Of a stretch of 64,000 nt of DNA, positions 1 to 64,000 are shown piece after piece. Where the stretch lies: the IMG/VR virus record IMGVR_UViG_3300020156_000002, positions 62,001 through 126,000 of that record, one strand, 5' to 3'. A program made the position numbers and the translations under genes. The DNA is from a virus. Within the stretch, counting starts at the first letter, position 1, and the number at the start of each line of letters is the position of its first letter. The notes under the pieces are model-generated. The model was given only the letters and a program-made list of their open reading frames with translations. It did not search any database and was not told the origin of the DNA.

Positions 1-120
1 TTACATAACAAATTGATACTAATCGACGGGTATGTTCAGTATTTAATTGCTAAGAAATATGGAATGGAATTTGTACCAGTTAAATACATAGATATTAATG
101 ACTACATAAACAAAGAGTAA
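1..120 (+). CDS. C-terminal end of a ParB-like protein (partial)
   Basis: The reading frame is open from the first base and ends at a TAA at 118-120, giving 39 residues of a gene that begins outside the window. The fragment contains LIDGYVQYLIAKKYGMEFVP, which resembles the part of the ParB/sulfiredoxin nuclease-like fold that reads DGYxRYxAAKxLGxxxVPV. ParB-like proteins bind or nick DNA in partition, regulation or phage DNA handling. Only this short segment is visible, so the family is an inference from one motif. Confidence 0.55.
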   Translation, partial: LHNKLILIDGYVQYLIAKKYGMEFVPVKYIDINDYINKE

Positions 121-175
121 ATAGAAATAATAAACAAAACAAGATTGCATTCGCAATATTTAAGGGGTGGTTAAA

Positions 176-337
176 ATGGTAAACGGAAAAACATTAGAGG
201 ATGAACTACATTACATTGATGATTTTTTTGATTCTATGGATAGTAAAGAATTTGAAGAAATGTTAATTGAATGCGGCGCAAATGAGATAAAAGGATCATG
301 TAGTAACTGTACAGATACAAAAGATGTATTTGATTAG
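176..337 (+). CDS. Small acidic protein of unknown function (53 aa)
   Basis: ATG at 176 follows an AAGGGGTGG ribosome binding site, and the stop at 335-337 lies just before the next gene. The protein is very acidic and ends with a CSNC motif near the C terminus. I do not recognise it. It is the first of a string of short, closely spaced rightward genes typical of phage early regions. Confidence 0.6.
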   Translation: MVNGKTLEDELHYIDDFFDSMDSKEFEEMLIECGANEIKGSCSNCTDTKDVFD

Positions 338-361
338 GAGTTGAAAGGAGAGAAAGAGAGT

Positions 362-925
362 GTGTGGAAAGATGAATTACATAAAATGCTGCTAGATGGA
401 ATTGTAACGTTAGTTGATATTGGATTCAATCACATTGAGATAAATGATATTGTTCTTAATAATCGAATGAAAACAACTTTGGGATGTTATTATCATGATA
501 AAAAACTTATAGAAATTTCAACAAAGCATTTTAAGTATAGTGATAAAGAAGAGGTTATGAACACTATAATTCATGAGTTATCACATAATATATGTGATCT
601 TAAATACGGTTCTAATATGATTAATAATGGACATTCAAAAGAGTGGGAAGAAATAGCTGAATATATATCGAATAATACAAAATACAAAATCACTCAATAT
701 TCAGAAGATAACACTAACTTTAAAAGTATACCAAAAACTGAATATTTTATACACTATCTAAAATGTGACGAATGTAATTATACAGATTCATTAATTTCAA
801 AATTCCAAGACTATGATAAAGTTAAAAAGAAGAAAAAATGCATAGCCTGTGAAGTAGCTAATAATAGAGTTAATTATATGGATTGTATAAAGACATATCA
901 CGATCATTATAAATATTCAGTATAA
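362..925 (+). CDS. SprT-like zinc metalloprotease
   Basis: The protein has the zinc protease signature HELSH at about residues 71-75, with a third ligand likely in NNGHSKEW near residue 91, and a C-terminal zinc-ribbon with CDEC and CIAC pairs. This is the SprT/Spartan layout: peptidase core followed by a treble-clef zinc ribbon. SprT relatives act on DNA-bound or cross-linked proteins; in phages their role is not established. The GTG at 362 is chosen as start because AAAGGAG at 344-350 then has usable spacing; a TTG at 341 is the longer alternative but abuts its own ribosome binding site. It is followed 43 nt later by the next early gene. Confidence 0.8.
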   Translation: MWKDELHKMLLDGIVTLVDIGFNHIEINDIVLNNRMKTTLGCYYHDKKLIEISTKHFKYSDKEEVMNTIIHELSHNICDLKYGSNMINNGHSKEWEEIAEYISNNTKYKITQYSEDNTNFKSIPKTEYFIHYLKCDECNYTDSLISKFQDYDKVKKKKKCIACEVANNRVNYMDCIKTYHDHYKYSV

Positions 926-968
926 AATCTAAATTTTATTACCTATTAAAAGAAAGAGAGGATTAATT

Positions 969-1340
969 ATGATTACAGTAGATAACAAATTTGAAGTTGG
1001 AGAAAAGGCTTATACGGTATACAGAGTACCAGTTCACTACAAATGTCCTGTGTGCGAAGGAGAAGGTAAATTCGTATATAATGGATATGAAGTACAATGT
1101 AGAAAATGTAGCGGTGGAGGTAAATTACATGATGTACATAACACGCTACTTGCTCCTACAGAAGTAACAGTATCCAGTATTAAAGCATCATATAGTGGTA
1201 CGAACGTTTCTATAAGATATAAAGTATATAGTAGCAAAAATATTAATAGTAGATCACAAGAAACGATGTTTAAAACATTAGAAGAAACTGAAAACTATTG
1301 TAAGTGTGTCAACACAAAAGAAATATCATCGGAGTTTTAA
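969..1340 (+). CDS. Zinc-finger protein with DnaJ-like CxxCxGxG repeats
   Basis: The first third contains CPVCEGEGKF and CRKCSGGGKL, the paired CxxCxGxG modules of the DnaJ zinc domain, forming one zinc site. There is no J domain, so it is not a DnaJ co-chaperone. The rest (123 aa in all) is beta-rich and unrecognised. AGAGAGGATTAATT precedes the ATG. Small proteins with a lone DnaJ-type zinc module are common in phage early regions, but their function is unknown. Confidence 0.7.
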   Translation: MITVDNKFEVGEKAYTVYRVPVHYKCPVCEGEGKFVYNGYEVQCRKCSGGGKLHDVHNTLLAPTEVTVSSIKASYSGTNVSIRYKVYSSKNINSRSQETMFKTLEETENYCKCVNTKEISSEF

Positions 1341-1385
1341 AGCAGAGAAAATGTGTAATTGATTAAAATTTGGAAGGGAGAATTT

Positions 1386-1751
1386 ATGAATTTAATATTT
1401 ATTGGAGCTGAAAGATCAATCGATTTTGTTTCATATGACTTTAATGAAAGTATTACAAAAGCCTTTAAATATAGTGATAATTTAACTATATGGGATGTTG
1501 ATAATAATAGAAGATTATTAGAAGTTTATTGTGAAGAGGGAGATCTCAACAATATTGAAGAAGAATTAATTAACTGTGGGTTGTTTGATAGTCTTCCAGA
1601 AGCAAGAGTTACTTTTGATAATATTAGAAATGAGTACGAAGAAAGATGGAGAAAAAGGGATGAATATTATGAAGATATGGAGTTAAAACAAAATATAGAA
1701 ACATATCTAAAAGTTAAATCCATGATTGACAATGGAGAGTTAAGTATATAG
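1386..1751 (+). CDS. Hypothetical early protein (121 aa)
   Basis: The ATG at 1386 is preceded by GGAAGGGAG at a normal distance, so it is preferred over an upstream in-frame TTG. The protein is acidic with a predicted helical C-terminal half. No family is recognised. It sits in the tandem early gene array with short gaps on both sides. Confidence 0.6.
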   Translation: MNLIFIGAERSIDFVSYDFNESITKAFKYSDNLTIWDVDNNRRLLEVYCEEGDLNNIEEELINCGLFDSLPEARVTFDNIRNEYEERWRKRDEYYEDMELKQNIETYLKVKSMIDNGELSI

Positions 1752-1793
1752 ATAAAATGCTTTTATTGGCTTTTAGAAAGGAGATTTATAATT

Positions 1794-2084
1794 ATGTATG
1801 AAGAAATAGAAGAAGAATATCAACAATTCCTATATGATATTCAAGAAGAAGGTTTTATTTTTGGAAGATACTTGGATGAATCTGATTATGAGGATGAATA
1901 TTGCCATAATGACATTGATAAAGCCAAAGATATTTTTGTAAATAAAATAAAAGAGTATCTTAAGTTAAATAGACCATCGGAATATATAGTTACTAGTGGA
2001 TGGTGCATATTTGTTATGACACCAAATAGAGCAAGAGAATCAAGAATATCAGAAAAGACAATTAATGATAGATTGGTCAGGTAA
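1794..2084 (+). CDS. Hypothetical acidic early protein (96 aa)
   Basis: AAAGGAGATTTATAATT precedes the ATG. The N-terminal half is strongly acidic (runs of E and D) and the C-terminal half is more basic. No domain is recognised. Its codon use and spacing match its neighbours. Confidence 0.6.
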   Translation: MYEEIEEEYQQFLYDIQEEGFIFGRYLDESDYEDEYCHNDIDKAKDIFVNKIKEYLKLNRPSEYIVTSGWCIFVMTPNRARESRISEKTINDRLVR

Positions 2085-2121
2085 TGACGTTAATGTCTGC
2101 AGCAAGAAAGGATAAATAAAA

Positions 2122-2349
2122 GTGATAACAAAAATAGAGGGAACAAATAACGGTTACGATATTTCTTTAGCTACACCAGAAGAAATCAAAGAATTAAATC
2201 CAAAACATGTTTTTGCTAATAATATTACACTAAGAAAACTCGTTTTAGGTGGAGTATTTTTAAATGCTAATGCTTTTAAAGATAGCATAACTTATACATA
2301 CGTAAAAAGGATTAAGGATGATGTTATATTTGTGAATAAATGGAATTAA
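2122..2349 (+). CDS. Hypothetical early protein (75 aa)
   Basis: The frame begins with GTG at 2122 behind AGAAAGGATAAATAAAA. No motif is recognised. It is retained because it is tandem with its neighbours and has a ribosome binding site. Confidence 0.5.
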   Translation: MITKIEGTNNGYDISLATPEEIKELNPKHVFANNITLRKLVLGGVFLNANAFKDSITYTYVKRIKDDVIFVNKWN

Positions 2350-2392
2350 GTAAATAAACCAGGGTGATATCAAATATGAAAAGGGAGCAACT

Positions 2393-2644
2393 ATGAATTT
2401 AATAGATTTTCGTGTGACTAAAATTATTTCTGAAGAAAAGGATAAAGTTTATAAGTTGTTTGAAATGACAGAAGACCAGGTAAATGAAATCACTGAATCA
2501 TGGTGGAAGGAATATTTACTTGGCAATGGTATAAAGCAAATATTTGAATATTGGGATGAAAGTGGTATAAACGTTGATGTTAAAATATTTAATCTGGATA
2601 AACAACAGGAGCCATACTATATAGGTTTTGTAGGGCAGCATTAA
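2393..2644 (+). CDS. Hypothetical early protein (83 aa)
   Basis: The ATG follows AAGGGAGCAACT. The protein is tryptophan-rich in the middle (ESWWKEY) and otherwise unrecognised. It is part of the same rightward array of short genes. Confidence 0.55.
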   Translation: MNLIDFRVTKIISEEKDKVYKLFEMTEDQVNEITESWWKEYLLGNGIKQIFEYWDESGINVDVKIFNLDKQQEPYYIGFVGQH

Positions 2645-2714
2645 GTCATGAGAGGAAAGTGCTTATGGATATAAAAGATGCAGTAAAAACAATATGCAAA
2701 AGGAGAGGATAGCT

Positions 2715-2936
2715 ATGAATATATCGTTTAGTAATGGCTTATATATGCAACCTGTAAATGCAACTTATAAAACAAATAATAATACTAGAGGAACCCGTAG
2801 TAAGTACATAGGATATTATTGTCCAATTTGTAAAATTAATCATTGGAGATTAATGAGTGAATCTTATTTAATTAAAGGTGAGTGGTATTGTAAAGAGTCG
2901 ATTGATAAGTTATTGAGAGGAGACGAATGTAATTAG
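2715..2936 (+). CDS. Small zinc-binding protein (73 aa)
   Basis: The ATG at 2715 follows AAAAGGAGAGGATAGCT, a better start than the upstream in-frame ATG at 2694. The segment YYCPICKINHWRL with a later WYCKE gives three cysteines and a histidine, suggesting one zinc site. No function can be assigned. Confidence 0.55.
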   Translation: MNISFSNGLYMQPVNATYKTNNNTRGTRSKYIGYYCPICKINHWRLMSESYLIKGEWYCKESIDKLLRGDECN

Positions 2937-3036
2937 ATAGTAGTGGTGATGGAGATTTCTATTCACATAAGATTGAATAAATAAATATGACGAAACGTAA
3001 ATAATATTATACAAAGAAATATAGGAGGACTATTAA

Positions 3037-3390
3037 ATGGACGAGCCTAAATATCCTGACTACATACGAGAACAAATTACAGATGAGTTTCTTATGACAT
3101 TTATGAAAGAACTTGATAACAATTTTAAATGTTATAAGAAGCCAAGACGACCTACATATTGGAATTTTTATCAATGGTTTGATAATTCAATAGGGTTTAA
3201 TGAAGCATTAGAAGCTACTTGTAAATTACATAATTTAAATGAGTTATATCAGTACAAAGAAACATTTTTTAATACAGACATGGATACATACGACGAATTA
3301 GGATGTAGGATAACTGAAATGTTATATGAACGAGGAATTATTGAAGAAGGTGATTCAGATCATGCAATGCCTGTACCTTGGATGGCATAG
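3037..3390 (+). CDS. Hypothetical early protein (117 aa)
   Basis: A strong AGGAGGACTATTAA precedes the ATG. The protein is aromatic-rich (YWNFYQWFDN) and acidic. I do not recognise the family. It is the last gene before the insertion element and is followed by a weak hairpin (AAAAGC at 3396-3401 with GCTTTT at 3414-3419). Confidence 0.6.
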   Translation: MDEPKYPDYIREQITDEFLMTFMKELDNNFKCYKKPRRPTYWNFYQWFDNSIGFNEALEATCKLHNLNELYQYKETFFNTDMDTYDELGCRITEMLYERGIIEEGDSDHAMPVPWMA

Positions 3391-3463
3391 TTCACAAAAG
3401 CTTTTCAAATTAGGCTTTTATTCTGAGTTAAAGAGTTAGGTATTAATAATATAAAACATAAAA

Positions 3464-3483
3464 AAGGAGAAATTATGCAGAAA
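3464..3483 (+). promoter_or_regulatory. Orphaned ribosome binding site and ATG of the methyltransferase gene
   Basis: AAGGAG at 3464-3469 is followed at good distance by ATG at 3475 and the codons CAG AAA, directly against the left end of the insertion element. The matching methyltransferase body begins immediately beyond the right end. The pair therefore looks like the original translation start, cut off from its gene. Confidence 0.75.
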
Positions 3484-3501
3484 TGGATTGTCAACAGTTT
3501 T

Positions 3502-4335
3502 CTAGACAACTTTTTTAAGGGTAATCATTCTATACCTCACCGGTGTCAAATATCCTAGTGAAGAATGAATTCTGTGGTTATTGAACCAGTTTACATAATC
3601 AGCAAATTCAATCTGAAGATGATATAAGCTGCTAAAGGTCTGGTTCCTGACGAACTCTGTTTTAATTATTTTAAATGTTGCTTCTGCAACTGCATTATCA
3701 TAAGGACACCCTTTATGGCTGAGAGAGCGTTGAATTTCAAATGCTTTCAGAGTTTCATCAATCGTCTGATTCTTGAATTCGTTACCACGATCCGTATGAA
3801 ATATCTGGATATCTTTCAGATTCCCTTTTACGGACTGAAACGCCTGTTTTACAAGGTCTGCTGTTTTGTTGCGACCTGCACTGTAACCAATTATTTCTCT
3901 ATTAAAGAGGTCAACAAGCACACATATGTAGTTCCAGCTCATGCCGACCCTGACATATGTTAGGTCACTTACAACAATATTTCTATATGGTTGCTGATTG
4001 AATTGACGGTCAACGACGTTTTCAACTTTTGACTCATTGCAGGTATCTTTTTTTGGACGGAACTGAGCAGTCGTATAACTTGAAACAAGTCCTTCCTGCT
4101 TCATAATCCTTCCAATGCGGCGGCGTGAAGCAATTAGATTTCTATCCTTTAAATCGGACTTTATTTTTCGCGTCCCGTAATTACTGCGGCTCGCCTTAAA
4201 TATATCAATTATATTTGCTGTCAGTTCAGATTCGTCCTGCTTGGCTTTTGCTTCGTAGTAATAGGTACTTCTTGAAATTTGTAGGACTCTACACATTGCT
4301 GACACAGAGTATTTGTGGGCATTTGCCTTGATCAC
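3502..4335 (-). CDS. IS3-family transposase OrfB (DDE integrase domain)
   Basis: The protein (277 aa, GTG start at 4335) carries an N-terminal HTH_21-like region with YGTRKI, then an rve integrase core. The catalytic triad is visible as VSDLTYV, HTDRGNEF and the glutamate in DNAVAEATFK, followed by the K of IIKTE. The C terminus has NNHRIHSSLGYLTP, a hallmark of IS3/IS150 transposases. It lies one frame behind OrfA. A -1 slip at CGA AAG just before the OrfA stop would fuse the two, the usual IS3 strategy, although the slippery site here is short. It catalyses element excision and insertion. Confidence 0.92.
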   Translation of the reverse strand: MIKANAHKYSVSAMCRVLQISRSTYYYEAKAKQDESELTANIIDIFKASRSNYGTRKIKSDLKDRNLIASRRRIGRIMKQEGLVSSYTTAQFRPKKDTCNESKVENVVDRQFNQQPYRNIVVSDLTYVRVGMSWNYICVLVDLFNREIIGYSAGRNKTADLVKQAFQSVKGNLKDIQIFHTDRGNEFKNQTIDETLKAFEIQRSLSHKGCPYDNAVAEATFKIIKTEFVRNQTFSSLYHLQIEFADYVNWFNNHRIHSSLGYLTPVRYRMITLKKVV

Positions 4336-4337
4336 AT

Positions 4338-4634
4338 TTACTTTCGTCCTAAGATCAGCGCTGCTTGCTTTAAAATATCGTTCTCCATCTTAAGCTGCTG
4401 GTTTTCCTTGCGAAGCCTAAGCAACTCGGCATCTTCTGAAGAGCGGTTATCTTTTTCTTTAAAGGAACCACTGTTATTAGCCTGGGCAATCCATTTATCA
4501 AGGAGTGAACTCGCAATATCGTATTCTCTAATAATATCGCATTTTCTTTTGCCACCTCGATAGAGATCGACGATTTGTTGTTTTAATTCGGGTGTAAATG
4601 TACGGCGTGGTCTTGGTTCTTTGTTTTTAGACAT
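4338..4634 (-). CDS. IS3-family transposase OrfA (helix-turn-helix)
   Basis: The 98-residue product starts at the ATG at 4634 behind AAAGGATG. It has the transposase HTH_8 pattern (FTPELKQQIVDLYRGG) and a C-terminal leucine-zipper-like segment (LLRLRKENQQLKMENDIL) that mediates multimerisation with OrfAB. It binds the terminal repeats and regulates transposition. A longer frame opens at 4667, but the internal ATG has the better ribosome binding site. Confidence 0.9.
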   Translation of the reverse strand: MSKNKEPRPRRTFTPELKQQIVDLYRGGKRKCDIIREYDIASSLLDKWIAQANNSGSFKEKDNRSSEDAELLRLRKENQQLKMENDILKQAALILGRK

Positions 4635-4711
4635 AGGGCAACATCCTTTCCTTATTAGTACTATCATATATGCCCTTAAAATTTCTGTCTAGTTAATTGT
4701 AGCCGATCCAA

Positions 4712-5695
4712 AAATTAAAGGTTATAAGCTTATTCAGTGGGATAGGAGCGCAAGAAAGAGGTTTAGAGGAATTAGGGATAGACTATGAGTTACTTAATTA
4801 CTGTGAACTTAACGATGGTAAAGCTAAAGCATATTCATTACTACACAATGAACCATTAGAGAAACGGTGGAAAGATGTTACAAATATTAGTAAAGATAAT
4901 ATTAAGCACTGTGATTTAGTTCTTTATTCACCACCTTGTCAAGCATTCAGCGTTGCCGGAAAGAAAAAAGGGTTGGCAGATATTAGAGGTACACTATTTT
5001 GGAATGCTTTAGATGTTATTAAAGCAGCTAATCCTAAATATGCAATCATGGAAAATGTAGATAATTTGCCAAACAAGTTTACGGATGAATTTAATGAAAT
5101 GCTAAAATGCTTAGATGATGCTGGATATAATAATTATTGGCAAATTATTAATGCGAAAGATTATTGGCCGCAAAACAGAGAAAGAGTATACATAGTTTCT
5201 ATTAGAAAAGATATTGATGATAATACATATAAATTCCCAATAGGAAATGATGAGTCGAATTGGTGGGATAAGATTGATCCTTACGATACAAGAAATTTAA
5301 CAGGAAGACAACAAAGAATGGTTGACTATGTAAAAGGACTAAACCAAGAGGATAACATAAAAATTGAAGGAGTACCACAGTTTGAAAATGCTGTTATTAC
5401 ATTAAGACAAAGTGGATTAAGATTTCAAGCGAATAGAGAACATCCAACAATTACTGCTTACATGGGTAAAGGTGGTGGAAATTTTACTATACTTGCATAC
5501 AAAGGTCATATTGGTGGAATTAAACCTAGAGGTTGTTTTAAGTTAATGGGATTCAAAGAAGAAGATTCTGATATGCTTGAACAGAATGGATTTAGCGTTA
5601 GTTCACTTTACGTAATGGCTGGTGATAGTGTTGTAGTTCCAGTTATAAAAGTGATTGAAAGAAATTTATTAAAGAATTACATACATAATAAATAA
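4712..5695 (+). pseudogene. DNA cytosine-C5 methyltransferase, start removed by IS insertion
   Basis: The 327-codon frame has the full C5-methyltransferase motif series: motif I SLFSGIGAQERGLEE, motif IV SPPCQAFSVAG with the catalytic Cys, motif VI MENVDN, motif VIII QNRERVYIVS, a target-recognition region, and motifs IX/X ending in AGDSVVVPV. It would transfer methyl groups to cytosine C5, probably protecting phage DNA from host restriction. The frame is open right up to the insertion element with no ATG, GTG or TTG before the TTG at 4970, which lies beyond motifs I and IV. The true start lies at 3475 on the other side of the element. Joining ATG CAG to 4712 restores the frame if four A-rich bases are counted as duplicated; a strict 3-bp duplication leaves it one base off. 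The gene is very probably inactive as it stands. Confidence 0.88.
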
Positions 5696-5752
5696 TAATA
5701 TTAAACATAACAACATCAATTGTAGTTTTGAAATGGAGAATTAGAAAGGAGA

Positions 5753-5887
5753 TTGCATGAGATTTTAAGAAGTTTGTTCTGTAAACATGATTTTGAGCAT
5801 GTTAAAAGAAATGAGTTTACAGATGGAACACTAGATACATATTTTTGTAAGAAATGCGGATGGATAAGAAAAGTTAAGACTAGATAA
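5753..5887 (+). CDS. Small zinc-ribbon protein, start uncertain or frameshifted (44 aa)
   Basis: The frame encodes LFCKHDFEHV followed by YFCKKCGWIRK, a C-x-H and CxxC pattern like small phage zinc proteins of the DUF1660 type. The only in-frame conventional start, TTG at 5753, is one or two bases from AAAGGAG. The well-placed ATG at 5757 is out of frame by one base and would be in frame if the following T4 run were T5 (giving MRFLRSLFCKH). Either a 1-nt deletion or an unusual start explains it. Confidence 0.5.
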   Translation: MHEILRSLFCKHDFEHVKRNEFTDGTLDTYFCKKCGWIRKVKTR

Positions 5888-5928
5888 ACTCAACAATTTA
5901 TCGTAATGTTTGAAAGGAAGTGAAAGAT

Positions 5929-6180
5929 TTGAATAGAAGGTCAACAGGATTATTTGATTTCAATAATATAGAAGTGTTTGATAAAGACATATTATCACTT
6001 GATAGTGATAATAAAAATACTTGGTTATGCTATTGGAAACCGGAAGAAAATAAATTCGTTTTAAGAAAGAAAAATTATAAAACAGAATGCATGTGTATAT
6101 CTTTTGTTTCTGGATTTTGGAGAGTAATTGGTAATTTAAATGACAATCCAGAGTTATTCAAAGAAAGGAAAATAATATGA
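5929..6180 (+). CDS. Hypothetical early protein (83 aa)
   Basis: TTG at 5929 lies 8 nt after AAAGGAAG, whereas the in-frame GTG at 5920 abuts it, so TTG is preferred. The protein has a tryptophan-rich centre (NTWLCYWKPEENKF) and no recognised domain. Its last codons overlap the ATG of the next gene (ATGA at 6178). Confidence 0.5.
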   Translation: MNRRSTGLFDFNNIEVFDKDILSLDSDNKNTWLCYWKPEENKFVLRKKNYKTECMCISFVSGFWRVIGNLNDNPELFKERKII

Positions 6181-6349
6181 AACTATCAAAAGAAAGAGCG
6201 GATAATTTATTAAAAAAATTGATTTTTATGAGTCAAAGAAAGACAACAATATATTTGACGATTTCTATCGGTCTGATTTAGATATTTTTCGTGAGTTAAT
6301 AAATGAAACTATAAGAGAGGAGAAATTAAATGAGCAGTTATTGGGATGA
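6178..6349 (+). pseudogene. Small early gene with a -1 frameshift in an A7 run
   Basis: ATG at 6178 (after GAAAGGAAAATAAT) starts MKLSKERADNLLKK, then the frame ends at a distant TAG. From the A7 run near 6211-6217 the -1 frame continues as DFYESKKDNNIFDDFYRS and on to a TGA at 6347-6349, clearly coding in style. One more A, or a -1 ribosomal slip at A AAA AAA, would give a single product of about 57 residues. The end overlaps the start of the next gene at 6330. Sequencing error in a homopolymer is an equally good explanation. Confidence 0.5.
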
Positions 6350-7085
6350 TGAACCATATTATTATGAACCATCTGAAGCAGATGAAATATTTTTAGAAGC
6401 AAAGAGTAAATTAGAAAATGCATTAAAAGAATCCATTAAAAACAAAATGGAACAAATACTAGAAGAGAATACGAGTTTAAAAGAAGAGAATCAAAAAATG
6501 AGGGAAAAGGTTAGAGAAATCGAGTGGAAAGAAAAATCATTAGAAAGTAAAGAAAAAGATTTAGAAAGATCAGTGCTATGTAAAAAGTTTTCTGAGATGT
6601 TAAAGCCACTCGAAGAAAAAACACCTATGTACAACGTGGATTATAAATGGGTGTATGGTGATAAATGTAACAAATGTAACGAGAACAGGCAAATAGAATA
6701 TACTCTTCCGTCAGGAAAGCGTGGATACGAGGATTGCACTTGTAAAAAATCTTATGTGGTTTACTATCCTGTATTAAGAGAAGTTGTGTCATTATCTTTA
6801 TATAAAAGTAAAGATTATCCTTACAAAATTTCCGTTACTCCAAAATACGATTCTCCAAGTTATGATGATACATATTGTCATTTTGAACTAAAAACTTATA
6901 TTGAAAATCTTGATGAAACATATGACTTAAAAGAATTATATTATAAGTCAGTTGGATTTAAAACAGAAGAAGATTGCCAAAAGTTATGTGACTATTTAAA
7001 CAAAAAGGAAAAGGTACCTAAGAAAGTTATGGCGAAAACAAAAACCGTGGTCGTAACTGAAGATAGTGATGAAGATTGGGAATAA
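6330..7085 (+). CDS. Coiled-coil protein with a cysteine cluster (251 aa)
   Basis: ATG follows GAGAGGAGAAATTAA. After an acidic, tyrosine-rich start, residues of about 20-90 form a strongly charged coiled coil (ENTSLKEENQKMREKVREIE). A CNKCNE and later CTC arrangement near residues 112-135 could bind zinc. The C-terminal third is beta-rich. I do not recognise the protein; the layout suggests a DNA- or protein-scaffolding early factor, which is only a guess. Confidence 0.65.
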   Translation: MSSYWDDEPYYYEPSEADEIFLEAKSKLENALKESIKNKMEQILEENTSLKEENQKMREKVREIEWKEKSLESKEKDLERSVLCKKFSEMLKPLEEKTPMYNVDYKWVYGDKCNKCNENRQIEYTLPSGKRGYEDCTCKKSYVVYYPVLREVVSLSLYKSKDYPYKISVTPKYDSPSYDDTYCHFELKTYIENLDETYDLKELYYKSVGFKTEEDCQKLCDYLNKKEKVPKKVMAKTKTVVVTEDSDEDWE

Positions 7086-7114
7086 ACCTATATAGAACTA
7101 AGAAAGGAAAAACA

Positions 7115-7483
7115 ATGAAACCAGAAGAACTACTAAACACAGAGTATTCAATTAAATTTGACGAGATACGTAAGAAAATGATGCAAACTAGTTATTATAA
7201 ATTTGGATCAGTAAAAGATAATTATGATACATACAAAGGTTTAAAAGCGATACCCAGCTTACAAGCAAAGTTACAAGAATATTTAGATACTGGTAACACA
7301 GAATTTCTTGCAGACGTAGCTAATTTCGCAATGATTGAATTTATGTATCCATCATTACCAAATGCAAATTATAGACCTTCTGACGGATATAATAATGGAA
7401 GAAGAACAACGATTGGGATTAGTGTTAATGAGATGAAAGATATTAATGATGGGAATGGGGATTGGTGGCTTAAAACCAACTAG
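7115..7483 (+). CDS. Hypothetical early protein (122 aa)
   Basis: ATG at 7115 follows AGAAAGGAAAAACA and is preferred to an in-frame upstream start. The protein contains FAMIEFMYPSLPNANYRPSD and resembles small unknown phage early proteins in style, but I cannot name a family. Confidence 0.6.
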   Translation: MKPEELLNTEYSIKFDEIRKKMMQTSYYKFGSVKDNYDTYKGLKAIPSLQAKLQEYLDTGNTEFLADVANFAMIEFMYPSLPNANYRPSDGYNNGRRTTIGISVNEMKDINDGNGDWWLKTN

Positions 7484-7514
7484 AATTTATCATTTATAAT
7501 GAAAGGAGCAGAAA

Positions 7515-7739
7515 ATGAAAGTAATTGAAAGTGTTATTGCAACAGATAAACTTATACAGCTTGAATTGTACTACATAACAAAAATGCCAGATCAACTAAA
7601 AGAATTAAAGAAAACATATTATACGTATCAAAAAATGTTGAATGTGTTTGGTAAAAATAAGAAGTTAAATTTATATGACAAGATATTAAAAGATATGAAT
7701 GAGATACGAGAAGTATATCATATTTATGAAACCAGATAA
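7515..7739 (+). CDS. Hypothetical small basic helical protein (74 aa)
   Basis: ATG follows GAAAGGAGCAGAAA. The sequence is lysine-rich and predicted helical throughout, with no recognised motif. It is part of the early array. Confidence 0.5.
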   Translation: MKVIESVIATDKLIQLELYYITKMPDQLKELKKTYYTYQKMLNVFGKNKKLNLYDKILKDMNEIREVYHIYETR

Positions 7740-7789
7740 ATGCGTTATTTAATAATAAATAATATAATACGAATAGAAAGGAAAAATAA

Positions 7790-7852
7790 ATGAAATACAT
7801 GGCACAATGTATGGTATTTAAAACAAATATAGATATCAAATGTAGAGCATAA
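7790..7852 (+). CDS. Possible 20-residue peptide
   Basis: A good ribosome binding site (GAAAGGAAAAATAA) precedes ATG at 7790 and a frame of 20 codons (MKYMAQCMVFKTNIDIKCRA). It may be a leader peptide or chance; nothing beyond the ribosome binding site supports it. Confidence 0.3.
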   Translation: MKYMAQCMVFKTNIDIKCRA

Positions 7853-7916
7853 AACCAAATCAATTCAATTATAAGTTTTATAAGGATAATATATGAAACA
7901 TAAGAAAGGAGATTTA

Positions 7917-8915
7917 ATGAGTAATAATGAAATAACACTAGATGTTTTATTAGATCAAGTAAAAGACGGTGATATATATAAATCGCTATTAGTTACAAAT
8001 CAAAAATTGCTACATTCAGGATATAAAAGTTTAGTAGGTTCAATCAGTGGAGGTAGCGACAGTGATATTTTACTAGATTTATGTTGTAGAGTAGATAATG
8101 ACCGTAAAATTAAGTACGTATTCTTTGATACAGGACTTGAATATGAAGCGACGAAAGAACATCTTAAATATCTCGAAGAAAAATATGGAATTACTATTGA
8201 ACACGCAAAAGCAAAGAAACCAATACCAACATGCTGTAAAACATATGGTCAGCCATTTTTATCAAAACAAGTTAGCGAGTACATAAGTAGATTACAGAAA
8301 CACGAATTTAAATGGGAAGATAAACCTTTTGAAGAATTGTACAAAGAATATCCAAATTGCAAAGTGGGGTTAATGTGGTGGTGCAACGAGTGGGGAGATA
8401 AAAGTAAATTCAACATTAATTATAATAAAGGATTAAAAGAATTTATGATATTGAATCCACCCGATTTCAAAATATCTAACAAATGTTGTGATTATGCAAA
8501 AAAGAAAGTAGCAAAGGATTTTAAAAATATAAATGATATTGATTTAAGTTTAGTTGGTGTTAGAAAAGCCGAAGGCGGTGCTAGATCGTCAGCATACAAG
8601 AATTGTTTTTCTAGTAATAGCGATAAAGCAGATGAATATAGACCTATATTTTGGTATAAAGAAGAAACTAAGCGAGAATATGAAAAGCAGTTTGATGTAA
8701 TACATAGTAGATGTTATTCAGAATATGGATTAAAACGTACTGGTTGTGCTGGCTGTCCATATGGAAAAGATTTTGAGTTTGAATTAGAAGTAATACAAGA
8801 GCATGAGCCAAAATTATACATAGCAGTAAATAATATATTTGGAGATTCGTATAAATATACGAGAAAATATAATGAATTTAAAAGTAGTTATAAACCAAAT
8901 AAAACCATCAATTGA
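7917..8915 (+). CDS. PAPS-reductase-like ATP-pyrophosphatase family protein
   Basis: The protein (332 aa) starts at ATG 7917 behind AAGAAAGGAGATTTA. A PP-loop ISGGSDSD at about residues 42-50 and FFDTGLEYE are typical of the adenylyl-transferring N-type ATP pyrophosphatase fold shared by PAPS reductases and DndC. A cysteine-rich C-terminal part (KCCDYAKKK, then TGCAGCPYG) could hold an iron-sulfur cluster. Phages often carry such a gene; sulfate reduction is unlikely to be its role, and nucleic-acid thiolation or nucleotide modification is more plausible. No DndD/E or other phosphorothioation partners are visible nearby. Confidence 0.75.
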   Translation: MSNNEITLDVLLDQVKDGDIYKSLLVTNQKLLHSGYKSLVGSISGGSDSDILLDLCCRVDNDRKIKYVFFDTGLEYEATKEHLKYLEEKYGITIEHAKAKKPIPTCCKTYGQPFLSKQVSEYISRLQKHEFKWEDKPFEELYKEYPNCKVGLMWWCNEWGDKSKFNINYNKGLKEFMILNPPDFKISNKCCDYAKKKVAKDFKNINDIDLSLVGVRKAEGGARSSAYKNCFSSNSDKADEYRPIFWYKEETKREYEKQFDVIHSRCYSEYGLKRTGCAGCPYGKDFEFELEVIQEHEPKLYIAVNNIFGDSYKYTRKYNEFKSSYKPNKTIN

Positions 8916-8963
8916 AGCGGTAATAAGTAATAATAATAAACAAATAAAGGAGTAAAAACTAAC

Positions 8964-9680
8964 ATGAAAAAGAATAGCGTACTAAGTTGCGTTGGAATTA
9001 TTCTAGCAGCGACATCACTCTTCGTTTTCTCGTGGAAGTCACAAGCAACAACGTCTTCCGCTAATGCATACGAGAGCAGAAGACCAATTAAAAGAGAGGT
9101 TTATTATAATGAATTGGCTATTAGCGAGCCAAGTGAAACATCAGAAGATGTATTAGATAAATCTGAGACTGTAACAACCACATATACAGTTGGTGAAGAA
9201 GAGATATGTGGACTTGAAGTAACCAACTTGAAAATAGATATAAAAGAAATTAAAGCTGCAAAGAAAAAGAAAGCTAAAAAGAAGAAAAAAGAATGCAAAA
9301 ACCGATGGAACATTACACTTACGAAAGATGAAATTAATTTATTGGCAAGAATCGTTTGGGTTGAGTCAAGAGGAGAATCCAATCGAGGTCAAAGAGGAGT
9401 AATTGAAGTAATATTTAACAGAATGAAACATTGGGCATTTAAAGGAAGCTTATATGATGTTTTAAGTGCTAAGTCACAATTTTCATCATGGGGCAGTAGA
9501 AATGAAGCGGCGCCAACAGAAAAAGAGTATAAAAATATTAAGAAAGTACTTAATGGAGAAACTGAAATATTTGATTTTGAAACAGTTTATTTTTCAAGAA
9601 CCAAAAGAAATGATGATATAGCAGATCATATAGGAGCACATTATTTTTGTAGATATGAGTTCAAAAAAGACAAGGAGTGA
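8964..9680 (+). CDS. Secreted SleB-like cell-wall hydrolase
   Basis: An N-terminal signal peptide is visible (MKKNSVLSCVGIILAATSLF, cleavage probably near the ATT/SSA stretch). A lysine-rich linker around residue 100 precedes a Hydrolase_2/SleB domain: LLARIVWVESRGESNRGQ with the catalytic Glu, then VIFNRM and a FSSWGSRNE region. SleB proteins are lytic transglycosylases that open spore cortex or cell-wall peptidoglycan. In an early phage operon it could remodel the host wall or act against spores; this is not the endolysin, which lies at 14.5 kb. The next gene overlaps its stop. Confidence 0.8.
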   Translation: MKKNSVLSCVGIILAATSLFVFSWKSQATTSSANAYESRRPIKREVYYNELAISEPSETSEDVLDKSETVTTTYTVGEEEICGLEVTNLKIDIKEIKAAKKKKAKKKKKECKNRWNITLTKDEINLLARIVWVESRGESNRGQRGVIEVIFNRMKHWAFKGSLYDVLSAKSQFSSWGSRNEAAPTEKEYKNIKKVLNGETEIFDFETVYFSRTKRNDDIADHIGAHYFCRYEFKKDKE

Positions 9681-9874
9681 TACATATTAGAAGTTTAATT
9701 GAAGAACTAGAGGAAGAAGAAAGAGATGAATGGCAAGATGAACTACGTAGAGCAGATATAGATAGTAGACGTTGTCCTATATGTGGAAGATTATTGGAAG
9801 AAAGAAGAGAGTCATATGAGGCATGGGGAAACAGTTTTACTATACCAGTTTTAATGTGTCCTGAATGCGATTAA
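9677..9874 (+). CDS. Small zinc-ribbon protein, start possibly AUU (about 62-65 aa)
   Basis: CPICGRL and CPEC form a two-knuckle zinc ribbon after an acidic helix. The only conventional start is GTG at 9677, which directly abuts AAGGAG at 9671-9676 and overlaps the previous stop. The codon at the right distance (8 nt) is ATT at 9686. There is no ATG upstream of the zinc ribbon. The function is unknown. Confidence 0.6.
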   Translation: MIHIRSLIEELEEEERDEWQDELRRADIDSRRCPICGRLLEERRESYEAWGNSFTIPVLMCPECD

Positions 9875-9891
9875 GAGAGAGAGGTGAAAAT

Positions 9892-10113
9892 ATGGGAGTC
9901 GCAATTATGTCAACAATAGGATTATGTAGTATTTTAATGGTTGGAATGGTGTGTGCATGTGTAAGGATGATGGGATTGTGCAGTAGAGATGAAGAAAAAT
10001 TTTCAGTTTCTAAGGAGATAACTATTGGCGAATGTGAGAAATTGTTCTTAGAAAATGGATATAGAACCGTGATTGAGAATGGCGAAATAGTGAAATTCGT
10101 TGATGAAGAGTAA
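9892..10113 (+). CDS. Small membrane protein (73 aa)
   Basis: ATG at 9892 follows GAGAGAGGTGAAAAT. The first 30 residues form one hydrophobic membrane helix (STIGLCSILMVGMVCAC) and the rest is a charged cytoplasmic tail. Candidates include a superinfection or regulatory membrane factor; no family is recognised. Confidence 0.55.
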   Translation: MGVAIMSTIGLCSILMVGMVCACVRMMGLCSRDEEKFSVSKEITIGECEKLFLENGYRTVIENGEIVKFVDEE

Positions 10114-10139
10114 ATTATATTAAACACAAGGAGATATTT

Positions 10140-10706
10140 ATGAAAATAGAAAATACACAGATATATGGGCTAGATAACGCAATTAAATGTAGCAAGTATC
10201 CAATGGCGACAGATACAACCAAAGTGGATACTGAAATAACAAATACAGTTAAAAAATTAGGTAGTTCAGGATTAGGAGAAGGACATAATCAATTTTTAAC
10301 AGGCATTATTGTTCAGTTTGATTTAACATTTTCCAATAAAGCATGGGTGGAATTGCAAAGATATCACTTTATAGATTTTATATCAAGTCAATCCACGATG
10401 CATCGCATATCTAAAATGGATATTAAAGAATCTTGTAATGAATATGTTACAAATAACACCATAAATGAATTGATAAGGCTAAAGGAAATCTATCTAAAAA
10501 CCCAGGATAAAAATGATTATTTAAGACTTCTATATAACATACCATCAGGATTTGAGTTAACGGCAGGAATGACTACCAATTATAGGCAGCTTAAAACAAT
10601 TTTAAATCAACGTAGACAACATAAACTTCCAGACTGGCAAATGTTTTGTGATTGGATTGAAGCGTTACCTATGTTTAAGGAGTTATGTTTAGGAGGTGAT
10701 AAATAG
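10140..10706 (+). CDS. ThyX-like phage protein (FAD-dependent thymidylate synthase fold, putative)
   Basis: The 188-residue protein contains QRYHFIDFISSQSTMHRIS and, near the C terminus, NYRQLKTILNQRRQHKLPDW followed by FCDWIEALP. These correspond in order to the R/H/S/R-rich signature and the NLRxLxxxLxxR region of the ThyX family, in the divergent form common in Firmicutes phages. It is shorter than cellular ThyX (about 220-250 aa) and the canonical RHRxxSxNxxSxR is not exact, so activity on dUMP is uncertain; a modified-pyrimidine role is possible. Its stop overlaps the GTG of the kinase gene by one base, implying translational coupling. Confidence 0.55.
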   Translation: MKIENTQIYGLDNAIKCSKYPMATDTTKVDTEITNTVKKLGSSGLGEGHNQFLTGIIVQFDLTFSNKAWVELQRYHFIDFISSQSTMHRISKMDIKESCNEYVTNNTINELIRLKEIYLKTQDKNDYLRLLYNIPSGFELTAGMTTNYRQLKTILNQRRQHKLPDWQMFCDWIEALPMFKELCLGGDK

Positions 10707-11266
10707 TGTTAATTATAGTTGGTAAGAGTGCAACAGGAAAAGATACTATTGCTAATGAATTATGTAAGATGGGATATACTCGCATTGTGACATTTACAAC
10801 ACGTCCGAAAAGACCTTTCGAGACAGATGGTATTTCATATAATTTTATTACTGTAGAAGATTTTTTAACAAAATATATTGATGGATTTTTCTTAGAAGCA
10901 AGGCATTACAATACAGAATCAGGTATATGGTTTTATGGGTCAAGTTTTTCAAGCTATGAAAATGCAGATGATAAAACCATATGTATCTTAACACCAAGTG
11001 GTTTACGTAAACTAAGAGAAAATTTCATACCATTTACAGGTTTCTTAATAAATATATCAGATGAAGAAATTATAAAACGTCAAGAACTACGTGGAGATAA
11101 TGCAACAGAAGAAAAGAAGAAAGAAGCTGAAAGAAGATTTAAAACTGATAAGATCGATTTTCAAAACATTAACAATCTAATTGATTTTACGATTAATAAT
11201 GAAAACAGAAGTGCTGAAGAAGTAGCCAAAGAAATTGATAGACTTTATAGAAAAGGATGTGAATAG
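10706..11266 (+). CDS. Guanylate-kinase-like nucleoside monophosphate kinase
   Basis: The protein (186 aa, near the usual 190-200) starts with a P-loop, IVGKSATGKDT, followed by FTTRPKRPFETDGISY, matching the TTRxxRxxExxGxxY signature of guanylate kinases, and a C-terminal lid and helix. The start is GTG overlapping the upstream stop after GGAGGTGATAA. It would phosphorylate (d)GMP or a modified dNMP and feeds phage DNA synthesis. The next ATG follows its TAG directly. Confidence 0.82.
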   Translation: MLIIVGKSATGKDTIANELCKMGYTRIVTFTTRPKRPFETDGISYNFITVEDFLTKYIDGFFLEARHYNTESGIWFYGSSFSSYENADDKTICILTPSGLRKLRENFIPFTGFLINISDEEIIKRQELRGDNATEEKKKEAERRFKTDKIDFQNINNLIDFTINNENRSAEEVAKEIDRLYRKGCE

Positions 11267-11689
11267 ATGGACAGGTTTAAGATTTATTTATGTGGTGGAA
11301 TGAGCGGATTAAATATGGCTTCACAAAATGAGTGGAGAGTTAAGTATAAAGAGTGGCTTTTAAAACAAGAAACAAATTATAAATTAACGATTATTAATCC
11401 ATGCGATTATTTTAATTTTGTTAACAAACGTCATATTTCAGAACGTGAGATTATGAATTACGATTTAAATCATGTCAGAACGTCTAATTTATTATTGACT
11501 AATTTCAATTCGCCAAACAGTATAGGAAGTGCTATAGAAATGTATTTAGCAAAAGAATTACATATACCTGTGATTGGAATCAATAAAGGAAATGAGATTC
11601 ATCCTTGGATTTTAGAATGTGTCGACAGAATGTTTGACAATGAGAACGATGCCTTGGAATATATTAAAGATTTTTATTTAGCAGAATAA
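11267..11689 (+). CDS. Nucleoside 2-deoxyribosyltransferase-like protein
   Basis: The N terminus IYLCGGMSG fits the IYLAGPM nucleotide-binding start of the family. A central NYDLNHVRTSNLLL and the SIGSAIEMYLAKELHIPVIGI segment (S-x-G-x-x-E-x-x-x-A) match the conserved second half. The enzymes exchange bases between deoxynucleosides or hydrolyse deoxynucleoside monophosphates. It is adjacent to the kinase and ThyX-like genes in a coupled trio, which suggests one nucleotide-metabolism unit. Confidence 0.7.
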   Translation: MDRFKIYLCGGMSGLNMASQNEWRVKYKEWLLKQETNYKLTIINPCDYFNFVNKRHISEREIMNYDLNHVRTSNLLLTNFNSPNSIGSAIEMYLAKELHIPVIGINKGNEIHPWILECVDRMFDNENDALEYIKDFYLAE

Positions 11690-11702
11690 GGAGGATTACA
11701 AA

Positions 11703-11891
11703 ATGGTAGATGAAACAAAAGTTTATACAGTAGAGGACATACAGAAAATACTAGGAATTAATAAAAATAGGGCATATTCTTTGTCAACAAGTGGTATATT
11801 TCCTTTTATAAGAATAGGCAAACGAATCATTGTACCTCGTAAAACATTTGATGAATGGATGTACTCTGATTTTGAAAAAGTGATAGAATAA
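11703..11891 (+). CDS. Excisionase-like DNA-binding protein
   Basis: The 62-residue protein has the HTH_17/excisionase pattern: YTVEDIQKILGINKNRAYSL, then a wing with FPFIRIGKRIIVPRKTFDEWM. AAGGAGGATTACAAA precedes the ATG. Its position beside the attachment site, with integrase on the other side, supports a role as the directionality factor in excision. A general small regulator is the alternative. Confidence 0.75.
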   Translation: MVDETKVYTVEDIQKILGINKNRAYSLSTSGIFPFIRIGKRIIVPRKTFDEWMYSDFEKVIE

Positions 11892-11926
11892 GAGCGGATT
11901 AAAAATGTGATACATGGACTGATTTT

Positions 11927-11947
11927 GGTAGAAAATTAGGTAGAAAA
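11927..11947 (+). repeat. Integrase arm-type repeat pair, left arm
   Basis: Two copies of GGTAGAAAA start at 11927 and 11939, 12 bp apart. The same 9-mer occurs four more times on the other side of the tRNA core. Tandem spaced repeats on both sides of a core are the typical arm-type binding sites of lambda/Tn916-type integrases. Confidence 0.7.
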
Positions 11948-12107
11948 ATCGTAGTATAAACTGTATAAGAACATATAAAATATTATAAAATCGTTTAATA
12001 ATATATAAACATAAAACACAAAATGAATACCGCATAAACACTGGATTATTATAAGAATGAATAAGATTCTACAATATTATAAAAATCCATATAATGGCAT
12101 AATTTTC

Positions 12108-12152
12108 GGACTCTGACTCCAGCATCTCAAGGTTCGAATCCTTGTAGCCCAG
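12108..12152 (+). other. attP core: 3' half of tRNA-Gln(CTG)
   Basis: The sequence from the anticodon stem to the discriminator base of a tRNA is present: loop CTCTGAC with anticodon CTG, T arm CAAGG TTCGAAT CCTTG at 12128-12144, and acceptor strand TAGCCCA then G. This matches Firmicutes tRNA-Gln. The 5' half is missing and the 5' side of the anticodon stem is already disrupted, so this is not a gene but the part of a host tRNA carried by the phage. It lies between excisionase and integrase, the layout of attP. Confidence 0.82.
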
Positions 12153-12156
12153 TAAT

Positions 12157-12183
12157 AACACCACTATATGTGGTGTTTTTTAT
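12157..12183 (+). terminator. Intrinsic terminator behind the tRNA half
   Basis: AACACCAC and GTGGTGTT form an 8-bp stem with a five-base loop followed by a run of T. It probably derives from the tRNA gene terminator and restores it after integration; it also separates early genes from integrase. Confidence 0.85.
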
Positions 12184-12193
12184 TGCTATAACA

Positions 12194-12207
12194 CACTATA
12201 TATAGTG
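12194..12207. repeat. 14-bp perfect palindrome CACTATATATAGTG
   Basis: The palindrome lies between the tRNA core and the right-hand arm repeats. It could be a site for an accessory protein or for the integrase system. Nothing more can be read from the sequence. Confidence 0.4.
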
Positions 12208-12241
12208 ACTGTCGGATAATTGACTACAATATATTGAAAAA

Positions 12242-12316
12242 GGTAGAAAAATAGGTAGAAAAGTTAATTATTTTATGATATAATTTTCTTGTTAGGTAGA
12301 AAAGTTAGGTAGAAAA
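12242..12316 (+). repeat. Integrase arm-type repeats, right arm (two pairs)
   Basis: GGTAGAAAA occurs at 12242, 12254, 12295 and 12308 in two pairs spaced 12 and 13 bp. Together with the pair at 11927-11947 this gives six copies around the core. The inner pair flanks the promoter of the integrase gene and the outer pair lies between it and the ribosome binding site. Confidence 0.72.
12256..12284 (+). promoter_or_regulatory. Integrase promoter, overlapped by arm repeats
   Basis: An extended -10 TGATATAAT (hexamer 12279-12284) lies 17 bp after TAGAAA at 12256-12261, a weak -35 that is itself part of an arm repeat. Two further repeats follow downstream. The arrangement suggests that integrase bound to its arm sites would repress its own gene. 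Confidence 0.6.
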
Positions 12317-12341
12317 ATTATCAACAAGGAGATTACAAATT

Positions 12342-13544
12342 ATGTCACGTAAAAAAACAGATATAAAAAATGTATCCTATGATGATGTAAAAAAACTATA
12401 TTATGTTACACTTTATTATGGAACTGACGAAAATAACAAACCAATTAAAAAGACTGTCACCTGTAAAACTAAACCAGAGGCAAAAAATATCATAAAAACA
12501 TTTGAAGCGGATAAAATAAAAGATGAAGTAGTTAAGCCGAAAAACGAAACTTTGGAAGAATGGTTAGATTATTGGTTAGAAAAAGTAGTTAAGCCCATAA
12601 ATGAATCAACAACCTATTGTGGATATAAAGCAATAATAAATCATATAAAGGATGCTGATATAGGTAAAATTCAGATTCAAAAACTAACTCCTAAAGATAT
12701 ACAAGAGTATTTTCAATACAAACTAACAACTCCACCAAAAGGTAAAAAAGAACCTTTGTCTACGAATACGGTAAAAAAGCATTATGTATTATTAAGAACA
12801 GCTTTAGGACTTGCTAAACAACAAGATGTTATTCGTAATAATCCAATGGAAAAAGTGGTGCCACCTAAATACGTTAAACCCAAAATTAACTTCTATAATC
12901 TTGAACAATTACAAAAGTTATTCTCTTTATCTGAAGGAACATTATTAGAACCTGCTGTGTATTTAGCTGGTATGTTAGGATTACGTAGGGAAGAAATCTC
13001 AGGACTGAAGTGGAAAAATGTTGACTTAAAAGAAAATATAATAATTATCGATGAAGTTGCTGTAAGAGCAGATAATGATGTAATTAAAAAGGCACCAAAA
13101 ACATCCACTTCAATTCGTAAATTAATAATACCAGATTTGCTTCGTAATGTGCTAGAAAGAGTTAATAATCAACAAATAGAAAATAGAAAAACTTATTTAA
13201 AAGAAGAAGCCAATGACAATTCAAACATTAATGAAAATGAATATGTAGTATCTAACTTGAACGGAGAACCTTTAAATCCGGCACATCTTTCATCTATGTT
13301 TGCAAAATTCATTAAAAAGAATAATTTGCCAGACATTTCGCTTAGAGGGTTAAGACATTCGGTAGCATCTGTGGCAAATGCATCTGGCGTAACGTTATAT
13401 GATATAAGCAAAATGCTGGGACATGCCAGTCCTGATATTACAGGGAAAGTATATGTTGAAGTCTTTGATAAGCACAACGAAAAAGCTGTTAATTCTGTGG
13501 CAGATGCAATAGGAAACAAAATGAATAACATAAATACAAATTAA
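12342..13544 (+). CDS. int: Tyrosine integrase
   Basis: The 400-residue protein has an N-terminal arm-binding region (about 1-60), a SAM-like core-binding domain (about 65-170) and a catalytic domain. Catalytic residues visible are R in GLRREE (about 215), R338 and H339 in LRGLRHS, H361 in MLGHAS and the nucleophile Y371 in GKVYVEV. The first His of the usual HxxR motif is Arg here, a tolerated variation. It recombines attP with the host tRNA-Gln gene. The ATG follows AAGGAGATTACAAATT. It is transcribed away from the attachment core. Confidence 0.92.
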   Translation: MSRKKTDIKNVSYDDVKKLYYVTLYYGTDENNKPIKKTVTCKTKPEAKNIIKTFEADKIKDEVVKPKNETLEEWLDYWLEKVVKPINESTTYCGYKAIINHIKDADIGKIQIQKLTPKDIQEYFQYKLTTPPKGKKEPLSTNTVKKHYVLLRTALGLAKQQDVIRNNPMEKVVPPKYVKPKINFYNLEQLQKLFSLSEGTLLEPAVYLAGMLGLRREEISGLKWKNVDLKENIIIIDEVAVRADNDVIKKAPKTSTSIRKLIIPDLLRNVLERVNNQQIENRKTYLKEEANDNSNINENEYVVSNLNGEPLNPAHLSSMFAKFIKKNNLPDISLRGLRHSVASVANASGVTLYDISKMLGHASPDITGKVYVEVFDKHNEKAVNSVADAIGNKMNNINTN

Positions 13545-13604
13545 ATATCAAGATGAATGTCCATATAAAATTAAACTCTTTAGATTTTTAGTTCCTTGTA
13601 AATA

Positions 13605-13647
13605 GCAAAAAAATAGGAGACTTCCAATTCTGGTTGTCTCCTATTTT
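13605..13647. terminator. Bidirectional terminator between integrase and the leftward arm
   Basis: AAATAGGAGAC (13611-13621) pairs with GTCTCCTATTT (13636-13646), an 11-bp perfect stem. There is a T-run for the plus strand and seven A on the left that give a U-tract for the minus strand. It ends the integrase transcript and stops leftward transcription from reaching integrase. Confidence 0.88.
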
Positions 13648-13677
13648 AGTAAATGAATTCTGAATATAATTTTCACA

Positions 13678-13732
13678 TTTGGGAATTTCGCTCCCAAAAT
13701 TGGTTGCTTTTTGGGAATAATTTTCCCATTCT
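13678..13732. repeat. Two adjacent TTGGGA-type inverted repeats
   Basis: Two hairpins follow one another between the convergent integrase terminator and the RepL-like gene: TTGGGA with TCCCAA, and TGGGAA with TTCCCA. The shared GGGAA/TTCCC core could be protein-binding half-sites or RNA hairpins. Apart from these the 13648-13804 gap shows no gene. Confidence 0.4.
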
Positions 13733-13804
13733 AAAATTCACGAAACGCTTGATTTATAAGGTTGGAATCAAGATTTTCGGGCTTTGATTTCTCTTATTCT
13801 TACG

Positions 13805-14344
13805 TTAACTATTTTTCCAATTGGTATGTTCAAACAATCCTAATATAGTTTTATTAACATTATTACCTTTAGTGAATATATAAGGATTAACAGTAATGGC
13901 TTTTACCATTATATTTGGATTATCTTTACATCCTGTTTTATGAATACCTATAACACCTTTCTTTGTAAGAGAAGTTATAGTTTTCCTTAAAGCATCATAA
14001 TGTATATTCATTTCTTCTGATAATTCTTTTACAGATAATATTTTTCCATTATGATGACCACCTTTTCTAACGATACAATCGTCATAACAAATAAAATCTG
14101 CTAATGACATTGCAACTGCAAATTCTCCTTGTGTTAAATATTTTCTCAACTCATTCACTCCTAAATATAATTTCACAAATTTTTCATTACTGTTAAAGTC
14201 GTAAATCTTATCATCTTCTTTTGGTTCTTTATATGGAACTATTTTATCTTTTTCATAAATATCATTTATAATTTCCCCTGTTTCTACATCTACAACATTT
14301 GCTATAAGTTTTCTTTCTTCGCATAATTCTTTCATTCGAGCCAC
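13805..14344 (-). CDS. RepL-like plasmid replication initiator / winged-helix protein
   Basis: The 179-residue protein follows the RepL layout: an N-terminal VVDVETGEII segment, FVKLYLGVNELRKYLTQGEF, a winged helix (LSVKELSEEMNIHYDALRKTITSLTKKGVIGI) and a C-terminal NPYIFTKG and LFEHTNW. RepL initiates replication of Firmicutes plasmids such as pIM13; winged-helix relatives occur in phages. It is its own transcription unit, between the lysin terminator and the integrase terminator, with a palindrome in the promoter region. A pure transcription regulator is the alternative. Confidence 0.6.
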   Translation of the reverse strand: MARMKELCEERKLIANVVDVETGEIINDIYEKDKIVPYKEPKEDDKIYDFNSNEKFVKLYLGVNELRKYLTQGEFAVAMSLADFICYDDCIVRKGGHHNGKILSVKELSEEMNIHYDALRKTITSLTKKGVIGIHKTGCKDNPNIMVKAITVNPYIFTKGNNVNKTILGLFEHTNWKNS

Positions 14345-14383
14345 CTTTCAAGTAATTTTTTTAATATAAAATTAATCGTTGGA

Positions 14384-14399
14384 CGTGAACTTGTTCACG
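14384..14399. promoter_or_regulatory. Palindromic operator upstream of the RepL-like gene
   Basis: CGTGAAC TT GTTCACG is a perfect 7-bp inverted repeat with a 2-bp spacer, 40 bp upstream of the start at 14344. A minus-strand -10-like TATATT (complement of 14363-14368) lies just downstream. The site is well placed for autoregulation. Its 2-bp spacer excludes a Firmicutes LexA box, which needs GAAC-N4-GTTC. Confidence 0.6.
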
Positions 14400-14434
14400 G
14401 ACAAAGTTGGGCTGAAAGCACAACTGCATTACAT

Positions 14435-14476
14435 CAAAAATAGGAGAGAAGACTACTATAGCAATCTCTCTCCTAT
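14435..14476 (-). terminator. Terminator of the lysis cassette
   Basis: ATAGGAGAGA pairs with TCTCTCCTAT (10 bp) and is followed on the minus strand by a U-tract (A-run at 14436-14440). It lies just downstream of the endolysin gene. Confidence 0.8.
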
Positions 14477-14502
14477 ACAATAAATTCCATCATTTATATT
14501 AC

Positions 14503-15228
14503 CTATTTATCGTTTACTAAAGCTTTAATTGTATTACTTCCAACCTCTCCATCTACTGTAATTTTACAAGATTGCTGAAATGCTTTTACATATTTTAAAG
14601 TATCTTTTCCAAAAACTCCATCTATAGATACATTGTAACCTGCTTCATTAAGTTCAAACTGTAGCCATTTAACACTTTCTCCCTTGCTACCTTTAACTAG
14701 CAGGCTTAAAGGTTTGTCGTATGGATTATTTTTCTTTGTTTTTGTAGCCACTGGTTCTTTAGATTCATCATAGTCTATATAATTAAAAGTTAACCAATGT
14801 GTAAAACGAGTATCAGAAATTTTACTTTTTACGCAGCCATAATTTATACCCTTTTCTTCAACACAATATCCATTTCCAATATAAACTCCCACATGACCGC
14901 TATGCCATAATACGGCTCCAATAGGAGCTTTATCTATATCTTTTATTAATCCTCTTTTTGATGCAGTAGAATATAATTGAGCAGAACCTAATATTTTATT
15001 GGTATACCAACTTATAAGACCTGAACAGTCGCAACAAACCTTACCTATAAATTTCTTAGCTTTAGATTTATAAACCAAAGTAAACATATTTGGATAATTT
15101 TTTGCTAAATTATTTAATCTATTTTCTGTAAAGATTCCATCTGCACCTTTCGCTCCGTAAACGTATGGAACCCCTAATTTACTAATTGCAAAATCAGCTA
15201 ATCCTTTTCCAGTTAATTTATTTGCCAT
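14503..15228 (-). CDS. Endolysin: NlpC/P60-type peptidase with peptidoglycan-binding domain
   Basis: Residues 1 to about 155 form an NlpC/P60-like domain with the catalytic Cys in CCDCSGLISWY (C68) and His in LWHSGHVGVYIGNG (about H112). Residues of about 165-241 form a PG_binding_1 domain (LLVKGSKGESVKWLQFELN, VDGEVGSNTIKAL). The enzyme cleaves peptide stems of peptidoglycan at the end of infection. There is no signal peptide, so it needs a holin. It is the last gene of the lysis cassette, downstream of two membrane-protein genes. AAGGAGGCAATACT precedes the ATG. Confidence 0.9.
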   Translation of the reverse strand: MANKLTGKGLADFAISKLGVPYVYGAKGADGIFTENRLNNLAKNYPNMFTLVYKSKAKKFIGKVCCDCSGLISWYTNKILGSAQLYSTASKRGLIKDIDKAPIGAVLWHSGHVGVYIGNGYCVEEKGINYGCVKSKISDTRFTHWLTFNYIDYDESKEPVATKTKKNNPYDKPLSLLVKGSKGESVKWLQFELNEAGYNVSIDGVFGKDTLKYVKAFQQSCKITVDGEVGSNTIKALVNDK

Positions 15229-15301
15229 AGTATTGCCTCCTTAAATAAATAAAAGAGGAGAGAAGATCAACTTCCCTCCAAGTATCAATTTTATAATAAA
15301 A

Positions 15302-15664
15302 TTATTCTTTTTTTGTATCTGTTCCAATAACAATATTTTTTATTGCACTGTTTGTTTCTAACAACTTTTTCATTTCTTCCAGAGCTTCATCCACCCATGC
15401 ACTGAATGTCTCAAAAGAAACTAATTTTGCAGCCACAGGAAATTTAGTAATAAACATGTCATATACGGTGCGAAGTTTTAATATTCCTGTTTGACTACCC
15501 AAGATTCTTTCTGCTTCTACTACAGCATACAGCAACCATTTTTTGATTTTCTTTACTTGATCCTTACTTGGGAGACCTACAAATTTATAAATTGCATATC
15601 CTATAGCTACTAATACTGCTATAACACCAACGATTACCATCCAATTGTTAATAATAAAATCCAT
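15302..15664 (-). CDS. LLH-family holin (putative)
   Basis: The protein (120 aa) has one N-terminal membrane helix (WMVIVGVIAVLVAIGYAIYKF) and a long amphipathic C-terminal region with VKKIKKWLLYAVVEAERILG and a FETFSAWVDEALEEMKKLL end, the pattern of phage holins of the LLH family. It would form membrane lesions that release the endolysin. It is immediately upstream of the endolysin gene. Confidence 0.8.
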   Translation of the reverse strand: MDFIINNWMVIVGVIAVLVAIGYAIYKFVGLPSKDQVKKIKKWLLYAVVEAERILGSQTGILKLRTVYDMFITKFPVAAKLVSFETFSAWVDEALEEMKKLLETNSAIKNIVIGTDTKKE

Positions 15665-15683
15665 AATGAAACCTCCTATAATT

Positions 15684-15705
15684 AAAAAAGAACCATCTCT
15701 GGTTC
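15684..15705 (-). terminator. Terminator-like hairpin inside the lysis cassette
   Basis: GAACCA loops to TGGTTC with a GAGA loop on the minus strand, followed by six U. It lies between the two putative holin genes and is one of the many internal hairpins of the leftward operon. Confidence 0.7.
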
Positions 15706-15722
15706 AGTTAATAAGTACGATA

Positions 15723-16016
15723 TTATTCGACTTCTTTTGTCTCAACAGAAACATCTTCAGTTAATCCTTTTTCTTTTAATTCATTATGTTTTTCACAAAA
15801 TGTTTCAAAGAACGATTTTACAAGGTAAGGAACAAAAGTTCCAATTATAATAGTAACAACAGCTTTACTTAAGCTTTCGGCAATTTCTGTCTTTCCTATA
15901 AACGCCAATATATAGCTACATGTAACCCAGAAAACACCGCACCATAAAAGCCGATTAGTCCATTTTTTAGTAAATGTTATAATTTGCTTATCTGTAAATT
16001 TGAATTTCTTTTTCAT
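15723..16016 (-). CDS. Two-helix membrane protein, possible second holin or holin regulator
   Basis: Two hydrophobic segments are visible in 97 residues (LLWCGVFWVTCSYILAFIG and VVTIIIGTFVPYLVKSFF), with a basic N terminus and an acidic tail. Small proteins of this form next to an LLH holin are typical phage lysis-cassette members. The exact role (holin, antiholin) cannot be read from the sequence. Confidence 0.6.
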   Translation of the reverse strand: MKKKFKFTDKQIITFTKKWTNRLLWCGVFWVTCSYILAFIGKTEIAESLSKAVVTIIIGTFVPYLVKSFFETFCEKHNELKEKGLTEDVSVETKEVE

Positions 16017-16025
16017 CGCAGCCTC

Positions 16026-16436
16026 CTAATCAGAAACAATAAGTGGCAATTTGCGAACCTTATGTACAATTGTTGTTACGTAACTATTAGCGTGTAAAAT
16101 CTCAGTATAAACTGTATACATGTCCTCTATTGCCTGTAATTGATATTGGTCTATTTCTTTTCTTTCAAGTGCATCATTACAAGCCGATACAATACTATAT
16201 CTAATTTGTATTTTTGTTATTTCGAATAATGCATCAAATTTTAATAACAAGTCTTTATAAGATGACTTTAATTCATTAATTTCTTTGCTGTGATTATTTA
16301 CTGTCTCATGAAAATCTTCATTAGCCTTTTTTATTTTGTAAGCTTTATTAAAATTAGTCCAGAACCACCCCCCTATATTAATTAACGCTAATACAATTCC
16401 TATTACTAACCCCGCATTTTGATTTAACCATTCCAT
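16026..16436 (-). CDS. Membrane-anchored coiled-coil protein, first gene of the lysis cassette
   Basis: One N-terminal membrane helix (AGLVIGIVLALINIGGWFW) is followed by a helical, coiled-coil-prone body of 136 residues in total. The gene ends 9 nt before the putative holin. It may be a spanin-like or lysis-timing factor; Gram-positive hosts do not need spanins, so the role is open. A minus-strand mRNA reaching this gene would include the region covered by the plus-strand RNA at 16526-16590. Confidence 0.6.
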   Translation of the reverse strand: MEWLNQNAGLVIGIVLALINIGGWFWTNFNKAYKIKKANEDFHETVNNHSKEINELKSSYKDLLLKFDALFEITKIQIRYSIVSACNDALERKEIDQYQLQAIEDMYTVYTEILHANSYVTTIVHKVRKLPLIVSD

Positions 16437-16491
16437 AACCCATTTACACTCATCCTTTCTTTTATTATAAGCAGTAGTGATTATTTACTAC

Positions 16492-16519
16492 TTGCCAAAT
16501 TATGGATTTGTGCTATAAT
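16492..16519 (+). promoter_or_regulatory. Plus-strand promoter facing against the late operon
   Basis: TTGCCA (16492-16497), a 16-bp spacer and TATAAT (16514-16519) with an extended TGC before the -10. It drives transcription opposite to all surrounding genes, into a short segment ending in a terminator. Confidence 0.75.
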
Positions 16520-16525
16520 AACATA

Positions 16526-16590
16526 TAGCGCATTCCATGCGTAGAGAAGGACATACTCCCCAGTAAAGAGATTTATCCTTCTCTTTTTTT
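16526..16590 (+). ncRNA. Predicted 65-nt antisense RNA in the lysis-cassette leader
   Basis: The segment begins just after a near-consensus promoter, contains a small 5' hairpin (CGCA with TGCG) and ends with AGAGAAGGA pairing to TCCTTCTCT plus seven T. The 24-nt terminator loop exposes a C-rich ACTCCCC. There is no reading frame of note. Any leftward transcript passing from the receptor-binding gene into the lysis genes would be fully complementary to it, so it could tune lysis-gene expression. Confidence 0.65.
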
Positions 16591-16652
16591 ATTGCATTTA
16601 AAGACATTTTTGGCATAAAAATAACTAGGTATAAATCTATACTTAGTTAGGA

Positions 16653-18950
16653 TTATTCCATATTGTTTATTATTTTTTTAATTAACCATTTACTAAAATT
16701 CACATAGCTAGTACGGTCATTTGTGTGAAATCTGTGTATAGTATGTCCTATTCCATGCTGAACACCACCTCCACTTGTAAATAAAACAGTATCTTCAATA
16801 AAACTAAAAGGTTCTGTTATATTTGTTCCATTTTCACTGTTATATTGTTGTACATATGTTTGGTAATTATTATTAAAAAGCATTGGTATAATAGAAGCAC
16901 ACCATATATTTCTTGTATCAGCCATTAAAGTAGTAGTATCGTGATTTTGACTGAGATATGTTTGGAAATCAGATGTGTCTTTACTATAGTAATATAAAAA
17001 CCATTTAAACAAGTTTGATGTAGTTGAATCAAATAATTCGTTGTATTGAGCGTTAAAATATGAAGTATCATTTCCAGTTGTCCACAATCCATTCTGGAAG
17101 CAAGGAATCCAATAAATAGGCAAGCCGGAATTCATTATGTTCAAGTAAGCATACTCGTTTAGCCACACATTTGTTTCTAGGTAAGTTCCCTCATAATCAC
17201 CTGCAAATACATAAATTTTATCTACTTTATCTATAAACAAGGATGGATTTCTATTATATGCAGATGATATATCTCTCATACTTCCTACTCCTAAAATAGT
17301 TGTCTTTTGATTTGCTTTTTTGATTTTTTCTAACAATATTTCTATATTATTTTGTGTTTGAATACTAGCACTTAATCCTATTTTATCAGAATCCGATAAA
17401 TTAACATCCAACCCAAGATAGTAAGAAATATTTTTGTTTGTTACAGTATTTAGATTATCTATTATTTCAGTTCCAGTAGAATTTAATGTAGCAATATCTC
17501 CTCTGTCCAAAGATATAGTTAGTGCAATTTGTATTAATGAATAAGCCATAACAGTATCAAAGTAATCATCAAAATCACCATTTTTTTGTATATCAGTGGA
17601 TAGTATTACATTGTTTGGTAATGCCTGAATAGTATTATCAACATTTATAATATTCCAAGCAAGGCTCCATCCCGTAGTAACATTTCCATATCTATAAAAT
17701 AGTTTATCACTTGTATAAAAATACTGCAAAAAAGCATTTACTTCATTATCTAATGACCTTACCGTTATTAATGTATACCATGTATATCCTAAAATATTAT
17801 ATAATCCAAGCGCAATCGTGTGTGATAAGTTGGTTGTTATTCCTAGTGGAAATTCGTCTGGTGTTGGCATGGTATCATATAAAGAATTCCCCTTACCGTT
17901 AAGTTTAGTTAATTCATCAACTTCGTTTACAGCACTAACCAAATCAGCGTTTGATTGGGTTTGGAGTTGAGATTTGTCACCAATATATTTGAAAATGTCA
18001 GTAGCTTTATTTTCGGTGTCATATACAGTTGTCATCATATTGCCACCAGTACCATCCGCACCTTTCGCAGCAATACATTTCCACCACGTATTATCTGCAT
18101 TAGCTATAGGAGAATGTCCTGAGTTAGCAGTAGTGGGGGATATACATTGGTATGAGGCGCCAAACTTTGTTATATGATTACCAACAATATAATTTTTTGT
18201 GTCATCATATGTTTCTAGTATTTTATAAGCGTCATAAAATTCTTGTCTTGTTGTTTCGGCAGTAGCTCTATTTGTTTCAGCAATCACCCTTAATGCTTCA
18301 GCACTTTGTATGGTAGTATTTGTTTGATTTGCAGTATTAGCTGCATTAGTGGCATCAGTTGCTGCATCATTTGCTAAAGTAGCCTTTTCATCAGCAAGAG
18401 TGGCTTTTGAATCTGCTAAAGTAGCTTTTTCATTTGCTAAAGTTGCTGCAGCATTAGCAGAAGTTGCGGCATTGTTTGCATTTGTAGTGGCTGTTTTACA
18501 TGCTTCTACCTGTGTAACCACATCTCCGACTTTTAATAAAGCTTCTGTTAAAGCGGTAAATTCTCCAGTTTTTACAATAAACTGTTCTATATTCACACCT
18601 TTTTCAATTAACATAGTTGATGCAAATGTAGAAGTTGTTCCACCAGTGGCAGAATCAACAATTGTAAAAGTACAAGGGTGTCTTCCGTTTAATGCAGAAA
18701 TCGCAGAAGTAACAGTAAATTTAATTTTTCCATCAGTTGTAACAGGGCAATTATTAAAAATTGGTTCTGCATTTACACGAGACATAGAAAATGTAACCTG
18801 TGCAGTTGATGGGACTATGTAGTCATCTGATCCATTTACAAGTTTTATGTAAAAAACTCTGTCTATATTGTCTCCTTGTGGTATATCAATATAACAATAT
18901 TCGGTTCTTTTACTAATATTAAGAGTTATTTCCTGTGGTATAAGTGCCAT
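16653..18950 (-). CDS. Receptor-binding/upper baseplate protein with nucleoside-hydrolase-like C-terminal domain
   Basis: The 765-residue protein starts with a BppU-like (DUF2479) domain (about 1-140, IDIPQGDNIDRVFYIKLVNG). An alanine-rich coiled coil follows (about 150-235, with repeated heptads such as ANEKATLADSKATLADEKAT), then a carbohydrate-binding-like module (YIVGNHITKFGASYQCISPT, WWKC) and a pyocin-knob-like stretch (GWSLAWNIIN). The last 320 residues contain STDIQKNGDFDDYFDTVMAY, like the DTDxGxDxDDA Ca/nucleoside site of inosine-uridine hydrolases, and TTILGVGSMRDISSAYNRNP and KIYVFAGDYEG, like their second motif block. It probably binds and may process a host surface ligand. It is the last structural gene before lysis. 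Confidence 0.7.
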   Translation of the reverse strand: MALIPQEITLNISKRTEYCYIDIPQGDNIDRVFYIKLVNGSDDYIVPSTAQVTFSMSRVNAEPIFNNCPVTTDGKIKFTVTSAISALNGRHPCTFTIVDSATGGTTSTFASTMLIEKGVNIEQFIVKTGEFTALTEALLKVGDVVTQVEACKTATTNANNAATSANAAATLANEKATLADSKATLADEKATLANDAATDATNAANTANQTNTTIQSAEALRVIAETNRATAETTRQEFYDAYKILETYDDTKNYIVGNHITKFGASYQCISPTTANSGHSPIANADNTWWKCIAAKGADGTGGNMMTTVYDTENKATDIFKYIGDKSQLQTQSNADLVSAVNEVDELTKLNGKGNSLYDTMPTPDEFPLGITTNLSHTIALGLYNILGYTWYTLITVRSLDNEVNAFLQYFYTSDKLFYRYGNVTTGWSLAWNIINVDNTIQALPNNVILSTDIQKNGDFDDYFDTVMAYSLIQIALTISLDRGDIATLNSTGTEIIDNLNTVTNKNISYYLGLDVNLSDSDKIGLSASIQTQNNIEILLEKIKKANQKTTILGVGSMRDISSAYNRNPSLFIDKVDKIYVFAGDYEGTYLETNVWLNEYAYLNIMNSGLPIYWIPCFQNGLWTTGNDTSYFNAQYNELFDSTTSNLFKWFLYYYSKDTSDFQTYLSQNHDTTTLMADTRNIWCASIIPMLFNNNYQTYVQQYNSENGTNITEPFSFIEDTVLFTSGGGVQHGIGHTIHRFHTNDRTSYVNFSKWLIKKIINNME

Positions 18951-18989
18951 AAATTACCTCCTTTATGTAAAAATATGTAAGTTGATTAG

Positions 18990-19036
18990 TCAAAAATAGC
19001 TATATTTAGTATCAAATAATACCAAATATAGCCTTA
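18990..19036 (-). terminator. Terminator-like hairpin upstream of the receptor-binding gene
   Basis: On the minus strand GGCTATATTTGGTAT pairs with ATACTAAATATAGC (one or two mismatches) and is followed by TATTTTT. It separates the small 62-aa gene from the receptor-binding gene. Confidence 0.7.
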
Positions 19037-19067
19037 AATTCATGATAAAAGTGTTATTTTATTAGGT

Positions 19068-19256
19068 CTACTTGTTTGCTTCATTTTTTGAGTTGTCTTG
19101 GATAATTGGGTGAGTTAAAACATCAAACACAAATCCCATTCCAGTAATGTTATTTACTCCTGCAACTGGGAGAGTATTAAGAAAGTTTAATACCTGTTCA
19201 ATCTTGGCTCCATCATATAAAGCTGTTTTTATTTCTTGGTTCATATCTTTTTCCAT
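19068..19256 (-). CDS. Hypothetical small protein (62 aa)
   Basis: AGGAGGAATTTTAA precedes the ATG. The short acidic and helical protein has LNFLNTLPVAGVNNITGMGF in its middle. Small genes like this often accompany phage tail-fibre genes, but I cannot assign a function. Confidence 0.5.
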   Translation of the reverse strand: MEKDMNQEIKTALYDGAKIEQVLNFLNTLPVAGVNNITGMGFVFDVLTHPIIQDNSKNEANK

Positions 19257-19285
19257 TTAAAATTCCTCCTCTTTTGCGCATAATA

Positions 19286-19314
19286 AAAACACTCCCTGAA
19301 TAGAAGAGTGTTTT
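19286..19314 (-). terminator. Terminator after immunity-like module A
   Basis: AAAACACTC pairs with GAGTGTTTT (9 bp), U-tract on the minus strand. It follows the partner gene at 19334 and closes the module. Confidence 0.78.
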
Positions 19315-19333
19315 ATAAAATTCATATTATAAT

Positions 19334-19678
19334 TTAATAATAAATCCTTATAAAGCCATCATAACTTTCACCTACAAGAACAATAGTTATATAATTCCCA
19401 TCACTATGATATTGAATCATATCAACATTATCAGCAAGAAAAGAGTGCAATGCATATTGGTTGTCCCACAATATTTCATCTGCATCACTACAAATCACGA
19501 TACCTTGAACTAATTCCATTGTTAGATTGTATAACTCATAAGTACAGGGTTCATCGTTATCACTAATCCATTCTATGATAGTATAATGGTGAGGTGCTTG
19601 CCAATTATCATATTCTTCTAAAAATTCAATAAGATGATTAATTCTTGATTCTTGAACAGTAGGATAGATGTTAAGCAT
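19334..19678 (-). CDS. Antirepressor-coupled acidic partner protein, copy A (114 aa)
   Basis: The start overlaps the stop of the antirepressor in the string AATGCTTAA, with AGGAGG inside the end of the antirepressor gene, so it is translationally coupled. The protein aligns along its whole length with the product at 36010 (shared PT, FL, PH-Y-I, YEL-NL, LW, ITI and IRI-Y positions) and weakly with the one at 33974. All three lie directly after a regulator gene. I do not recognise the family. A partner that modulates the antirepressor, or a small effector it controls, is an inference from the coupling. Confidence 0.75.
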   Translation of the reverse strand: MLNIYPTVQESRINHLIEFLEEYDNWQAPHHYTIIEWISDNDEPCTYELYNLTMELVQGIVICSDADEILWDNQYALHSFLADNVDMIQYHSDGNYITIVLVGESYDGFIRIYY

Positions 19679-20450
19679 TGGCGTGTGCCTCCTGCAATTT
19701 TTCTAAATCAAATTCATCTTGCATATCCTTTTTGTTAATAAGTTTATATATGTAATTTAATCCTTTGGGTGAAACCAATGTAACACTACCAATCTTACCA
19801 TGCCTAGTTTCTTCTACAACCACTTTGAACATTCCATTATTTCTAAATCTTCCATATGGAACATTATAATTGCTTTGGCGAGTTAGAACTTTATTTTTTC
19901 TCAAGAAATCCATTAATTTTGTCCTACCGATTTCTACCATTCCTGCAACATCTATAAATTGAAGATATCCATCTGAGTCCATTAAATCTGAATATGCTTG
20001 TGCTTTTGGTTTTAATTCTGATATAATAGTATTCTTTTCTTGGATGGTTTTTTCTGCAATTTTTAATGCCTTTGCCATAATTAATTCTGGTGAATCCTCT
20101 TTAGAAATAGGAATATAACCGCCTGTAAGACGAATTTGTTTTAGATATTTTTTGATTTCATTCTTTAATGGTTTAGATTCTTTTTTACGTGAAGCCATTA
20201 GTGTATCATATAGACCATCTTCATTTACAAATACCTTTTCTTGTTCTCCTCCAAGGGTGTCAATTAAAAATACACCCTTTTGATCGTCTGATAATTCAGC
20301 ACTTTTAATCATTTGCCTGTAATTTGATATTCCAAGCCAATTTGCAATATCAGATGGTAAAAAATATGGATTTTCGATGCTTCCATAAAAATTAATTTCT
20401 TTTCCTAGTATTTCTTTCCTGCATACAATTTGTAATTTTACTTTTTTCAT
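19671..20450 (-). CDS. Phage antirepressor, module A (Bro-N / KilAC-type)
   Basis: The N-terminal region has FYGSIENPYFLPSDIANWLG and VFVNEDGLYDTLMASRK, the pattern of BRO-N antirepressors. A linker coiled coil (about 120-150) leads to a C-terminal KilAC-like/ANT domain (GYLQFIDVAGMVEIGRTKLMDFLRKN, SPKGLNYIYKLI). Antirepressors bind or remove a lysogeny repressor. The ATG at 20450 is preferred since GGAGG is 8 nt away; a TTG at 20465 opens a longer frame. It lies downstream of a small HTH gene, with an opposing short RNA in the gap, as in the P22 immI arrangement. Confidence 0.85.
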   Translation of the reverse strand: MKKVKLQIVCRKEILGKEINFYGSIENPYFLPSDIANWLGISNYRQMIKSAELSDDQKGVFLIDTLGGEQEKVFVNEDGLYDTLMASRKKESKPLKNEIKKYLKQIRLTGGYIPISKEDSPELIMAKALKIAEKTIQEKNTIISELKPKAQAYSDLMDSDGYLQFIDVAGMVEIGRTKLMDFLRKNKVLTRQSNYNVPYGRFRNNGMFKVVVEETRHGKIGSVTLVSPKGLNYIYKLINKKDMQDEFDLEKLQEAHANA

Positions 20451-20472
20451 ATTCATTTCCTCCAAAATATAA

Positions 20473-20501
20473 TTGATAATATTCTGAAAGCATGATATAA
20501 T
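20473..20501 (+). promoter_or_regulatory. Plus-strand promoter in module A
   Basis: TTGATA (20473-20478), 17-bp spacer, TATAAT (20496-20501) with an upstream TG. It lies just upstream of the antirepressor ribosome binding site and faces away from it, toward the small HTH gene. Confidence 0.78.
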
Positions 20502-20507
20502 AACAAT

Positions 20508-20577
20508 ATAAGAACAACATTCTTATGTATTGCAGTCACTTATTCTTTTCGACGAGAGAGTGGCTGCATTTTATTTA
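20508..20577 (+). ncRNA. Predicted sar-like antisense RNA, module A
   Basis: About 70 nt between a consensus promoter and a terminator. A 5' hairpin (TAAGAA with TTCTTA) precedes a 9-bp terminator stem (GCAGTCACT, 20532-20540, with AGTGGCTGC, 20559-20567) followed by a T-rich tail. It ends at the stop codon of the HTH gene and is complementary to the intercistronic region of the HTH-antirepressor mRNA. In P22 the sar RNA fills the corresponding gap and limits ant translation; the same role is inferred here. Confidence 0.7.
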
Positions 20578-20777
20578 TTCCTATTCAATTTGTTTCCGAT
20601 TTTTTCAACGGCTTCTAGGCTAAACAAATAGTTCCTTTTCCCTGCTTCACGCATCTCAGACTCATCTAAATCTAATGATTGAGCAACTCTTATTATATAG
20701 CTAGGAGTCATATCAAATTTCTTGGCAACTTCAGTAGTAATAAATATATTGCGAACGTCGTTTCTTTTATCGTTCAT
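20571..20777 (-). CDS. Small HTH regulator of module A
   Basis: The 68-residue protein has an MerR/HTH_17-like helix-turn-helix (ITTEVAKKFDMTPSYIIRVA) and a wing-like NYLFSLEAVEKI. ATG at 20777 lies 7 nt after AAGGAGG, better than the ATG six bases upstream. It occupies the place of Arc in the P22 immI region: first gene from a promoter with operator repeats, followed by antirepressor. It probably represses its own promoter. Confidence 0.7.
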   Translation of the reverse strand: MNDKRNDVRNIFITTEVAKKFDMTPSYIIRVAQSLDLDESEMREAGKRNYLFSLEAVEKIGNKLNRNK

Positions 20778-20788
20778 ATTCATACCTC

Positions 20789-20832
20789 CTTGTTACGTAG
20801 ATAATCATAACATGTAACAAGTCATATGTCAA
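20789..20832 (-). promoter_or_regulatory. Promoter and operator of module A
   Basis: On the minus strand TTGACA (complement of 20827-20832), a 17-bp spacer and TATGAT (complement of 20804-20809). An 8-bp inverted repeat, CTTGTTAC at 20789-20796 and GTAACAAG at 20814-20821, brackets the -10. This is a strong, repressible promoter for the HTH-antirepressor-partner operon. Confidence 0.78.
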
Positions 20833-20870
20833 TACTAAATATGAAGAAATTAACATTATTTTTCCCATCA

Positions 20871-20900
20871 AAAAAGCACTCTCCAAAGTAGAAGGGTGTT
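20871..20900 (-). terminator. Terminator after the PemK-like toxin gene
   Basis: AGCACTCT pairs, with G-U pairs, to AGGGTGTT and is followed on the minus strand by six U. It insulates the toxin-antitoxin unit from module A. Confidence 0.6.
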
Positions 20901-20964
20901 AAGTTGATTAATAATAATAATAAAAGCCTTGGAAATCCAAATAAGGCAACCAAAGCTTGATTAT

Positions 20965-21360
20965 TTATAAGTTATCTATGATATGTTCATATTCATCTAA
21001 ACTATGTATAAATTTAATTAATTTTTCAAAGAATGTTGTGTCTAAGTTTCCTATTACTTCGAAATCTAATTTTTTTCTATCAAAATAATAAAATTGTTCT
21101 GCTTTGATATATCCATCTTTTGTATTGCCATTTAAAACATTACTATCATTGTGAGTTATTTCAAAATTTCCAGGATACTCTAACTTTTTTAATCTTTGTT
21201 GAGGGGAAGAAAATGAAGACATAACATTACACATTAAATTATAATCCAATCCTTCTATTTTCCCATGCTCAACATTTAATACTACAAAAGAATGCTTGTC
21301 TATTTCTTTACCTTGACTAATATAACTCTTAACTAAAATAATATCCCCAACTTTGCACAT
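20965..21360 (-). CDS. PemK/MazF-like toxin (putative)
   Basis: The 131-residue protein opens with VGDIILVKSYISQGKEIDKH and SFVVLNVEHG, similar to the GDIVLVxxxxxxGKExxGxRPxxVL start of MazF/PemK toxins, and ends in a helix (FFEKLIKFIHSL). MazF-type toxins are mRNA interferases. It is preceded by a small acidic gene whose stop lies 3 nt upstream of this ATG, the usual antitoxin-toxin order. A relation to phage maintenance or exclusion is likely. The family call rests on the N-terminal pattern only. Confidence 0.55.
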   Translation of the reverse strand: MCKVGDIILVKSYISQGKEIDKHSFVVLNVEHGKIEGLDYNLMCNVMSSFSSPQQRLKKLEYPGNFEITHNDSNVLNGNTKDGYIKAEQFYYFDRKKLDFEVIGNLDTTFFEKLIKFIHSLDEYEHIIDNL

Positions 21361-21363
21361 TTA

Positions 21364-21582
21364 TTATTCCTCATTATTTGCTTTTGTAATTATAACTTTT
21401 TTATTTCCATTCAATACTTCATTGTCCCAAATTATTGGAGTTACATCTTTTAATGCTTCTTTAGATGATATAATCTTAGATTTCTTTGTGTTTATTATAT
21501 TCATATTCAATGTAGCATATCCAGCAGCACTCATAGAATTATCCTCCTCTTTCTTATCAAAATCATTTTTATTGTCTCTCAT
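21364..21582 (-). CDS. Putative antitoxin paired with the PemK-like toxin
   Basis: ATG at 21582 opens a 72-residue acidic protein with a disordered N terminus (MRDNKNDFDKKEEDNS) and a C-terminal part rich in charged residues. Its stop almost abuts the toxin start. An inverted repeat CTAACATAT/ATATGTTAG brackets the 60-bp region upstream and could be an autoregulatory site. Confidence 0.5.
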   Translation of the reverse strand: MRDNKNDFDKKEEDNSMSAAGYATLNMNIINTKKSKIISSKEALKDVTPIIWDNEVLNGNKKVIITKANNEE

Positions 21583-21823
21583 ATATATCACCAACTTTCT
21601 AACATATTTTATAATAAGTATTTACCATATAATATGTAGTATTCAGTTTGTAGATAATATATGTTAGTAGAAGTGTTACGTTTTGTCAAATAATACTTCC
21701 GTTTAGTTAAGTATACCACTGTTACAAATTTTGGACAAGTATAAAATGGTGAAATTTTCATTAAAAAATATTGGAGTCTGAGAGAGTATTTTTTTTAATC
21801 GAATTGAGCGTCCTATATGATAT

Positions 21824-21854
21824 CAAAAAAGCACCTACCTTGTGAGTAAGTGCT
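21824..21854 (-). terminator. Terminator after the PIN-toxin gene
   Basis: AGCACCTAC pairs with GTAAGTGCT (one mismatch), with six U on the minus strand. The following 21595-21823 stretch holds no gene; it contains AT-rich promoter-like sequence with TTGACA on the minus strand for the next toxin-antitoxin pair. Confidence 0.65.
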
Positions 21855-21871
21855 TAATGATTTTTACATAA

Positions 21872-22435
21872 CTAATAATCCTTATGTTTTGCCGTGGTAT
21901 AATAAAGATTATTCATATCTTTAAAGTAGGCGATATTACTTTCTATATTATATACTAATTTATTATCTACAGTTAAAAAACTAATACCAAATTCACTTGC
22001 TAAACTTGCATTAAAAGCATCTGCACTACCCAAAGCTTTACATGTTTCTACTTGCTTTAAATATGTATCTTTGTCTCCATCTAATGGAATAAGAATATCA
22101 TTGTCGATTAATATTTTTAACGAACTCAATGTATTCTTTTCAATTTCATCTTTTTGTTTATCAGTCAGTACTATTTCTGGATGTTTTTCAAGATAATTAT
22201 TGATAGTCTTCCTGTGGGTTGTAAGATGAGTGATTTCATTTAAAACACATGGATTAATATACAAAAAGATTGCATTATCATTATTAAAAATGTGATTTTC
22301 AAACAGTGTCTTAACAGTAGTGTGCCATGTATCATGCTCGCTTAGATATGCAATTAATACACCTGTATCTAATAGTATATCTTCTTTTTCTAAAAAGCCA
22401 TTAAATGACCTATCATTAAAGTTAATTTTTTGCAT
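21872..22435 (-). CDS. PIN-domain toxin (VapC-like)
   Basis: The 187-residue protein has the PIN acidic residues in order: ILLDTGVLIAYL (D), NPCVLNEITHL (E), GSADAFNASLA (D) and FLTVDNKL (D). It is longer than most VapC proteins (130-140 aa) because of a helical insert in the middle. PIN toxins are Mg-dependent RNases that cut tRNA or rRNA. It overlaps the end of an upstream small gene by 14 nt, the classical antitoxin-toxin coupling. Confidence 0.8.
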   Translation of the reverse strand: MQKINFNDRSFNGFLEKEDILLDTGVLIAYLSEHDTWHTTVKTLFENHIFNNDNAIFLYINPCVLNEITHLTTHRKTINNYLEKHPEIVLTDKQKDEIEKNTLSSLKILIDNDILIPLDGDKDTYLKQVETCKALGSADAFNASLASEFGISFLTVDNKLVYNIESNIAYFKDMNNLYYTTAKHKDY

Positions 22436-22619
22436 ACTTCATCTCATCCCTCATTTTGTTGATATCGAGAGGAGATTTAACAGTACCAAGCAATTTCTTT
22501 AATATTTCTTTTTTATCGGCTGTTAATCCATTGATATTAGTCTTGTCTATTTTTTTTAACATAATATCATCCTCCTTGGTTGATTCATCTTTTATTGGTT
22601 TATCCTTGTTCTCATTCAT
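22422..22619 (-). CDS. Putative antitoxin of the PIN toxin
   Basis: ATG at 22619 after AAAGGTGGTGGTGAAT gives a 65-residue charged protein whose last 14 bases overlap the PIN gene. The C-terminal part (SPLDINKMRDEMKYAKN) resembles toxin-neutralising tails. No DNA-binding fold is obvious. A TTTAC/GTAAA inverted repeat at 22657-22673 upstream could be the operator. Confidence 0.6.
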   Translation of the reverse strand: MNENKDKPIKDESTKEDDIMLKKIDKTNINGLTADKKEILKKLLGTVKSPLDINKMRDEMKYAKN

Positions 22620-22738
22620 ATTCACCACCACCTTTACTTGATTATAAACGATAGTATTTACACTTTTTGTAAAAGTATGGCGGTAAACATAAATAATTAA
22701 CCACTAAGCTGTAACATAATATTACAATTTATATTTAT

Positions 22739-22767
22739 ATTATGGCACTTTATACATATAATGTCAA
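22739..22767 (-). promoter_or_regulatory. Promoter of the PIN toxin-antitoxin pair
   Basis: Minus-strand TTGACA (complement of 22762-22767), 17-bp spacer and CATAAT (complement of 22739-22744). It gives the cassette its own transcription independent of the late operon. Confidence 0.65.
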
Positions 22768-22824
22768 CAGATTATTCTGTGAATATTGGGAAATGTTTGG
22801 TTTGGGAGAGGTGATAAGCATAAT

Positions 22825-32979: not shown

Positions 32980-33822
32980 ACTGAAGTCTACATTCATTGA
33001 CTGAGATACCTTCTCAAACACATCAGATATGTGCATTAATTGGTCTTCAGCCAAAGAAAATTGTTCCATTGTACCCTGTAAAATATCAGCGGTGTCAGAT
33101 GCCGACATACCTGTTACATTACTTAATAGAAGTGTAGGTTGTGCTTTTTGTAAGATACTTTGTGCGGTTTCATTAGCGTTAGCATAGATAGTAACAGCTT
33201 GAAGCACATTAGATGCAGATGTTTTTAAATCTTTAGCCATTTTTATCGATGATTCTGCTATATTATTTAAATCACTTTTTGAAACATCCATGGTGTAATT
33301 TATATTTGTAAGAGCAGAGTCAAGTTCTCCTACAAATCTTACTCCATCTTGGAATGAACGCCAAACACCCATTAATAAATTTCCAGCTACAAGCCATTCT
33401 GAAAATTTTGTAATATTATTTTTTAATACTTTTCCTATGGATTGAACTTCTAGCCCGGCTTCTTTGGCAGTACCCTTGAATTTTGTTAACTGTGAATTAG
33501 CAGTAGTTAAATCTATTTGTTTTCCTGATTCTTGAGCCTTTTTAAATGCATTAGATATATCATCTATTTCACTTGCATAAGCTTTTAATTTACTTTGATT
33601 TAAAGAATTTGTATAAGCCTGGAAACTCTTTCTTGCTCCTTCAGCTCTATTCCTTACTATATCAAGTTTATCAGCCATTTGTTGAATTAATTTAGTGTCA
33701 ACTTTTGCTTTTATACCAACTTCATATTCCTTTTCTAGTGCTTTAAGTTTAGACCTTAATTCTTTGTCTGCCTTAGTTAAATCATATAGTGCTTCTATTT
33801 TAATACGATAATCATTAGCCAT
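32980..33822 (-). CDS. Tape measure protein, first exon (281 codons)
   Basis: The N-terminal part of the tape measure: a helical start (IKIEALYDLTKADKELRSKL), then the conserved PhageMin_Tail/TP901 core (WRSFQDGVRFVGELDSALTN, MAKDLKTSASNVLQAVTIYAN, MEQFSLAEDQLMHISDVFEK). Left alone it would read four more codons into the intron and stop at 32962. The conserved core is cut exactly where other tape measures continue into GIxEIAEGIxxSGSVA. AAAGGAG lies 14 nt upstream of the ATG. Confidence 0.88.
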
Positions 33823-33866
33823 AATATATATTTACACTCCTTTCAATTTACTCGTTAAAATGCATT

Positions 33867-33892
33867 AAAAAAGCACCTTAACTGAAAGGTGC
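33867..33892 (-). terminator. Terminator upstream of the tape measure gene
   Basis: GCACCT pairs with AGGTGC, with six U on the minus strand. A second hairpin (GGGCT with AGCTC plus six U) follows at about 33906-33943, so two terminators separate the regulatory cassette from the tape measure gene. Confidence 0.7.
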
Positions 33893-33973
33893 GAATAATT
33901 TTCTACATTAAAAAAGAGCTATCTGACTTTGAATCAAACAGCCCTTTTATCATAATTTATTTAGTTTTATTTG

Positions 33974-34309
33974 TTACAATTCAACTTCAATTAAAACAAT
34001 ACCATCAGGAAATTCTAATTCACCTTTCCTGTAATCATGTGTTATTGTACGCTTTATAGATGTAACACATTTTTTTAAAAATGCTTTCAACATAAAATCA
34101 TTACTGAATATTACATCATCATAATCGTGACAACAGACAACTTCTTCCTCAATTCCTACATTTAAACCCCTTACTAAATATGTACGCCCCTCATTATTTT
34201 TAAAGTCTTCAGTTACCTTAAAAAATGTAATACCCTTTTGCCAAATTAACATATCAATATCATCTGCCAATTCTTCAAGTGTAATTAAATCATGAACCCC
34301 GTTATTCAT
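33974..34309 (-). CDS. Possible third member of the acidic partner family (111 aa)
   Basis: The second half (GIEEEVVCCHDYDDVIFSND, then LKAFLKKCVTSI) lines up with the GIVICSDADEILWDN and HSFLADNVDMI part of the product at 19334. It follows a small HTH repressor gene, as the others follow antirepressors. Similarity is remote and judged by eye. CTAAGGAGGCATAATTA precedes the ATG. Confidence 0.5.
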   Translation of the reverse strand: MNNGVHDLITLEELADDIDMLIWQKGITFFKVTEDFKNNEGRTYLVRGLNVGIEEEVVCCHDYDDVIFSNDFMLKAFLKKCVTSIKRTITHDYRKGELEFPDGIVLIEVEL

Positions 34310-34340
34310 TAATTATGCCTCCTTAGTCCTTCATCACCCG

Positions 34341-34556
34341 TCACACATTATGTTTACGCCAATCCAAGTGGAAGATTTCATTGGCTTCCATCTTTAAACC
34401 TCTTGACAATTTTAGAATTGTGATCTGAGACGGTATTTCCAAACCGTTCTCGACACGGCTAATAGTACCCTTGTCAACTCCTGATAGTTTAGCTAACGTA
34501 TTCTGACTTATATTTTTCTCCCATCTGATTTTCTTAAGATTATTCAACACCTTCAT
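34341..34556 (-). CDS. Xre/Cro-type repressor (71 aa)
   Basis: A complete HTH_3 domain is visible: LKKIRWEKNISQNTLAKLSGVDKG followed by TISRVENGLEIPS and LSRGL. Proteins of this size are Cro/CI-like regulators of phages. It lies in a cassette inserted between the second recombinase and the tape measure gene. The upstream gap holds a TGTTATAACA palindrome at 34601-34610, a likely operator. Confidence 0.8.
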   Translation of the reverse strand: MKVLNNLKKIRWEKNISQNTLAKLSGVDKGTISRVENGLEIPSQITILKLSRGLKMEANEIFHLDWRKHNV

Positions 34557-34600
34557 TCTGCACCTATTTTATGTGTGATGTGTGAATATAGTATTAATAG

Positions 34601-34610
34601 TGTTATAACA
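34601..34610. promoter_or_regulatory. Palindrome upstream of the Xre repressor gene
   Basis: TGTTATAACA is a perfect 10-bp palindrome about 45 bp before the repressor start. The 34557-34843 gap otherwise contains no gene; a plus-strand extended -10 (TGATATAAT, hexamer 34727-34732) without a good -35 is the only other visible signal. Confidence 0.4.
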
Positions 34611-34843
34611 GTGTTTACTGCATGGGTATATTTTACTACACAACCCGTTGCGTATGTACAACACTTTACAAAATATTAATCTAAATTCGACAAGAAGTTG
34701 CAGTATTAGTATAACTTGTGAAATGATATAATTACAAGAAATATTTGTTTTAATTGGATGGTAATAATTACCACGGGTTTTGTAATAGGGATGGTGAGAG
34801 TGGGAAGAGGGTAAAAATCATAAGATGAATGATTTATTGGGAT

Positions 34844-35893
34844 TTATTCTTCAGCTTTAATTTCATCTGGTGTGATAGTATCATTGGTCAAAGCATCTTT
34901 TAATTTAGCCAAACCTTTCCATTTTCTATCTTTTGCCGTGTTGTCATTATAGATATCTACTAATGCATCTGAAGACCATTTTTGGAGTTCCTGAACAAGT
35001 TCTTTTTCAAGACCTATACCCAAAAGATAGCTACACCAAAAATGCCTGCCTGCGTGAAGATACCAATGTTGAGATAAGTGTGAATCCCATTTTTCAATCC
35101 AACTTCTTATTGTACTAACTTTTGCAGGTGTACCATCAGACTTAATAAATATAAAATCATGTTCTTGACCATGTTCTTTCATAATCTTTTCTCTAATTGG
35201 CAAATATTTATCGTAATAAGGCACAAACATATCTTTAATCAAATAACGTGGGATTTCTTTTGCATTGACCCCTCTACCTTTTACCTTTATTTCTCTTGTG
35301 GTTTCCAAAAACAATCCTTCAAACGCAGTATGATTATAATCAATCATGTCCGTTGTAAACCTTACAATTTCAGAAGCTCTTGTTCCGGAAGACATTATTA
35401 AGGCTAAAAGGCATTGTTCATTAGATTTATTTATCTCTCCTAACCAGTCCATTAATTTATCTAATTCCTCTTTTTTAAAGACAGATTTCTTACGAGTATT
35501 TTCTTTTGGCATTTTGTCAATAAACACTAATAGATTTCTAAAATTAGGATATTTCTCATCATAAAATTTCTCAATAAACTTTGATAATTCAGACAAACTA
35601 CTATGTACTTGCGAATATCTATTTGCTTTCCATTGCAATTCGGTAAGTCCATAATCAAAGAATTCCTGCATTTCAATTTTCTTTATCTCTGTAAATGGTT
35701 TGTTGTCATTTTCTAATAGATTCCATACGAAAAATATATTGAAATTTGATTTATAAGCTTTTACACTTTTTGGGCTACTTTTTGTTGCAAAGTTCTTCAA
35801 ATATTTATCAACCAACTTTTGACTTTCTGGATTGATTTGTTTGATTAACTCTGGTGTTGTTATTTGTTTTCTAAATGTTTTTCTTGCTGCCAT
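34844..35893 (-). CDS. Second tyrosine recombinase
   Basis: The 349-residue protein has an N-terminal SAM-like domain (SPKSVKAYKSNFNIFFVW) and a catalytic domain with R172 (GTRASEI), H280/R283/H284 (LHAGRHFW), W306 in the place of the last His, and nucleophile Y315 (VDIYND). It is not beside the attachment site but among tail genes, next to regulators. It may mobilise the cassette, resolve dimers or invert DNA; no inverted repeats pointing to a switch were seen. Confidence 0.8.
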   Translation of the reverse strand: MAARKTFRKQITTPELIKQINPESQKLVDKYLKNFATKSSPKSVKAYKSNFNIFFVWNLLENDNKPFTEIKKIEMQEFFDYGLTELQWKANRYSQVHSSLSELSKFIEKFYDEKYPNFRNLLVFIDKMPKENTRKKSVFKKEELDKLMDWLGEINKSNEQCLLALIMSSGTRASEIVRFTTDMIDYNHTAFEGLFLETTREIKVKGRGVNAKEIPRYLIKDMFVPYYDKYLPIREKIMKEHGQEHDFIFIKSDGTPAKVSTIRSWIEKWDSHLSQHWYLHAGRHFWCSYLLGIGLEKELVQELQKWSSDALVDIYNDNTAKDRKWKGLAKLKDALTNDTITPDEIKAEE

Positions 35894-35926
35894 TAACTAT
35901 TTCCTCCGTTTCTTAAAAATTTGCAT

Positions 35927-35960
35927 AATAAAAGAAGTGGAAAATTGAGCCACTTCTTAG
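35927..35960 (-). terminator. Tandem terminators after module B
   Basis: AAGAAGTGG pairs with CCACTTCTT (9 bp) with U-rich sequence after it on the minus strand. A second hairpin, GACACCAAGATT with AATCTTGATGCC, lies at 35965-35990, also followed by U residues. Confidence 0.75.
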
Positions 35961-36009
35961 AAAAGACACCAAGATTTGAATCTTGATGCCCAAAATAAAT
36001 CATATTCAA

Positions 36010-36393
36010 TTAATAAAATATTCTAATAATTAATCCATATGTATCATCATCGCCAATTGTGAGAGTTATCCAATCATTTGCTTGATGAAATGTGATATAA
36101 TCTATGTGTTCAATTAGTATTGTGTGAATATAATGATTTTCGTTCCATAATAGTTCTTGTTCATCATCTGCAATAAGAATACCTTTTTCATATTTCATTC
36201 TTAGATTTTCTAATTCATAAGAATAAACTGGAAGAGTACCTTCTTCATTGGTGTACATTTCAGCGATTATATATTTATGTGGATGTTCTTTGTTATATAA
36301 TATATCTAAAAATGAGACAAGATAGTCTATGTCTTCTTGTGTCGCAGTTGGATAATCTGGAAATTCATATGGTGTTGGAGAGGGATTAAGCAT
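36010..36393 (-). CDS. Antirepressor-coupled acidic partner protein, copy B (127 aa)
   Basis: ATG at 36393 overlaps the antirepressor stop in AATGCTTAA, the same nine bases as in module A, with AGGAGG 9 nt upstream. The protein aligns with the one at 19334 over about 110 residues: PHKYIIAEMY against PHHYTIIEWI, YSYELENLRMKYEKGILIAD against CTYELYNLTMELVQGIVICS, and both end IRI-F/Y-Y. Unknown family. The conserved coupling implies it acts together with the antirepressor. Confidence 0.78.
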   Translation of the reverse strand: MLNPSPTPYEFPDYPTATQEDIDYLVSFLDILYNKEHPHKYIIAEMYTNEEGTLPVYSYELENLRMKYEKGILIADDEQELLWNENHYIHTILIEHIDYITFHQANDWITLTIGDDDTYGLIIRIFY

Positions 36394-37234
36394 TAGCTCG
36401 TACCTCCTGTTTCCCACTATTTATCCTACTTAAATATTTTTTATCAAATTTAACATAAATATCGCTGTGCTTATTTAAGTATTTGTATAAGAAATCTTGT
36501 CCTTTGGGTGTAACATATGTAACTGCAACACTATACTTTTTATCATTCTTTTTTACGATGACATAATTCTTTACTACAAAATATTCTTTTGAAGCATATT
36601 GCTCACTTGGAGAATTATCTTGATTAAAAACTTTCATATATCTAAGGAATTCCATGAATTTGTTTCTTCTAGCTTTCAATTCTTTAGAAGACTGATTCAT
36701 TGATAATAATCCTTTTGAGTCTAAATATAAATCGAATTGTTCTGCTTTTGGCTTCATTTCTTCATTTTCTTTTGCAAGATTAGCTGATAACAATAGTGCT
36801 TCTGATAATGTTTTTGGTATTTGAAAATTATCAATTGTAATATCATCATTATGTATAAATGCTTTAGCAAGTACATCTTTTGCTTTTATCTGATATTCAA
36901 TTAATTTATTAGCCATATCTGGAGTATCAAGTCTCATTTTAGGAGTAATAGATATTTTTGCCAACCATAAAGGCAAGTAATCTAATTCTATTGCAATGGT
37001 ACTATTATTTTCATCAAATACCCCTGCCTCAAATTTGAGGCACCCTCTTCTCAATACAATATCTTCTTGGATATTAAGTACTTGTCTGTCTTTTTGACCT
37101 TTGGTAAAACCAATACCATTACAAACCCAACTAACGCCAACATACATTTTTCCAGTTTCTAAGTCTTTCGTTACTTTCAATAAATCTCCATTAAATTCAA
37201 CATCCTTTGTTACTAATTCGTTTTTCATATTCAT
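36386..37234 (-). CDS. Phage antirepressor, module B
   Basis: The first 120 residues (VEFNGDLLKVTKDLETGKMY, VSWVCNGIGF, LPLWLAKISITPKM) match the P22_AR_N-type antirepressor N terminus. A linker helix and a C-terminal ANT-like domain with SPSEQYASKEYFVVKN and VTPKGQDFLYKYLN follow. The C-terminal WVTPKG-like segment is shared with module A (SPKGLNYIYKL). It would inactivate a repressor and induce lytic growth. It is preceded by an Arc-like gene, with a plus-strand short RNA in the gap. The start is the ATG at 37234 after GAAAGGATGAT. Confidence 0.82.
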   Translation of the reverse strand: MNMKNELVTKDVEFNGDLLKVTKDLETGKMYVGVSWVCNGIGFTKGQKDRQVLNIQEDIVLRRGCLKFEAGVFDENNSTIAIELDYLPLWLAKISITPKMRLDTPDMANKLIEYQIKAKDVLAKAFIHNDDITIDNFQIPKTLSEALLLSANLAKENEEMKPKAEQFDLYLDSKGLLSMNQSSKELKARRNKFMEFLRYMKVFNQDNSPSEQYASKEYFVVKNYVIVKKNDKKYSVAVTYVTPKGQDFLYKYLNKHSDIYVKFDKKYLSRINSGKQEVRANA

Positions 37235-37264
37235 ATCATCCTTTCATATTTATATATTAATGTT

Positions 37265-37293
37265 TTGACATATAAATAAAGGTTTGATATAAT
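37265..37293 (+). promoter_or_regulatory. Consensus plus-strand promoter in module B
   Basis: TTGACA (37265-37270), 17-bp spacer, TATAAT (37288-37293), with TG at the extended -10 position. It is a perfect sigma-A promoter directed against the operon, just upstream of the antirepressor ribosome binding site. Confidence 0.85.
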
Positions 37294-37299
37294 TATAGA

Positions 37300-37378
37300 C
37301 AGATATAGCATTGACTATATTAATTATGTACCGACAGTCCTCTCACCGACCAAAGTTAGAAGGACTGTCTTTTATTTT
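37300..37378 (+). ncRNA. Predicted sar-like antisense RNA, module B
   Basis: About 78 nt with a 5' hairpin (ATATAG with CTATAT) and a terminator stem GACAGTCCT (37333-37341) with AGGACTGTC (37361-37369) plus a T tail. It ends four bases before the stop codon of the Arc-like gene. It has the same design as the RNA of module A but a different loop sequence, so each could act only on its own antirepressor message. Confidence 0.72.
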
Positions 37379-37382
37379 GCCA

Positions 37383-37556
37383 TCATTCAGATAACTCCTT
37401 TAAATTAATAACTCCATCTGAATATGCAGACATTAATATTTCCAATACTTCATTCATATCAAGTTTGTTTTTTACACAAGCTACTTTGAAATTTTGAATA
37501 ATTTCTTCGTCAATAGTAGTCATAAAACGTTTTCTTGATTTTTGATTATCTGACAT
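37383..37556 (-). CDS. Arc-like ribbon-helix-helix repressor (57 aa)
   Basis: KRFMTTIDEEIIQNFKVACV followed by KLDMNEVLEILMSAY is a ribbon-helix-helix fold: a beta strand then two helices. P22 Arc has 53 residues and the same gene position, first in the operon before the antirepressor. ATG at 37556 lies behind GAAAGGTGTGAATG. It should bind as a dimer to the palindrome overlapping its promoter. Confidence 0.75.
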   Translation of the reverse strand: MSDNQKSRKRFMTTIDEEIIQNFKVACVKNKLDMNEVLEILMSAYSDGVINLKELSE

Positions 37557-37587
37557 ATCATTCACACCTTTCATATATCATACATTA

Positions 37588-37616
37588 AATATATCACGCA
37601 TATATTACATTGTCAA
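37588..37616 (-). promoter_or_regulatory. Promoter and operator of module B
   Basis: Minus-strand TTGACA (complement of 37611-37616), 17-bp spacer and TATATT (complement of 37588-37593). The inverted repeat AATATAT-cacgc-ATATATT (37588-37606) covers the -10 and the spacer, as the Arc operator covers Pant in P22. Confidence 0.78.
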
Positions 37617-37708
37617 TATAAAATATGAAAATTTTTCAAATTAGTATTTTTAATAGAGTAGTAGATGATGAAATCTACTACTCCCAAATTCAAGATAAAA
37701 TACTGCTT

Positions 37709-37864
37709 TCATTTACTTTCTTCAACCTTTAACTGTTCATTAGCCTGTTTCTGAATTTCCATTATCAAATTCATAGAAATTTCTGCTGGTAATTTACCAA
37801 GTCCAGAAAGAATGATGTTGGCTTTCTCAATATTCAACACTAAATTTATATCTTTATTCTCCAT
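37709..37864 (-). CDS. Small protein following the tail fibre gene (51 aa)
   Basis: ATG at 37864 starts a frame with NIEKANIILSGLGKLPAEI and IMEIQKQANEQLK. This is the form of the small helical protein often encoded right after phage neck or fibre genes (NxILxxLGxLPxxxVxxLIxxIxxQxxxQ). It overlaps nothing and has a ribosome binding site just upstream. Function unknown. Confidence 0.65.
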   Translation of the reverse strand: MENKDINLVLNIEKANIILSGLGKLPAEISMNLIMEIQKQANEQLKVEESK

Positions 37865-37881
37865 TTATAATTATCCTTCCT

Positions 37882-40800
37882 TTAATTACTAGATTTTAAT
37901 ATATCAATTTCAGACTTAAGTTCTTGTATTGCTTTTACTAAATATGGTATGAGTTTTGTATCCGATACACCCCAAGCTGCTTTACTTTCATCTTCAGCTT
38001 TGTCAACACATTGTGGGAATACTTCGTATAATTCTTGCGCAATAAATCCTTCACTTTCAACATACTTATCTTCGGATACAGTAAATTTACCATTTTCATC
38101 TAAATACCATTCGTGTTTATTAAAAGTACATGGTTTTATTGCACATACTTTATCCAATACGCTATCCATAGGTCTTATATCTGATTTTGTTCTTTTATCT
38201 GATGTTGAAGTCCAACTGGTTCCATTTTGAGCCAAGTATACGCCAGTAGTATTACTAGTTCCAGCATTTGAAACATATAACCCACTATTACCAGACGCAT
38301 ATCTAAATATATTTGCCAAAAGTGTACCAGTTGTATCAGTTGCCCATCTGATACCATATGCACCACTATTACCATTTAAAGATATATCATTATAATTGTA
38401 TATAGAAGTAGTATGCACCTGTGAAATTTTATTAGTGTTACTACCAACATAGAATACATTAGTTGCATTCGGTATAATATCAGCGCCAATTGTAATACTT
38501 GAATTATTTACAGCTAACCATTTTGTTCCGTCCGCACCGTATAAAAATGTTGCAGGGGAACTCATTAATATTCTATTTCTAGTGCCATCGTTTATAGCGA
38601 AATTTGTATTTGCTTTTATAGTATTTGCCAAATACAAATCTCCTTGAAGATATAAATCTTTCCATCTAAAACTAGATGTACCTAAATCATGAGTATTATG
38701 ATAAGCTGGCACTGCATTTGCATCTATTCCAAATAATGTGTTAGCTAAATATATTTTCTTAGTTCCGTCAGCACTATATAGGTAAGTATGAGTATCATAA
38801 ACCGTCATTCTATCTCTTGTACCATCATTTATCGCAAATCCATTTCCCACAATGATATCATCACCAAGATATATATCACCTGAAAGATATAAATCCTTCC
38901 ATCTCACACTTGAAATCCCTAAAGTAAAGGTGTTGTGTGTTACAGGATGTAGTCCGTCACCACTTATATTTGCAATACCAGTACCATTACTCTGCAAAGT
39001 TACAGTACCACTTGTACCATTTAATGTTAGTGCATTTCCAGAACCACTATTAATAGTTGCAATATTTGGAGTTGTTAAAGTTTTATTTGTAAGTGTCTGT
39101 GCTCTTGTAGTTGTAACTATATCTACACCATTAACTTGAACAAAACCACTACCTTTAGTTAATAAATTCAAAGATATATTAGTATCTCCACCAGTTGCAG
39201 ATATTGTTGGATTTCCACCAGTTGCTGCATTTGTAATTGTAATCTCATTTACAGCAGAATCTACGGCAGTAGGGAATTTAATTAATTCATTCCCGTTAGC
39301 ATCGGCTATATAACTATCGCTTGTTATTCTTGGAGCAGCTAATGTTTTATTTGTAAGAGTGTCTGTCGTATTTGTACCAACCAAAGTTGTTGCTGCGTCA
39401 GGAATTATTACTGTTTTATTACTTGTAAATTGCGTTTGCACTATACCAGTAACATTTGTAGAACCTGCTACATTAAAACTTAGTTTTTTAGTTTGGTCAA
39501 CGGCATCAACAAAATATGTAGTATTATCTGATAATGATTTATTATATAAATTCTGTGTATCAAGAGTGGTAACAACGTCAACACCGTTTGCTTTAACTTT
39601 GCCAGCTCCAGTTGGAACTAAGTTAACATCTTTATTTGTTCCACCAGACGATAAAGTTAATGCATCATCACTTATAACAGAACCTTTAATTAGCAAAGGT
39701 TTCTTAATAGACACTTTGGTAATTTTCCAATAATCGTTTGGTAAACTATAAGTGTATTCTATGCCAGTATTTGTGCTTGTATATATTTGACCATCGACTA
39801 AAGTTGTATTAGGAAAGGTAGCAGTTTCTGATTCCTCTGTATTATCTTGAATAAATGTTTGTGTTGCTGGAATCCACAGCAAATGAGTACTCATAGTAAC
39901 GTCATAGATTATCTTAGTAGAAGTATTTCCAGATTCTTTAAATATTGCCCTCTCTATTGTACTCATTGATAGGTACGCTGTTGATGGTGACATTATCCTA
40001 TTATGACTAATAATAAAAAGCGTACCCGCATATCTTATAAAACTACTAGCGAGTTCAACTCCTGTAAATTTTAATGTCAAGGATAAATTGTAAACAGTTC
40101 CTTCTACGATATCTGAAAGTATTGTTACTTCTCTTGGCGCATTCACTTCTGTTGAATCTAACAATGCACTAGAAAGCGTCTCACCTACGCTGTAATGGAT
40201 TTTGTCTCCCAATGTTTCCTGATAAACTGTAGTACTATAATCATTTGATGAACCAACTTTAAATCGTAAACTCAAGCCATTTACAGGATATGAGACAAAT
40301 GTATTTGGTGATGATAAATTAAATTTACTAAGGAACTTATCAAGTACTATTTTCCAATATTTATTTGTATTGTCCCACGTATACACCCTTTCTGCTCCCA
40401 CTAGCACTTGTCCTTCCGCTGGATTGGTTGGAATAGCAATAGACGCAATCTGTCCGGTATATTGAATGTAAGAAAATGAATTTTTTCTATATAACATTTG
40501 TACATGTAAATCCGTATCGAGATAGAAAAACTCTTTAGTATTCCAATCAACATTATTTAATAATGCTAATCTAGCTGCTGAACTTCCAGAGAATCCTATC
40601 GCATCTCCACTCGTACCAATTGGTATTGATTGATTTAATTTTAATGATTTCCATTCGCCACTTACGTATTGTAATAAAGCAACCACTCCAGTACCATTTG
40701 GATTGGTTTCAGAAACTTCGTCATATGTAAATAGGAATTGTACATCTGCTATACCAGTTGGAAATGCGGCTTGTACTTCTGATAAATTAAGATATTGACC

Positions 40801-41019
40801 TCTATAACTTGCAACACCTGCATGTGTAAGTAAATCATATGTATAAGGTAAACCATCTTTTAAAAATGTTAAAGTATGAATAGTATCACCATTTAAAAGT
40901 GTTTCTTTTAACGTCATTCCTTGAAAATTTGCGGCTGCTAATTTAGTTGCATTGTCTTTTGACATACTATCAATAAGTCCAACAGCAACTCCTATATCTA
41001 ATCCGCTTTGTTGTGCCAT
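37882..41019 (-). CDS. Tail fibre with S74 intramolecular chaperone
   Basis: The 1045-residue protein has an N-terminal virion-binding region, many short beta repeats (ITSDS, TLTNKTL, NGVDIVTT), and about three copies of a segment with LGTSSFRWKDLYLQGDLYL and FAINDGTRxR (around residues 700-870). It ends in a peptidase S74 domain (TSDKRTKSDIRPMDSVLDKV, SEGFIAQELYEVFPQC, and a C-terminal coiled coil). The S74 domain trimerises the fibre then cleaves itself off. It is upstream of immunity-like module B; two S74 proteins occur in the window. Confidence 0.85.
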   Translation of the reverse strand: MAQQSGLDIGVAVGLIDSMSKDNATKLAAANFQGMTLKETLLNGDTIHTLTFLKDGLPYTYDLLTHAGVASYRGQYLNLSEVQAAFPTGIADVQFLFTYDEVSETNPNGTGVVALLQYVSGEWKSLKLNQSIPIGTSGDAIGFSGSSAARLALLNNVDWNTKEFFYLDTDLHVQMLYRKNSFSYIQYTGQIASIAIPTNPAEGQVLVGAERVYTWDNTNKYWKIVLDKFLSKFNLSSPNTFVSYPVNGLSLRFKVGSSNDYSTTVYQETLGDKIHYSVGETLSSALLDSTEVNAPREVTILSDIVEGTVYNLSLTLKFTGVELASSFIRYAGTLFIISHNRIMSPSTAYLSMSTIERAIFKESGNTSTKIIYDVTMSTHLLWIPATQTFIQDNTEESETATFPNTTLVDGQIYTSTNTGIEYTYSLPNDYWKITKVSIKKPLLIKGSVISDDALTLSSGGTNKDVNLVPTGAGKVKANGVDVVTTLDTQNLYNKSLSDNTTYFVDAVDQTKKLSFNVAGSTNVTGIVQTQFTSNKTVIIPDAATTLVGTNTTDTLTNKTLAAPRITSDSYIADANGNELIKFPTAVDSAVNEITITNAATGGNPTISATGGDTNISLNLLTKGSGFVQVNGVDIVTTTRAQTLTNKTLTTPNIATINSGSGNALTLNGTSGTVTLQSNGTGIANISGDGLHPVTHNTFTLGISSVRWKDLYLSGDIYLGDDIIVGNGFAINDGTRDRMTVYDTHTYLYSADGTKKIYLANTLFGIDANAVPAYHNTHDLGTSSFRWKDLYLQGDLYLANTIKANTNFAINDGTRNRILMSSPATFLYGADGTKWLAVNNSSITIGADIIPNATNVFYVGSNTNKISQVHTTSIYNYNDISLNGNSGAYGIRWATDTTGTLLANIFRYASGNSGLYVSNAGTSNTTGVYLAQNGTSWTSTSDKRTKSDIRPMDSVLDKVCAIKPCTFNKHEWYLDENGKFTVSEDKYVESEGFIAQELYEVFPQCVDKAEDESKAAWGVSDTKLIPYLVKAIQELKSEIDILKSSN

Positions 41020-41036
41020 AATTCACGCTCCTTTCT

Positions 41037-41348
41037 TTATTCAATTTGTAGTGATAGAGTGCCGGAAACACCAGAATCTTTTATATAGATTCCCCTTGCC
41101 CTAACACCGCCATTAGACGAATAAACTTTATTAACAATAAAGTCGTTGTAAGCTCCATCTTCGCTAAATTTAATTTGTGTTACAGAGTTGACTAACACAG
41201 TTATGCTTACATCCGTATTAGCATTTAAAATTAACTTTGTCTGTGTTTCTTTAAAATGCTTTTGCATTTGTTCAACGACTTCTGGTAATTCGTACAGATT
41301 GCAGTCAGAAGAATTTGTTGTAAAATTCATCACTAAAGGTAAAGTCAT
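41037..41348 (-). CDS. Hypothetical tail-region protein (103 aa)
   Basis: A beta-rich protein (LILNANTDVSITVLVNSVTQ, GTLSLQIE) with a helical centre. Its place directly upstream of the fibre gene suggests a virion component or fibre-attachment protein. No family recognised. Confidence 0.55.
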   Translation of the reverse strand: MTLPLVMNFTTNSSDCNLYELPEVVEQMQKHFKETQTKLILNANTDVSITVLVNSVTQIKFSEDGAYNDFIVNKVYSSNGGVRARGIYIKDSGVSGTLSLQIE

Positions 41349-41388
41349 AATTTATTTCCTCACTTTCTTTATTTAATTTTTTACATAG

Positions 41389-41421
41389 AAAAAGACGATA
41401 GAAGAGTGACCAACTATCGCC
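41389..41421 (-). terminator. Terminator-like hairpin
   Basis: GACGATAG with CTATCGCC form a stem, followed on the minus strand by UUUUUC. It lies between the 41490 and 41037 genes. Confidence 0.6.
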
Positions 41422-41489
41422 TTAATTTATCTATATTTAGTTATATTTGATACTATATAATGCCTCAAATTCAAAATCAATTGTTACAT

Positions 41490-41705
41490 TTATGGTGTAA
41501 ATATAAGATCATCAGTAAACAATATCTCACTAACAACTTTTAATTTAGTGATTGGCACAGATTTTAATAATATCTTTAATTTGACTTCTAATTCATCCAA
41601 TGAAGTGGTTGAATAATCTGTAGTGCTTGTTTCATCCATCTTTATAAAATTCCAATATTCAATATTGGATGAAGTAGAAGAGAGTTGTAAAATTTTATAT
41701 GTCAT
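41490..41705 (-). CDS. Hypothetical protein (71 aa)
   Basis: AAAAGGAGACAACT precedes the ATG. Serine- and threonine-rich in the middle, without a recognised domain. Confidence 0.5.
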   Translation of the reverse strand: MTYKILQLSSTSSNIEYWNFIKMDETSTTDYSTTSLDELEVKLKILLKSVPITKLKVVSEILFTDDLIFTP

Positions 41706-41748
41706 AGTTGTCTCCTTTTCTGTGTATTATAATAACTAATATTACTAA

Positions 41749-42900
41749 TTACATAGTTATATACTTAAATTGATATCCTTTATAATAGCTTATTTCGCTT
41801 CTACAACATCTTTTAATTAATTCTGGATTAAACAAAACACCAAAAGTTGAACATGATATATCAGATAAATATTTAGCAGATTTATAAATTCCAAGACTAT
41901 TGCCATCCTTTAAAACTTCTACAAATTTTGAGCCATGATTATATAAACACCAACCAAGTTTTTCACCCACGGCTAAATATTTGCATATTGTAGCTTTATC
42001 AACATTAAAATGTTTTTCCATTTGAACAGGATTCATTGTCGGATTTTGATTTTTAAAATCACTAATTTGCTTTATTATATTTTTTGTAGCATATTCTTCA
42101 CACTCATACCAATTAATCTTTGAAATGTCAAATAAATTATTTAGCTCACTAGTAACAATTGAATTTTTTATAAATTTAATATTTGATTCTCTACAATCAA
42201 GTTTTATGTAATGATTTATTTTATTATTTAACGCAATTTTTTCTTTTAATATATCTGTCGATTTGATATTATGTAAACCAGTCATAAATCCACCTGATTC
42301 TTCATAATGTTGTTTTCCATTGACTTCAATAATACATTTCAATGAATTAATATAAAAATCATATCTATAAGAAGAACACCATGAAAAATTTCTATTACTT
42401 AGTTGATAAATATAATCAAAACCCAGTTGCGATAATATATTTAACATAACTTTTTCAGGGTAACTTATGCCATCTGAACACGTACAACCAAAACCATGTC
42501 TTTGATATATTTTATTTATAGATACTGATTTTGTTTTGATTTTTCCGCAATCAGGGCATATGGGAAATATCTTCTTATTTGAAGATTTAGTATATAACTT
42601 AGCCTCTTCATATCCTCCTTGAAAATACTTAACCATCCACGGAGCAGTAGTTGGAATATCATTAATGCCTAAAATTAATTGCTTTCCATGACACACAGGA
42701 CACCCTCTGCCTTGTTTTAAGTCATATTCACTTATATAAATGTCTTCAGCATTACATTTATGGCATTTACATTTGTAGAATTTAATGTTGTGATTTGGTC
42801 TTGATTTATAAAAGCCCTTTTCGTATTTTCTCTCTAAAATTTCAATATTTCTTTTATCGTCTTTGAATGTTTGACCTACACTATAAATAAAATCAACCAT
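41749..42900 (-). CDS. Freestanding homing endonuclease-like protein with zinc ribbons and NUMOD-like end
   Basis: Residues of about 40-140 carry CxxC pairs (CKCHKC, CPVCHGK, CPDCGK) forming treble-clef zinc ribbons. The centre contains a Vsr/EDxHD-like nuclease segment (PEKVMLNILSQLGFDYIYQ, SYRYDFYINSLKCIIEVNGKQHY, with D, E and QH residues). The C terminus (DGNSLGIYKSAKYLSDIS) resembles a NUMOD DNA-binding module. Such genes spread by cutting intergenic sites. It interrupts the tail operon between the fibre and upstream tail genes. Confidence 0.75.
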   Translation of the reverse strand: MVDFIYSVGQTFKDDKRNIEILERKYEKGFYKSRPNHNIKFYKCKCHKCNAEDIYISEYDLKQGRGCPVCHGKQLILGINDIPTTAPWMVKYFQGGYEEAKLYTKSSNKKIFPICPDCGKIKTKSVSINKIYQRHGFGCTCSDGISYPEKVMLNILSQLGFDYIYQLSNRNFSWCSSYRYDFYINSLKCIIEVNGKQHYEESGGFMTGLHNIKSTDILKEKIALNNKINHYIKLDCRESNIKFIKNSIVTSELNNLFDISKINWYECEEYATKNIIKQISDFKNQNPTMNPVQMEKHFNVDKATICKYLAVGEKLGWCLYNHGSKFVEVLKDGNSLGIYKSAKYLSDISCSTFGVLFNPELIKRCCRSEISYYKGYQFKYITM

Positions 42901-42945
42901 AAATAGTCCTCACTTTCACTTAAAAATTCAATTAAAAAAGAGTAG

Positions 42946-43128
42946 TCATTTTTCAGACCACTCTTTTAAACAATCTCTTAGTTTGTTTGTTTTAATGTAT
43001 ACCCAGAACATATTTTTTGTTTCAGGATGTAACCCAATTAATTCATATCTAAACCCCTTTTTAGCCAGATAATCTCTCATAGGAATCGAATAGCATGGAA
43101 ATAAATTTGAACTTTTTATATGTATCAT
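42946..43128 (-). CDS. Small DUF5659-like protein, possible AUA start (57-60 aa)
   Basis: CYSIPMRDYLAKKGFRYELI and WVYIKTNKLRDCLKEW match the pattern (S-xx-La-yL-xx-G ... fxxt-xxl-xxxl) of small phage proteins in the DUF5659 group. The ATG at 43128 abuts its AAAGG; the codon 8 nt downstream of AAAGGA is ATA. The 3' end lies within a terminator-like hairpin (AAAAGAGTAGTC with GACCACTCTTTT). Confidence 0.6.
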   Translation of the reverse strand: MIHIKSSNLFPCYSIPMRDYLAKKGFRYELIGLHPETKNMFWVYIKTNKLRDCLKEWSEK

Positions 43129-43137
43129 CCTTTCTAT

Positions 43138-43560
43138 TTAGACAGTTTTGATTCCTTGATTTGCTAATTCCTCTCTTAGAATTCTTATTGCATTTTCGTT
43201 ACACCATTTTTCGAAGTCTTTCCAAAAGAAACCTTCACGCCAAATACCAACATTGCCATGAAAGCCAGCGTCAGCCATGTAAAGCTGTGTTTCTCCATCC
43301 CAATAATCACCATACTTCATATTATCTGCATTCATATATATATCAGCACTATTAGGAGATAACATTCTAGTCATTGCCGATTCAAGGAATGAGTAACTTC
43401 TGGAATAGGCAATTGGATCATAAAGAGCATAGTAGTCATCCCATATAAAATAATGCAATTGGTCACAAATTCTACTTGATGCTTTTTCTACGGCTTTAGT
43501 ACAAGCACTTTGAATAAAGTTTTCCGTCTGAACCATAGTAGTAAAAGTTTTAACTGCCAT
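43138..43560 (-). CDS. Tail or neck protein, gp10-like (putative)
   Basis: The 140-residue protein contains YDPIAYSRSYSFLESAMTRM, similar to the YxPxxYxRTxxL region of head-tail joining/minor tail proteins, and a C-terminal FEKWCNENAIRILREEL helix. Position downstream of the tail tube fits a tail completion function. The family call is tentative. Confidence 0.45.
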   Translation of the reverse strand: MAVKTFTTMVQTENFIQSACTKAVEKASSRICDQLHYFIWDDYYALYDPIAYSRSYSFLESAMTRMLSPNSADIYMNADNMKYGDYWDGETQLYMADAGFHGNVGIWREGFFWKDFEKWCNENAIRILREELANQGIKTV

Positions 43561-43568
43561 CGCTACAC

Positions 43569-44165
43569 CTATTTATCAGCAAGAACATTAACTGCACCTA
43601 ATTTATTTTTTAGTTCCTTGATTTCCTTTGACTGTTCATGAATGGTTTTATCTCTTAAATCATTGCCAATTCCAGACTCTTGATATTTTTTTAATATTTC
43701 CTGAGCATTTAATTTTTTCAAAATCTTTTCAAGTTTCTTAGTATCAATTTCTTTGGCTTTGTCATTTAAAGTTGATAGAAGATTAGAAACCATATCAAAA
43801 ATCTCGTCCATAGAAGATTTCTTGCTATGTATAATTTGTTCTTTCTTAAAATTAACCATCTCGTAAACATCAGATAAAATATTTAAAAAGCAATTGTTTA
43901 AGCTTGAACATTCTTGATATTTTTCTTTTAATTCATCATCAGATATTACGGACTCATAAATGTCATCATTCTCTTCAAATTCTACACCATCCAAAAAGAA
44001 TTCAGCAAAGGCATGAACCTGTGCAATTTCTCTATAATATGGTGTAAACTCTGTAGTTCCAGTTGTTTCATCTTCATTAAAATAACTATTAAATATTAAG
44101 TTTGTAGCTCCAATTTTTTCAGCAACTTTTATTTCAGTCTTATATCTAGGATTATTTTTAATCAT
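43569..44165 (-). CDS. Tail-region protein, possible tail assembly chaperone (198 aa)
   Basis: ATG at 44165 follows GGAGGAAATAT. The protein is highly charged with a C-terminal coiled coil (DLRDKTIHEQSKEIKELKNK). Proteins with this ending occur near tail tube genes of clostridial phages. No slippery frameshift to a downstream frame was seen, so a classical G/GT pair is not supported. Confidence 0.45.
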   Translation of the reverse strand: MIKNNPRYKTEIKVAEKIGATNLIFNSYFNEDETTGTTEFTPYYREIAQVHAFAEFFLDGVEFEENDDIYESVISDDELKEKYQECSSLNNCFLNILSDVYEMVNFKKEQIIHSKKSSMDEIFDMVSNLLSTLNDKAKEIDTKKLEKILKKLNAQEILKKYQESGIGNDLRDKTIHEQSKEIKELKNKLGAVNVLADK

Positions 44166-44202
44166 ATATTTCCTCCAATATTTATTTTTTAACATAAAAA
44201 AT

Positions 44203-44222
44203 AGACGCTTAATTTTTTGCGC
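44203..44222 (-). terminator. Short hairpin at the end of the RusA gene
   Basis: GGCGC pairs with GCGTC and is followed by U-rich sequence on the minus strand. It overlaps the stop of the RusA-like gene. Confidence 0.5.
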
Positions 44223-44778
44223 CTTTAAACTTTGTGCATATTTTGTTTTCTATCTCTGGTTGAATTCTTCCCTCTTTGGCTTTGCAAAGAATACTACATT
44301 TTCCTTCTTTATATTTATTACATTGGATGCAATTAGACTCAAATTCTTCTAATTGGGCACGATTATCAAAAATACCTATGTAGTCGGTGGGATGTATAAC
44401 AAATTCTATATGAGGATTCTTTGAATCGTAATAAATAGCTTTTACACGTTCACATGCTTGAGTATCATCTATCCATACACAACCAGAATCAGTAATGGAA
44501 TCAAATGCGACTTTCCAATAATTATTGCAATCCATATCTATGCGTGGGAAATAGTATATTGTATCAACATAATAATGTTGATATTTATTATCTGACATCG
44601 CCCATCCTTGTTTCTTTGCTTGTTCTTTTACGTATTTAGTAAATTCTTTTTGATATTTTATAGCATCTTGGGTTTTGTAACTCATAGCCATAGGTCTGCC
44701 ATTTTTCATAATAGCCCGATATGACAAATAATGATTCACACTGGGACTTATGGGTGAAATTAATTTTAATTCTTGCAT
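44209..44778 (-). CDS. RusA-like Holliday junction resolvase with cysteine-rich tail
   Basis: The first 120 residues are RusA-like: SPSVNHYLSYRAIMKNGRPM, a conserved DMDCNNYWKVAFDSITDSG and VWIDDTQACERVKA, with the acidic residues of the active site. The last 50 residues add CIQCNKYKEGKCSILC, an unusual four-cysteine extension likely to bind metal. It resolves branched DNA before packaging. Its place inside the tail genes rather than a replication region is unusual. Confidence 0.8.
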   Translation of the reverse strand: MQELKLISPISPSVNHYLSYRAIMKNGRPMAMSYKTQDAIKYQKEFTKYVKEQAKKQGWAMSDNKYQHYYVDTIYYFPRIDMDCNNYWKVAFDSITDSGCVWIDDTQACERVKAIYYDSKNPHIEFVIHPTDYIGIFDNRAQLEEFESNCIQCNKYKEGKCSILCKAKEGRIQPEIENKICTKFKGAKN

Positions 44779-44804
44779 TTTCCACTTCCTATCAATGTTG
44801 TATT

Positions 44805-45014
44805 CTATTGTACTTTAGGTTTTCTTGAACACCACTCGTCATAAGACGGATAGCTTTCAGACTTATCAAAAACAAAAACCACAGATTCATTACTATCAAA
44901 TACATCATATAAAATCACTTGTTTTGACATATAAAATGCTGCTTGTTTGGGGTTTAATATGTATATCATTCTATCTTCGTTGTACAACTTTCCAGTTGTT
45001 TTAGACCTTACCAA
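44805..45014 (-). CDS. Small DUF5659-like protein (69 aa)
   Basis: YILNPKQAAFYMSKQVILYD and SVVFVFDKSESYPSYDEW follow the pattern of the small phage proteins also seen at 42946 and 53486. Function unknown. Confidence 0.6.
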   Translation of the reverse strand: MVRSKTTGKLYNEDRMIYILNPKQAAFYMSKQVILYDVFDSNESVVFVFDKSESYPSYDEWCSRKPKVQ

Positions 45015-45032
45015 ATAATTTTCCTCCTAACG

Positions 45033-45084
45033 AAAAAAATAGGGGCTATACTTCAACTATAAAAATAGTGAAATATGCCCCTAT
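45033..45084 (-). terminator. Strong terminator-like hairpin
   Basis: ATAGGGGC pairs with GCCCCTAT and an inner stem extends it; seven U follow on the minus strand. It separates the zinc-finger gene from the 44805 gene. Confidence 0.8.
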
Positions 45085-45111
45085 ATAATTATCATATTTT
45101 TAATCTCTTCA

Positions 45112-45360
45112 CTATTTTTTACATTTACGTTTATTGACAATATTGGTTTCATTTTGCTCAACTTCTTTTTCTTCTGTGATTTCCAATTCTTTAACTGGAT
45201 TATCTCTTTCTTCAATAGCTCTTAAATATTCTTTAAAACAATCTACTGAACAACATAAACTTCTCCAATGAACTCCCTTATTTTTATCGCAATCATCACA
45301 TGCCCAATAATTTTTGTTGCATTTTGGGTTTTTACAAACATGATTAGGTTCATGTGCCAT
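45112..45360 (-). CDS. Small cysteine-rich zinc protein (82 aa)
   Basis: The N-terminal half contains HVCKNPKCNKNYWACDDCDK and LCCSVDCFKEYL, eight cysteines likely forming a zinc-stabilised fold; the C-terminal half is acidic then basic. It directly follows the tail tube gene. Unknown role. Confidence 0.6.
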   Translation of the reverse strand: MAHEPNHVCKNPKCNKNYWACDDCDKNKGVHWRSLCCSVDCFKEYLRAIEERDNPVKELEITEEKEVEQNETNIVNKRKCKK

Positions 45361-45382
45361 ATTTTCAACTCACTTTCTAATT

Positions 45383-45416
45383 AAAATAGTGGAGTAAACT
45401 TTAACATTCACTCCAC
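45383..45416 (-). terminator. Terminator-like hairpin after the tail tube gene
   Basis: GTGGAGT (45389-45395) pairs with ACTCCAC (45410-45416), with UUUU on the minus strand. It would reduce expression of distal genes relative to the tail tube gene. Confidence 0.72.
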
Positions 45417-45423
45417 CTTTTTA

Positions 45424-46242
45424 TTATTCAACAATGAACCAAGTCCAATAAGATTTATCAACAGAACATGGATCAGTTAAACTTTCCGCAGCGAACGCAT
45501 GAACAGAAGGTTCCCCACCAATAGACATAGACATATTCATGTCTGGAGCGGTATTGAAGTAAACCATCTTAGTATGATATACAATAGAATTATCACATAC
45601 ATCACGTACTAAAAGATCTGTTATTAATTTTACATTTTCTGCATACTTTTCTGAATTATTTACAATAGCCTTACCTACAGTAGTTTCATATTCGTAAGAA
45701 ATAATAATAGCATCACCTGTAGTAAAATCAGAGGTAGGCAATGTCACAACGTCCCCAGAAAGTGTAAATTTGCCAGTTCCGGCAGTAGCAGATACTTCAT
45801 AACGTTTTCCCTGTGTCATATCTTTATTAGCCTTATATAAATATTTTACAGAAGATATTATTGGAGTATCAGGTAATTTTGCAGTAACTACTTCGCTACC
45901 AGCCGCACCAGTAACCGTAACTTTAACCGTTTCTACAGTAGGAACTGTCAACTTATTTGTATCAGATGCTTCTATGATATCTGCACCAATTTGCGTGGCG
46001 TAGGCACTAGCAATAACATAACCATTATTAAATGAAATTTTAGAGGTTTTATTCTGATTAAGAGCAGAAATACGTCTTCCACCTGCTCCAGTACCAAATA
46101 CAGTTTCTCCACCATTTTCTATAGTAGCATCTTTAATTTCATCAAACATAAATCTTATTTCGCCCGTAGTTCTGTTTATACCAGTTACGGACATAATTTT
46201 ATCTATAACCAATTTGTCAAAATCGATAGCAGTAATAGCCAT
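45424..46242 (-). CDS. Major tail (tube) protein
   Basis: The 272-residue protein is beta-rich, starts MAITAIDFDKLVIDKIMSVTG, has GGRRISALNQNKTSKISFNN and a central Ig-like insertion (VKVTVTGAAGSEVVTAKLPD), and ends near DMNMSMSIGGEPSVHAF. This is the pattern of clostridial siphophage tube proteins. It polymerises around the tape measure. Good ribosome binding site (AAGGAGGATTAATATT). Confidence 0.8.
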   Translation of the reverse strand: MAITAIDFDKLVIDKIMSVTGINRTTGEIRFMFDEIKDATIENGGETVFGTGAGGRRISALNQNKTSKISFNNGYVIASAYATQIGADIIEASDTNKLTVPTVETVKVTVTGAAGSEVVTAKLPDTPIISSVKYLYKANKDMTQGKRYEVSATAGTGKFTLSGDVVTLPTSDFTTGDAIIISYEYETTVGKAIVNNSEKYAENVKLITDLLVRDVCDNSIVYHTKMVYFNTAPDMNMSMSIGGEPSVHAFAAESLTDPCSVDKSYWTWFIVE

Positions 46243-46284
46243 AATATTAATCCTCCTTAATTTTTACATATAAAAAAGCCTTGA

Positions 46285-47013
46285 TTATTTATCAAGACTC
46301 CCAAGCCAGTTTAATTGTTCTTGTGTAATTGATTTTGTATCAACACAGCCGCTATATATGCCTTTGTATAAGTTATCAACATCTTTAATTTTCTGGATTC
46401 GTTTTATAGAATCATTAAAAGCATATATATTTAAATCCCATACAGTGTCGTGATTATACTTAAATCCTTCACTATTTACTAGCGCAGATATTTGTGGAAT
46501 TAAAATTGATTCAAATTTTTTATTTTTATGACGTTGATTTTTTCTTCTCTCAGTTTCTATCAAATACCTTTTTGTATGTTCATTCCCAGCAACATCAATT
46601 TTTTTAGGAAAGTTATGTATAGTCCTTATGTAATCTGATATAAGTCTATGTATATTTGAATCAATAACAATATCAAAAATTTCACTATAATAGACCAGTT
46701 CATTATTTTGAGTATTGGTATAATCTTTAAAAGTAGTAAAATCAATATCCCCGAAAAAAATGAAAGTATATTCTACTGGAATTTCATGACATAAAAGGAA
46801 AAATAAAGATAATCCACTTACTTTTTCATAATCAACACCAACATCATCCAATTCAACTTTATAATCAAATGGTGTCGCAACTAATTTATTAATTAGATTC
46901 CAGTAATTCACTTCACCATAATTACATATATCATTCAATGTTGGTTGATGAATAATTATTTTGTCGTTTATCTCATAGTCTTGTCCTCTAAATAATTTAA
47001 GACAATCAATCAA
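46285..47013 (-). CDS. Neck or tail structural protein (242 aa)
   Basis: The protein is helical and acidic with a basic RRKNQRHKNKKFESIL segment. It overlaps the upstream gene by 4 nt and ends inside a hairpin (GTCTTGAT with ATCAAGGC). Location between neck and tube genes suggests a virion assembly role; no family is recognised. Confidence 0.5.
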   Translation of the reverse strand: MIDCLKLFRGQDYEINDKIIIHQPTLNDICNYGEVNYWNLINKLVATPFDYKVELDDVGVDYEKVSGLSLFFLLCHEIPVEYTFIFFGDIDFTTFKDYTNTQNNELVYYSEIFDIVIDSNIHRLISDYIRTIHNFPKKIDVAGNEHTKRYLIETERRKNQRHKNKKFESILIPQISALVNSEGFKYNHDTVWDLNIYAFNDSIKRIQKIKDVDNLYKGIYSGCVDTKSITQEQLNWLGSLDK

Positions 47014-47495
47014 TTTTGTTTCACCCCATTTACCATTGAATTAGAAGTTATACTTTTAAATTTTATTGTTCTGTAATAATATTTATCATTAAGCGGTTCT
47101 TCAACGTCGTAACCTAAATCTAATTCAAATCCTATAGAGCTATTCCAATTTAACATTTTAATTAATTCGCCACATATTACATCACAACGAGTTCCGCCAT
47201 ATGAGGTTTTCATTGCGTCATTATGACAAATTACAGAAATGGTAAGAACAAAATTTTTATATATGTCATTTTTAGATAAACTCGTGCTTATAATACTTAA
47301 TCCTATATAAGTTTGAACAGAAATAGCAGCTGTATCAGTTTTAATGTAGGGAAACAGAACTTTATACATACATGCGGATGGATTGTCAGGATTGTATTCA
47401 GTATAATTAAGCAAAGACATTATGTTGTTATTTTCCATAATAAGGTTTAAAAACTTACGTTTCAACTTCATAATATCGGAATCATACACATTCAT
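47010..47495 (-). CDS. Tail completion/terminator-like protein (161 aa)
   Basis: The protein has the size and position of a tail terminator: between the head-closure gene and the tube gene. It contains VQTYIGLSIISTSLSKNDIY, FVLTISVICHND and GTRCDVICGELIKMLNWN, similar in layout to gpU/neck proteins. Sequence-level support is weak. Confidence 0.5.
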   Translation of the reverse strand: MNVYDSDIMKLKRKFLNLIMENNNIMSLLNYTEYNPDNPSACMYKVLFPYIKTDTAAISVQTYIGLSIISTSLSKNDIYKNFVLTISVICHNDAMKTSYGGTRCDVICGELIKMLNWNSSIGFELDLGYDVEEPLNDKYYYRTIKFKSITSNSMVNGVKQN

Positions 47496-47498
47496 CTT

Positions 47499-48551
47499 TT
47501 ACCACCCACTTCCTATAGATATAGTTATCTCTCCATTAAATCCACCATTCCCATCACCAACTTTGCAAACTATATTTTTATCTAATAACCTAATATCATC
47601 TTTAGCAACAATTTTTACATTATTCCAAACTTGAGACACGGCAATTAGATTTTCAAATCCAACAGGCTTTGTAATATCCCATACAGCAACCACAGTATTA
47701 TTAACCGTTTTATCAGCATTATAAAATGTTGGTACAAGAGTAATTCCACTTGACATTCCTATCATTACTTGATTACTTGGATCGCTACATGTTATTGTTG
47801 CATACGTTGTGCTTGTAGAAGGTTCTGGTGTAGGAGTAACAGTAAAATAATCTGCAATCATTAACTCTGCATTGTCGGTCTTCTCATTAAATTCAGTTTT
47901 TTCAATTATTAATACAACAAGTCCACCATTATCACCATAATTATTTGTAGTTACATTTCTATCTGTAATTTTATAAGCTTGTGGTGGATATACTCCATCA
48001 ACATCAATTAATAATCTTTTTTTACCTTCTCTGAGCTGTTTTGTGATATCATCAAATGGTAATTTTATCGTATGTCTAGCATTTAATGTTGTAATTACAT
48101 CATTAGTATCTAAACCGGAAGAACTAGTAGCTGCGCTATCAATACATGGGTAGGAGAGAATAGCGCCTGTTGTTGGATGTTGAAGTTTGAGTGTGTAGTT
48201 GCATCTTTGCAAAATAGTTTTTTCATATATTCCGTTATTGCCAACTAACGAAATAGCCAACCAAACCTTATTTTCAAATAAGATATAATCTCCACACTGT
48301 AAAGTACCTATTGTTGTTAATATTTGGCGCTCTGTACTTTTAGTTTGACTGTCTGATATATTACCAATGATAATAGCTTTTATCTCAGATATAACAGATA
48401 GGTCATTTTTGACTATTTTTACATCAATTTTAATAGGTGATGTTTCCAACAATTCAGCAAATGAATCTTTTGCATAAGCATCAAATTCTTCTTTTTCATA
48501 TCCACTGTTATATACAGGCATACTACCCATAAGATACCATTCTGTTGCCAT
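47499..48551 (-). CDS. Head-closure/neck protein with Ig-like C-terminal domain
   Basis: The 350-residue protein has an N-terminal beta-rich neck-like part (CGDYILFENKVWLAISLVGN, about 1-230), a TPTPEPSTSTT linker, and a C-terminal Ig-like fold (ITCSDPSNQVMIGMSSGITL). Neck proteins with a surface Ig domain are known in siphophages. It follows the adaptor gene. Confidence 0.6.
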   Translation of the reverse strand: MATEWYLMGSMPVYNSGYEKEEFDAYAKDSFAELLETSPIKIDVKIVKNDLSVISEIKAIIIGNISDSQTKSTERQILTTIGTLQCGDYILFENKVWLAISLVGNNGIYEKTILQRCNYTLKLQHPTTGAILSYPCIDSAATSSSGLDTNDVITTLNARHTIKLPFDDITKQLREGKKRLLIDVDGVYPPQAYKITDRNVTTNNYGDNGGLVVLIIEKTEFNEKTDNAELMIADYFTVTPTPEPSTSTTYATITCSDPSNQVMIGMSSGITLVPTFYNADKTVNNTVVAVWDITKPVGFENLIAVSQVWNNVKIVAKDDIRLLDKNIVCKVGDGNGGFNGEITISIGSGW

Positions 48552-48561
48552 AAAACACCAC

Positions 48562-48960
48562 CTAACTATAACAATGTTGCTTTTGCTTATTTAGCAAATC
48601 AGCTACACGTTCCATCTCAAACTTCAAATCATTATAAATGGTTCTTTTAGATTCGTCTCCGCCAGTAATAGAAATGTCTTTACCACTGATACCACTTAAT
48701 TTTTCTGCTCTACTTAATTCTCTAGTTAGATAATATGTATACATAATCAGCGCAATTGTTTTAATTTGATATCTGTTTAATTGATGATCAAAGGCTTGCA
48801 ATATATCATCATACTCTAACGTTTGTATTTCTAATTCATATTCACCCAATGCATCCAAAAACCATTGTTTTACCAATCCATCTGCAAGAATATACTTTGA
48901 TTGAGGTAGGGATTCAAAGCTACTCAATATATCACTGTAGGTTGTATTCGCCATTCCCAA
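48562..48960 (-). CDS. Head-tail adaptor protein
   Basis: A 132-residue helical protein (ALIMYTYYLTRELSRAEKLSG) with the size and place of the gp6/gp15-type adaptor, between the capsid and head-closure genes. The family assignment is by context and fold impression. Confidence 0.55.
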   Translation of the reverse strand: MGMANTTYSDILSSFESLPQSKYILADGLVKQWFLDALGEYELEIQTLEYDDILQAFDHQLNRYQIKTIALIMYTYYLTRELSRAEKLSGISGKDISITGGDESKRTIYNDLKFEMERVADLLNKQKQHCYS

Positions 48961-48970
48961 CCCTCCTTAA

Positions 48971-49450
48971 TTATTCAAATTTATAACCTGAAATCTTTTC
49001 TATGGATGTTTTCTTATAACCTTCTACATCTTCTATACCTGCTTCAATAGAAAGTGGAACAATCATTTTCTTTTCTGCTTCAGTAACTACTAATTTAGCT
49101 AATTCCTTTTCAAAAGATGCTTTTGGAGAAACAGATAATAACTTCTTAACATTATCTAATGTAAGTAAAATTTCTTTATTGTTTTCCTCGTTATTAGTAC
49201 CAAAAATAAATGCTTTTACATTTTCATCATTTATTTTTATATAAGCATTATTTCCAAAACCATCTATACCACAAAAAAACTTATTTCCAAGTTTAACTTG
49301 ACCATCTACTTCAGCAACAGACAATTGTTTAAAGCCTTTAACATTTGCAGGAATAGTTATATCTCTATTGGCTTCTGAACTTATAAAACCTAAATCCCAA
49401 TTTACCAAATTATCTATACTAACTCTGTCTGTTAATTTTATTTCTGACAT
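48971..49450 (-). CDS. Hypothetical head-region protein (159 aa)
   Basis: A mixed alpha/beta protein (LVNWDLGFISSEANR, LTLDNVKKLLSVSPKASFEK) located between the major capsid and adaptor genes. It may be a head completion or decoration protein. Not recognised. Confidence 0.55.
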   Translation of the reverse strand: MSEIKLTDRVSIDNLVNWDLGFISSEANRDITIPANVKGFKQLSVAEVDGQVKLGNKFFCGIDGFGNNAYIKINDENVKAFIFGTNNEENNKEILLTLDNVKKLLSVSPKASFEKELAKLVVTEAEKKMIVPLSIEAGIEDVEGYKKTSIEKISGYKFE

Positions 49451-49479
49451 TAAATCGCTCCCTTAATTTATATTTTTAT

Positions 49480-49503
49480 ATAAGAGGGCGAAATAAATCG
49501 CCC
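49480..49503 (-). terminator. Hairpin after the major capsid gene
   Basis: GGGCGA pairs with TCGCCC; a second stem (AGGCT with AGCCT and seven A on its left, giving seven U on the minus strand) overlaps the capsid stop region at 49506-49525. A terminator pair directly behind the most abundant gene fits differential expression. Confidence 0.7.
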
Positions 49504-49518
49504 AATAAAAAAAGGCTA

Positions 49519-50610
49519 TTAAGCCTGTTTTGCAATAATACCAATTTCAAACTCTCTACCTTTAGTAACATCAGCTCCGATCTCAATATCAAAACGTGTT
49601 TTAACAACACCTGTTTCAATGTCATTTCCAGTCATAGTAGTAATTCCACCACGTCTGAAGATATGGAAAGGAGAGTTTGTTCCTTGTGCTGTAAAGTAAA
49701 GCTTGTCCGCATCATAATAAGTTTCAAATGCACTCTTATCAGCAAGAGGTTTTGTAAAGTTATAAGGATTAGGTAACTCAACAAGAGAACTTCCCTTATA
49801 AAAGCCATTTAACCCAGACTTAGCAATTTCAGCGACCTGTTCTGGCGTATAGAATGGAATCACATCAGAACCTACAGTCTTGTAACCATTCCAATCACAG
49901 ATAGTTGAAAGTACAGAGAAGTCACCAGAAATTGCAACCTTACCTAATTTACGAACCTTTGTAACCATAGCATCTACCAGTGTTTGAGTAGGCGTACTAG
50001 AATATTCGGAATAAAACTTTACATATTTTGTATTATTCTTTACTGCATTATTTAATATGCTTAATGCATAAGCAACGGCTTTGTTATTCATATCAGTCTG
50101 AACTTGACTTGTTTCTTCTGCAACGTTACCGCCAAAATTGCCACTTGCCAATTCACGATAATCAATAGCCATGCCAGCAGAAATGGTCTTTGTAGTAATC
50201 GGGTATTCTATCCAATTTCTGCTCCCAAAACTTACATCAGCTCCAGAAGCTTGCATTCTAGCATCAAGTCCCTCATAGTTATAAGTCTTTACAACTGGTT
50301 GCACATCATAGCCAACTTCTTTGTAATCTCCTAAGAAACTAAATACTTTTAAAGATTCAAGTAATTTTGGCTGCACCATGAACTTAACTATGGTATTAAT
50401 TTCTGATCTAGCTCTCCAATCACCATTATCTGCTCTGTTGCCTAAGTCTTTTAGTTTTGCAACAACCGCGTCAGTCTCTTTTCCATATTTGCTAATATCT
50501 GCTCCATAAAATAAAGCAGAACAAATTTCAACTACTTTGTTGAACTTGGTCTGCTCCTTAATCTGGATATCGTCTTTTCTTGCATTATTCATTTCAAAAG
50601 ATGTATTCAT
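49519..50610 (-). CDS. Major capsid protein (HK97 fold)
   Basis: The 363-residue protein has an N-terminal helical arm, an E-loop/P-domain region (YNYEGLDARMQASGADVSFG, EYPITTKTISAGMAIDYREL), and a C-terminal segment (GREFEIGIIAKQA) typical of HK97-type shells. Placement after protease/scaffold and decoration genes is canonical. It is preceded by AAGGAGGATTTACATA. Confidence 0.85.
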   Translation of the reverse strand: MNTSFEMNNARKDDIQIKEQTKFNKVVEICSALFYGADISKYGKETDAVVAKLKDLGNRADNGDWRARSEINTIVKFMVQPKLLESLKVFSFLGDYKEVGYDVQPVVKTYNYEGLDARMQASGADVSFGSRNWIEYPITTKTISAGMAIDYRELASGNFGGNVAEETSQVQTDMNNKAVAYALSILNNAVKNNTKYVKFYSEYSSTPTQTLVDAMVTKVRKLGKVAISGDFSVLSTICDWNGYKTVGSDVIPFYTPEQVAEIAKSGLNGFYKGSSLVELPNPYNFTKPLADKSAFETYYDADKLYFTAQGTNSPFHIFRRGGITTMTGNDIETGVVKTRFDIEIGADVTKGREFEIGIIAKQA

Positions 50611-50636
50611 TATGTAAATCCTCCTTTATTATTATA

Positions 50637-51095
50637 TTAGGCAACTACAACAACGGCGTCTAAACCATTTCCGCCAAATGTAGTCTTTTCAATAACTTGT
50701 AAATATGTTGCATAACCAGTTACATCAGCAGTTTCAACCCATTTTCCATCGGTGCCTAAGGTAAGTTTGTCTCCTACAGCAATATCAGCGTAAGCAGTCG
50801 TTACAGCATCCGTATCCATCTGTAAAGCACGACCATTAAGATTTTTAAGAGGGAAAATTCTAGGATATTCACCTATTTCAATCTTGTAATCATTAGGAGC
50901 TAATGTCTCCGGTTTATCAATTCTATTCATTACTAATGCAACATCACCTTTAGCTGTGGTAGCATCTGGTAAAGCGACTACTTTTGTTGCAAGATTATAA
51001 GTTACTCCATAACCATTCTTTAATACTACAGGAGTTTTTAAGTAACCGATATTTTGTGCGGTCTTATAAGTACCAATTTCTTTAAATTTTACCAT
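50637..51095 (-). CDS. Head decoration-like protein (152 aa)
   Basis: The beta-rich protein has GDVALVMNRIDKPETLAPND and a GDKLTLGTDGKW turn, as in capsid decoration or fibre-like stabilisation proteins (DUF2190-like/gpD-like). It sits directly upstream of the capsid gene. Confidence 0.6.
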   Translation of the reverse strand: MVKFKEIGTYKTAQNIGYLKTPVVLKNGYGVTYNLATKVVALPDATTAKGDVALVMNRIDKPETLAPNDYKIEIGEYPRIFPLKNLNGRALQMDTDAVTTAYADIAVGDKLTLGTDGKWVETADVTGYATYLQVIEKTTFGGNGLDAVVVVA

Positions 51096-51112
51096 TATAA
51101 TATCCTCCTTTA

Positions 51113-52297
51113 TTATTCAAAAATATCACCAAGGTCTACTAAATCCTTGGTATCAACATCATCAACTGAACCAAAAATGTCATCTAATTTTGGTTGGTTC
51201 TTGGCTGCATTAATTTCTGCAATCTGTGTTTCTTTAGCTTTTGCACCAATACCTGCATTAATCTTTGTAATAATGCTATTTACTTCAACTTTTGTATAAT
51301 CTTCGTTGAATAAATCTATATCTTCTTTTGCATAAGCTTTTTCTTCATTAGTAAAAATAGTCAATGCTTGATTAAGTTCATTAATAGCAAAATCTTTTTT
51401 ACACTGATTAAGTTCTGTCTTCATCTGCTCAACTAAAGCGTTTATTTCAGCTAATTCCTTATCTTTTTCCTCTACCTTAGAATTCGCTTCTAAAATTTGA
51501 GTATTAAGATTTTCAATTTCAGTATCCTTAACTGCGACAGATTCATTAAGATCTGTAATTTTTGCAGTAAGTTCTTCGTTTTTAGAATTAGTTTCGGAAA
51601 TAGCAGACTTAACACTTGTAATTAATAATTCCATTTGTTTCTCATCCATTACGTGTGAGTCCTCCTTTTTATTATTATTATTTTTGTTTATATTATTAGG
51701 CTTGTTATTCAATTGATTGAATTCAAGCATAATTGCGTTATCATCGGCTGGTTCTATACCTAAAATACAGAATGCGCTATAAGAATAGATTTTAGGTATT
51801 CTTCCCTGTTCTTTCCAACCATCTCTGTAAATGATTTTTCCATCATTTTCTGTTGTTCCGACAAATTCAACACTTCCAGATACCGTTTGATTTGAAGCTT
51901 TTTGGTTTTCTATCCATTGAACAAAATTTGCATATCTAGCTTCATTTATATATCCATAACCAACAAGGCATCTTTTAGATTCTCCGTCAATTATTACATC
52001 TTCAATTGCTCCATAATAAAATGCGCCTACTTGTTCAGAATTTTCAAAAAGTGGTATAGTTCCATCTTTAATACCCGTATACCCGTGGTCATATGGATAC
52101 TCTTTGTCAGAATCTAAAAATGCGACACATATCGGTAATCCTTTAATGCTATCTAAATTATTTTTTGTATATTCTTCTAAATATGTAATTCCATTTTTAT
52201 TCCATTCATTTTCATTGTCATAAATAGAATGAATTACCATTTTAATATCTCTACGCCCATTTGGATTTTTTTCTGATATTTCTAATAAGTCAAACAT
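51113..52297 (-). CDS. Prohead protease fused to scaffold
   Basis: Residues of about 1-200 (VGYGYINEARYANFVQWIEN, VSGSVEFVG, ILGIEPADDNAIML) fit a capsid maturation protease-like domain. Residues of about 210-340 form a long coiled coil (SVAVKDTEIENLNTQILEAN) like an internal scaffold, and the tail is acidic. One-gene protease-scaffold fusions are common in siphophages. Catalytic residues cannot be fixed by eye. Confidence 0.65.
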   Translation of the reverse strand: MFDLLEISEKNPNGRRDIKMVIHSIYDNENEWNKNGITYLEEYTKNNLDSIKGLPICVAFLDSDKEYPYDHGYTGIKDGTIPLFENSEQVGAFYYGAIEDVIIDGESKRCLVGYGYINEARYANFVQWIENQKASNQTVSGSVEFVGTTENDGKIIYRDGWKEQGRIPKIYSYSAFCILGIEPADDNAIMLEFNQLNNKPNNINKNNNNKKEDSHVMDEKQMELLITSVKSAISETNSKNEELTAKITDLNESVAVKDTEIENLNTQILEANSKVEEKDKELAEINALVEQMKTELNQCKKDFAINELNQALTIFTNEEKAYAKEDIDLFNEDYTKVEVNSIITKINAGIGAKAKETQIAEINAAKNQPKLDDIFGSVDDVDTKDLVDLGDIFE

Positions 52298-52310
52298 TTT
52301 TCACCACCTT

Positions 52311-53444
52311 TCAAATAGGAAAAGAACTAGAAAGTTCTAGTTCCTTATCTAATATTTCTTCAATATTTTCATAATTCCAATACCATATTTCTAACAGTTT
52401 GATATTATTATCAATAGCATATTGTTTCTTGCGTCTGTCATGTTCTTTCTGATATTCAAATTGTTCTAGTGTTTGTTGTTTAGCTGTACCATCATGAAAT
52501 TCTCCTTGATATTCGATTAATAAGTTGTAATCTTGTAAATAAAAATCATAAGATAATAATCCATTTCCTATTCCAGTTAGTCCATCAAATTCTTTTTGCC
52601 AAATAAAATTAAGATTATTGTCGAGTAAATATTTTCTTGTTCTTAATTCACCTAAAGAAGAATTACATAATGGACATCCAGAGTTTTTATAAAGAGAATG
52701 AGGAGTAGTCACCCACATATGATTACATATATTACATTTAACCGTTATATCATCTGTAATTCCAGTATATTGACTAAGTATTGTAATATCATTATCATTT
52801 TGATTATGTAGTTTTAACATAAATTCTTCATGTGTTCTTCTTTGTCTTTCATTGGCACAAATTGGACATCCATGACCAGCCAATAAATTTTGTGGGATTG
52901 CTTCAAATAATTCATTATGTATTTTACATAGAAACACCGCTTTCTTACTAACCCCTTCGTAGCCATCAAACAGGATAATATCTTTATTTACATTAGATAA
53001 TCTTTCTATAAAATCATTTTTTGGAATTACTTTTGATAAATTTCTGTGTTCAATGGCACATTTAGGACAACCTCTTCCTTGTAATAATTTATTTGGAGTA
53101 ACATACCATATGTTATTACAAGTAACGCATTTGCATAGTATTTTAGTCTTTGCGTCAACATATTCACTGAGTATTTTTATATCTGTTTTAAGATTATAAA
53201 ACGCTTTTATAAAATCGTCATGAGAATGTCTGTTTTTATCATTTGTAATTTTACTTGAACATTTATTATGCCCACAGCCTAAAGCTAAAACGGCAGGAGT
53301 GGTAAAGAATAAGTCGTTGCAAATTAAACATCTACATTCTATTTGCTCATTACGTGACTTATATTCACCGATTATTTCAATTGTTTTATTTAGTTTGTTG
53401 TTATATTTTTCTTTAAATTCAACTAATGTATATTTTTTACTCAT
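52311..53444 (-). CDS. Freestanding homing endonuclease-like protein with zinc-ribbon repeats
   Basis: The 377-residue protein has about four repeats of a zinc-ribbon module (CRCLICNDLF, CKCVTCNNIW, CPICANERQ, CNICNHMW). A C-terminal PD-(D/E)xK/Vsr-like nuclease follows: LGELRTRKYLLDNNLNFI, LLSYDFYLQDYNLLIEYQGE, FHDG, and EHDRRKKQYAIDNNIKLLEI. It lies between the portal and protease genes, a common landing site for intergenic homing nucleases. It probably confers spread rather than a virion function. Confidence 0.78.
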   Translation of the reverse strand: MSKKYTLVEFKEKYNNKLNKTIEIIGEYKSRNEQIECRCLICNDLFFTTPAVLALGCGHNKCSSKITNDKNRHSHDDFIKAFYNLKTDIKILSEYVDAKTKILCKCVTCNNIWYVTPNKLLQGRGCPKCAIEHRNLSKVIPKNDFIERLSNVNKDIILFDGYEGVSKKAVFLCKIHNELFEAIPQNLLAGHGCPICANERQRRTHEEFMLKLHNQNDNDITILSQYTGITDDITVKCNICNHMWVTTPHSLYKNSGCPLCNSSLGELRTRKYLLDNNLNFIWQKEFDGLTGIGNGLLSYDFYLQDYNLLIEYQGEFHDGTAKQQTLEQFEYQKEHDRRKKQYAIDNNIKLLEIWYWNYENIEEILDKELELSSSFPI

Positions 53445-53479
53445 ATTATTTGACCTTTCTAATGAATTTTTTTATATAG

Positions 53480-53507
53480 AAAAAGCTAGTGATTTGATAC
53501 ACTAGCT
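53480..53507 (-). terminator. Terminator-like hairpin overlapping a small gene end
   Basis: AGCTAGTG (53484-53491) pairs with CACTAGCT (53500-53507), 8 bp perfect, with UUUUUC on the minus strand. The stop codon of the small gene at 53486 lies inside the stem. Confidence 0.75.
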
Positions 53508-53662
53508 AAATCTAATTTTAATTTTTCTGTTAATTCAAATATAAATATTGTTTTATCTATATTATTTTTGTTTGGTTTTATATCATAAATTTGATTACCA
53601 TTTTTTAATAAATACCTTGCAATTCTTGGTTCAAAAATAGATTTAAATTCTATTATAATCAC
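53486..53662 (-). CDS. Small DUF5659-like protein with probable AUA start (55-58 aa)
   Basis: SIFEPRIARYLLKNGNQIYD and DKTIFIFELTEKLKLDL match the small phage protein family also seen at 42946 and 44805. The frame has no ATG. GTG at 53662 overlaps its TAAGGAG; the codon 8 nt after AAGGAG is ATA at 53653. The gene sits between portal and homing endonuclease. Confidence 0.6.
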   Translation of the reverse strand: MIIIEFKSIFEPRIARYLLKNGNQIYDIKPNKNNIDKTIFIFELTEKLKLDLASVSNH

Positions 53663-53665
53663 TCC

Positions 53666-55303
53666 TTATGTCGATGTTTTCGGCATCATATTATTACCAT
53701 TAGTTTTTGTCTGTATAGTTTGTGAATTATTACTATTATCTTTTGTTGGAGCGCCTACACTTTTATCTGGGTCTCCATCATTGGAATCTTTACCAGAAAT
53801 AGTAAACGAAGTCTTATGTACGACATATTTGTTTTCCCAATCATTCTCTAATTCTTCATCCATTAACGCAGTATAAGCTTCAACATCAAAACCACTTGAA
53901 GAAATCCATGCCTGTAATGAACCTTTACCTCTAGCATATAAATCACTCATGTATTTAACCATCTTGTCTCTATTTACGAATGTAGTAGGCAAAATGTACA
54001 TTTTAACAAAACAATTTGAATCCTTAATTATGTTTGAATTAATTACTTTATTAAGTTCATCAACAATATCAGAAATAATTGAATATATATAAGCAGAAAT
54101 ACTTTCAATGTTTAAAGTAGCTGTAGCATAATTTGATTTACTTTCCCCACCTAAAATACTTGATTCAAAACCAATGGCTTGTGAAATATTATTTTTTACA
54201 TTAGACTCATTTTTTTCATCAAAGATAGAAGTATCTACTTTAATCTGATCTAGCTTTGTACCAGAAGCGAGTGAGAAGAACGCTTTTCCATATTTATTAT
54301 TACTGTTGAACAAAGCACTTTTAACTAGGTTATGTTGAGCTTTTTGTTGAATTTCAGTTAGAGATGAACTACCCTTTTTCTCACCTTCTGGAAAAGTTTC
54401 ATAAAAAACTTGATTATTTAAATCATCTAAAATATTTCTTTTTGTATTAACAAAATGATTAGCATATAAAATATCATCCAATGCAGCTACAGATAGTGGA
54501 ATTCCCCAAGGATCACTATCTGAAGATTTAATTTTATGTATAATTGTCTTATTATTATCTAATTTAATCCAAGGTTGAATTTGCTTATTTGTACTGTAAG
54601 ATAGCCAAGAATCTCTAATTTCTTTAGGAAATGCTTTTAATTTTCTTTCAAGATTCTCATCCGTAAATTGAGTAAAATATCGCAGATCAAATGCAGCGAC
54701 ATAGGAACTATTTTTCTTTCCAATTATTTTGCAATAATCCACTGGAAGTGAAATTATTGAAGCATTAATTCCTAACTGATTAATCTCTGTAATATTTAAA
54801 ACATCGATGTCTGATAAAAATTTATTATTATCGTTAGTTGGACTAGTTGTTTCAAAGTAATAAAAAAAGATACCATCATTTGAATCTTTCAATAAGGCAT
54901 CTCTAATAAATTTCTTATATTTAATTGTTTCAAGCGTTGATTCAAATTTACCTTTGTTTATCAATCGTTTTTTTTTAAACGATGCAGATGTATTATCAGA
55001 TTTACAATAAACAACTTTATCTAATGTGTGCATTGAACGCATATAATCTAACCCACTTGATATAGTTCCATCAGTCCGATAAACCCACCATGCTAATTGT
55101 CTTAATTGTTGATTGTAAGACATAGGATCTTTTAAATAATTAGGTAACATAGATAAATCAATAGGACAATCTATAATATCCATTCCATTATAAACTGAAC
55201 ATGGAATAGAAGAATTATATTCATATGAGAAATTATTTGTTTCAACTGGGTTTTTTCTAGGTCTACCTCTTTTTTTAGGAATATTTTGTGGTTCATTTTC
55301 CAA
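53666..55303 (-). CDS. Portal protein
   Basis: The 545-residue protein has an N-terminal YNQQLRQLAWWVYRTDGTIS region, a central helical body and LGGESKSNYATATLNIESIS, all typical of phage portal proteins (SPP1 gp6-like). The last 50 residues are disordered, with a run of D, N, Q and T. It forms the dodecameric DNA channel and lies right after the terminase gene. Confidence 0.85.
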   Translation of the reverse strand: MENEPQNIPKKRGRPRKNPVETNNFSYEYNSSIPCSVYNGMDIIDCPIDLSMLPNYLKDPMSYNQQLRQLAWWVYRTDGTISSGLDYMRSMHTLDKVVYCKSDNTSASFKKKRLINKGKFESTLETIKYKKFIRDALLKDSNDGIFFYYFETTSPTNDNNKFLSDIDVLNITEINQLGINASIISLPVDYCKIIGKKNSSYVAAFDLRYFTQFTDENLERKLKAFPKEIRDSWLSYSTNKQIQPWIKLDNNKTIIHKIKSSDSDPWGIPLSVAALDDILYANHFVNTKRNILDDLNNQVFYETFPEGEKKGSSSLTEIQQKAQHNLVKSALFNSNNKYGKAFFSLASGTKLDQIKVDTSIFDEKNESNVKNNISQAIGFESSILGGESKSNYATATLNIESISAYIYSIISDIVDELNKVINSNIIKDSNCFVKMYILPTTFVNRDKMVKYMSDLYARGKGSLQAWISSSGFDVEAYTALMDEELENDWENKYVVHKTSFTISGKDSNDGDPDKSVGAPTKDNSNNSQTIQTKTNGNNMMPKTST

Positions 55304-55340
55304 ATTTAAAATTCACCTCCTTTTTAGATGATTACTATTA

Positions 55341-57155
55341 TTAGTTATAAAGTGGAACATAGTCGTAGTTGGAATTTCCAGCAAATAAGTCTAACTCTAA
55401 TTGGTCTAAAAAGTAGCTACCATAGCTTACACTAGTATATCTATCTTTTCTATTACTTCCCTTTTCATAAATTTTAATCATACCTGTTTGTGACATTTTT
55501 TCATATTGTAATTCAGCACATTCACTAATCATTACTTGTGTTTCAAGAAATGGTTTTTCAAACTGTATTTGATCATCAACGTTTATAGCGGAAATATAAT
55601 CTTTATTTTCATTAAGAATTTCTTCTTTTGCTGTATTATAATTTATCAAAAAATCTATTTTATTTTCTAATAAATTTTTCCTAAAAGCAATAGCAATATC
55701 ACTATTTAAAGACTGCGTAGCATTTATTGCATAAATGCATGATTTTGCGTTTGGATCTGGACAAAGTTTTGAATAGTCATCATTGTTCATACATTTTAAT
55801 GGTGGATATTCAATTCCTCTTTCTTCGTCATATAAGACTTTCTGCAAAGTATAAAGAATCTGAAGCCCTCCATTTCTACAGTCTAATACTATGTAATCAG
55901 AGTCGAAATCCTCATATAATTGTCTTATTCTGATAGCTTGTTTTGTGGTATCGCCTATTTGATTAGATTCAATGTATGGATATTCGCGACGATACCCCTG
56001 TTTTATCTCAATAGAATTATTTTCAGTTTCATATGTTATTGACTCAGGTATCCCTCTTATACAACTATATACAGAATTATCATTTTGCTTTCCAGCAACA
56101 AAAGCAATATCATTTGAAACAACTCTTATTTCTCCATCTTGCTTTGGAATAAAATATTTATTTTTCTTTCCACTTTTAAAATCTATGGCATTACGTGGAT
56201 AAAATACTTGTTTTAATTTTTGCCTATTTATTAGCATTGCATAAGTAAAATAGGACGATACCGAATCTCTTACTTTTAAGTTTAAAAATTCGATTTGCCA
56301 TGTCGCAGGATCTTGTTTTTTCTTTTCTTTTACCATTTGTTTCATTGTCTTTAAACCGTGTTTAAGTGTTATACTTTCGTCAAAAGCAAGCATTACTCCG
56401 CCTTTGTGTTTTTTCATGGCATCTAAAGCTTGATCTGCTATATTCCACATCCAATTTCCATCATCATACCAACTAGAGCTTATATATATATCAATAGGTT
56501 CTTCTTCTAAGCTTTTATTTTTACTGTAATATGTATTTAACATATACTTAGGCTTTCTTGGAGTTTGAAATGGAGAGATTACAGAATCTTCAACTTTTTT
56601 GTTTATCTGTCTGCATTCTTCTCTTGTAACAGCATTTGATCTAAGACCACGGGCATTCTCATTAGCAACAAAGACTGTTATTTTTGAACCATTTTTAAAT
56701 TTAACATATATATCATTATCACTAGTACTCCATGAATCTATTTCTTTTCTTAAAATTGGAGACCATTCACATAATTCATCTAATATTTTCTCTGAGACTA
56801 TCAATTTAGCCTGTTTTTTTGTAGCTGAACCAATCCTGAACTTTGTTCCTTTATATAATAAACATCTAGCAACTGCATAAACCGCAACTATAAATGATTT
56901 TGCATCATTTCGACTTGCTATAATACATATTAAATTTGAAATTCCCATCATATAAATAGCAATTGCTTGATATTCATATAAGGTTATTTTTAAATAGTCA
57001 ATTACAAATCGATGCATGTTTCGTCTCCAAAATGTAGCCCATGCCAATACGTGCAATACATTATTTTGATTACTTAGATAATGAGTAGATGGAAATTTTT
57101 TATATAGTTCTAATTGATTTTGATCTGCATATTTACATAAATCATTCTTCTTCAT
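55341..57155 (-). CDS. terL: Terminase large subunit
   Basis: The 604-residue protein has an ATPase domain with Walker A-like ASRNDAKSFI and a Walker B region ending AVTREECRQI, then a nuclease domain starting near YIVLDCRNGGLQILYTL. It translocates and cuts DNA into the prohead. ATG at 57155 follows ACGGAGGAATACT and overlaps the upstream gene by 14 nt; a longer frame to 57179 lacks this spacing. Confidence 0.88.
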   Translation of the reverse strand: MKKNDLCKYADQNQLELYKKFPSTHYLSNQNNVLHVLAWATFWRRNMHRFVIDYLKITLYEYQAIAIYMMGISNLICIIASRNDAKSFIVAVYAVARCLLYKGTKFRIGSATKKQAKLIVSEKILDELCEWSPILRKEIDSWSTSDNDIYVKFKNGSKITVFVANENARGLRSNAVTREECRQINKKVEDSVISPFQTPRKPKYMLNTYYSKNKSLEEEPIDIYISSSWYDDGNWMWNIADQALDAMKKHKGGVMLAFDESITLKHGLKTMKQMVKEKKKQDPATWQIEFLNLKVRDSVSSYFTYAMLINRQKLKQVFYPRNAIDFKSGKKNKYFIPKQDGEIRVVSNDIAFVAGKQNDNSVYSCIRGIPESITYETENNSIEIKQGYRREYPYIESNQIGDTTKQAIRIRQLYEDFDSDYIVLDCRNGGLQILYTLQKVLYDEERGIEYPPLKCMNNDDYSKLCPDPNAKSCIYAINATQSLNSDIAIAFRKNLLENKIDFLINYNTAKEEILNENKDYISAINVDDQIQFEKPFLETQVMISECAELQYEKMSQTGMIKIYEKGSNRKDRYTSVSYGSYFLDQLELDLFAGNSNYDYVPLYN

Positions 57156-58176
57156 AGTATTCCTCCGTTTCTGGAACAAAGAATTCTTTATCTCTAACAG
57201 AACTACCTGTTTCCAAATTAATCATTGGTCTTAAAATATGCCTATCCATGTAATCACCTATGTTGTCTCCATCCTTATACAATTCTTTATCTAAGTAAAA
57301 TTCTTCTGGTGTATAGTCAGAAATAAATCCCAATGTCATGCAAAATGTTTCATCATTGCTTGAATCTTTTTCTTCGATTGTCTTTAAACCAGCTTGTTTG
57401 AACGTTTTACTATATTGTTCAGTTAATTTTACGTATTTATCAGAATCTCCATCGCCAGTTCTTAAAGCTTTCATCATAAGCCAGTTTAGATTACATAATG
57501 CTTTGATAAATATCTCTTGATTATTATCACAATTTGGGTTATTTTTCTTTAACATCTTGTAGTGGTCATCTAATGTACTATAATCCCATTCGGTTAATCC
57601 ACCGCCCCATCTGTCAACTGTGGTTGCAGAAGAACATGCAATACCATTAGCTTTTAATTGTTCTAAATGTTCTTTGGATTCAATTATGGTTTCTTTTCTG
57701 TTCAGATAATCATTTTTCACAGTATCTATATCCGTATAACCATATTGAGTAGTTTGTGGTAAATTTTTCTTTGCTAAGTAATGTGATATTCTTGACCTGT
57801 CTGCTGATACTTGTCTAGACGCTTCTAATGCTTCAAGGTTATATATCCATCCAAATTGTCTACACATATGCTCAATTGCTTTTTCTTCACTTCCAGAATA
57901 TAAATCGATTAACTGATAATAGTATTTGTCACGACAATCATTGCAAATGTTTATGTATCCATTATTCGATTGATATAGGAAAGACTTTGACATACTAAAA
58001 TGATTTTTTTGAGTGTCCCAAGAATCTCCACAACAAGTACATTTATATTTCTTTTCTTCTTTAATTCCTTGAACTTTTGGAATATTAATTTGAATATTAA
58101 CATCAACTACAGGAGCAGCATTCATAGCTTCCTGTGTTTTATCAAATCTTGATGGTTTACTAGCTATAATAACCAA
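57142..58176 (-). CDS. Putative terminase small subunit, unusual start
   Basis: The 344-residue protein overlaps terL and has a zinc ribbon (CTCCGDSWD ... CNDC, about 45-80) followed by a basic helical region. This size and position match the large, zinc-containing small-terminase-like proteins of some clostridial phages. The frame begins with TTG at 58176 immediately after AAAGGAG; the codons at workable distance are ATT (6 nt) and ATA (9 nt). The next Met is 17 codons on. Confidence 0.6.
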   Translation of the reverse strand: MVIIASKPSRFDKTQEAMNAAPVVDVNIQINIPKVQGIKEEKKYKCTCCGDSWDTQKNHFSMSKSFLYQSNNGYINICNDCRDKYYYQLIDLYSGSEEKAIEHMCRQFGWIYNLEALEASRQVSADRSRISHYLAKKNLPQTTQYGYTDIDTVKNDYLNRKETIIESKEHLEQLKANGIACSSATTVDRWGGGLTEWDYSTLDDHYKMLKKNNPNCDNNQEIFIKALCNLNWLMMKALRTGDGDSDKYVKLTEQYSKTFKQAGLKTIEEKDSSNDETFCMTLGFISDYTPEEFYLDKELYKDGDNIGDYMDRHILRPMINLETGSSVRDKEFFVPETEEYYEEE

Positions 58177-58219
58177 CTCCTTTCATTTATAATTGTTAGT
58201 GGAAGAGTAGTTCTCCACT

Positions 58220-58250
58220 AAAAAAACAGATAAGAGGTGAAACTTATCTG
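58220..58250 (-). terminator. Terminator between antirepressor and terminase genes
   Basis: CAGATAAG pairs with CTTATCTG (8 bp) followed by seven U on the minus strand. A second stem (GTGGA with TCCAC) lies downstream of it. Confidence 0.78.
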
Positions 58251-58286
58251 CCTTGATATTACTATGTATTATTACTCACATATAGA

Positions 58287-59177
58287 TTAAGCACTTAACC
58301 AATCTGGCAAAGTACTGTCACCTACTTTATTTTTTGTTTCTTCTATATATTTTCTTTTATTTTCTATTATTTTGGAAACTTCAACATCATCCGCTATAGG
58401 TTTAGCATTCGGAAAAGTGGACTCAAAATATTTTGTCAAAGCAATCAATCTTTGATATCTGTTTAATCCCATCATTATAAAAATAGTGTTCTGCTCTTGT
58501 AGTTTTAATATATAATTGTTGTATGTATTATTTAAACTATCTCTTGTTATTTTATCTTTACAATCTAAATACTTTCTAATATCATCTGCTTCAAATCCAG
58601 TAGCTACAATGTTAATAGCATTTGACTCATAGATTCTGTCCCATTTGTCAATATTTCTTTTTTTAGTTTTCATTAACTGTTTATCCAATACTTCACACAT
58701 CTTATTAAAACCTTCACGTTCAGGATTTCTTGTTTCTTCCCACTTAATATTTTTCACAATAGCTTCTTCCATATAAATGAAATATTTTCTTGCAATTTTG
58801 CTAATCTCTATAAGTTCTTTTGAAGTACGTCCACCTTTAACACCTGCAATCATAGCTATTTCTTTCGCAGTTGATACTTTAATATTATACTGCAAAATCT
58901 CTTTAAACCCTTGCGTAGAGCCGATTTGACTTTGAAGTCGTATCGTTAAATAATCTTTTCCTTGAACTAAATCAATATCACTTATTTGTTGCTTAATCCA
59001 ATTTGAGTACTCTCTTTTGACTTTTAGTTGTTCCCATAAATTCTTTGCATTAATCCATACATCATTGTCTTCAAGTAATATTGGTAGTTTCTTTTGATAT
59101 TCCAAAATCAATGAAGTCTTTTCTGCCTCAAAGCCTAATTGTTCTTGTAACTGCTTTCTTGTGAAATTTTTAATCAT
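58287..59177 (-). CDS. AntA-type antirepressor
   Basis: WINAKNLWEQLKVKREYSNW followed by IDLVQGKDYLTI and YNIKVSTAKEIAMIAGVKGG is the AntA/AntB antirepressor domain (about 35-135). The C-terminal half is helical and of unknown fold. It would relieve repression by the phage repressor. It sits at the head of the packaging genes, a third antirepressor in the window. Confidence 0.82.
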   Translation of the reverse strand: MIKNFTRKQLQEQLGFEAEKTSLILEYQKKLPILLEDNDVWINAKNLWEQLKVKREYSNWIKQQISDIDLVQGKDYLTIRLQSQIGSTQGFKEILQYNIKVSTAKEIAMIAGVKGGRTSKELIEISKIARKYFIYMEEAIVKNIKWEETRNPEREGFNKMCEVLDKQLMKTKKRNIDKWDRIYESNAINIVATGFEADDIRKYLDCKDKITRDSLNNTYNNYILKLQEQNTIFIMMGLNRYQRLIALTKYFESTFPNAKPIADDVEVSKIIENKRKYIEETKNKVGDSTLPDWLSA

Positions 59178-59204
59178 GTATTACTCCTTCCGCATTTAAT
59201 ATTA

Positions 59205-59390
59205 TTAGTATTGCAAATAAGGCATCTTGTTTTGACACCCTATTCGCCCGTTTGGAAGGTAATCAGTCACATCACTGATTGAATGTTTATCCGTTTTTAA
59301 GTAAACTGCATCATCACAGTTGTTTGCCTTTTGATAACCCAGATAGGCTCTGAACCATATTAAGTTGTAGTGATGCATTTCACGCATCAA
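59205..59390 (-). CDS. Doubtful small frame (61 aa)
   Basis: The frame starts at a TTG embedded in the U-tract of the terminator just upstream and has no ribosome binding site. The product is not recognised. I list it because the 59178-59392 gap otherwise holds nothing visible. Confidence 0.2.
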   Translation of the reverse strand: MMREMHHYNLIWFRAYLGYQKANNCDDAVYLKTDKHSISDVTDYLPNGRIGCQNKMPYLQY

Positions 59391-59422
59391 AAAAAAGACC
59401 GTATCCGATGAAAGATACAGCC
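59389..59422 (-). terminator. Terminator closing the 59.4-61 kb unit
   Basis: GGCTGTATC pairs with GATACGGTC (9 bp with G-U) and eight U follow on the minus strand. Confidence 0.82.
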
Positions 59423-59481
59423 TTTGGTATAACTATTTAATTCCTAATAAAATTCTCATTTTTGTTTGCTATTGTTTAATA

Positions 59482-59922
59482 TTATTCTTCATTCTCAAAA
59501 TCAAATATCATAACATTTTTATCTTGTCTATCTAGCTTCTGTAATATTTTAGAATCACAATCACCATGTATATATGTAATATAAGCTTCAGTATCAAATA
59601 GTTGCATTTCGCCTTTTATTTCTCTCCATGCCGGTTCTATCCAGATTTTCTTGTCTTCATTAATTGACATAATATACTCGCCTAAATAATCTGCATAAAC
59701 TCCATCAATATTCACCATACCTAAAGTAAACTCTTCACCGTCAAGTTCACTGTTTAATAAAACTCGTAATACTTCAGTTATTACATCTGCATTAGCAATT
59801 AAATCTATGCACTCAAATTCACGTAAATGAAGATATGAATCCAACAACTCCTCAGTTAAGCACATTGGGCAACAAAATTCGGTATCCTGTATTTTTTCAT
59901 AACTTTTTGTGTTATATCTCAT
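59482..59922 (-). CDS. Hypothetical acidic protein (146 aa)
   Basis: Starts MRYNTKSYEK with an early CCPMC pair, and continues as an acidic mixed alpha/beta protein ending in VMIFDFENEE. GAAGAGGAAAATCAT precedes the ATG. Not recognised. Confidence 0.55.
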   Translation of the reverse strand: MRYNTKSYEKIQDTEFCCPMCLTEELLDSYLHLREFECIDLIANADVITEVLRVLLNSELDGEEFTLGMVNIDGVYADYLGEYIMSINEDKKIWIEPAWREIKGEMQLFDTEAYITYIHGDCDSKILQKLDRQDKNVMIFDFENEE

Positions 59923-59952
59923 ATGATTTTCCTCTTCTTTGTTTTATAATAT

Positions 59953-61338
59953 TTAATTTAAATTTTTAACTGGCGTATATAAAACATCAGTCATTCCGTC
60001 TTCTAAATCAAAAATAAATGATTTGCATTGACGTTTTGATCCATAACCTTTACTTACTGTCCATTCACTTTTAGCACTAATAGTTGGAAGTCTCTGTATT
60101 CTCATATTATTATCTTCCATAAGAACTTGCTCAGAGTGTAAATGTTGTAAAAATACTTCTGTAGTTTCAATAGATGACCAATATTGTCTAGCTTCGTCAG
60201 CAATTGTTTTAGGTAATGTCTTTAAATTTCCATCATGTGCAAATACAAATAACGTCTTACCAAATACAACATACTTACGTGGGAAAGGAGAGTAGTCAAC
60301 ATTCACCATGTCGTCTAATCTATACCATGCGTCAATATATTTTGCTAATTTAAATCCAACGGTCATATCATGATTACCCGCAACGTATATTACATCAACT
60401 TTACACTTACATTTATCTTTTAAAACATCAATCGCCTTAATTGTCATAGCTGTTAATCGTTCATATGCATCAAATAAATGAATATCACTTGATTGAGGAG
60501 TGCCTTTTGTTGTAGAACCAGCAAGGTTATCTCCGTTGAGCATATCGCCCCCTACACAGAATATAATCCTATTGAATTTATACTGATTAGTTCTGCTCAT
60601 AATATCACCAAGTACATAAAAGAATAACTTTTCAGCAATATCACAATTATATTCATTACCAGTAACAAACATTGAAGCTTGAAGATTAAGATGTAAATCT
60701 GCAATATCTATCAATAATAATTTGTCTCCTGTAAGATAATTTGTTGTAGTAGAAATCTTAGGGAGTGAATAATTTCTATCTAAGTTATCAAACCATTTTT
60801 CAACATCTTCATTAGTTATATCGAATTGTTTTGGCTTAACAACTATTTTACTAGAATATAATGTCTGTACACCATCTTGCTTACTGTATACGTTCCATAT
60901 ATTATTTCTTGCAGAAATTAATTCCCACACATGAGTATTAAATCCATGAGCATTTAATATGTAATCAATATCTTTGGATTGTTCTTCTGACATTATTAAA
61001 AGCTTATCACTAGTGTAACTGCCATCTTTATTTATAGATGTTTCTGAATGATATTTAGATTTTGCAATTTCAATATCATCGACTGTTTCTTTTAATTCTT
61101 TATTCTTAAAATATTCAAAGACAAATGCTCCTCCGAAAATAGTGCCATTTGATTTCCTGATTGTGTCATGATTTAAATTAATGTTATATTTATCTTTGAT
61201 TTCAATCCAATCTAAATCGTTTCTATCAAATATTTTATCAGCATTATCTTTAACACATTGTTCATATTGTTCTATTGTTAATCCAGATTTTTCAATTTCT
61301 TTTACTAAATCTATATAATTTGAATTAATTACAATCAT
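59953..61338 (-). CDS. Calcineurin-like metallophosphoesterase
   Basis: The C-terminal 270 residues have the metallophosphatase motifs in order: DIADLHLN (DxH), GGDMLNGD (GD), YVAGNHDM (GNHD), FVFAHDGN and LQHLHSEQ (GHxH-like). The N-terminal 190 residues contain a helical domain. It may be an Mre11-like nuclease or a nucleotide phosphatase; phages often carry one near packaging genes. ATG after AGAGAGGA. Confidence 0.8.
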   Translation of the reverse strand: MIVINSNYIDLVKEIEKSGLTIEQYEQCVKDNADKIFDRNDLDWIEIKDKYNINLNHDTIRKSNGTIFGGAFVFEYFKNKELKETVDDIEIAKSKYHSETSINKDGSYTSDKLLIMSEEQSKDIDYILNAHGFNTHVWELISARNNIWNVYSKQDGVQTLYSSKIVVKPKQFDITNEDVEKWFDNLDRNYSLPKISTTTNYLTGDKLLLIDIADLHLNLQASMFVTGNEYNCDIAEKLFFYVLGDIMSRTNQYKFNRIIFCVGGDMLNGDNLAGSTTKGTPQSSDIHLFDAYERLTAMTIKAIDVLKDKCKCKVDVIYVAGNHDMTVGFKLAKYIDAWYRLDDMVNVDYSPFPRKYVVFGKTLFVFAHDGNLKTLPKTIADEARQYWSSIETTEVFLQHLHSEQVLMEDNNMRIQRLPTISAKSEWTVSKGYGSKRQCKSFIFDLEDGMTDVLYTPVKNLN

Positions 61339-61361
61339 TCCTCTCTAATTTAAAATTTTTC

Positions 61362-61390
61362 TTGACAGTTCAATGCTATTGTGATATGGT
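61362..61390 (+). promoter_or_regulatory. Possible plus-strand promoter
   Basis: TTGACA (61362-61367), 17-bp spacer, TATGGT (61385-61390). It faces against the surrounding leftward genes. No clear terminator follows, so the transcript is undefined. Confidence 0.45.
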
Positions 61391-61443
61391 ATATATGTGG
61401 AAATATATGCAAAAAAAACGCGTAATAAAAAAATAAGTTTTAC

Positions 61444-61743
61444 TTACTTCTTATGTGGATTATAATAGTTTTGTTTCTTTCCTTTAGATTTTCTGGTTTC
61501 AATTAATTCTTCAATTTTACTAATATAATTTTCATCATCACTCAATCTTATAAGAGAAGTGAGATAGTAGATACCTACATTTTTAGGTATCTTTTTATTA
61601 ACTACATTTTGTATTATTATATTGCAAGCAGATTTACTTTTTAGATGTGTATGTTTATCTTCTTCGTTGTCAATTCTGGTAAGTCTATATCCATCAATTG
61701 TTTTATATATTACAAAATCCCTTTGATCAATTTTTAACACCAT
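61444..61743 (-). CDS. Hypothetical basic protein (99 aa)
   Basis: A lysine-rich protein (VIYKTIDGYRLTRIDNEEDK at the start, TRKSKGKKQNYYNPHKK at the end). It might bind nucleic acid. Unknown family. Confidence 0.5.
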   Translation of the reverse strand: MVLKIDQRDFVIYKTIDGYRLTRIDNEEDKHTHLKSKSACNIIIQNVVNKKIPKNVGIYYLTSLIRLSDDENYISKIEELIETRKSKGKKQNYYNPHKK

Positions 61744-61762
61744 CTTTCATAAGTATTTTTTA

Positions 61763-61955
61763 TTACTTATCATTATTTTTCTTTAATTCTTGTGCCTTAT
61801 TGGCTAACCAGTCTAATGTATAATATCTTTTAGCTCTTCCTGATTTAGCAATAGAAGAAATATATACTTTCTTCTCACCCTTTAAAAACCCATTCTTTTC
61901 TAATAAATTTCTTTCACACTGTGTAATCTGTTTAATAAAAATTTCCTTCTTTCAT
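61763..61955 (-). CDS. Small protein with frameshift or AUU start (about 60 aa)
   Basis: A clearly coding frame ends at TAA 61763 with CERNLLEKNGFLKGEKKVY and GRAKRYYTLDWLANKAQELK. It has no conventional start: upstream it meets a TGA. An ATG at 61955 is in the neighbouring phase and would fuse if one T of a T5 run were absent. Alternatively ATT lies 7 nt after AAAGAAGGA. Confidence 0.5.
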
Positions 61956-62000
61956 TGTAAATTTATATTTATTCTCCAAGGTAGGAGATTAATATCAATA

Positions 62001-62029
62001 GAAAAAGACCCCCACATTTCAAGGAGTCT
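62001..62029 (-). terminator. Terminator upstream of the 61.8-kb small gene
   Basis: AGACTCC pairs with GGGGTCT and is followed by UUUUUC on the minus strand. It would end the transcript of the unknown zinc-protein genes at 62.3-64 kb or of a structured RNA. Confidence 0.65.
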
Positions 62030-62094
62030 ATCAATAATAAATAATTATGTCTCTTTAATAATCCTCACTACGGCAGAGGTTTTCCATTTAGATT

Positions 62095-62129
62095 GCAGAG
62101 AGTACGTAGCAATTTACCGTACTCTCTGC
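62095..62129. repeat. Perfect 12-bp inverted repeat of unknown role
   Basis: GCAGAGAGTACG (62095-62106) and CGTACTCTCTGC (62118-62129) are exact complements with an 11-nt spacer. There is no T-run on either side, so it is not a terminator. It is the main feature in the gene-free 62030-62275 gap, which also has a CCTC/GAGG stem at about 62064-62079. Confidence 0.55.
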
Positions 62130-62275
62130 TGGAAGGAGAATGATTTATGAGAACTAAAATTAGATGAATAGCTTATCGTTATTTAACGTTTAATATTATT
62201 ACCTATACTGTATATATATGAAACTGAAAATACATTTAAACCTAGTGTTTATGCGTATTTCGAGATTTTTAACTT

Positions 62276-63232
62276 TTAAATAAGATTGCTAACATTTTCT
62301 CTTTTTCTACGCATTAATTCTTTTTGATAATTATTCCTATGTATTTTATAACAAGAAGGACATCTTTCTTGTTTCTTTATAATTCCGTCAACTTCAAATT
62401 CTTTGCCACAGTCAATACATTTTATTGTTTTGGTATCTAATTTTTGATATTTATTACACTTGTCACATTTGAACCTATTATTTTTTTTATTTTGTACAAA
62501 CATACCCCCACAATCACATCTTCCATATTTTTTATGCTCTGGAACATTATAATATTTCTTTTGATATATTTTCATATATCCATCTAATCCTTTACATAGA
62601 TAAGCTACAGCAAAATTATCTTCGTTCCATGTATCAATATCAAGTGTTAAATGTGACTTATCTTCAAAATCTTCTAGCGGTACAAAATTTTCAAACATTC
62701 TTTTGAAATATGGAACTATCAATTTCTTATACTCGTTCCAACTAATATTTATTTTCTGTTTTGCGTATTTTTCTTTTACGATTTCCATTTCTTCTAAAGT
62801 ATTATCTAGTTGAAGTGTAAGAGTATTAGAATCATAAATCTCTCCATTTTTCCACCTGTAATACATTTGTTTTGGTAGTTTAACTAAGTCCATATATTCT
62901 TTTTTTAAACATACGTTGCCATCACATAGGTTAGTATAAATATTATTTATTTTTTGCCTTATCAAGCTAACAAAATCTGTATCCTTAGTCATTGAACGAT
63001 ATGAAACATAACTAATTTCAGAATATGTATTAAATATTTGACCGATTTCCGTATCCAATAATGACTTTGATACCGAAAATTTTATATCCTTTTTATATGT
63101 ACTTCGTTTATTATTGCTAGACCATATCAACTTCATAAATTCTTTTACTATTTCATCTTTATCTTCATCTGATATTGTTTCTTTATAATCGTCTAATATT
63201 TCATACAAAAACTTATCTGTTATATCATACAT
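62276..63232 (-). CDS. Unknown protein with C-terminal zinc ribbons (318 aa)
   Basis: ATG at 63232 overlaps the upstream stop and follows GGGATGGTG. The body is helical and charged; the C terminus carries CDCGG ... CDKCNK and CIDCGK ... CPSC zinc ribbons, then a basic tail. I do not recognise it; a DNA-binding role is likely from the ribbons. Confidence 0.6.
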   Translation of the reverse strand: MYDITDKFLYEILDDYKETISDEDKDEIVKEFMKLIWSSNNKRSTYKKDIKFSVSKSLLDTEIGQIFNTYSEISYVSYRSMTKDTDFVSLIRQKINNIYTNLCDGNVCLKKEYMDLVKLPKQMYYRWKNGEIYDSNTLTLQLDNTLEEMEIVKEKYAKQKINISWNEYKKLIVPYFKRMFENFVPLEDFEDKSHLTLDIDTWNEDNFAVAYLCKGLDGYMKIYQKKYYNVPEHKKYGRCDCGGMFVQNKKNNRFKCDKCNKYQKLDTKTIKCIDCGKEFEVDGIIKKQERCPSCYKIHRNNYQKELMRRKRENVSNLI

Positions 63233-63998
63233 TCTTTTCACCATCCCATAGTTCATAATATTTGCCTAAATATTCATAACTGTATTCGGTTTTATATGGT
63301 GTTTCAATAATCATGGTACGTTTTTTAGCAGGAGTATTATCTTTTAAGTTTTTAATTATATATTCACCATACCCATTCCATGCTAAAACTTTACTAACAG
63401 ACATATTAGAATAAGACACTTTAATTACATAATTAGCTATTAATTCTTCGTCTGTCAAAATATCTAACATTTTTTTCTTGTATGCATTTATTAATATTTG
63501 TGATTGATTATAATCACCTTCTGTTTGTTTTGTTGATTTATCGTCAATCATTTGTTTCCACTTACAAGCAAATTCATTGATAAGATGTTTCACTTGTTTC
63601 ATGATTTTTTTATCATTCAAATCCAATTTATTATTAATAATCAAACATCTTGTATCAACAACATTTCTATCCCAAACTATACATTTTTTCTCCCATGTAT
63701 CAATATAATCTGCCAACTCATTCATAGGGGATGGAGAGTAGTAAGCATTTAATTCAACTTTATCTTTATCATCTTGAATTAATTTGTTATGACGTTTCAA
63801 TTTATAATATGTATTCATTTTCTGCGGGTAATTGTACATCAAGAAAAATGGGAGCTGTTTTAAAAATCTTCTTAATCCTTTATTCATTTGCCACCTTACT
63901 CCAGTTTTTTGAAAATCTATTTCTTTGCCTTGGAAAATTCTAAGTAGTGAAACATAATCATCATATATTTTTTTCCATTTAGTATCGGTAGTATACAT
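63225..63998 (-). CDS. Unknown protein, possibly cut by the window edge (257 aa)
   Basis: The frame begins at ATG 63998, two bases from the end of the window, so the real start may be further right. Helical, rich in lysine and tyrosine, with IPRNV-like and WDRNVVDTRCLIINNKLDL segments but no recognised domain. It overlaps the next gene by 8 nt, indicating one operon. Confidence 0.55.
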   Translation of the reverse strand: MYTTDTKWKKIYDDYVSLLRIFQGKEIDFQKTGVRWQMNKGLRRFLKQLPFFLMYNYPQKMNTYYKLKRHNKLIQDDKDKVELNAYYSPSPMNELADYIDTWEKKCIVWDRNVVDTRCLIINNKLDLNDKKIMKQVKHLINEFACKWKQMIDDKSTKQTEGDYNQSQILINAYKKKMLDILTDEELIANYVIKVSYSNMSVSKVLAWNGYGEYIIKNLKDNTPAKKRTMIIETPYKTEYSYEYLGKYYELWDGEKNV

Positions 63999-64000
63999 AT

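What the first reader, a model, noticed from the sequence alone, without database searches (positions are those of the whole stretch)
16653..18950. Receptor-binding protein ending in a nucleoside-hydrolase-like domain
BppU-type N terminus, alanine-rich coiled coil, carbohydrate-binding-like module and a 320-residue C-terminal domain with STDIQKNGDFDDYFD and TTILGVGSMRDISSAYNRNP, matching the metal/nucleoside loop and second block of inosine-uridine hydrolase folds. A tail tip with such a domain suggests an enzyme acting on a ribosyl- or glycosyl-containing surface ligand, which I have not seen described.
Basis: partly seen in the sequence, partly recalled or inferred. Interest (0 to 1): 0.7.

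Follow-up and report, generated by a model that had tools for sequence, protein, structure and literature searches.

The report
Phage tail protein with nucleosidase-like tip
The tip of a tail protein that a bacterial virus probably uses to recognise its host is built like an enzyme that normally cuts sugars off nucleosides, and its relatives sit in secreted bacterial and prophage proteins and in a prophage cell-wall-degrading enzyme, which hints at an undescribed way for phages to bind or trim sugars on bacterial surfaces.

Summary
The 765-aa ORF (16653-18950, minus strand) has a BppU-like beta N-terminus, an alanine-rich coiled coil, a weak CBM5/12-like module and a 318-aa C-terminal domain (residues 448-765). 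That domain is a nucleoside-hydrolase (NH) fold: Pfam PF01156 above cut-off when scanned alone, profile E 2.5e-7 to a solved NH, and a predicted structure whose listed PDB matches are all NHs or NH-like effectors (Z 16-18). It is not a classical NH. It belongs to a separate, fully supported clade that keeps the metal Asp cluster (in a longer loop) and the ribose-binding Glu/Asn, lacks the catalytic-loop His, and adds an invariant W-x-P motif. Nearest relatives are extracytoplasmic: a secreted prophage protein beside tail-fibre, acyltransferase and lysis genes, a membrane-anchored protein in a glycan cluster, and, more distantly, a domain of a prophage endolysin. Phages with the same RBP stem carry other tips. 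Most likely the tip binds, and quite possibly hydrolyses, a furanosyl-containing host surface glycan. Fold and clade are shown; ligand and catalysis are inferred. A non-catalytic furanose binder is the main rival. I found no description of such a tail tip in the literature searched.

The parts
16653..18950 (-). Receptor-binding protein gene, 765 aa
   Evidence: ORF; stem homologous to phage RBP genes in L002/L003 with conserved neighbours
18600..18950 (-). BppU-like N-terminal beta domain, residues 1-117
   Evidence: Model strands 6-117; 29% identity, E=3e-9 to L003 protein that scores BppU_N E=4.7e-10
18216..18569 (-). Alanine-rich coiled coil, residues 128-245
   Evidence: Continuous helix in the model
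18108..18209 (-). CBM5/12-like module, residues 248-281
   Evidence: Pfam CBM_5_12 E=0.0024, below cut-off; same module in relatives L002 (58% identity over residues 227-355) and L003
16656..17609 (-). Nucleoside-hydrolase-fold domain, residues 448-765
   Evidence: PF01156 36.0 bits; structure comparison; profile-profile 97.8-99.6% probability
17565..17594 (-). Metal-loop aspartates D453, D459, D461, D462 (TDIQKNGDFDD)
   Evidence: Aligned with D10/D14/D15 of RihA/B/C; D453, D459, D462 invariant in 18 family members
17166..17177 (-). Ribosyl-binding E592-T-N594-V595
   Evidence: Aligned with RihC AEFNI motif; invariant in 18 members
17100..17111 (-). Family-specific W614-I-P616-C617 motif
   Evidence: Absent from classical NHs; W and P invariant, C 17/18
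16917..16919 (-). D678, candidate third metal Asp
   Evidence: Invariant in the four-member core; alignment to classical D242 is off by one residue and uncertain
14503..16436 (-). Downstream lysis genes (136 aa, 97 aa, holin-like 120 aa, endolysin 241 aa)
   Evidence: Pfam/PHROGs; 136-aa protein and 120-aa holin homologous to L002 neighbours

Best explanation
The protein is a modular phage receptor-binding protein: a BppU-like base holds it in the baseplate, a coiled coil oligomerises it (probably a trimer), and a swapped tip of nucleoside-hydrolase fold contacts the host. The tip belongs to a non-classical NH clade whose nearest members are extracytoplasmic. It probably holds a Ca2+ ion with D453/D461/D462 (and perhaps D678) and grips a furanosyl (ribose-like) residue with the metal and E592/N594. 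The family-specific W614-x-P-C region would replace the nucleobase pocket and fit a non-nucleobase neighbour, such as another sugar of a cell-surface glycan. I think it recognises such a furanoside on the host surface and may hydrolyse it during adsorption. Shown: architecture, fold, clade, conserved site residues, module swap, genomic company of relatives. Inferred: metal, ligand, hydrolysis, role in adsorption.
For: Fold. Conserved metal and ribose residues, and a shared family-specific W-x-P-C, across 18 members forming one clade with 100/100 support apart from 21 classical NHs. Surface role: nearest relatives are exported (signal peptide or membrane anchor by eye, hydropathy). L004 lies among Wzt, WsaF-like and other glycosyltransferase and acyltransferase genes. 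L006 lies in a prophage between a tail fibre gene and acyltransferase, holin and endolysin genes. L018 fuses the domain to Amidase_2 and Glucosaminidase next to tape measure, Dit, Tal and a holin-like gene. Receptor role: homologous RBPs in L002/L003 keep the stem (47-58% identity) and have other tips, as expected of a host-range determinant.
Against: No ligand or activity is known for any member. The catalytic-loop His (HGE) is absent and Ala (Glu in relatives) stands before the candidate third Asp, where classical NHs have His or Trp, so leaving-group activation is not evident. XopQ and Sde_0182 show that NH folds can be inactive binders (PMC8910321). Only one phage with this tip was found.
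Confidence: 0.5

Rival explanations
1. Catalytically dead lectin: the domain uses the NH pocket only to bind a furanose-containing surface sugar, or an ADP-ribose-like group, without cleaving it.
For: His of the catalytic loop and His before the last Asp are not found. XopQ, among the best structural matches (Z 18.3, tied with true NHs), is inactive and binds ADP-ribose; Sde_0182 is inactive and proposed to bind furanose (PMC8910321). An RBP needs only binding.
Against: The front-loop aspartates and the ribosyl Glu/Asn are strictly conserved in 18 members, including exported stand-alone proteins and an endolysin-fused copy where an enzyme is more natural. Loss of leaving-group His does not abolish activity in some NHs (PMC8910321).
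Confidence: 0.33
2. A true N-ribosidase acting on nucleosides or nucleotides near the cell surface, a metabolic enzyme carried on the tail.
For: Same fold and PF01156 membership by score.
Against: Nucleobase-side features are not kept: shortened beta3-alpha3 loop without HGE, and W-x-P-C in place of the GLDVT segment. Separate clade. Known phage NH annotations are separate metabolic genes; E. coli RihC matches phrog_8702, which the tip does not.
Confidence: 0.08
3. The tip targets a host surface protein or another ligand and the NH pocket is a leftover.
For: RBP tips evolve fast, and one phage alone cannot show constraint on the pocket.
Confidence: 0.07
4. Assembly chimera that joins a phage RBP stem to a bacterial gene.
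For: Only one contig with this combination was found.
Against: One uninterrupted ORF; GC3 of tip and stem equal (0.188 and 0.183), while relatives' loci have GC 0.38-0.63; flanking lysis genes syntenic with L002.
Confidence: 0.02

Closest known systems
Classical inosine-uridine nucleoside hydrolases (PF01156; RihA/RihB/RihC, C. fasciculata IU-NH)
   Same: Overall fold; D10/D14/D15-equivalent aspartates; E/N ribosyl motif; the VGSxRDI block aligned with GPLTNI
   Different: Longer metal loop with an extra Asp; no HGE loop; no His before the candidate last Asp; family-specific W-x-P-C and SYF motifs; fused to a phage tail stem; separate clade
XopQ/HopQ1 NH-like type III effectors
   Same: Best-tied structural match (Z 18.3); variant N-terminal Asp motif (DXXXDXDD there, DXXXXXDXDD here); non-metabolic role
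   Different: Those are injected effectors with an extra N-terminal region, binding ADP-ribose; here an extracellular phage tail tip
Sde_0182 of Saccharophagus degradans (NH-like domain with carbohydrate-binding modules)
   Same: NH fold combined with carbohydrate-binding modules; proposed furanose-interacting module (PMC8910321)
   Different: No PF07632 match listed at E<=10; bacterial carbohydrate-metabolism setting; not phage
BppU-type receptor-binding proteins of Gram-positive siphophages
   Same: BppU-like base, coiled coil, exchangeable tip, position before the lysis genes
   Different: Tip is an NH fold; BppU base and RBP stem are fused in one gene here but two genes in L002/L003

Membership tests
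Nucleoside hydrolase superfamily (PF01156, fold level) | Profile score above the family cut-off | tested here: met
   Isolated domain 36.0 bits, cut-off 34.2; full-length protein does not show it
Nucleoside hydrolase superfamily (PF01156, fold level) | NH fold | tested here: met
   AF2 model; listed PDB matches are NHs or NH-like, Z 16.5-18.3
Classical nucleoside hydrolases | N-terminal DxDxxxDD fingerprint | tested here: not met
   STDIQKNGDFDD: aspartates present but spaced DxxxxxDxDD
Classical nucleoside hydrolases | Ribosyl-binding Glu/Asn (AEFN motif) | tested here: met
   E592/N594 aligned and invariant
Classical nucleoside hydrolases | Catalytic-loop His/Trp of the beta3-alpha3 loop | tested here: not met
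   HGE segment missing in the family
Classical nucleoside hydrolases | Last Ca2+ Asp preceded by His or Trp | tested here: inconclusive
   D678 is a candidate, preceded by Ala (Glu in relatives); alignment there uncertain by one residue
Classical nucleoside hydrolases | N-ribosidase activity | not testable with these tools
   Needs an assay
XopQ/HopQ1 NH-like effectors | DXXXDXDD motif | tested here: not met
   Two residues longer (motif from PMC3608555)
XopQ/HopQ1 NH-like effectors | Type III secretion signal and effector setting | tested here: not met
   Fused to a phage tail stem in a tail/lysis gene order
Sde182 NH-like domain (PF07632) | Profile match | tested here: inconclusive
   Not listed at E<=10, but HMMER filters can drop weak matches
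BppU-type receptor-binding protein | BppU N-terminal domain | tested here: met
   Through relative L003 (BppU_N E=4.7e-10; 29% identity); the window's own N-terminus gives no direct Pfam hit
BppU-type receptor-binding protein | Exchangeable C-terminal tip at a conserved genomic position | tested here: met
   L002/L003 stems end in other tips; neighbouring 136-aa protein and holin conserved
BppU-type receptor-binding protein | Binding to a host receptor | not testable with these tools
   Needs binding experiments; host not known

The most novel reading that the evidence does not exclude
The clade is an undescribed group of cell-surface glycosidases of nucleoside-hydrolase fold that cut furanosidic bonds in bacterial surface polymers. 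Phages would use it in three ways: as an RBP tip that trims the receptor, as a secreted prophage protein that alters the lysogen's surface, and as an extra domain of an endolysin.
Probability: 0.33. Interest if true: 0.82.

Novelty: new variant of a known kind. Interest (0 to 1): 0.6.

Why it matters
Known phage depolymerase tips are, to my knowledge, mostly beta-helix lyases and glycosidases, esterases or sialidase-like folds. A tip of nucleoside-hydrolase fold would add a new scaffold for recognising or trimming furanose-containing surface glycans, and would give a testable function for a poorly characterised group of exported NH-like proteins in gut Bacillota and in prophages. The pairing of a secreted prophage copy with an acyltransferase suggests surface alteration by lysogens, which can be tested directly.

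Tried and rejected
Full-length Pfam/PHROGs scans missed the domain; scanning the domain alone solved this. phmmer of the full protein against PDB gave only chance hits. tblastn of the tip, the full protein, L006 and L018 domains against 50,697 phage records found nothing. Three pattern scans of IMG/VR with the tip alone, the W-L-N-E motif or the L018-type profile gave no relative; profile scans gave only L006. Foldseek against predicted viral proteins gave only giant-virus NHs among significant hits. Two Mesorhizobium plasmid hits (27% identity, 72% coverage) were not followed. dN/dS was not attempted: homologues are too diverged. Literature searches for NH domains in tail fibres, RBPs or endolysins found only metabolic NH annotations.

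Full report
What is there. The reading frame at 16653-18950 on the minus strand encodes 765 residues in a virus record of 130,653 bases. It sits between tail genes (tape measure 27819-32423, Dit 26978-27817, Tal-like/S74 protein 23779-26988) and lysis genes (holin-like 15302-15664, endolysin 14503-15228). The predicted structure of the whole protein shows a beta N-terminus (6-117), one long helix (128-245), a small beta module, a low-confidence linker (about 300-445) and an alpha/beta C-terminal domain (448-765).

The C-terminal domain is a nucleoside-hydrolase fold. Four lines agree. Scanned alone it reaches Pfam PF01156 above the curated cut-off (36.0 bits, E=7.9e-9); in the full-length scan it did not appear, and I suspect HMMER's composition filters because of the alanine-rich stem. 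A profile of the domain and three relatives finds solved NHs, best 3t8i at E=2.5e-7. Profile-profile comparison with RihA/B/C and Oscillospiraceae NHs gives 97.8-99.6% probability. AF2 with four sequences (pLDDT 78, pTM 0.81) matches NHs: Foldseek best E=1.6e-8; the 50 rows shown by VIA-align are all NHs or the NH-like XopQ, Z 16.5-18.3 over 240-264 residues. The second, full-length model gives the same answer.

It is not a classical NH. In the alignment with E. coli RihA, RihB and RihC the D10, D14 and D15 positions are D453, D461 and D462, but the loop is longer and holds a further Asp (TDIQKNGDFDD). The ribosyl-binding E/N motif is kept (E592, N594). The HGE segment, which carries the catalytic-loop His, is missing, and the segment after the next strand (GLDVT in NHs) is replaced by a family-specific YWIPCFQN...W...SYF. 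A third metal Asp is not certain: D678 is invariant in the nearest relatives, but the profile alignment puts it one residue from the classical D242, and it is preceded by Ala (Glu in relatives), not His or Trp. Across 18 members, D453, D459, D462, D482, E592, N594, V595, W614 and P616 never vary; D461 is Asn in four members that lack an export signal. These 18 form one side of a branch with 100/100 support against 21 classical NHs; the phage tip pairs with the prophage protein L006 (98/90), inside a four-member core with L004 and L005 (99/99).

Company of the relatives. L004 (40% identity) is a membrane-anchored 370-aa protein in a locus with a Wzt-type exporter, WsaF-like and family 2 glycosyltransferases, an Acyl_transf_3 protein and a PMT-like protein. 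L005 is anchored likewise. L006 (45%) is a 350-aa protein with a signal peptide, in a prophage fragment: baseplate genes, tail fibre, this gene, then an acyltransferase on the other strand, holin and endolysin. More distantly, genome G1076 has four copies: two exported stand-alone proteins (one with a twin-arginine-like lipoprotein signal, by eye) and two 709-711-aa fusions to Amidase_2 and Glucosaminidase (Pfam scored on one of them). One fusion (L018) lies directly after tape measure, Dit and Tal genes and before a holin-like gene, so it is very probably a prophage endolysin. A third branch lacks export signals. The core is rare: none other in the samples of about 390 genomes drawn from each of several Bacillota groups.

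Why a receptor-binding protein. Two IMG/VR phages, L002 and L003, share the stem: residues 227-355 are 58% identical to L002, 205-320 are 47% identical to L003, and both continue into other C-termini. In both, the BppU-like protein is a separate preceding gene; here base and stem are fused. The 136-aa protein and the holin downstream are homologous to L002's (43% and 60%). So the tip has been exchanged at a conserved RBP position. Third-codon GC is the same in tip and stem (0.188, 0.183), which argues against a chimera or a very recent import.

Mechanism. In classical NHs the ion and the Asp/Glu/Asn residues hold the ribose, whereas the histidines serve the base as leaving group (PMC8910321, and general knowledge of the family). 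Here the sugar side is kept and the base side replaced. With the surface, prophage and lysin company, the simplest reading is recognition of a furanosyl residue in a surface polymer whose neighbour is not a nucleobase. Whether it is cleaved is open. For cleavage: strict conservation of the acidic cluster, stand-alone exported copies and the lysin fusion; NHs without the usual His can be active (PMC8910321). Against: the known NH-like proteins with non-metabolic roles, XopQ and Sde_0182, are reported inactive binders (PMC8910321), and an RBP only needs to bind. I put hydrolysis a little ahead of pure binding, with low certainty.

Comparison with what is known. By score and fold it belongs to the NH superfamily; by motif it fails two defining features of classical NHs. 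Its variant Asp motif recalls HopQ1 (DXXXDXDD; PMC3608555) but is longer. No phage NH tip or NH-endolysin was found in the phage collection, PHROGs (E. coli RihC matches phrog_8702; the tip does not), predicted viral structures or the open literature. These are limited collections, so absence is not proof.

Verdict.

Noticed in passing
L018:9427-11556 and L019:9482-11617 (genome G1076): NH-like domain fused N-terminally to Amidase_2 and Glucosaminidase; L018 copy lies in a prophage tail/lysis region, probably an endolysin with an unusual third domain.
   Followed up: partly
L006:7905-9915: Prophage carries a secreted NH-like protein beside an Acyl_transf_3 gene between tail fibre and holin: possible surface-altering cargo; the bacterial locus L004 also has an Acyl_transf_3 gene near its NH-like gene.
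   Followed up: partly
L002:7941-11363 and L003:7893-11491: BppU-like base and RBP stem are two adjacent genes in these phages but one fused gene in the window.
   Followed up: partly
window 34844-35893: Integrase-family protein inside the structural gene region, between tape measure and a second tail fibre (37882-41019).
   Followed up: no
window 41749-42900 and 52311-53444: Two HNH/homing-endonuclease-like genes within the structural module.
   Followed up: no
window 19671-20465: BRO-N plus KilAC antirepressor-like gene just upstream of the RBP region.
   Followed up: no
window 23779-26988: Tal-like protein ending in a Peptidase_S74 intramolecular chaperone domain, so the phage has more than one candidate host-binding protein.
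   Followed up: no
L005:5525-6445: PfkB-type sugar kinase-like gene (read by eye) lies near the L005 NH-like gene, with nucleotide-sugar-type genes further upstream.
   Followed up: no
NZ_AP023244.1:44639-45379 and NZ_CP015319.1:2978-3718: Hypothetical proteins on Mesorhizobium plasmids match 72% of the tip at 26-27% identity.
   Followed up: no

What the first reader, a model, noticed from the sequence alone, without database searches (positions are those of the whole stretch)
36010..37616. Module B: an Arc-sar-ant-like immunity cassette in a Firmicutes tail operon, with an added partner gene
Seen in sequence: a leftward promoter (TTGACA-17-TATATT) covered by the palindrome AATATAT-cacgc-ATATATT; a 57-aa ribbon-helix-helix gene; an opposing consensus promoter (TTGACA-17-TATAAT) and short RNA with terminator filling the gap; an antirepressor; and a small acidic protein coupled through AATGCTTAA. 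Known: P22 immI has Arc (53 aa) repressing Pant, sar RNA antisense to the arc-ant gap, and ant, located among late genes. The same logic in an AT-rich Gram-positive phage with an extra coupled protein looks undescribed to me.
Basis: partly seen in the sequence, partly recalled or inferred. Interest (0 to 1): 0.88.

Follow-up and report, generated by a model that had tools for sequence, protein, structure and literature searches.

The report
Two-layer off-switch for phage antirepressor
This phage appears to keep a gene that can undo viral dormancy switched off with both a tiny repressor protein and a small RNA made from the opposite DNA strand; the same two-layer switch, wired to many different antirepressors, turned up in phages, prophages and plasmids of many Gram-positive bacteria and appears undescribed there.

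Summary
Leftward: a near-consensus promoter with a palindrome, a 57-aa ribbon-helix-helix (RHH) gene, a 148-nt gap, an antirepressor (P22_AR_N + KilAC/ANT) and an overlapping acidic 127-aa gene. In the gap, rightward: a 12/12 extended -10 promoter and a predicted ~79-nt RNA whose terminator abuts the RHH stop codon. All 17 RHH relatives used to find the pattern share this gap layout (about 14 independent; Bacillota, one Synergistota), against 4 of 474 control gene ends and 0 of 1,700 shuffles. In a later set, 4 of 7 independent loci have promoter and terminator, 6 of 7 the terminator. The controller stays while the cargo changes: three or more antirepressor types, once an integrase. Similarity between the window and L040 stops at the antirepressor start codon. 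P22 Arc-sar-ant is a good analogy for the output, but this RNA ends before the ribosome site instead of covering it, and the RHH is nearer to CopG than to Arc. The control half most resembles CopG-RNAII-RepB of plasmid pMV158. Verdict: an apparently undescribed, widespread variant of a known kind (RHH plus antisense RNA), confidence about 0.65. Transcription of the RNA and its effect are inferred. The partner gene is not a fixed part.

The parts
37588..37616 (-). promoter of the RHH-ant operon, TTGACA-17-TATATT
   Evidence: 11/12; similar promoter in L003, L040, L024 (sequence)
37588..37606 (.). palindrome AATATAT-CACGC-ATATATT over the -10 and spacer; candidate RHH operator (inference)
   Evidence: sequence; the exact palindrome is not conserved. 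The better conserved block is TATGATATATGAAAGG just downstream of the -10
37383..37556 (-). 57-aa ribbon-helix-helix repressor gene
   Evidence: PHROG Arc-like repressor 5e-7; ParG Pfam 0.0022, below cut-off; hhalign to CopG 1.1e-4; closest folds CopG 1ea4, not significant
37265..37293 (+). antisense RNA promoter TTGACA-17-TATAAT with extended -10
   Evidence: same site in L003, L040 (12/12) and L024 (11/12), and a promoter in this register in all 17 discovery loci
37300..37378 (+). predicted ~79-nt antisense RNA: 5' stem-loop 37302-37321, linker, terminator hairpin, T tract
   Evidence: transcription inferred, not shown
37333..37369 (+). terminator hairpin; its 19-nt loop has the CCGACCAAAG motif inverted relative to L003, L040 and L024
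37231..37292 (-). mRNA hairpin that pairs the ant Shine-Dalgarno (AAAGG) and start codon; overlaps the antisense promoter
   Evidence: comparable hairpin in window, L003, L040, L024 (z -2.0 to -4.2); SD unpaired probability 0.23, 0.49, 0.33, 0.02
36386..37234 (-). antirepressor, P22_AR_N + KilAC/ANT, 282 aa
   Evidence: weak match to P22 Ant N-terminal half, hhalign E 0.0027
36010..36393 (-). small acidic partner protein, 127 aa, ATG overlaps the ant stop (AATGCTTAA)
   Evidence: no family, no significant fold match

Best explanation
It is a dual-control cassette that holds a phage antirepressor off. Layer 1 (inferred from family): the RHH protein represses its own promoter and so the whole RHH-ant-partner operon. 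Layer 2 (promoter and terminator seen, expression inferred): a strong promoter in the RHH-ant gap makes a ~75-85-nt antisense RNA whose terminator abuts the RHH stop. The RNA is complementary to the leader upstream of the ant ribosome site, not to the site itself. Pairing with the leader, as for pMV158 RNAII, together with opposing transcription, keeps ant translation low. In the window group the ant Shine-Dalgarno is also tucked into a hairpin. In some other loci the antisense target itself can pair with the anti-Shine-Dalgarno, so RNA binding would push the leader into the closed form. When repressor and RNA are diluted or overwhelmed, for example on entry into a naive cell or a change in copy number, antirepressor is made and inactivates a lytic repressor of the same or another prophage (inferred). 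The controller is modular: the downstream gene has been exchanged many times.
For: Promoter plus terminator in the same register in 17/17 RHH loci vs 4/474 controls and 0/1,700 shuffles; later-fetched loci 4/7 both, 6/7 hairpin. The predicted RNA start lies 65-83 nt after the RHH stop in all 17, with a long-loop terminator at the stop; stem sequences differ between loci and pairing is kept. Window-L040 DNA similarity runs 37654-37217 and stops at the ant start, where L040 carries an unrelated 300-aa protein. L042 and L048 are close relatives with 93% identical DNA through the controller but different antirepressor N-terminal halves. Ant homologues without an RHH exist. SD hairpins; competing decoy pairings in L051, L058 and, more weakly, L059, L052, L054. 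pMV158 precedent: CopG plus RNAII, with a target just upstream of the repB start signals, inhibits translation (PMC4485353).
Against: No transcript data; promoters are consensus matches. The thresholds were set after the 17 loci were seen, and one later locus (L060) lacks promoter and terminator. In the window group folding gives no change of SD accessibility when the antisense target is blocked (0.23 vs 0.23), so the switch step is by analogy. The decoy pairing clearly beats shuffles only in L051 and L058. The RHH operator and the lytic repressor that Ant would target are unknown. The RHH fold call rests on weak profile matches.
Confidence: 0.65

Rival explanations
1. A strict P22-type immI: the RNA acts like sar by covering the ant ribosome site.
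For: Same gene order, similar sizes, antirepressor output, position next to tail genes.
Against: The predicted RNA starts 47-210 nt upstream of the downstream start codon in all 16 loci measured, with the whole promoter in between; P22 sar abuts ant and its promoter is inside ant.
Confidence: 0.08
2. The opposing promoter works mainly in cis by transcriptional interference; the RNA product itself is a by-product.
For: Promoter is 12/12 with extended -10 and faces the operon a few dozen nt from the ant start.
Against: The RNA has a placed terminator and a 5' stem-loop in the loci read, and in the near-identical pair L027/L028 changes cluster in the RNA loop, which interference alone would not need.
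Confidence: 0.15
3. The RNA acts mainly in trans on other targets (for example a co-resident phage) rather than on its own operon.
For: The loop motif CUUUGGUCGG recurs in unrelated stems (L040, L028, L047, L052).
Against: It is fully complementary to its own operon leader, and the L027/L028 pair shows loop divergence instead of conservation.
Confidence: 0.07
4. The RHH and antisense signals are an ordinary partition or toxin-antitoxin remnant (ParG-like) that happens to precede antirepressors.
For: Weak ParG Pfam match (0.0022).
Against: No ParA/ParF or toxin directly next to the RHH in the window; the downstream gene is an antirepressor-type protein in most loci.
Confidence: 0.05

Closest known systems
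CopG-RNAII-RepB control region of plasmid pMV158
   Same: Small RHH repressor, antisense RNA with terminator directly after the RHH stop, RNA target upstream of (not covering) the translation start signals of the downstream gene (PMC4485353; record NZ_MZ396393).
   Different: Output is an antirepressor, not a replication initiator; gap 115-281 nt instead of 60; RNA ~76-84 nt with two stem-loops instead of 48 nt with one; the antisense promoter lies wholly in the gap instead of reaching into repB.
P22 immunity I region (arc-sar-ant-mnt)
   Same: RHH repressor, antisense RNA in the gap, antirepressor with a P22_AR_N-type N-terminus, moron next to tail genes (PMC2629481).
   Different: sar reaches the ant start codon and blocks its ribosome site; no mnt seen here; Arc is a poorer match than CopG.
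P1/P7 c4 antisense RNA control of ant
   Same: Antisense RNA controls an antirepressor (own knowledge).
   Different: c4 is cut from the same transcript (own knowledge); no C4 Rfam match in the window.
Plasmid incompatibility antisense RNAs with recognition loops (e.g. R1, pIP501)
   Same: Loop changes create new specificities (PMC4485353); L027/L028 differ mainly in the loop.
   Different: Here specificity by loop is inferred only; for pMV158 RNAII itself the loop is of secondary importance (PMC4485353).

Membership tests
P22 immI (arc-sar-ant) | Small RHH repressor gene upstream of ant in one operon | tested here: met
   gene order and weak RHH matches
P22 immI (arc-sar-ant) | Antisense RNA covers the ant ribosome site, promoter inside ant | tested here: not met
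P22 immI (arc-sar-ant) | RHH protein is Arc family | tested here: inconclusive
   PHROG Arc-like 5e-7; hhalign to P22 Arc E 0.033, prob 1.5%
P22 immI (arc-sar-ant) | Divergent mnt repressor | tested here: not met
   next upstream genes are a 51-aa ORF and a tail fibre on the same strand
CopG-RNAII-RepB (pMV158) | RHH repressor related to CopG | tested here: inconclusive
   hhalign E 1.1e-4, prob 57%; fold hits to 1ea4 not significant
CopG-RNAII-RepB (pMV158) | Antisense RNA terminates at the RHH stop and its target lies upstream of the next start signals | tested here: met
   predicted from sequence:
CopG-RNAII-RepB (pMV158) | Downstream gene is a rolling-circle initiator | tested here: not met
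   antirepressor
P22_AR_N/KilAC antirepressors | PF10547 and PF03374 above gathering score | tested here: met
Dual RHH/antisense-RNA control units (functional class) | Antisense transcript made and represses the downstream gene | not testable with these tools
   needs RNA data and reporter assay

The most novel reading that the evidence does not exclude
A widespread, uncatalogued antisense-RNA family of Bacillota phages, paired with a CopG-like repressor, forms an exchangeable control unit into which different antirepressors (and an integrase) are plugged. Its terminator loop acts as a specificity tag that changes or flips between co-resident prophages, so that each RNA silences only its own leader, like plasmid incompatibility.
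Probability: 0.35. Interest if true: 0.82.

Novelty: new variant of a known kind. Interest (0 to 1): 0.64.

Why it matters
Antirepressors decide when prophages leave dormancy and how prophages in one cell influence each other, yet antisense control of them was known to me only from enterobacterial phages. A two-layer control unit found across Bacillota phages, prophages and plasmid-borne elements, with swappable output and variable RNA loops, makes it testable whether phages use plasmid-style antisense specificity to stay independent of each other. It also gives a simple signature (RHH, antisense promoter, terminator at the stop) for annotating such regions.

Tried and rejected
Rfam at gathering level for the window and at E-value level for the gap and eight related loci: no family for the RNA. 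Built-in terminator scan: negative only because of its loop limit. Antisense RNA covering the ant RBS: rejected by coordinates. Conserved SD hairpin by RNAalifold on the MAFFT alignment: only 7 weak pairs, the indels break the alignment, so single-sequence folds were used. Decoy/anti-SD switch in the window group: not supported energetically. Partner protein by Pfam, PHROGs and predicted structure: no match. Partner relatives by tblastn in phages and a viral-contig scan: none. Searches of about 1,200 Bacillota genomes with RHH profiles gave only a handful of relatives, so the unit is broad in taxonomy but sparse in any one group. One of the 4 control positives is in the window (gene end 22864); I read its sequence as an ordinary terminator. 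Original sar papers are not held; the P22 layout was taken from the annotated record. Papers joining antirepressors with RHH/CopG and antisense RNA in Gram-positive phages: none found, open-access library only.

Full report
OBSERVATION. The window is bases 62001-126000 of a 130,653-base viral record. Between a tail-fibre gene with an S74 chaperone domain (37882-41019) and a tyrosine integrase gene (34844-35893), all leftward, lie the RHH gene, the antirepressor and the partner gene. The RHH promoter (11/12) and the opposing promoter (12/12, extended -10) are the two best promoter-like sites in 4 kb. The hairpin after the opposing promoter has 9 pairs, a 19-nt loop and TTTTATTTT behind it; it is unique in 64 kb, and the 79-nt RNA folds far better than its shuffles. 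The antirepressor has P22_AR_N and KilAC/ANT domains.

RELATIVES. L003 (viral contig) keeps RHH, RNA, Ant (77% identical) and partner (38%) between tail genes. L024 (contig of Clostridium sp. HBUAS56010) keeps RHH, RNA and Ant (61%) with another 70-aa gene behind. L040 keeps RHH (84%) and the RNA, but the next gene is an unrelated 300-aa protein. DNA similarity between window and L040 runs from 37654 to 37217 and stops at the ant start codon. The 300-aa protein is 54% identical to a protein in L027. Other Ant homologues, including that of Psychrobacillus phage Perkons, have no such RHH in front. So RHH plus RNA is one unit and Ant another.

SURVEY. RHH homologues were then collected from Lachnospiraceae and other Bacillota genomes, viral contigs, a human-gut phage record (MT835469) and plasmid records. 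In 17 of 17 loci, a few of them near-duplicates (about 14 independent), an antisense promoter puts a start 65-83 nt after the RHH stop, and a hairpin with a T-rich tail ends within about 12-16 nt of that stop. With the same thresholds 4 of 474 ends of other genes and 0 of 1,700 dinucleotide shuffles score. The thresholds were chosen after seeing the loci. Nine loci fetched afterwards with a more distant profile (L057 equals L055, and L063/L064 are one) gave, for 7 independent loci, 4 with promoter and terminator, 2 with terminator only and 1 with neither. The survey reaches Bacillales, Clostridia and one Synergistota plasmid (L056).

CARGO. Downstream genes are mostly different antirepressor families by PHROGs: P22_AR type, Bro/KilA types and others. 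L040 and L043 carry a family without a name. L054, on a Lysinibacillus plasmid, carries a tyrosine integrase. L042 and L048 belong to closely related phages: 93% identical DNA through the controller, 95% from the antirepressor C-terminal half onward, but different antirepressor N-terminal halves.

THE RNA. It is 76-84 nt in most loci (in L024 about 70; in L003 and L047 the automatic call chose a later hairpin), with a 5' stem-loop and a 3' long-loop terminator. Stem sequences differ between loci yet pair; since hairpins were selected for pairing, this is description, not independent proof. The loop motif CUUUGGUCGG on the antisense strand recurs in unrelated stems: the L028 loop scores 16 of 17 against that of L040 although their RHH proteins are only about a third identical. 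In the window the same loop sits in reverse orientation while the stem and the T tract keep theirs. L027 and L028, in one genome, are about 95% identical in DNA, yet the loop is the most changed stretch. I read this as loop-borne specificity; it is not shown.

MECHANISM. In P22, sar ends at the ant start codon and its promoter lies in ant, and it blocks the ribosome site (PMC7968456). Here the RNA ends 34-196 nt before the Shine-Dalgarno. In pMV158 the 48-nt RNAII pairs with the copG-repB gap immediately upstream of the repB start signals and still reduces repB translation to about 3% (PMC4485353), so a leader-binding RNA can work. In the window, L003, L040 and L024 the ant Shine-Dalgarno pairs in a hairpin that overlaps the antisense promoter. 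In L051 and L058 the antisense target can pair strongly with the anti-Shine-Dalgarno (better than 97-99% of shuffles), and blocking the target lowers SD accessibility in L051, L052, L054 and L028. A leader that flips to closed when the RNA binds is therefore supported by folding in part of the family and is by analogy only in the window. The RHH as operon repressor follows from the family (Arc, CopG) and is untested; the palindrome over its promoter is not conserved exactly.

COMPARISON. The RHH profile aligns to CopG with E 1.1e-4 and to Arc with E 0.033; Foldseek's best three hits are CopG but not significant. The unit combines a pMV158-like control half with a P22-like output half. It is not filed as a member of either: for P22 the position of the RNA and mnt fail, for pMV158 the downstream gene fails. 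Rfam 15 has no family for the RNA. Open-access searches found no description.

VERDICT. Observation confirmed; interpretation partly right; a new and apparently widespread variant of RHH-plus-antisense control. The added partner gene is a small acidic protein without known relatives and varies between loci.

Noticed in passing
window 32424-32961: The tape-measure gene is split: N-terminal part 32962-33822 and C-terminal part 27819-32423 are separated by about 540 nt of untranslatable DNA; homology to the L024 tape measure spans both parts. Looks like an intron, but no Rfam match at E<=1.
   Followed up: partly
L024 1740-8300: In the Clostridium prophage contig the tape-measure reading frame breaks at 1739 and a long open frame resumes near 8300; the 6.5 kb between carries the whole cassette, a NYN protein, an XRE-like gene and a possible acetyltransferase.
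   Followed up: partly
window 37342-37360: Terminator loop inverted relative to L003, L040 and L024 while stem and T tract keep orientation.
   Followed up: partly
L027 and L028: Two copies of the unit in one genome, about 95% identical DNA, with differences concentrated in the RNA loop.
   Followed up: partly
L054 2998-4303: The same RHH and antisense RNA unit stands before a tyrosine integrase on Lysinibacillus plasmid pFN9C.
   Followed up: partly
L043 1784-1866 (-): Skipping-rope RNA (RF02924, 72.8 bits) just upstream of the RHH gene.
   Followed up: no
L027, L028, L043, L047, L049, 100-280 nt after the RHH stop: Long ant leaders (255-281 nt) with a similar-looking block before the ant start; possible further RNA element.
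   Followed up: no
window 19671-22435: A second antirepressor (Bro-N + KilAC, 19671-20465), a PemK-like gene (20965-21360) and a PIN gene (21872-22435).
   Followed up: no
window 34341-35893 and 12342-13544: Two tyrosine integrases, one with an HTH gene next to it, in one phage record.
   Followed up: no
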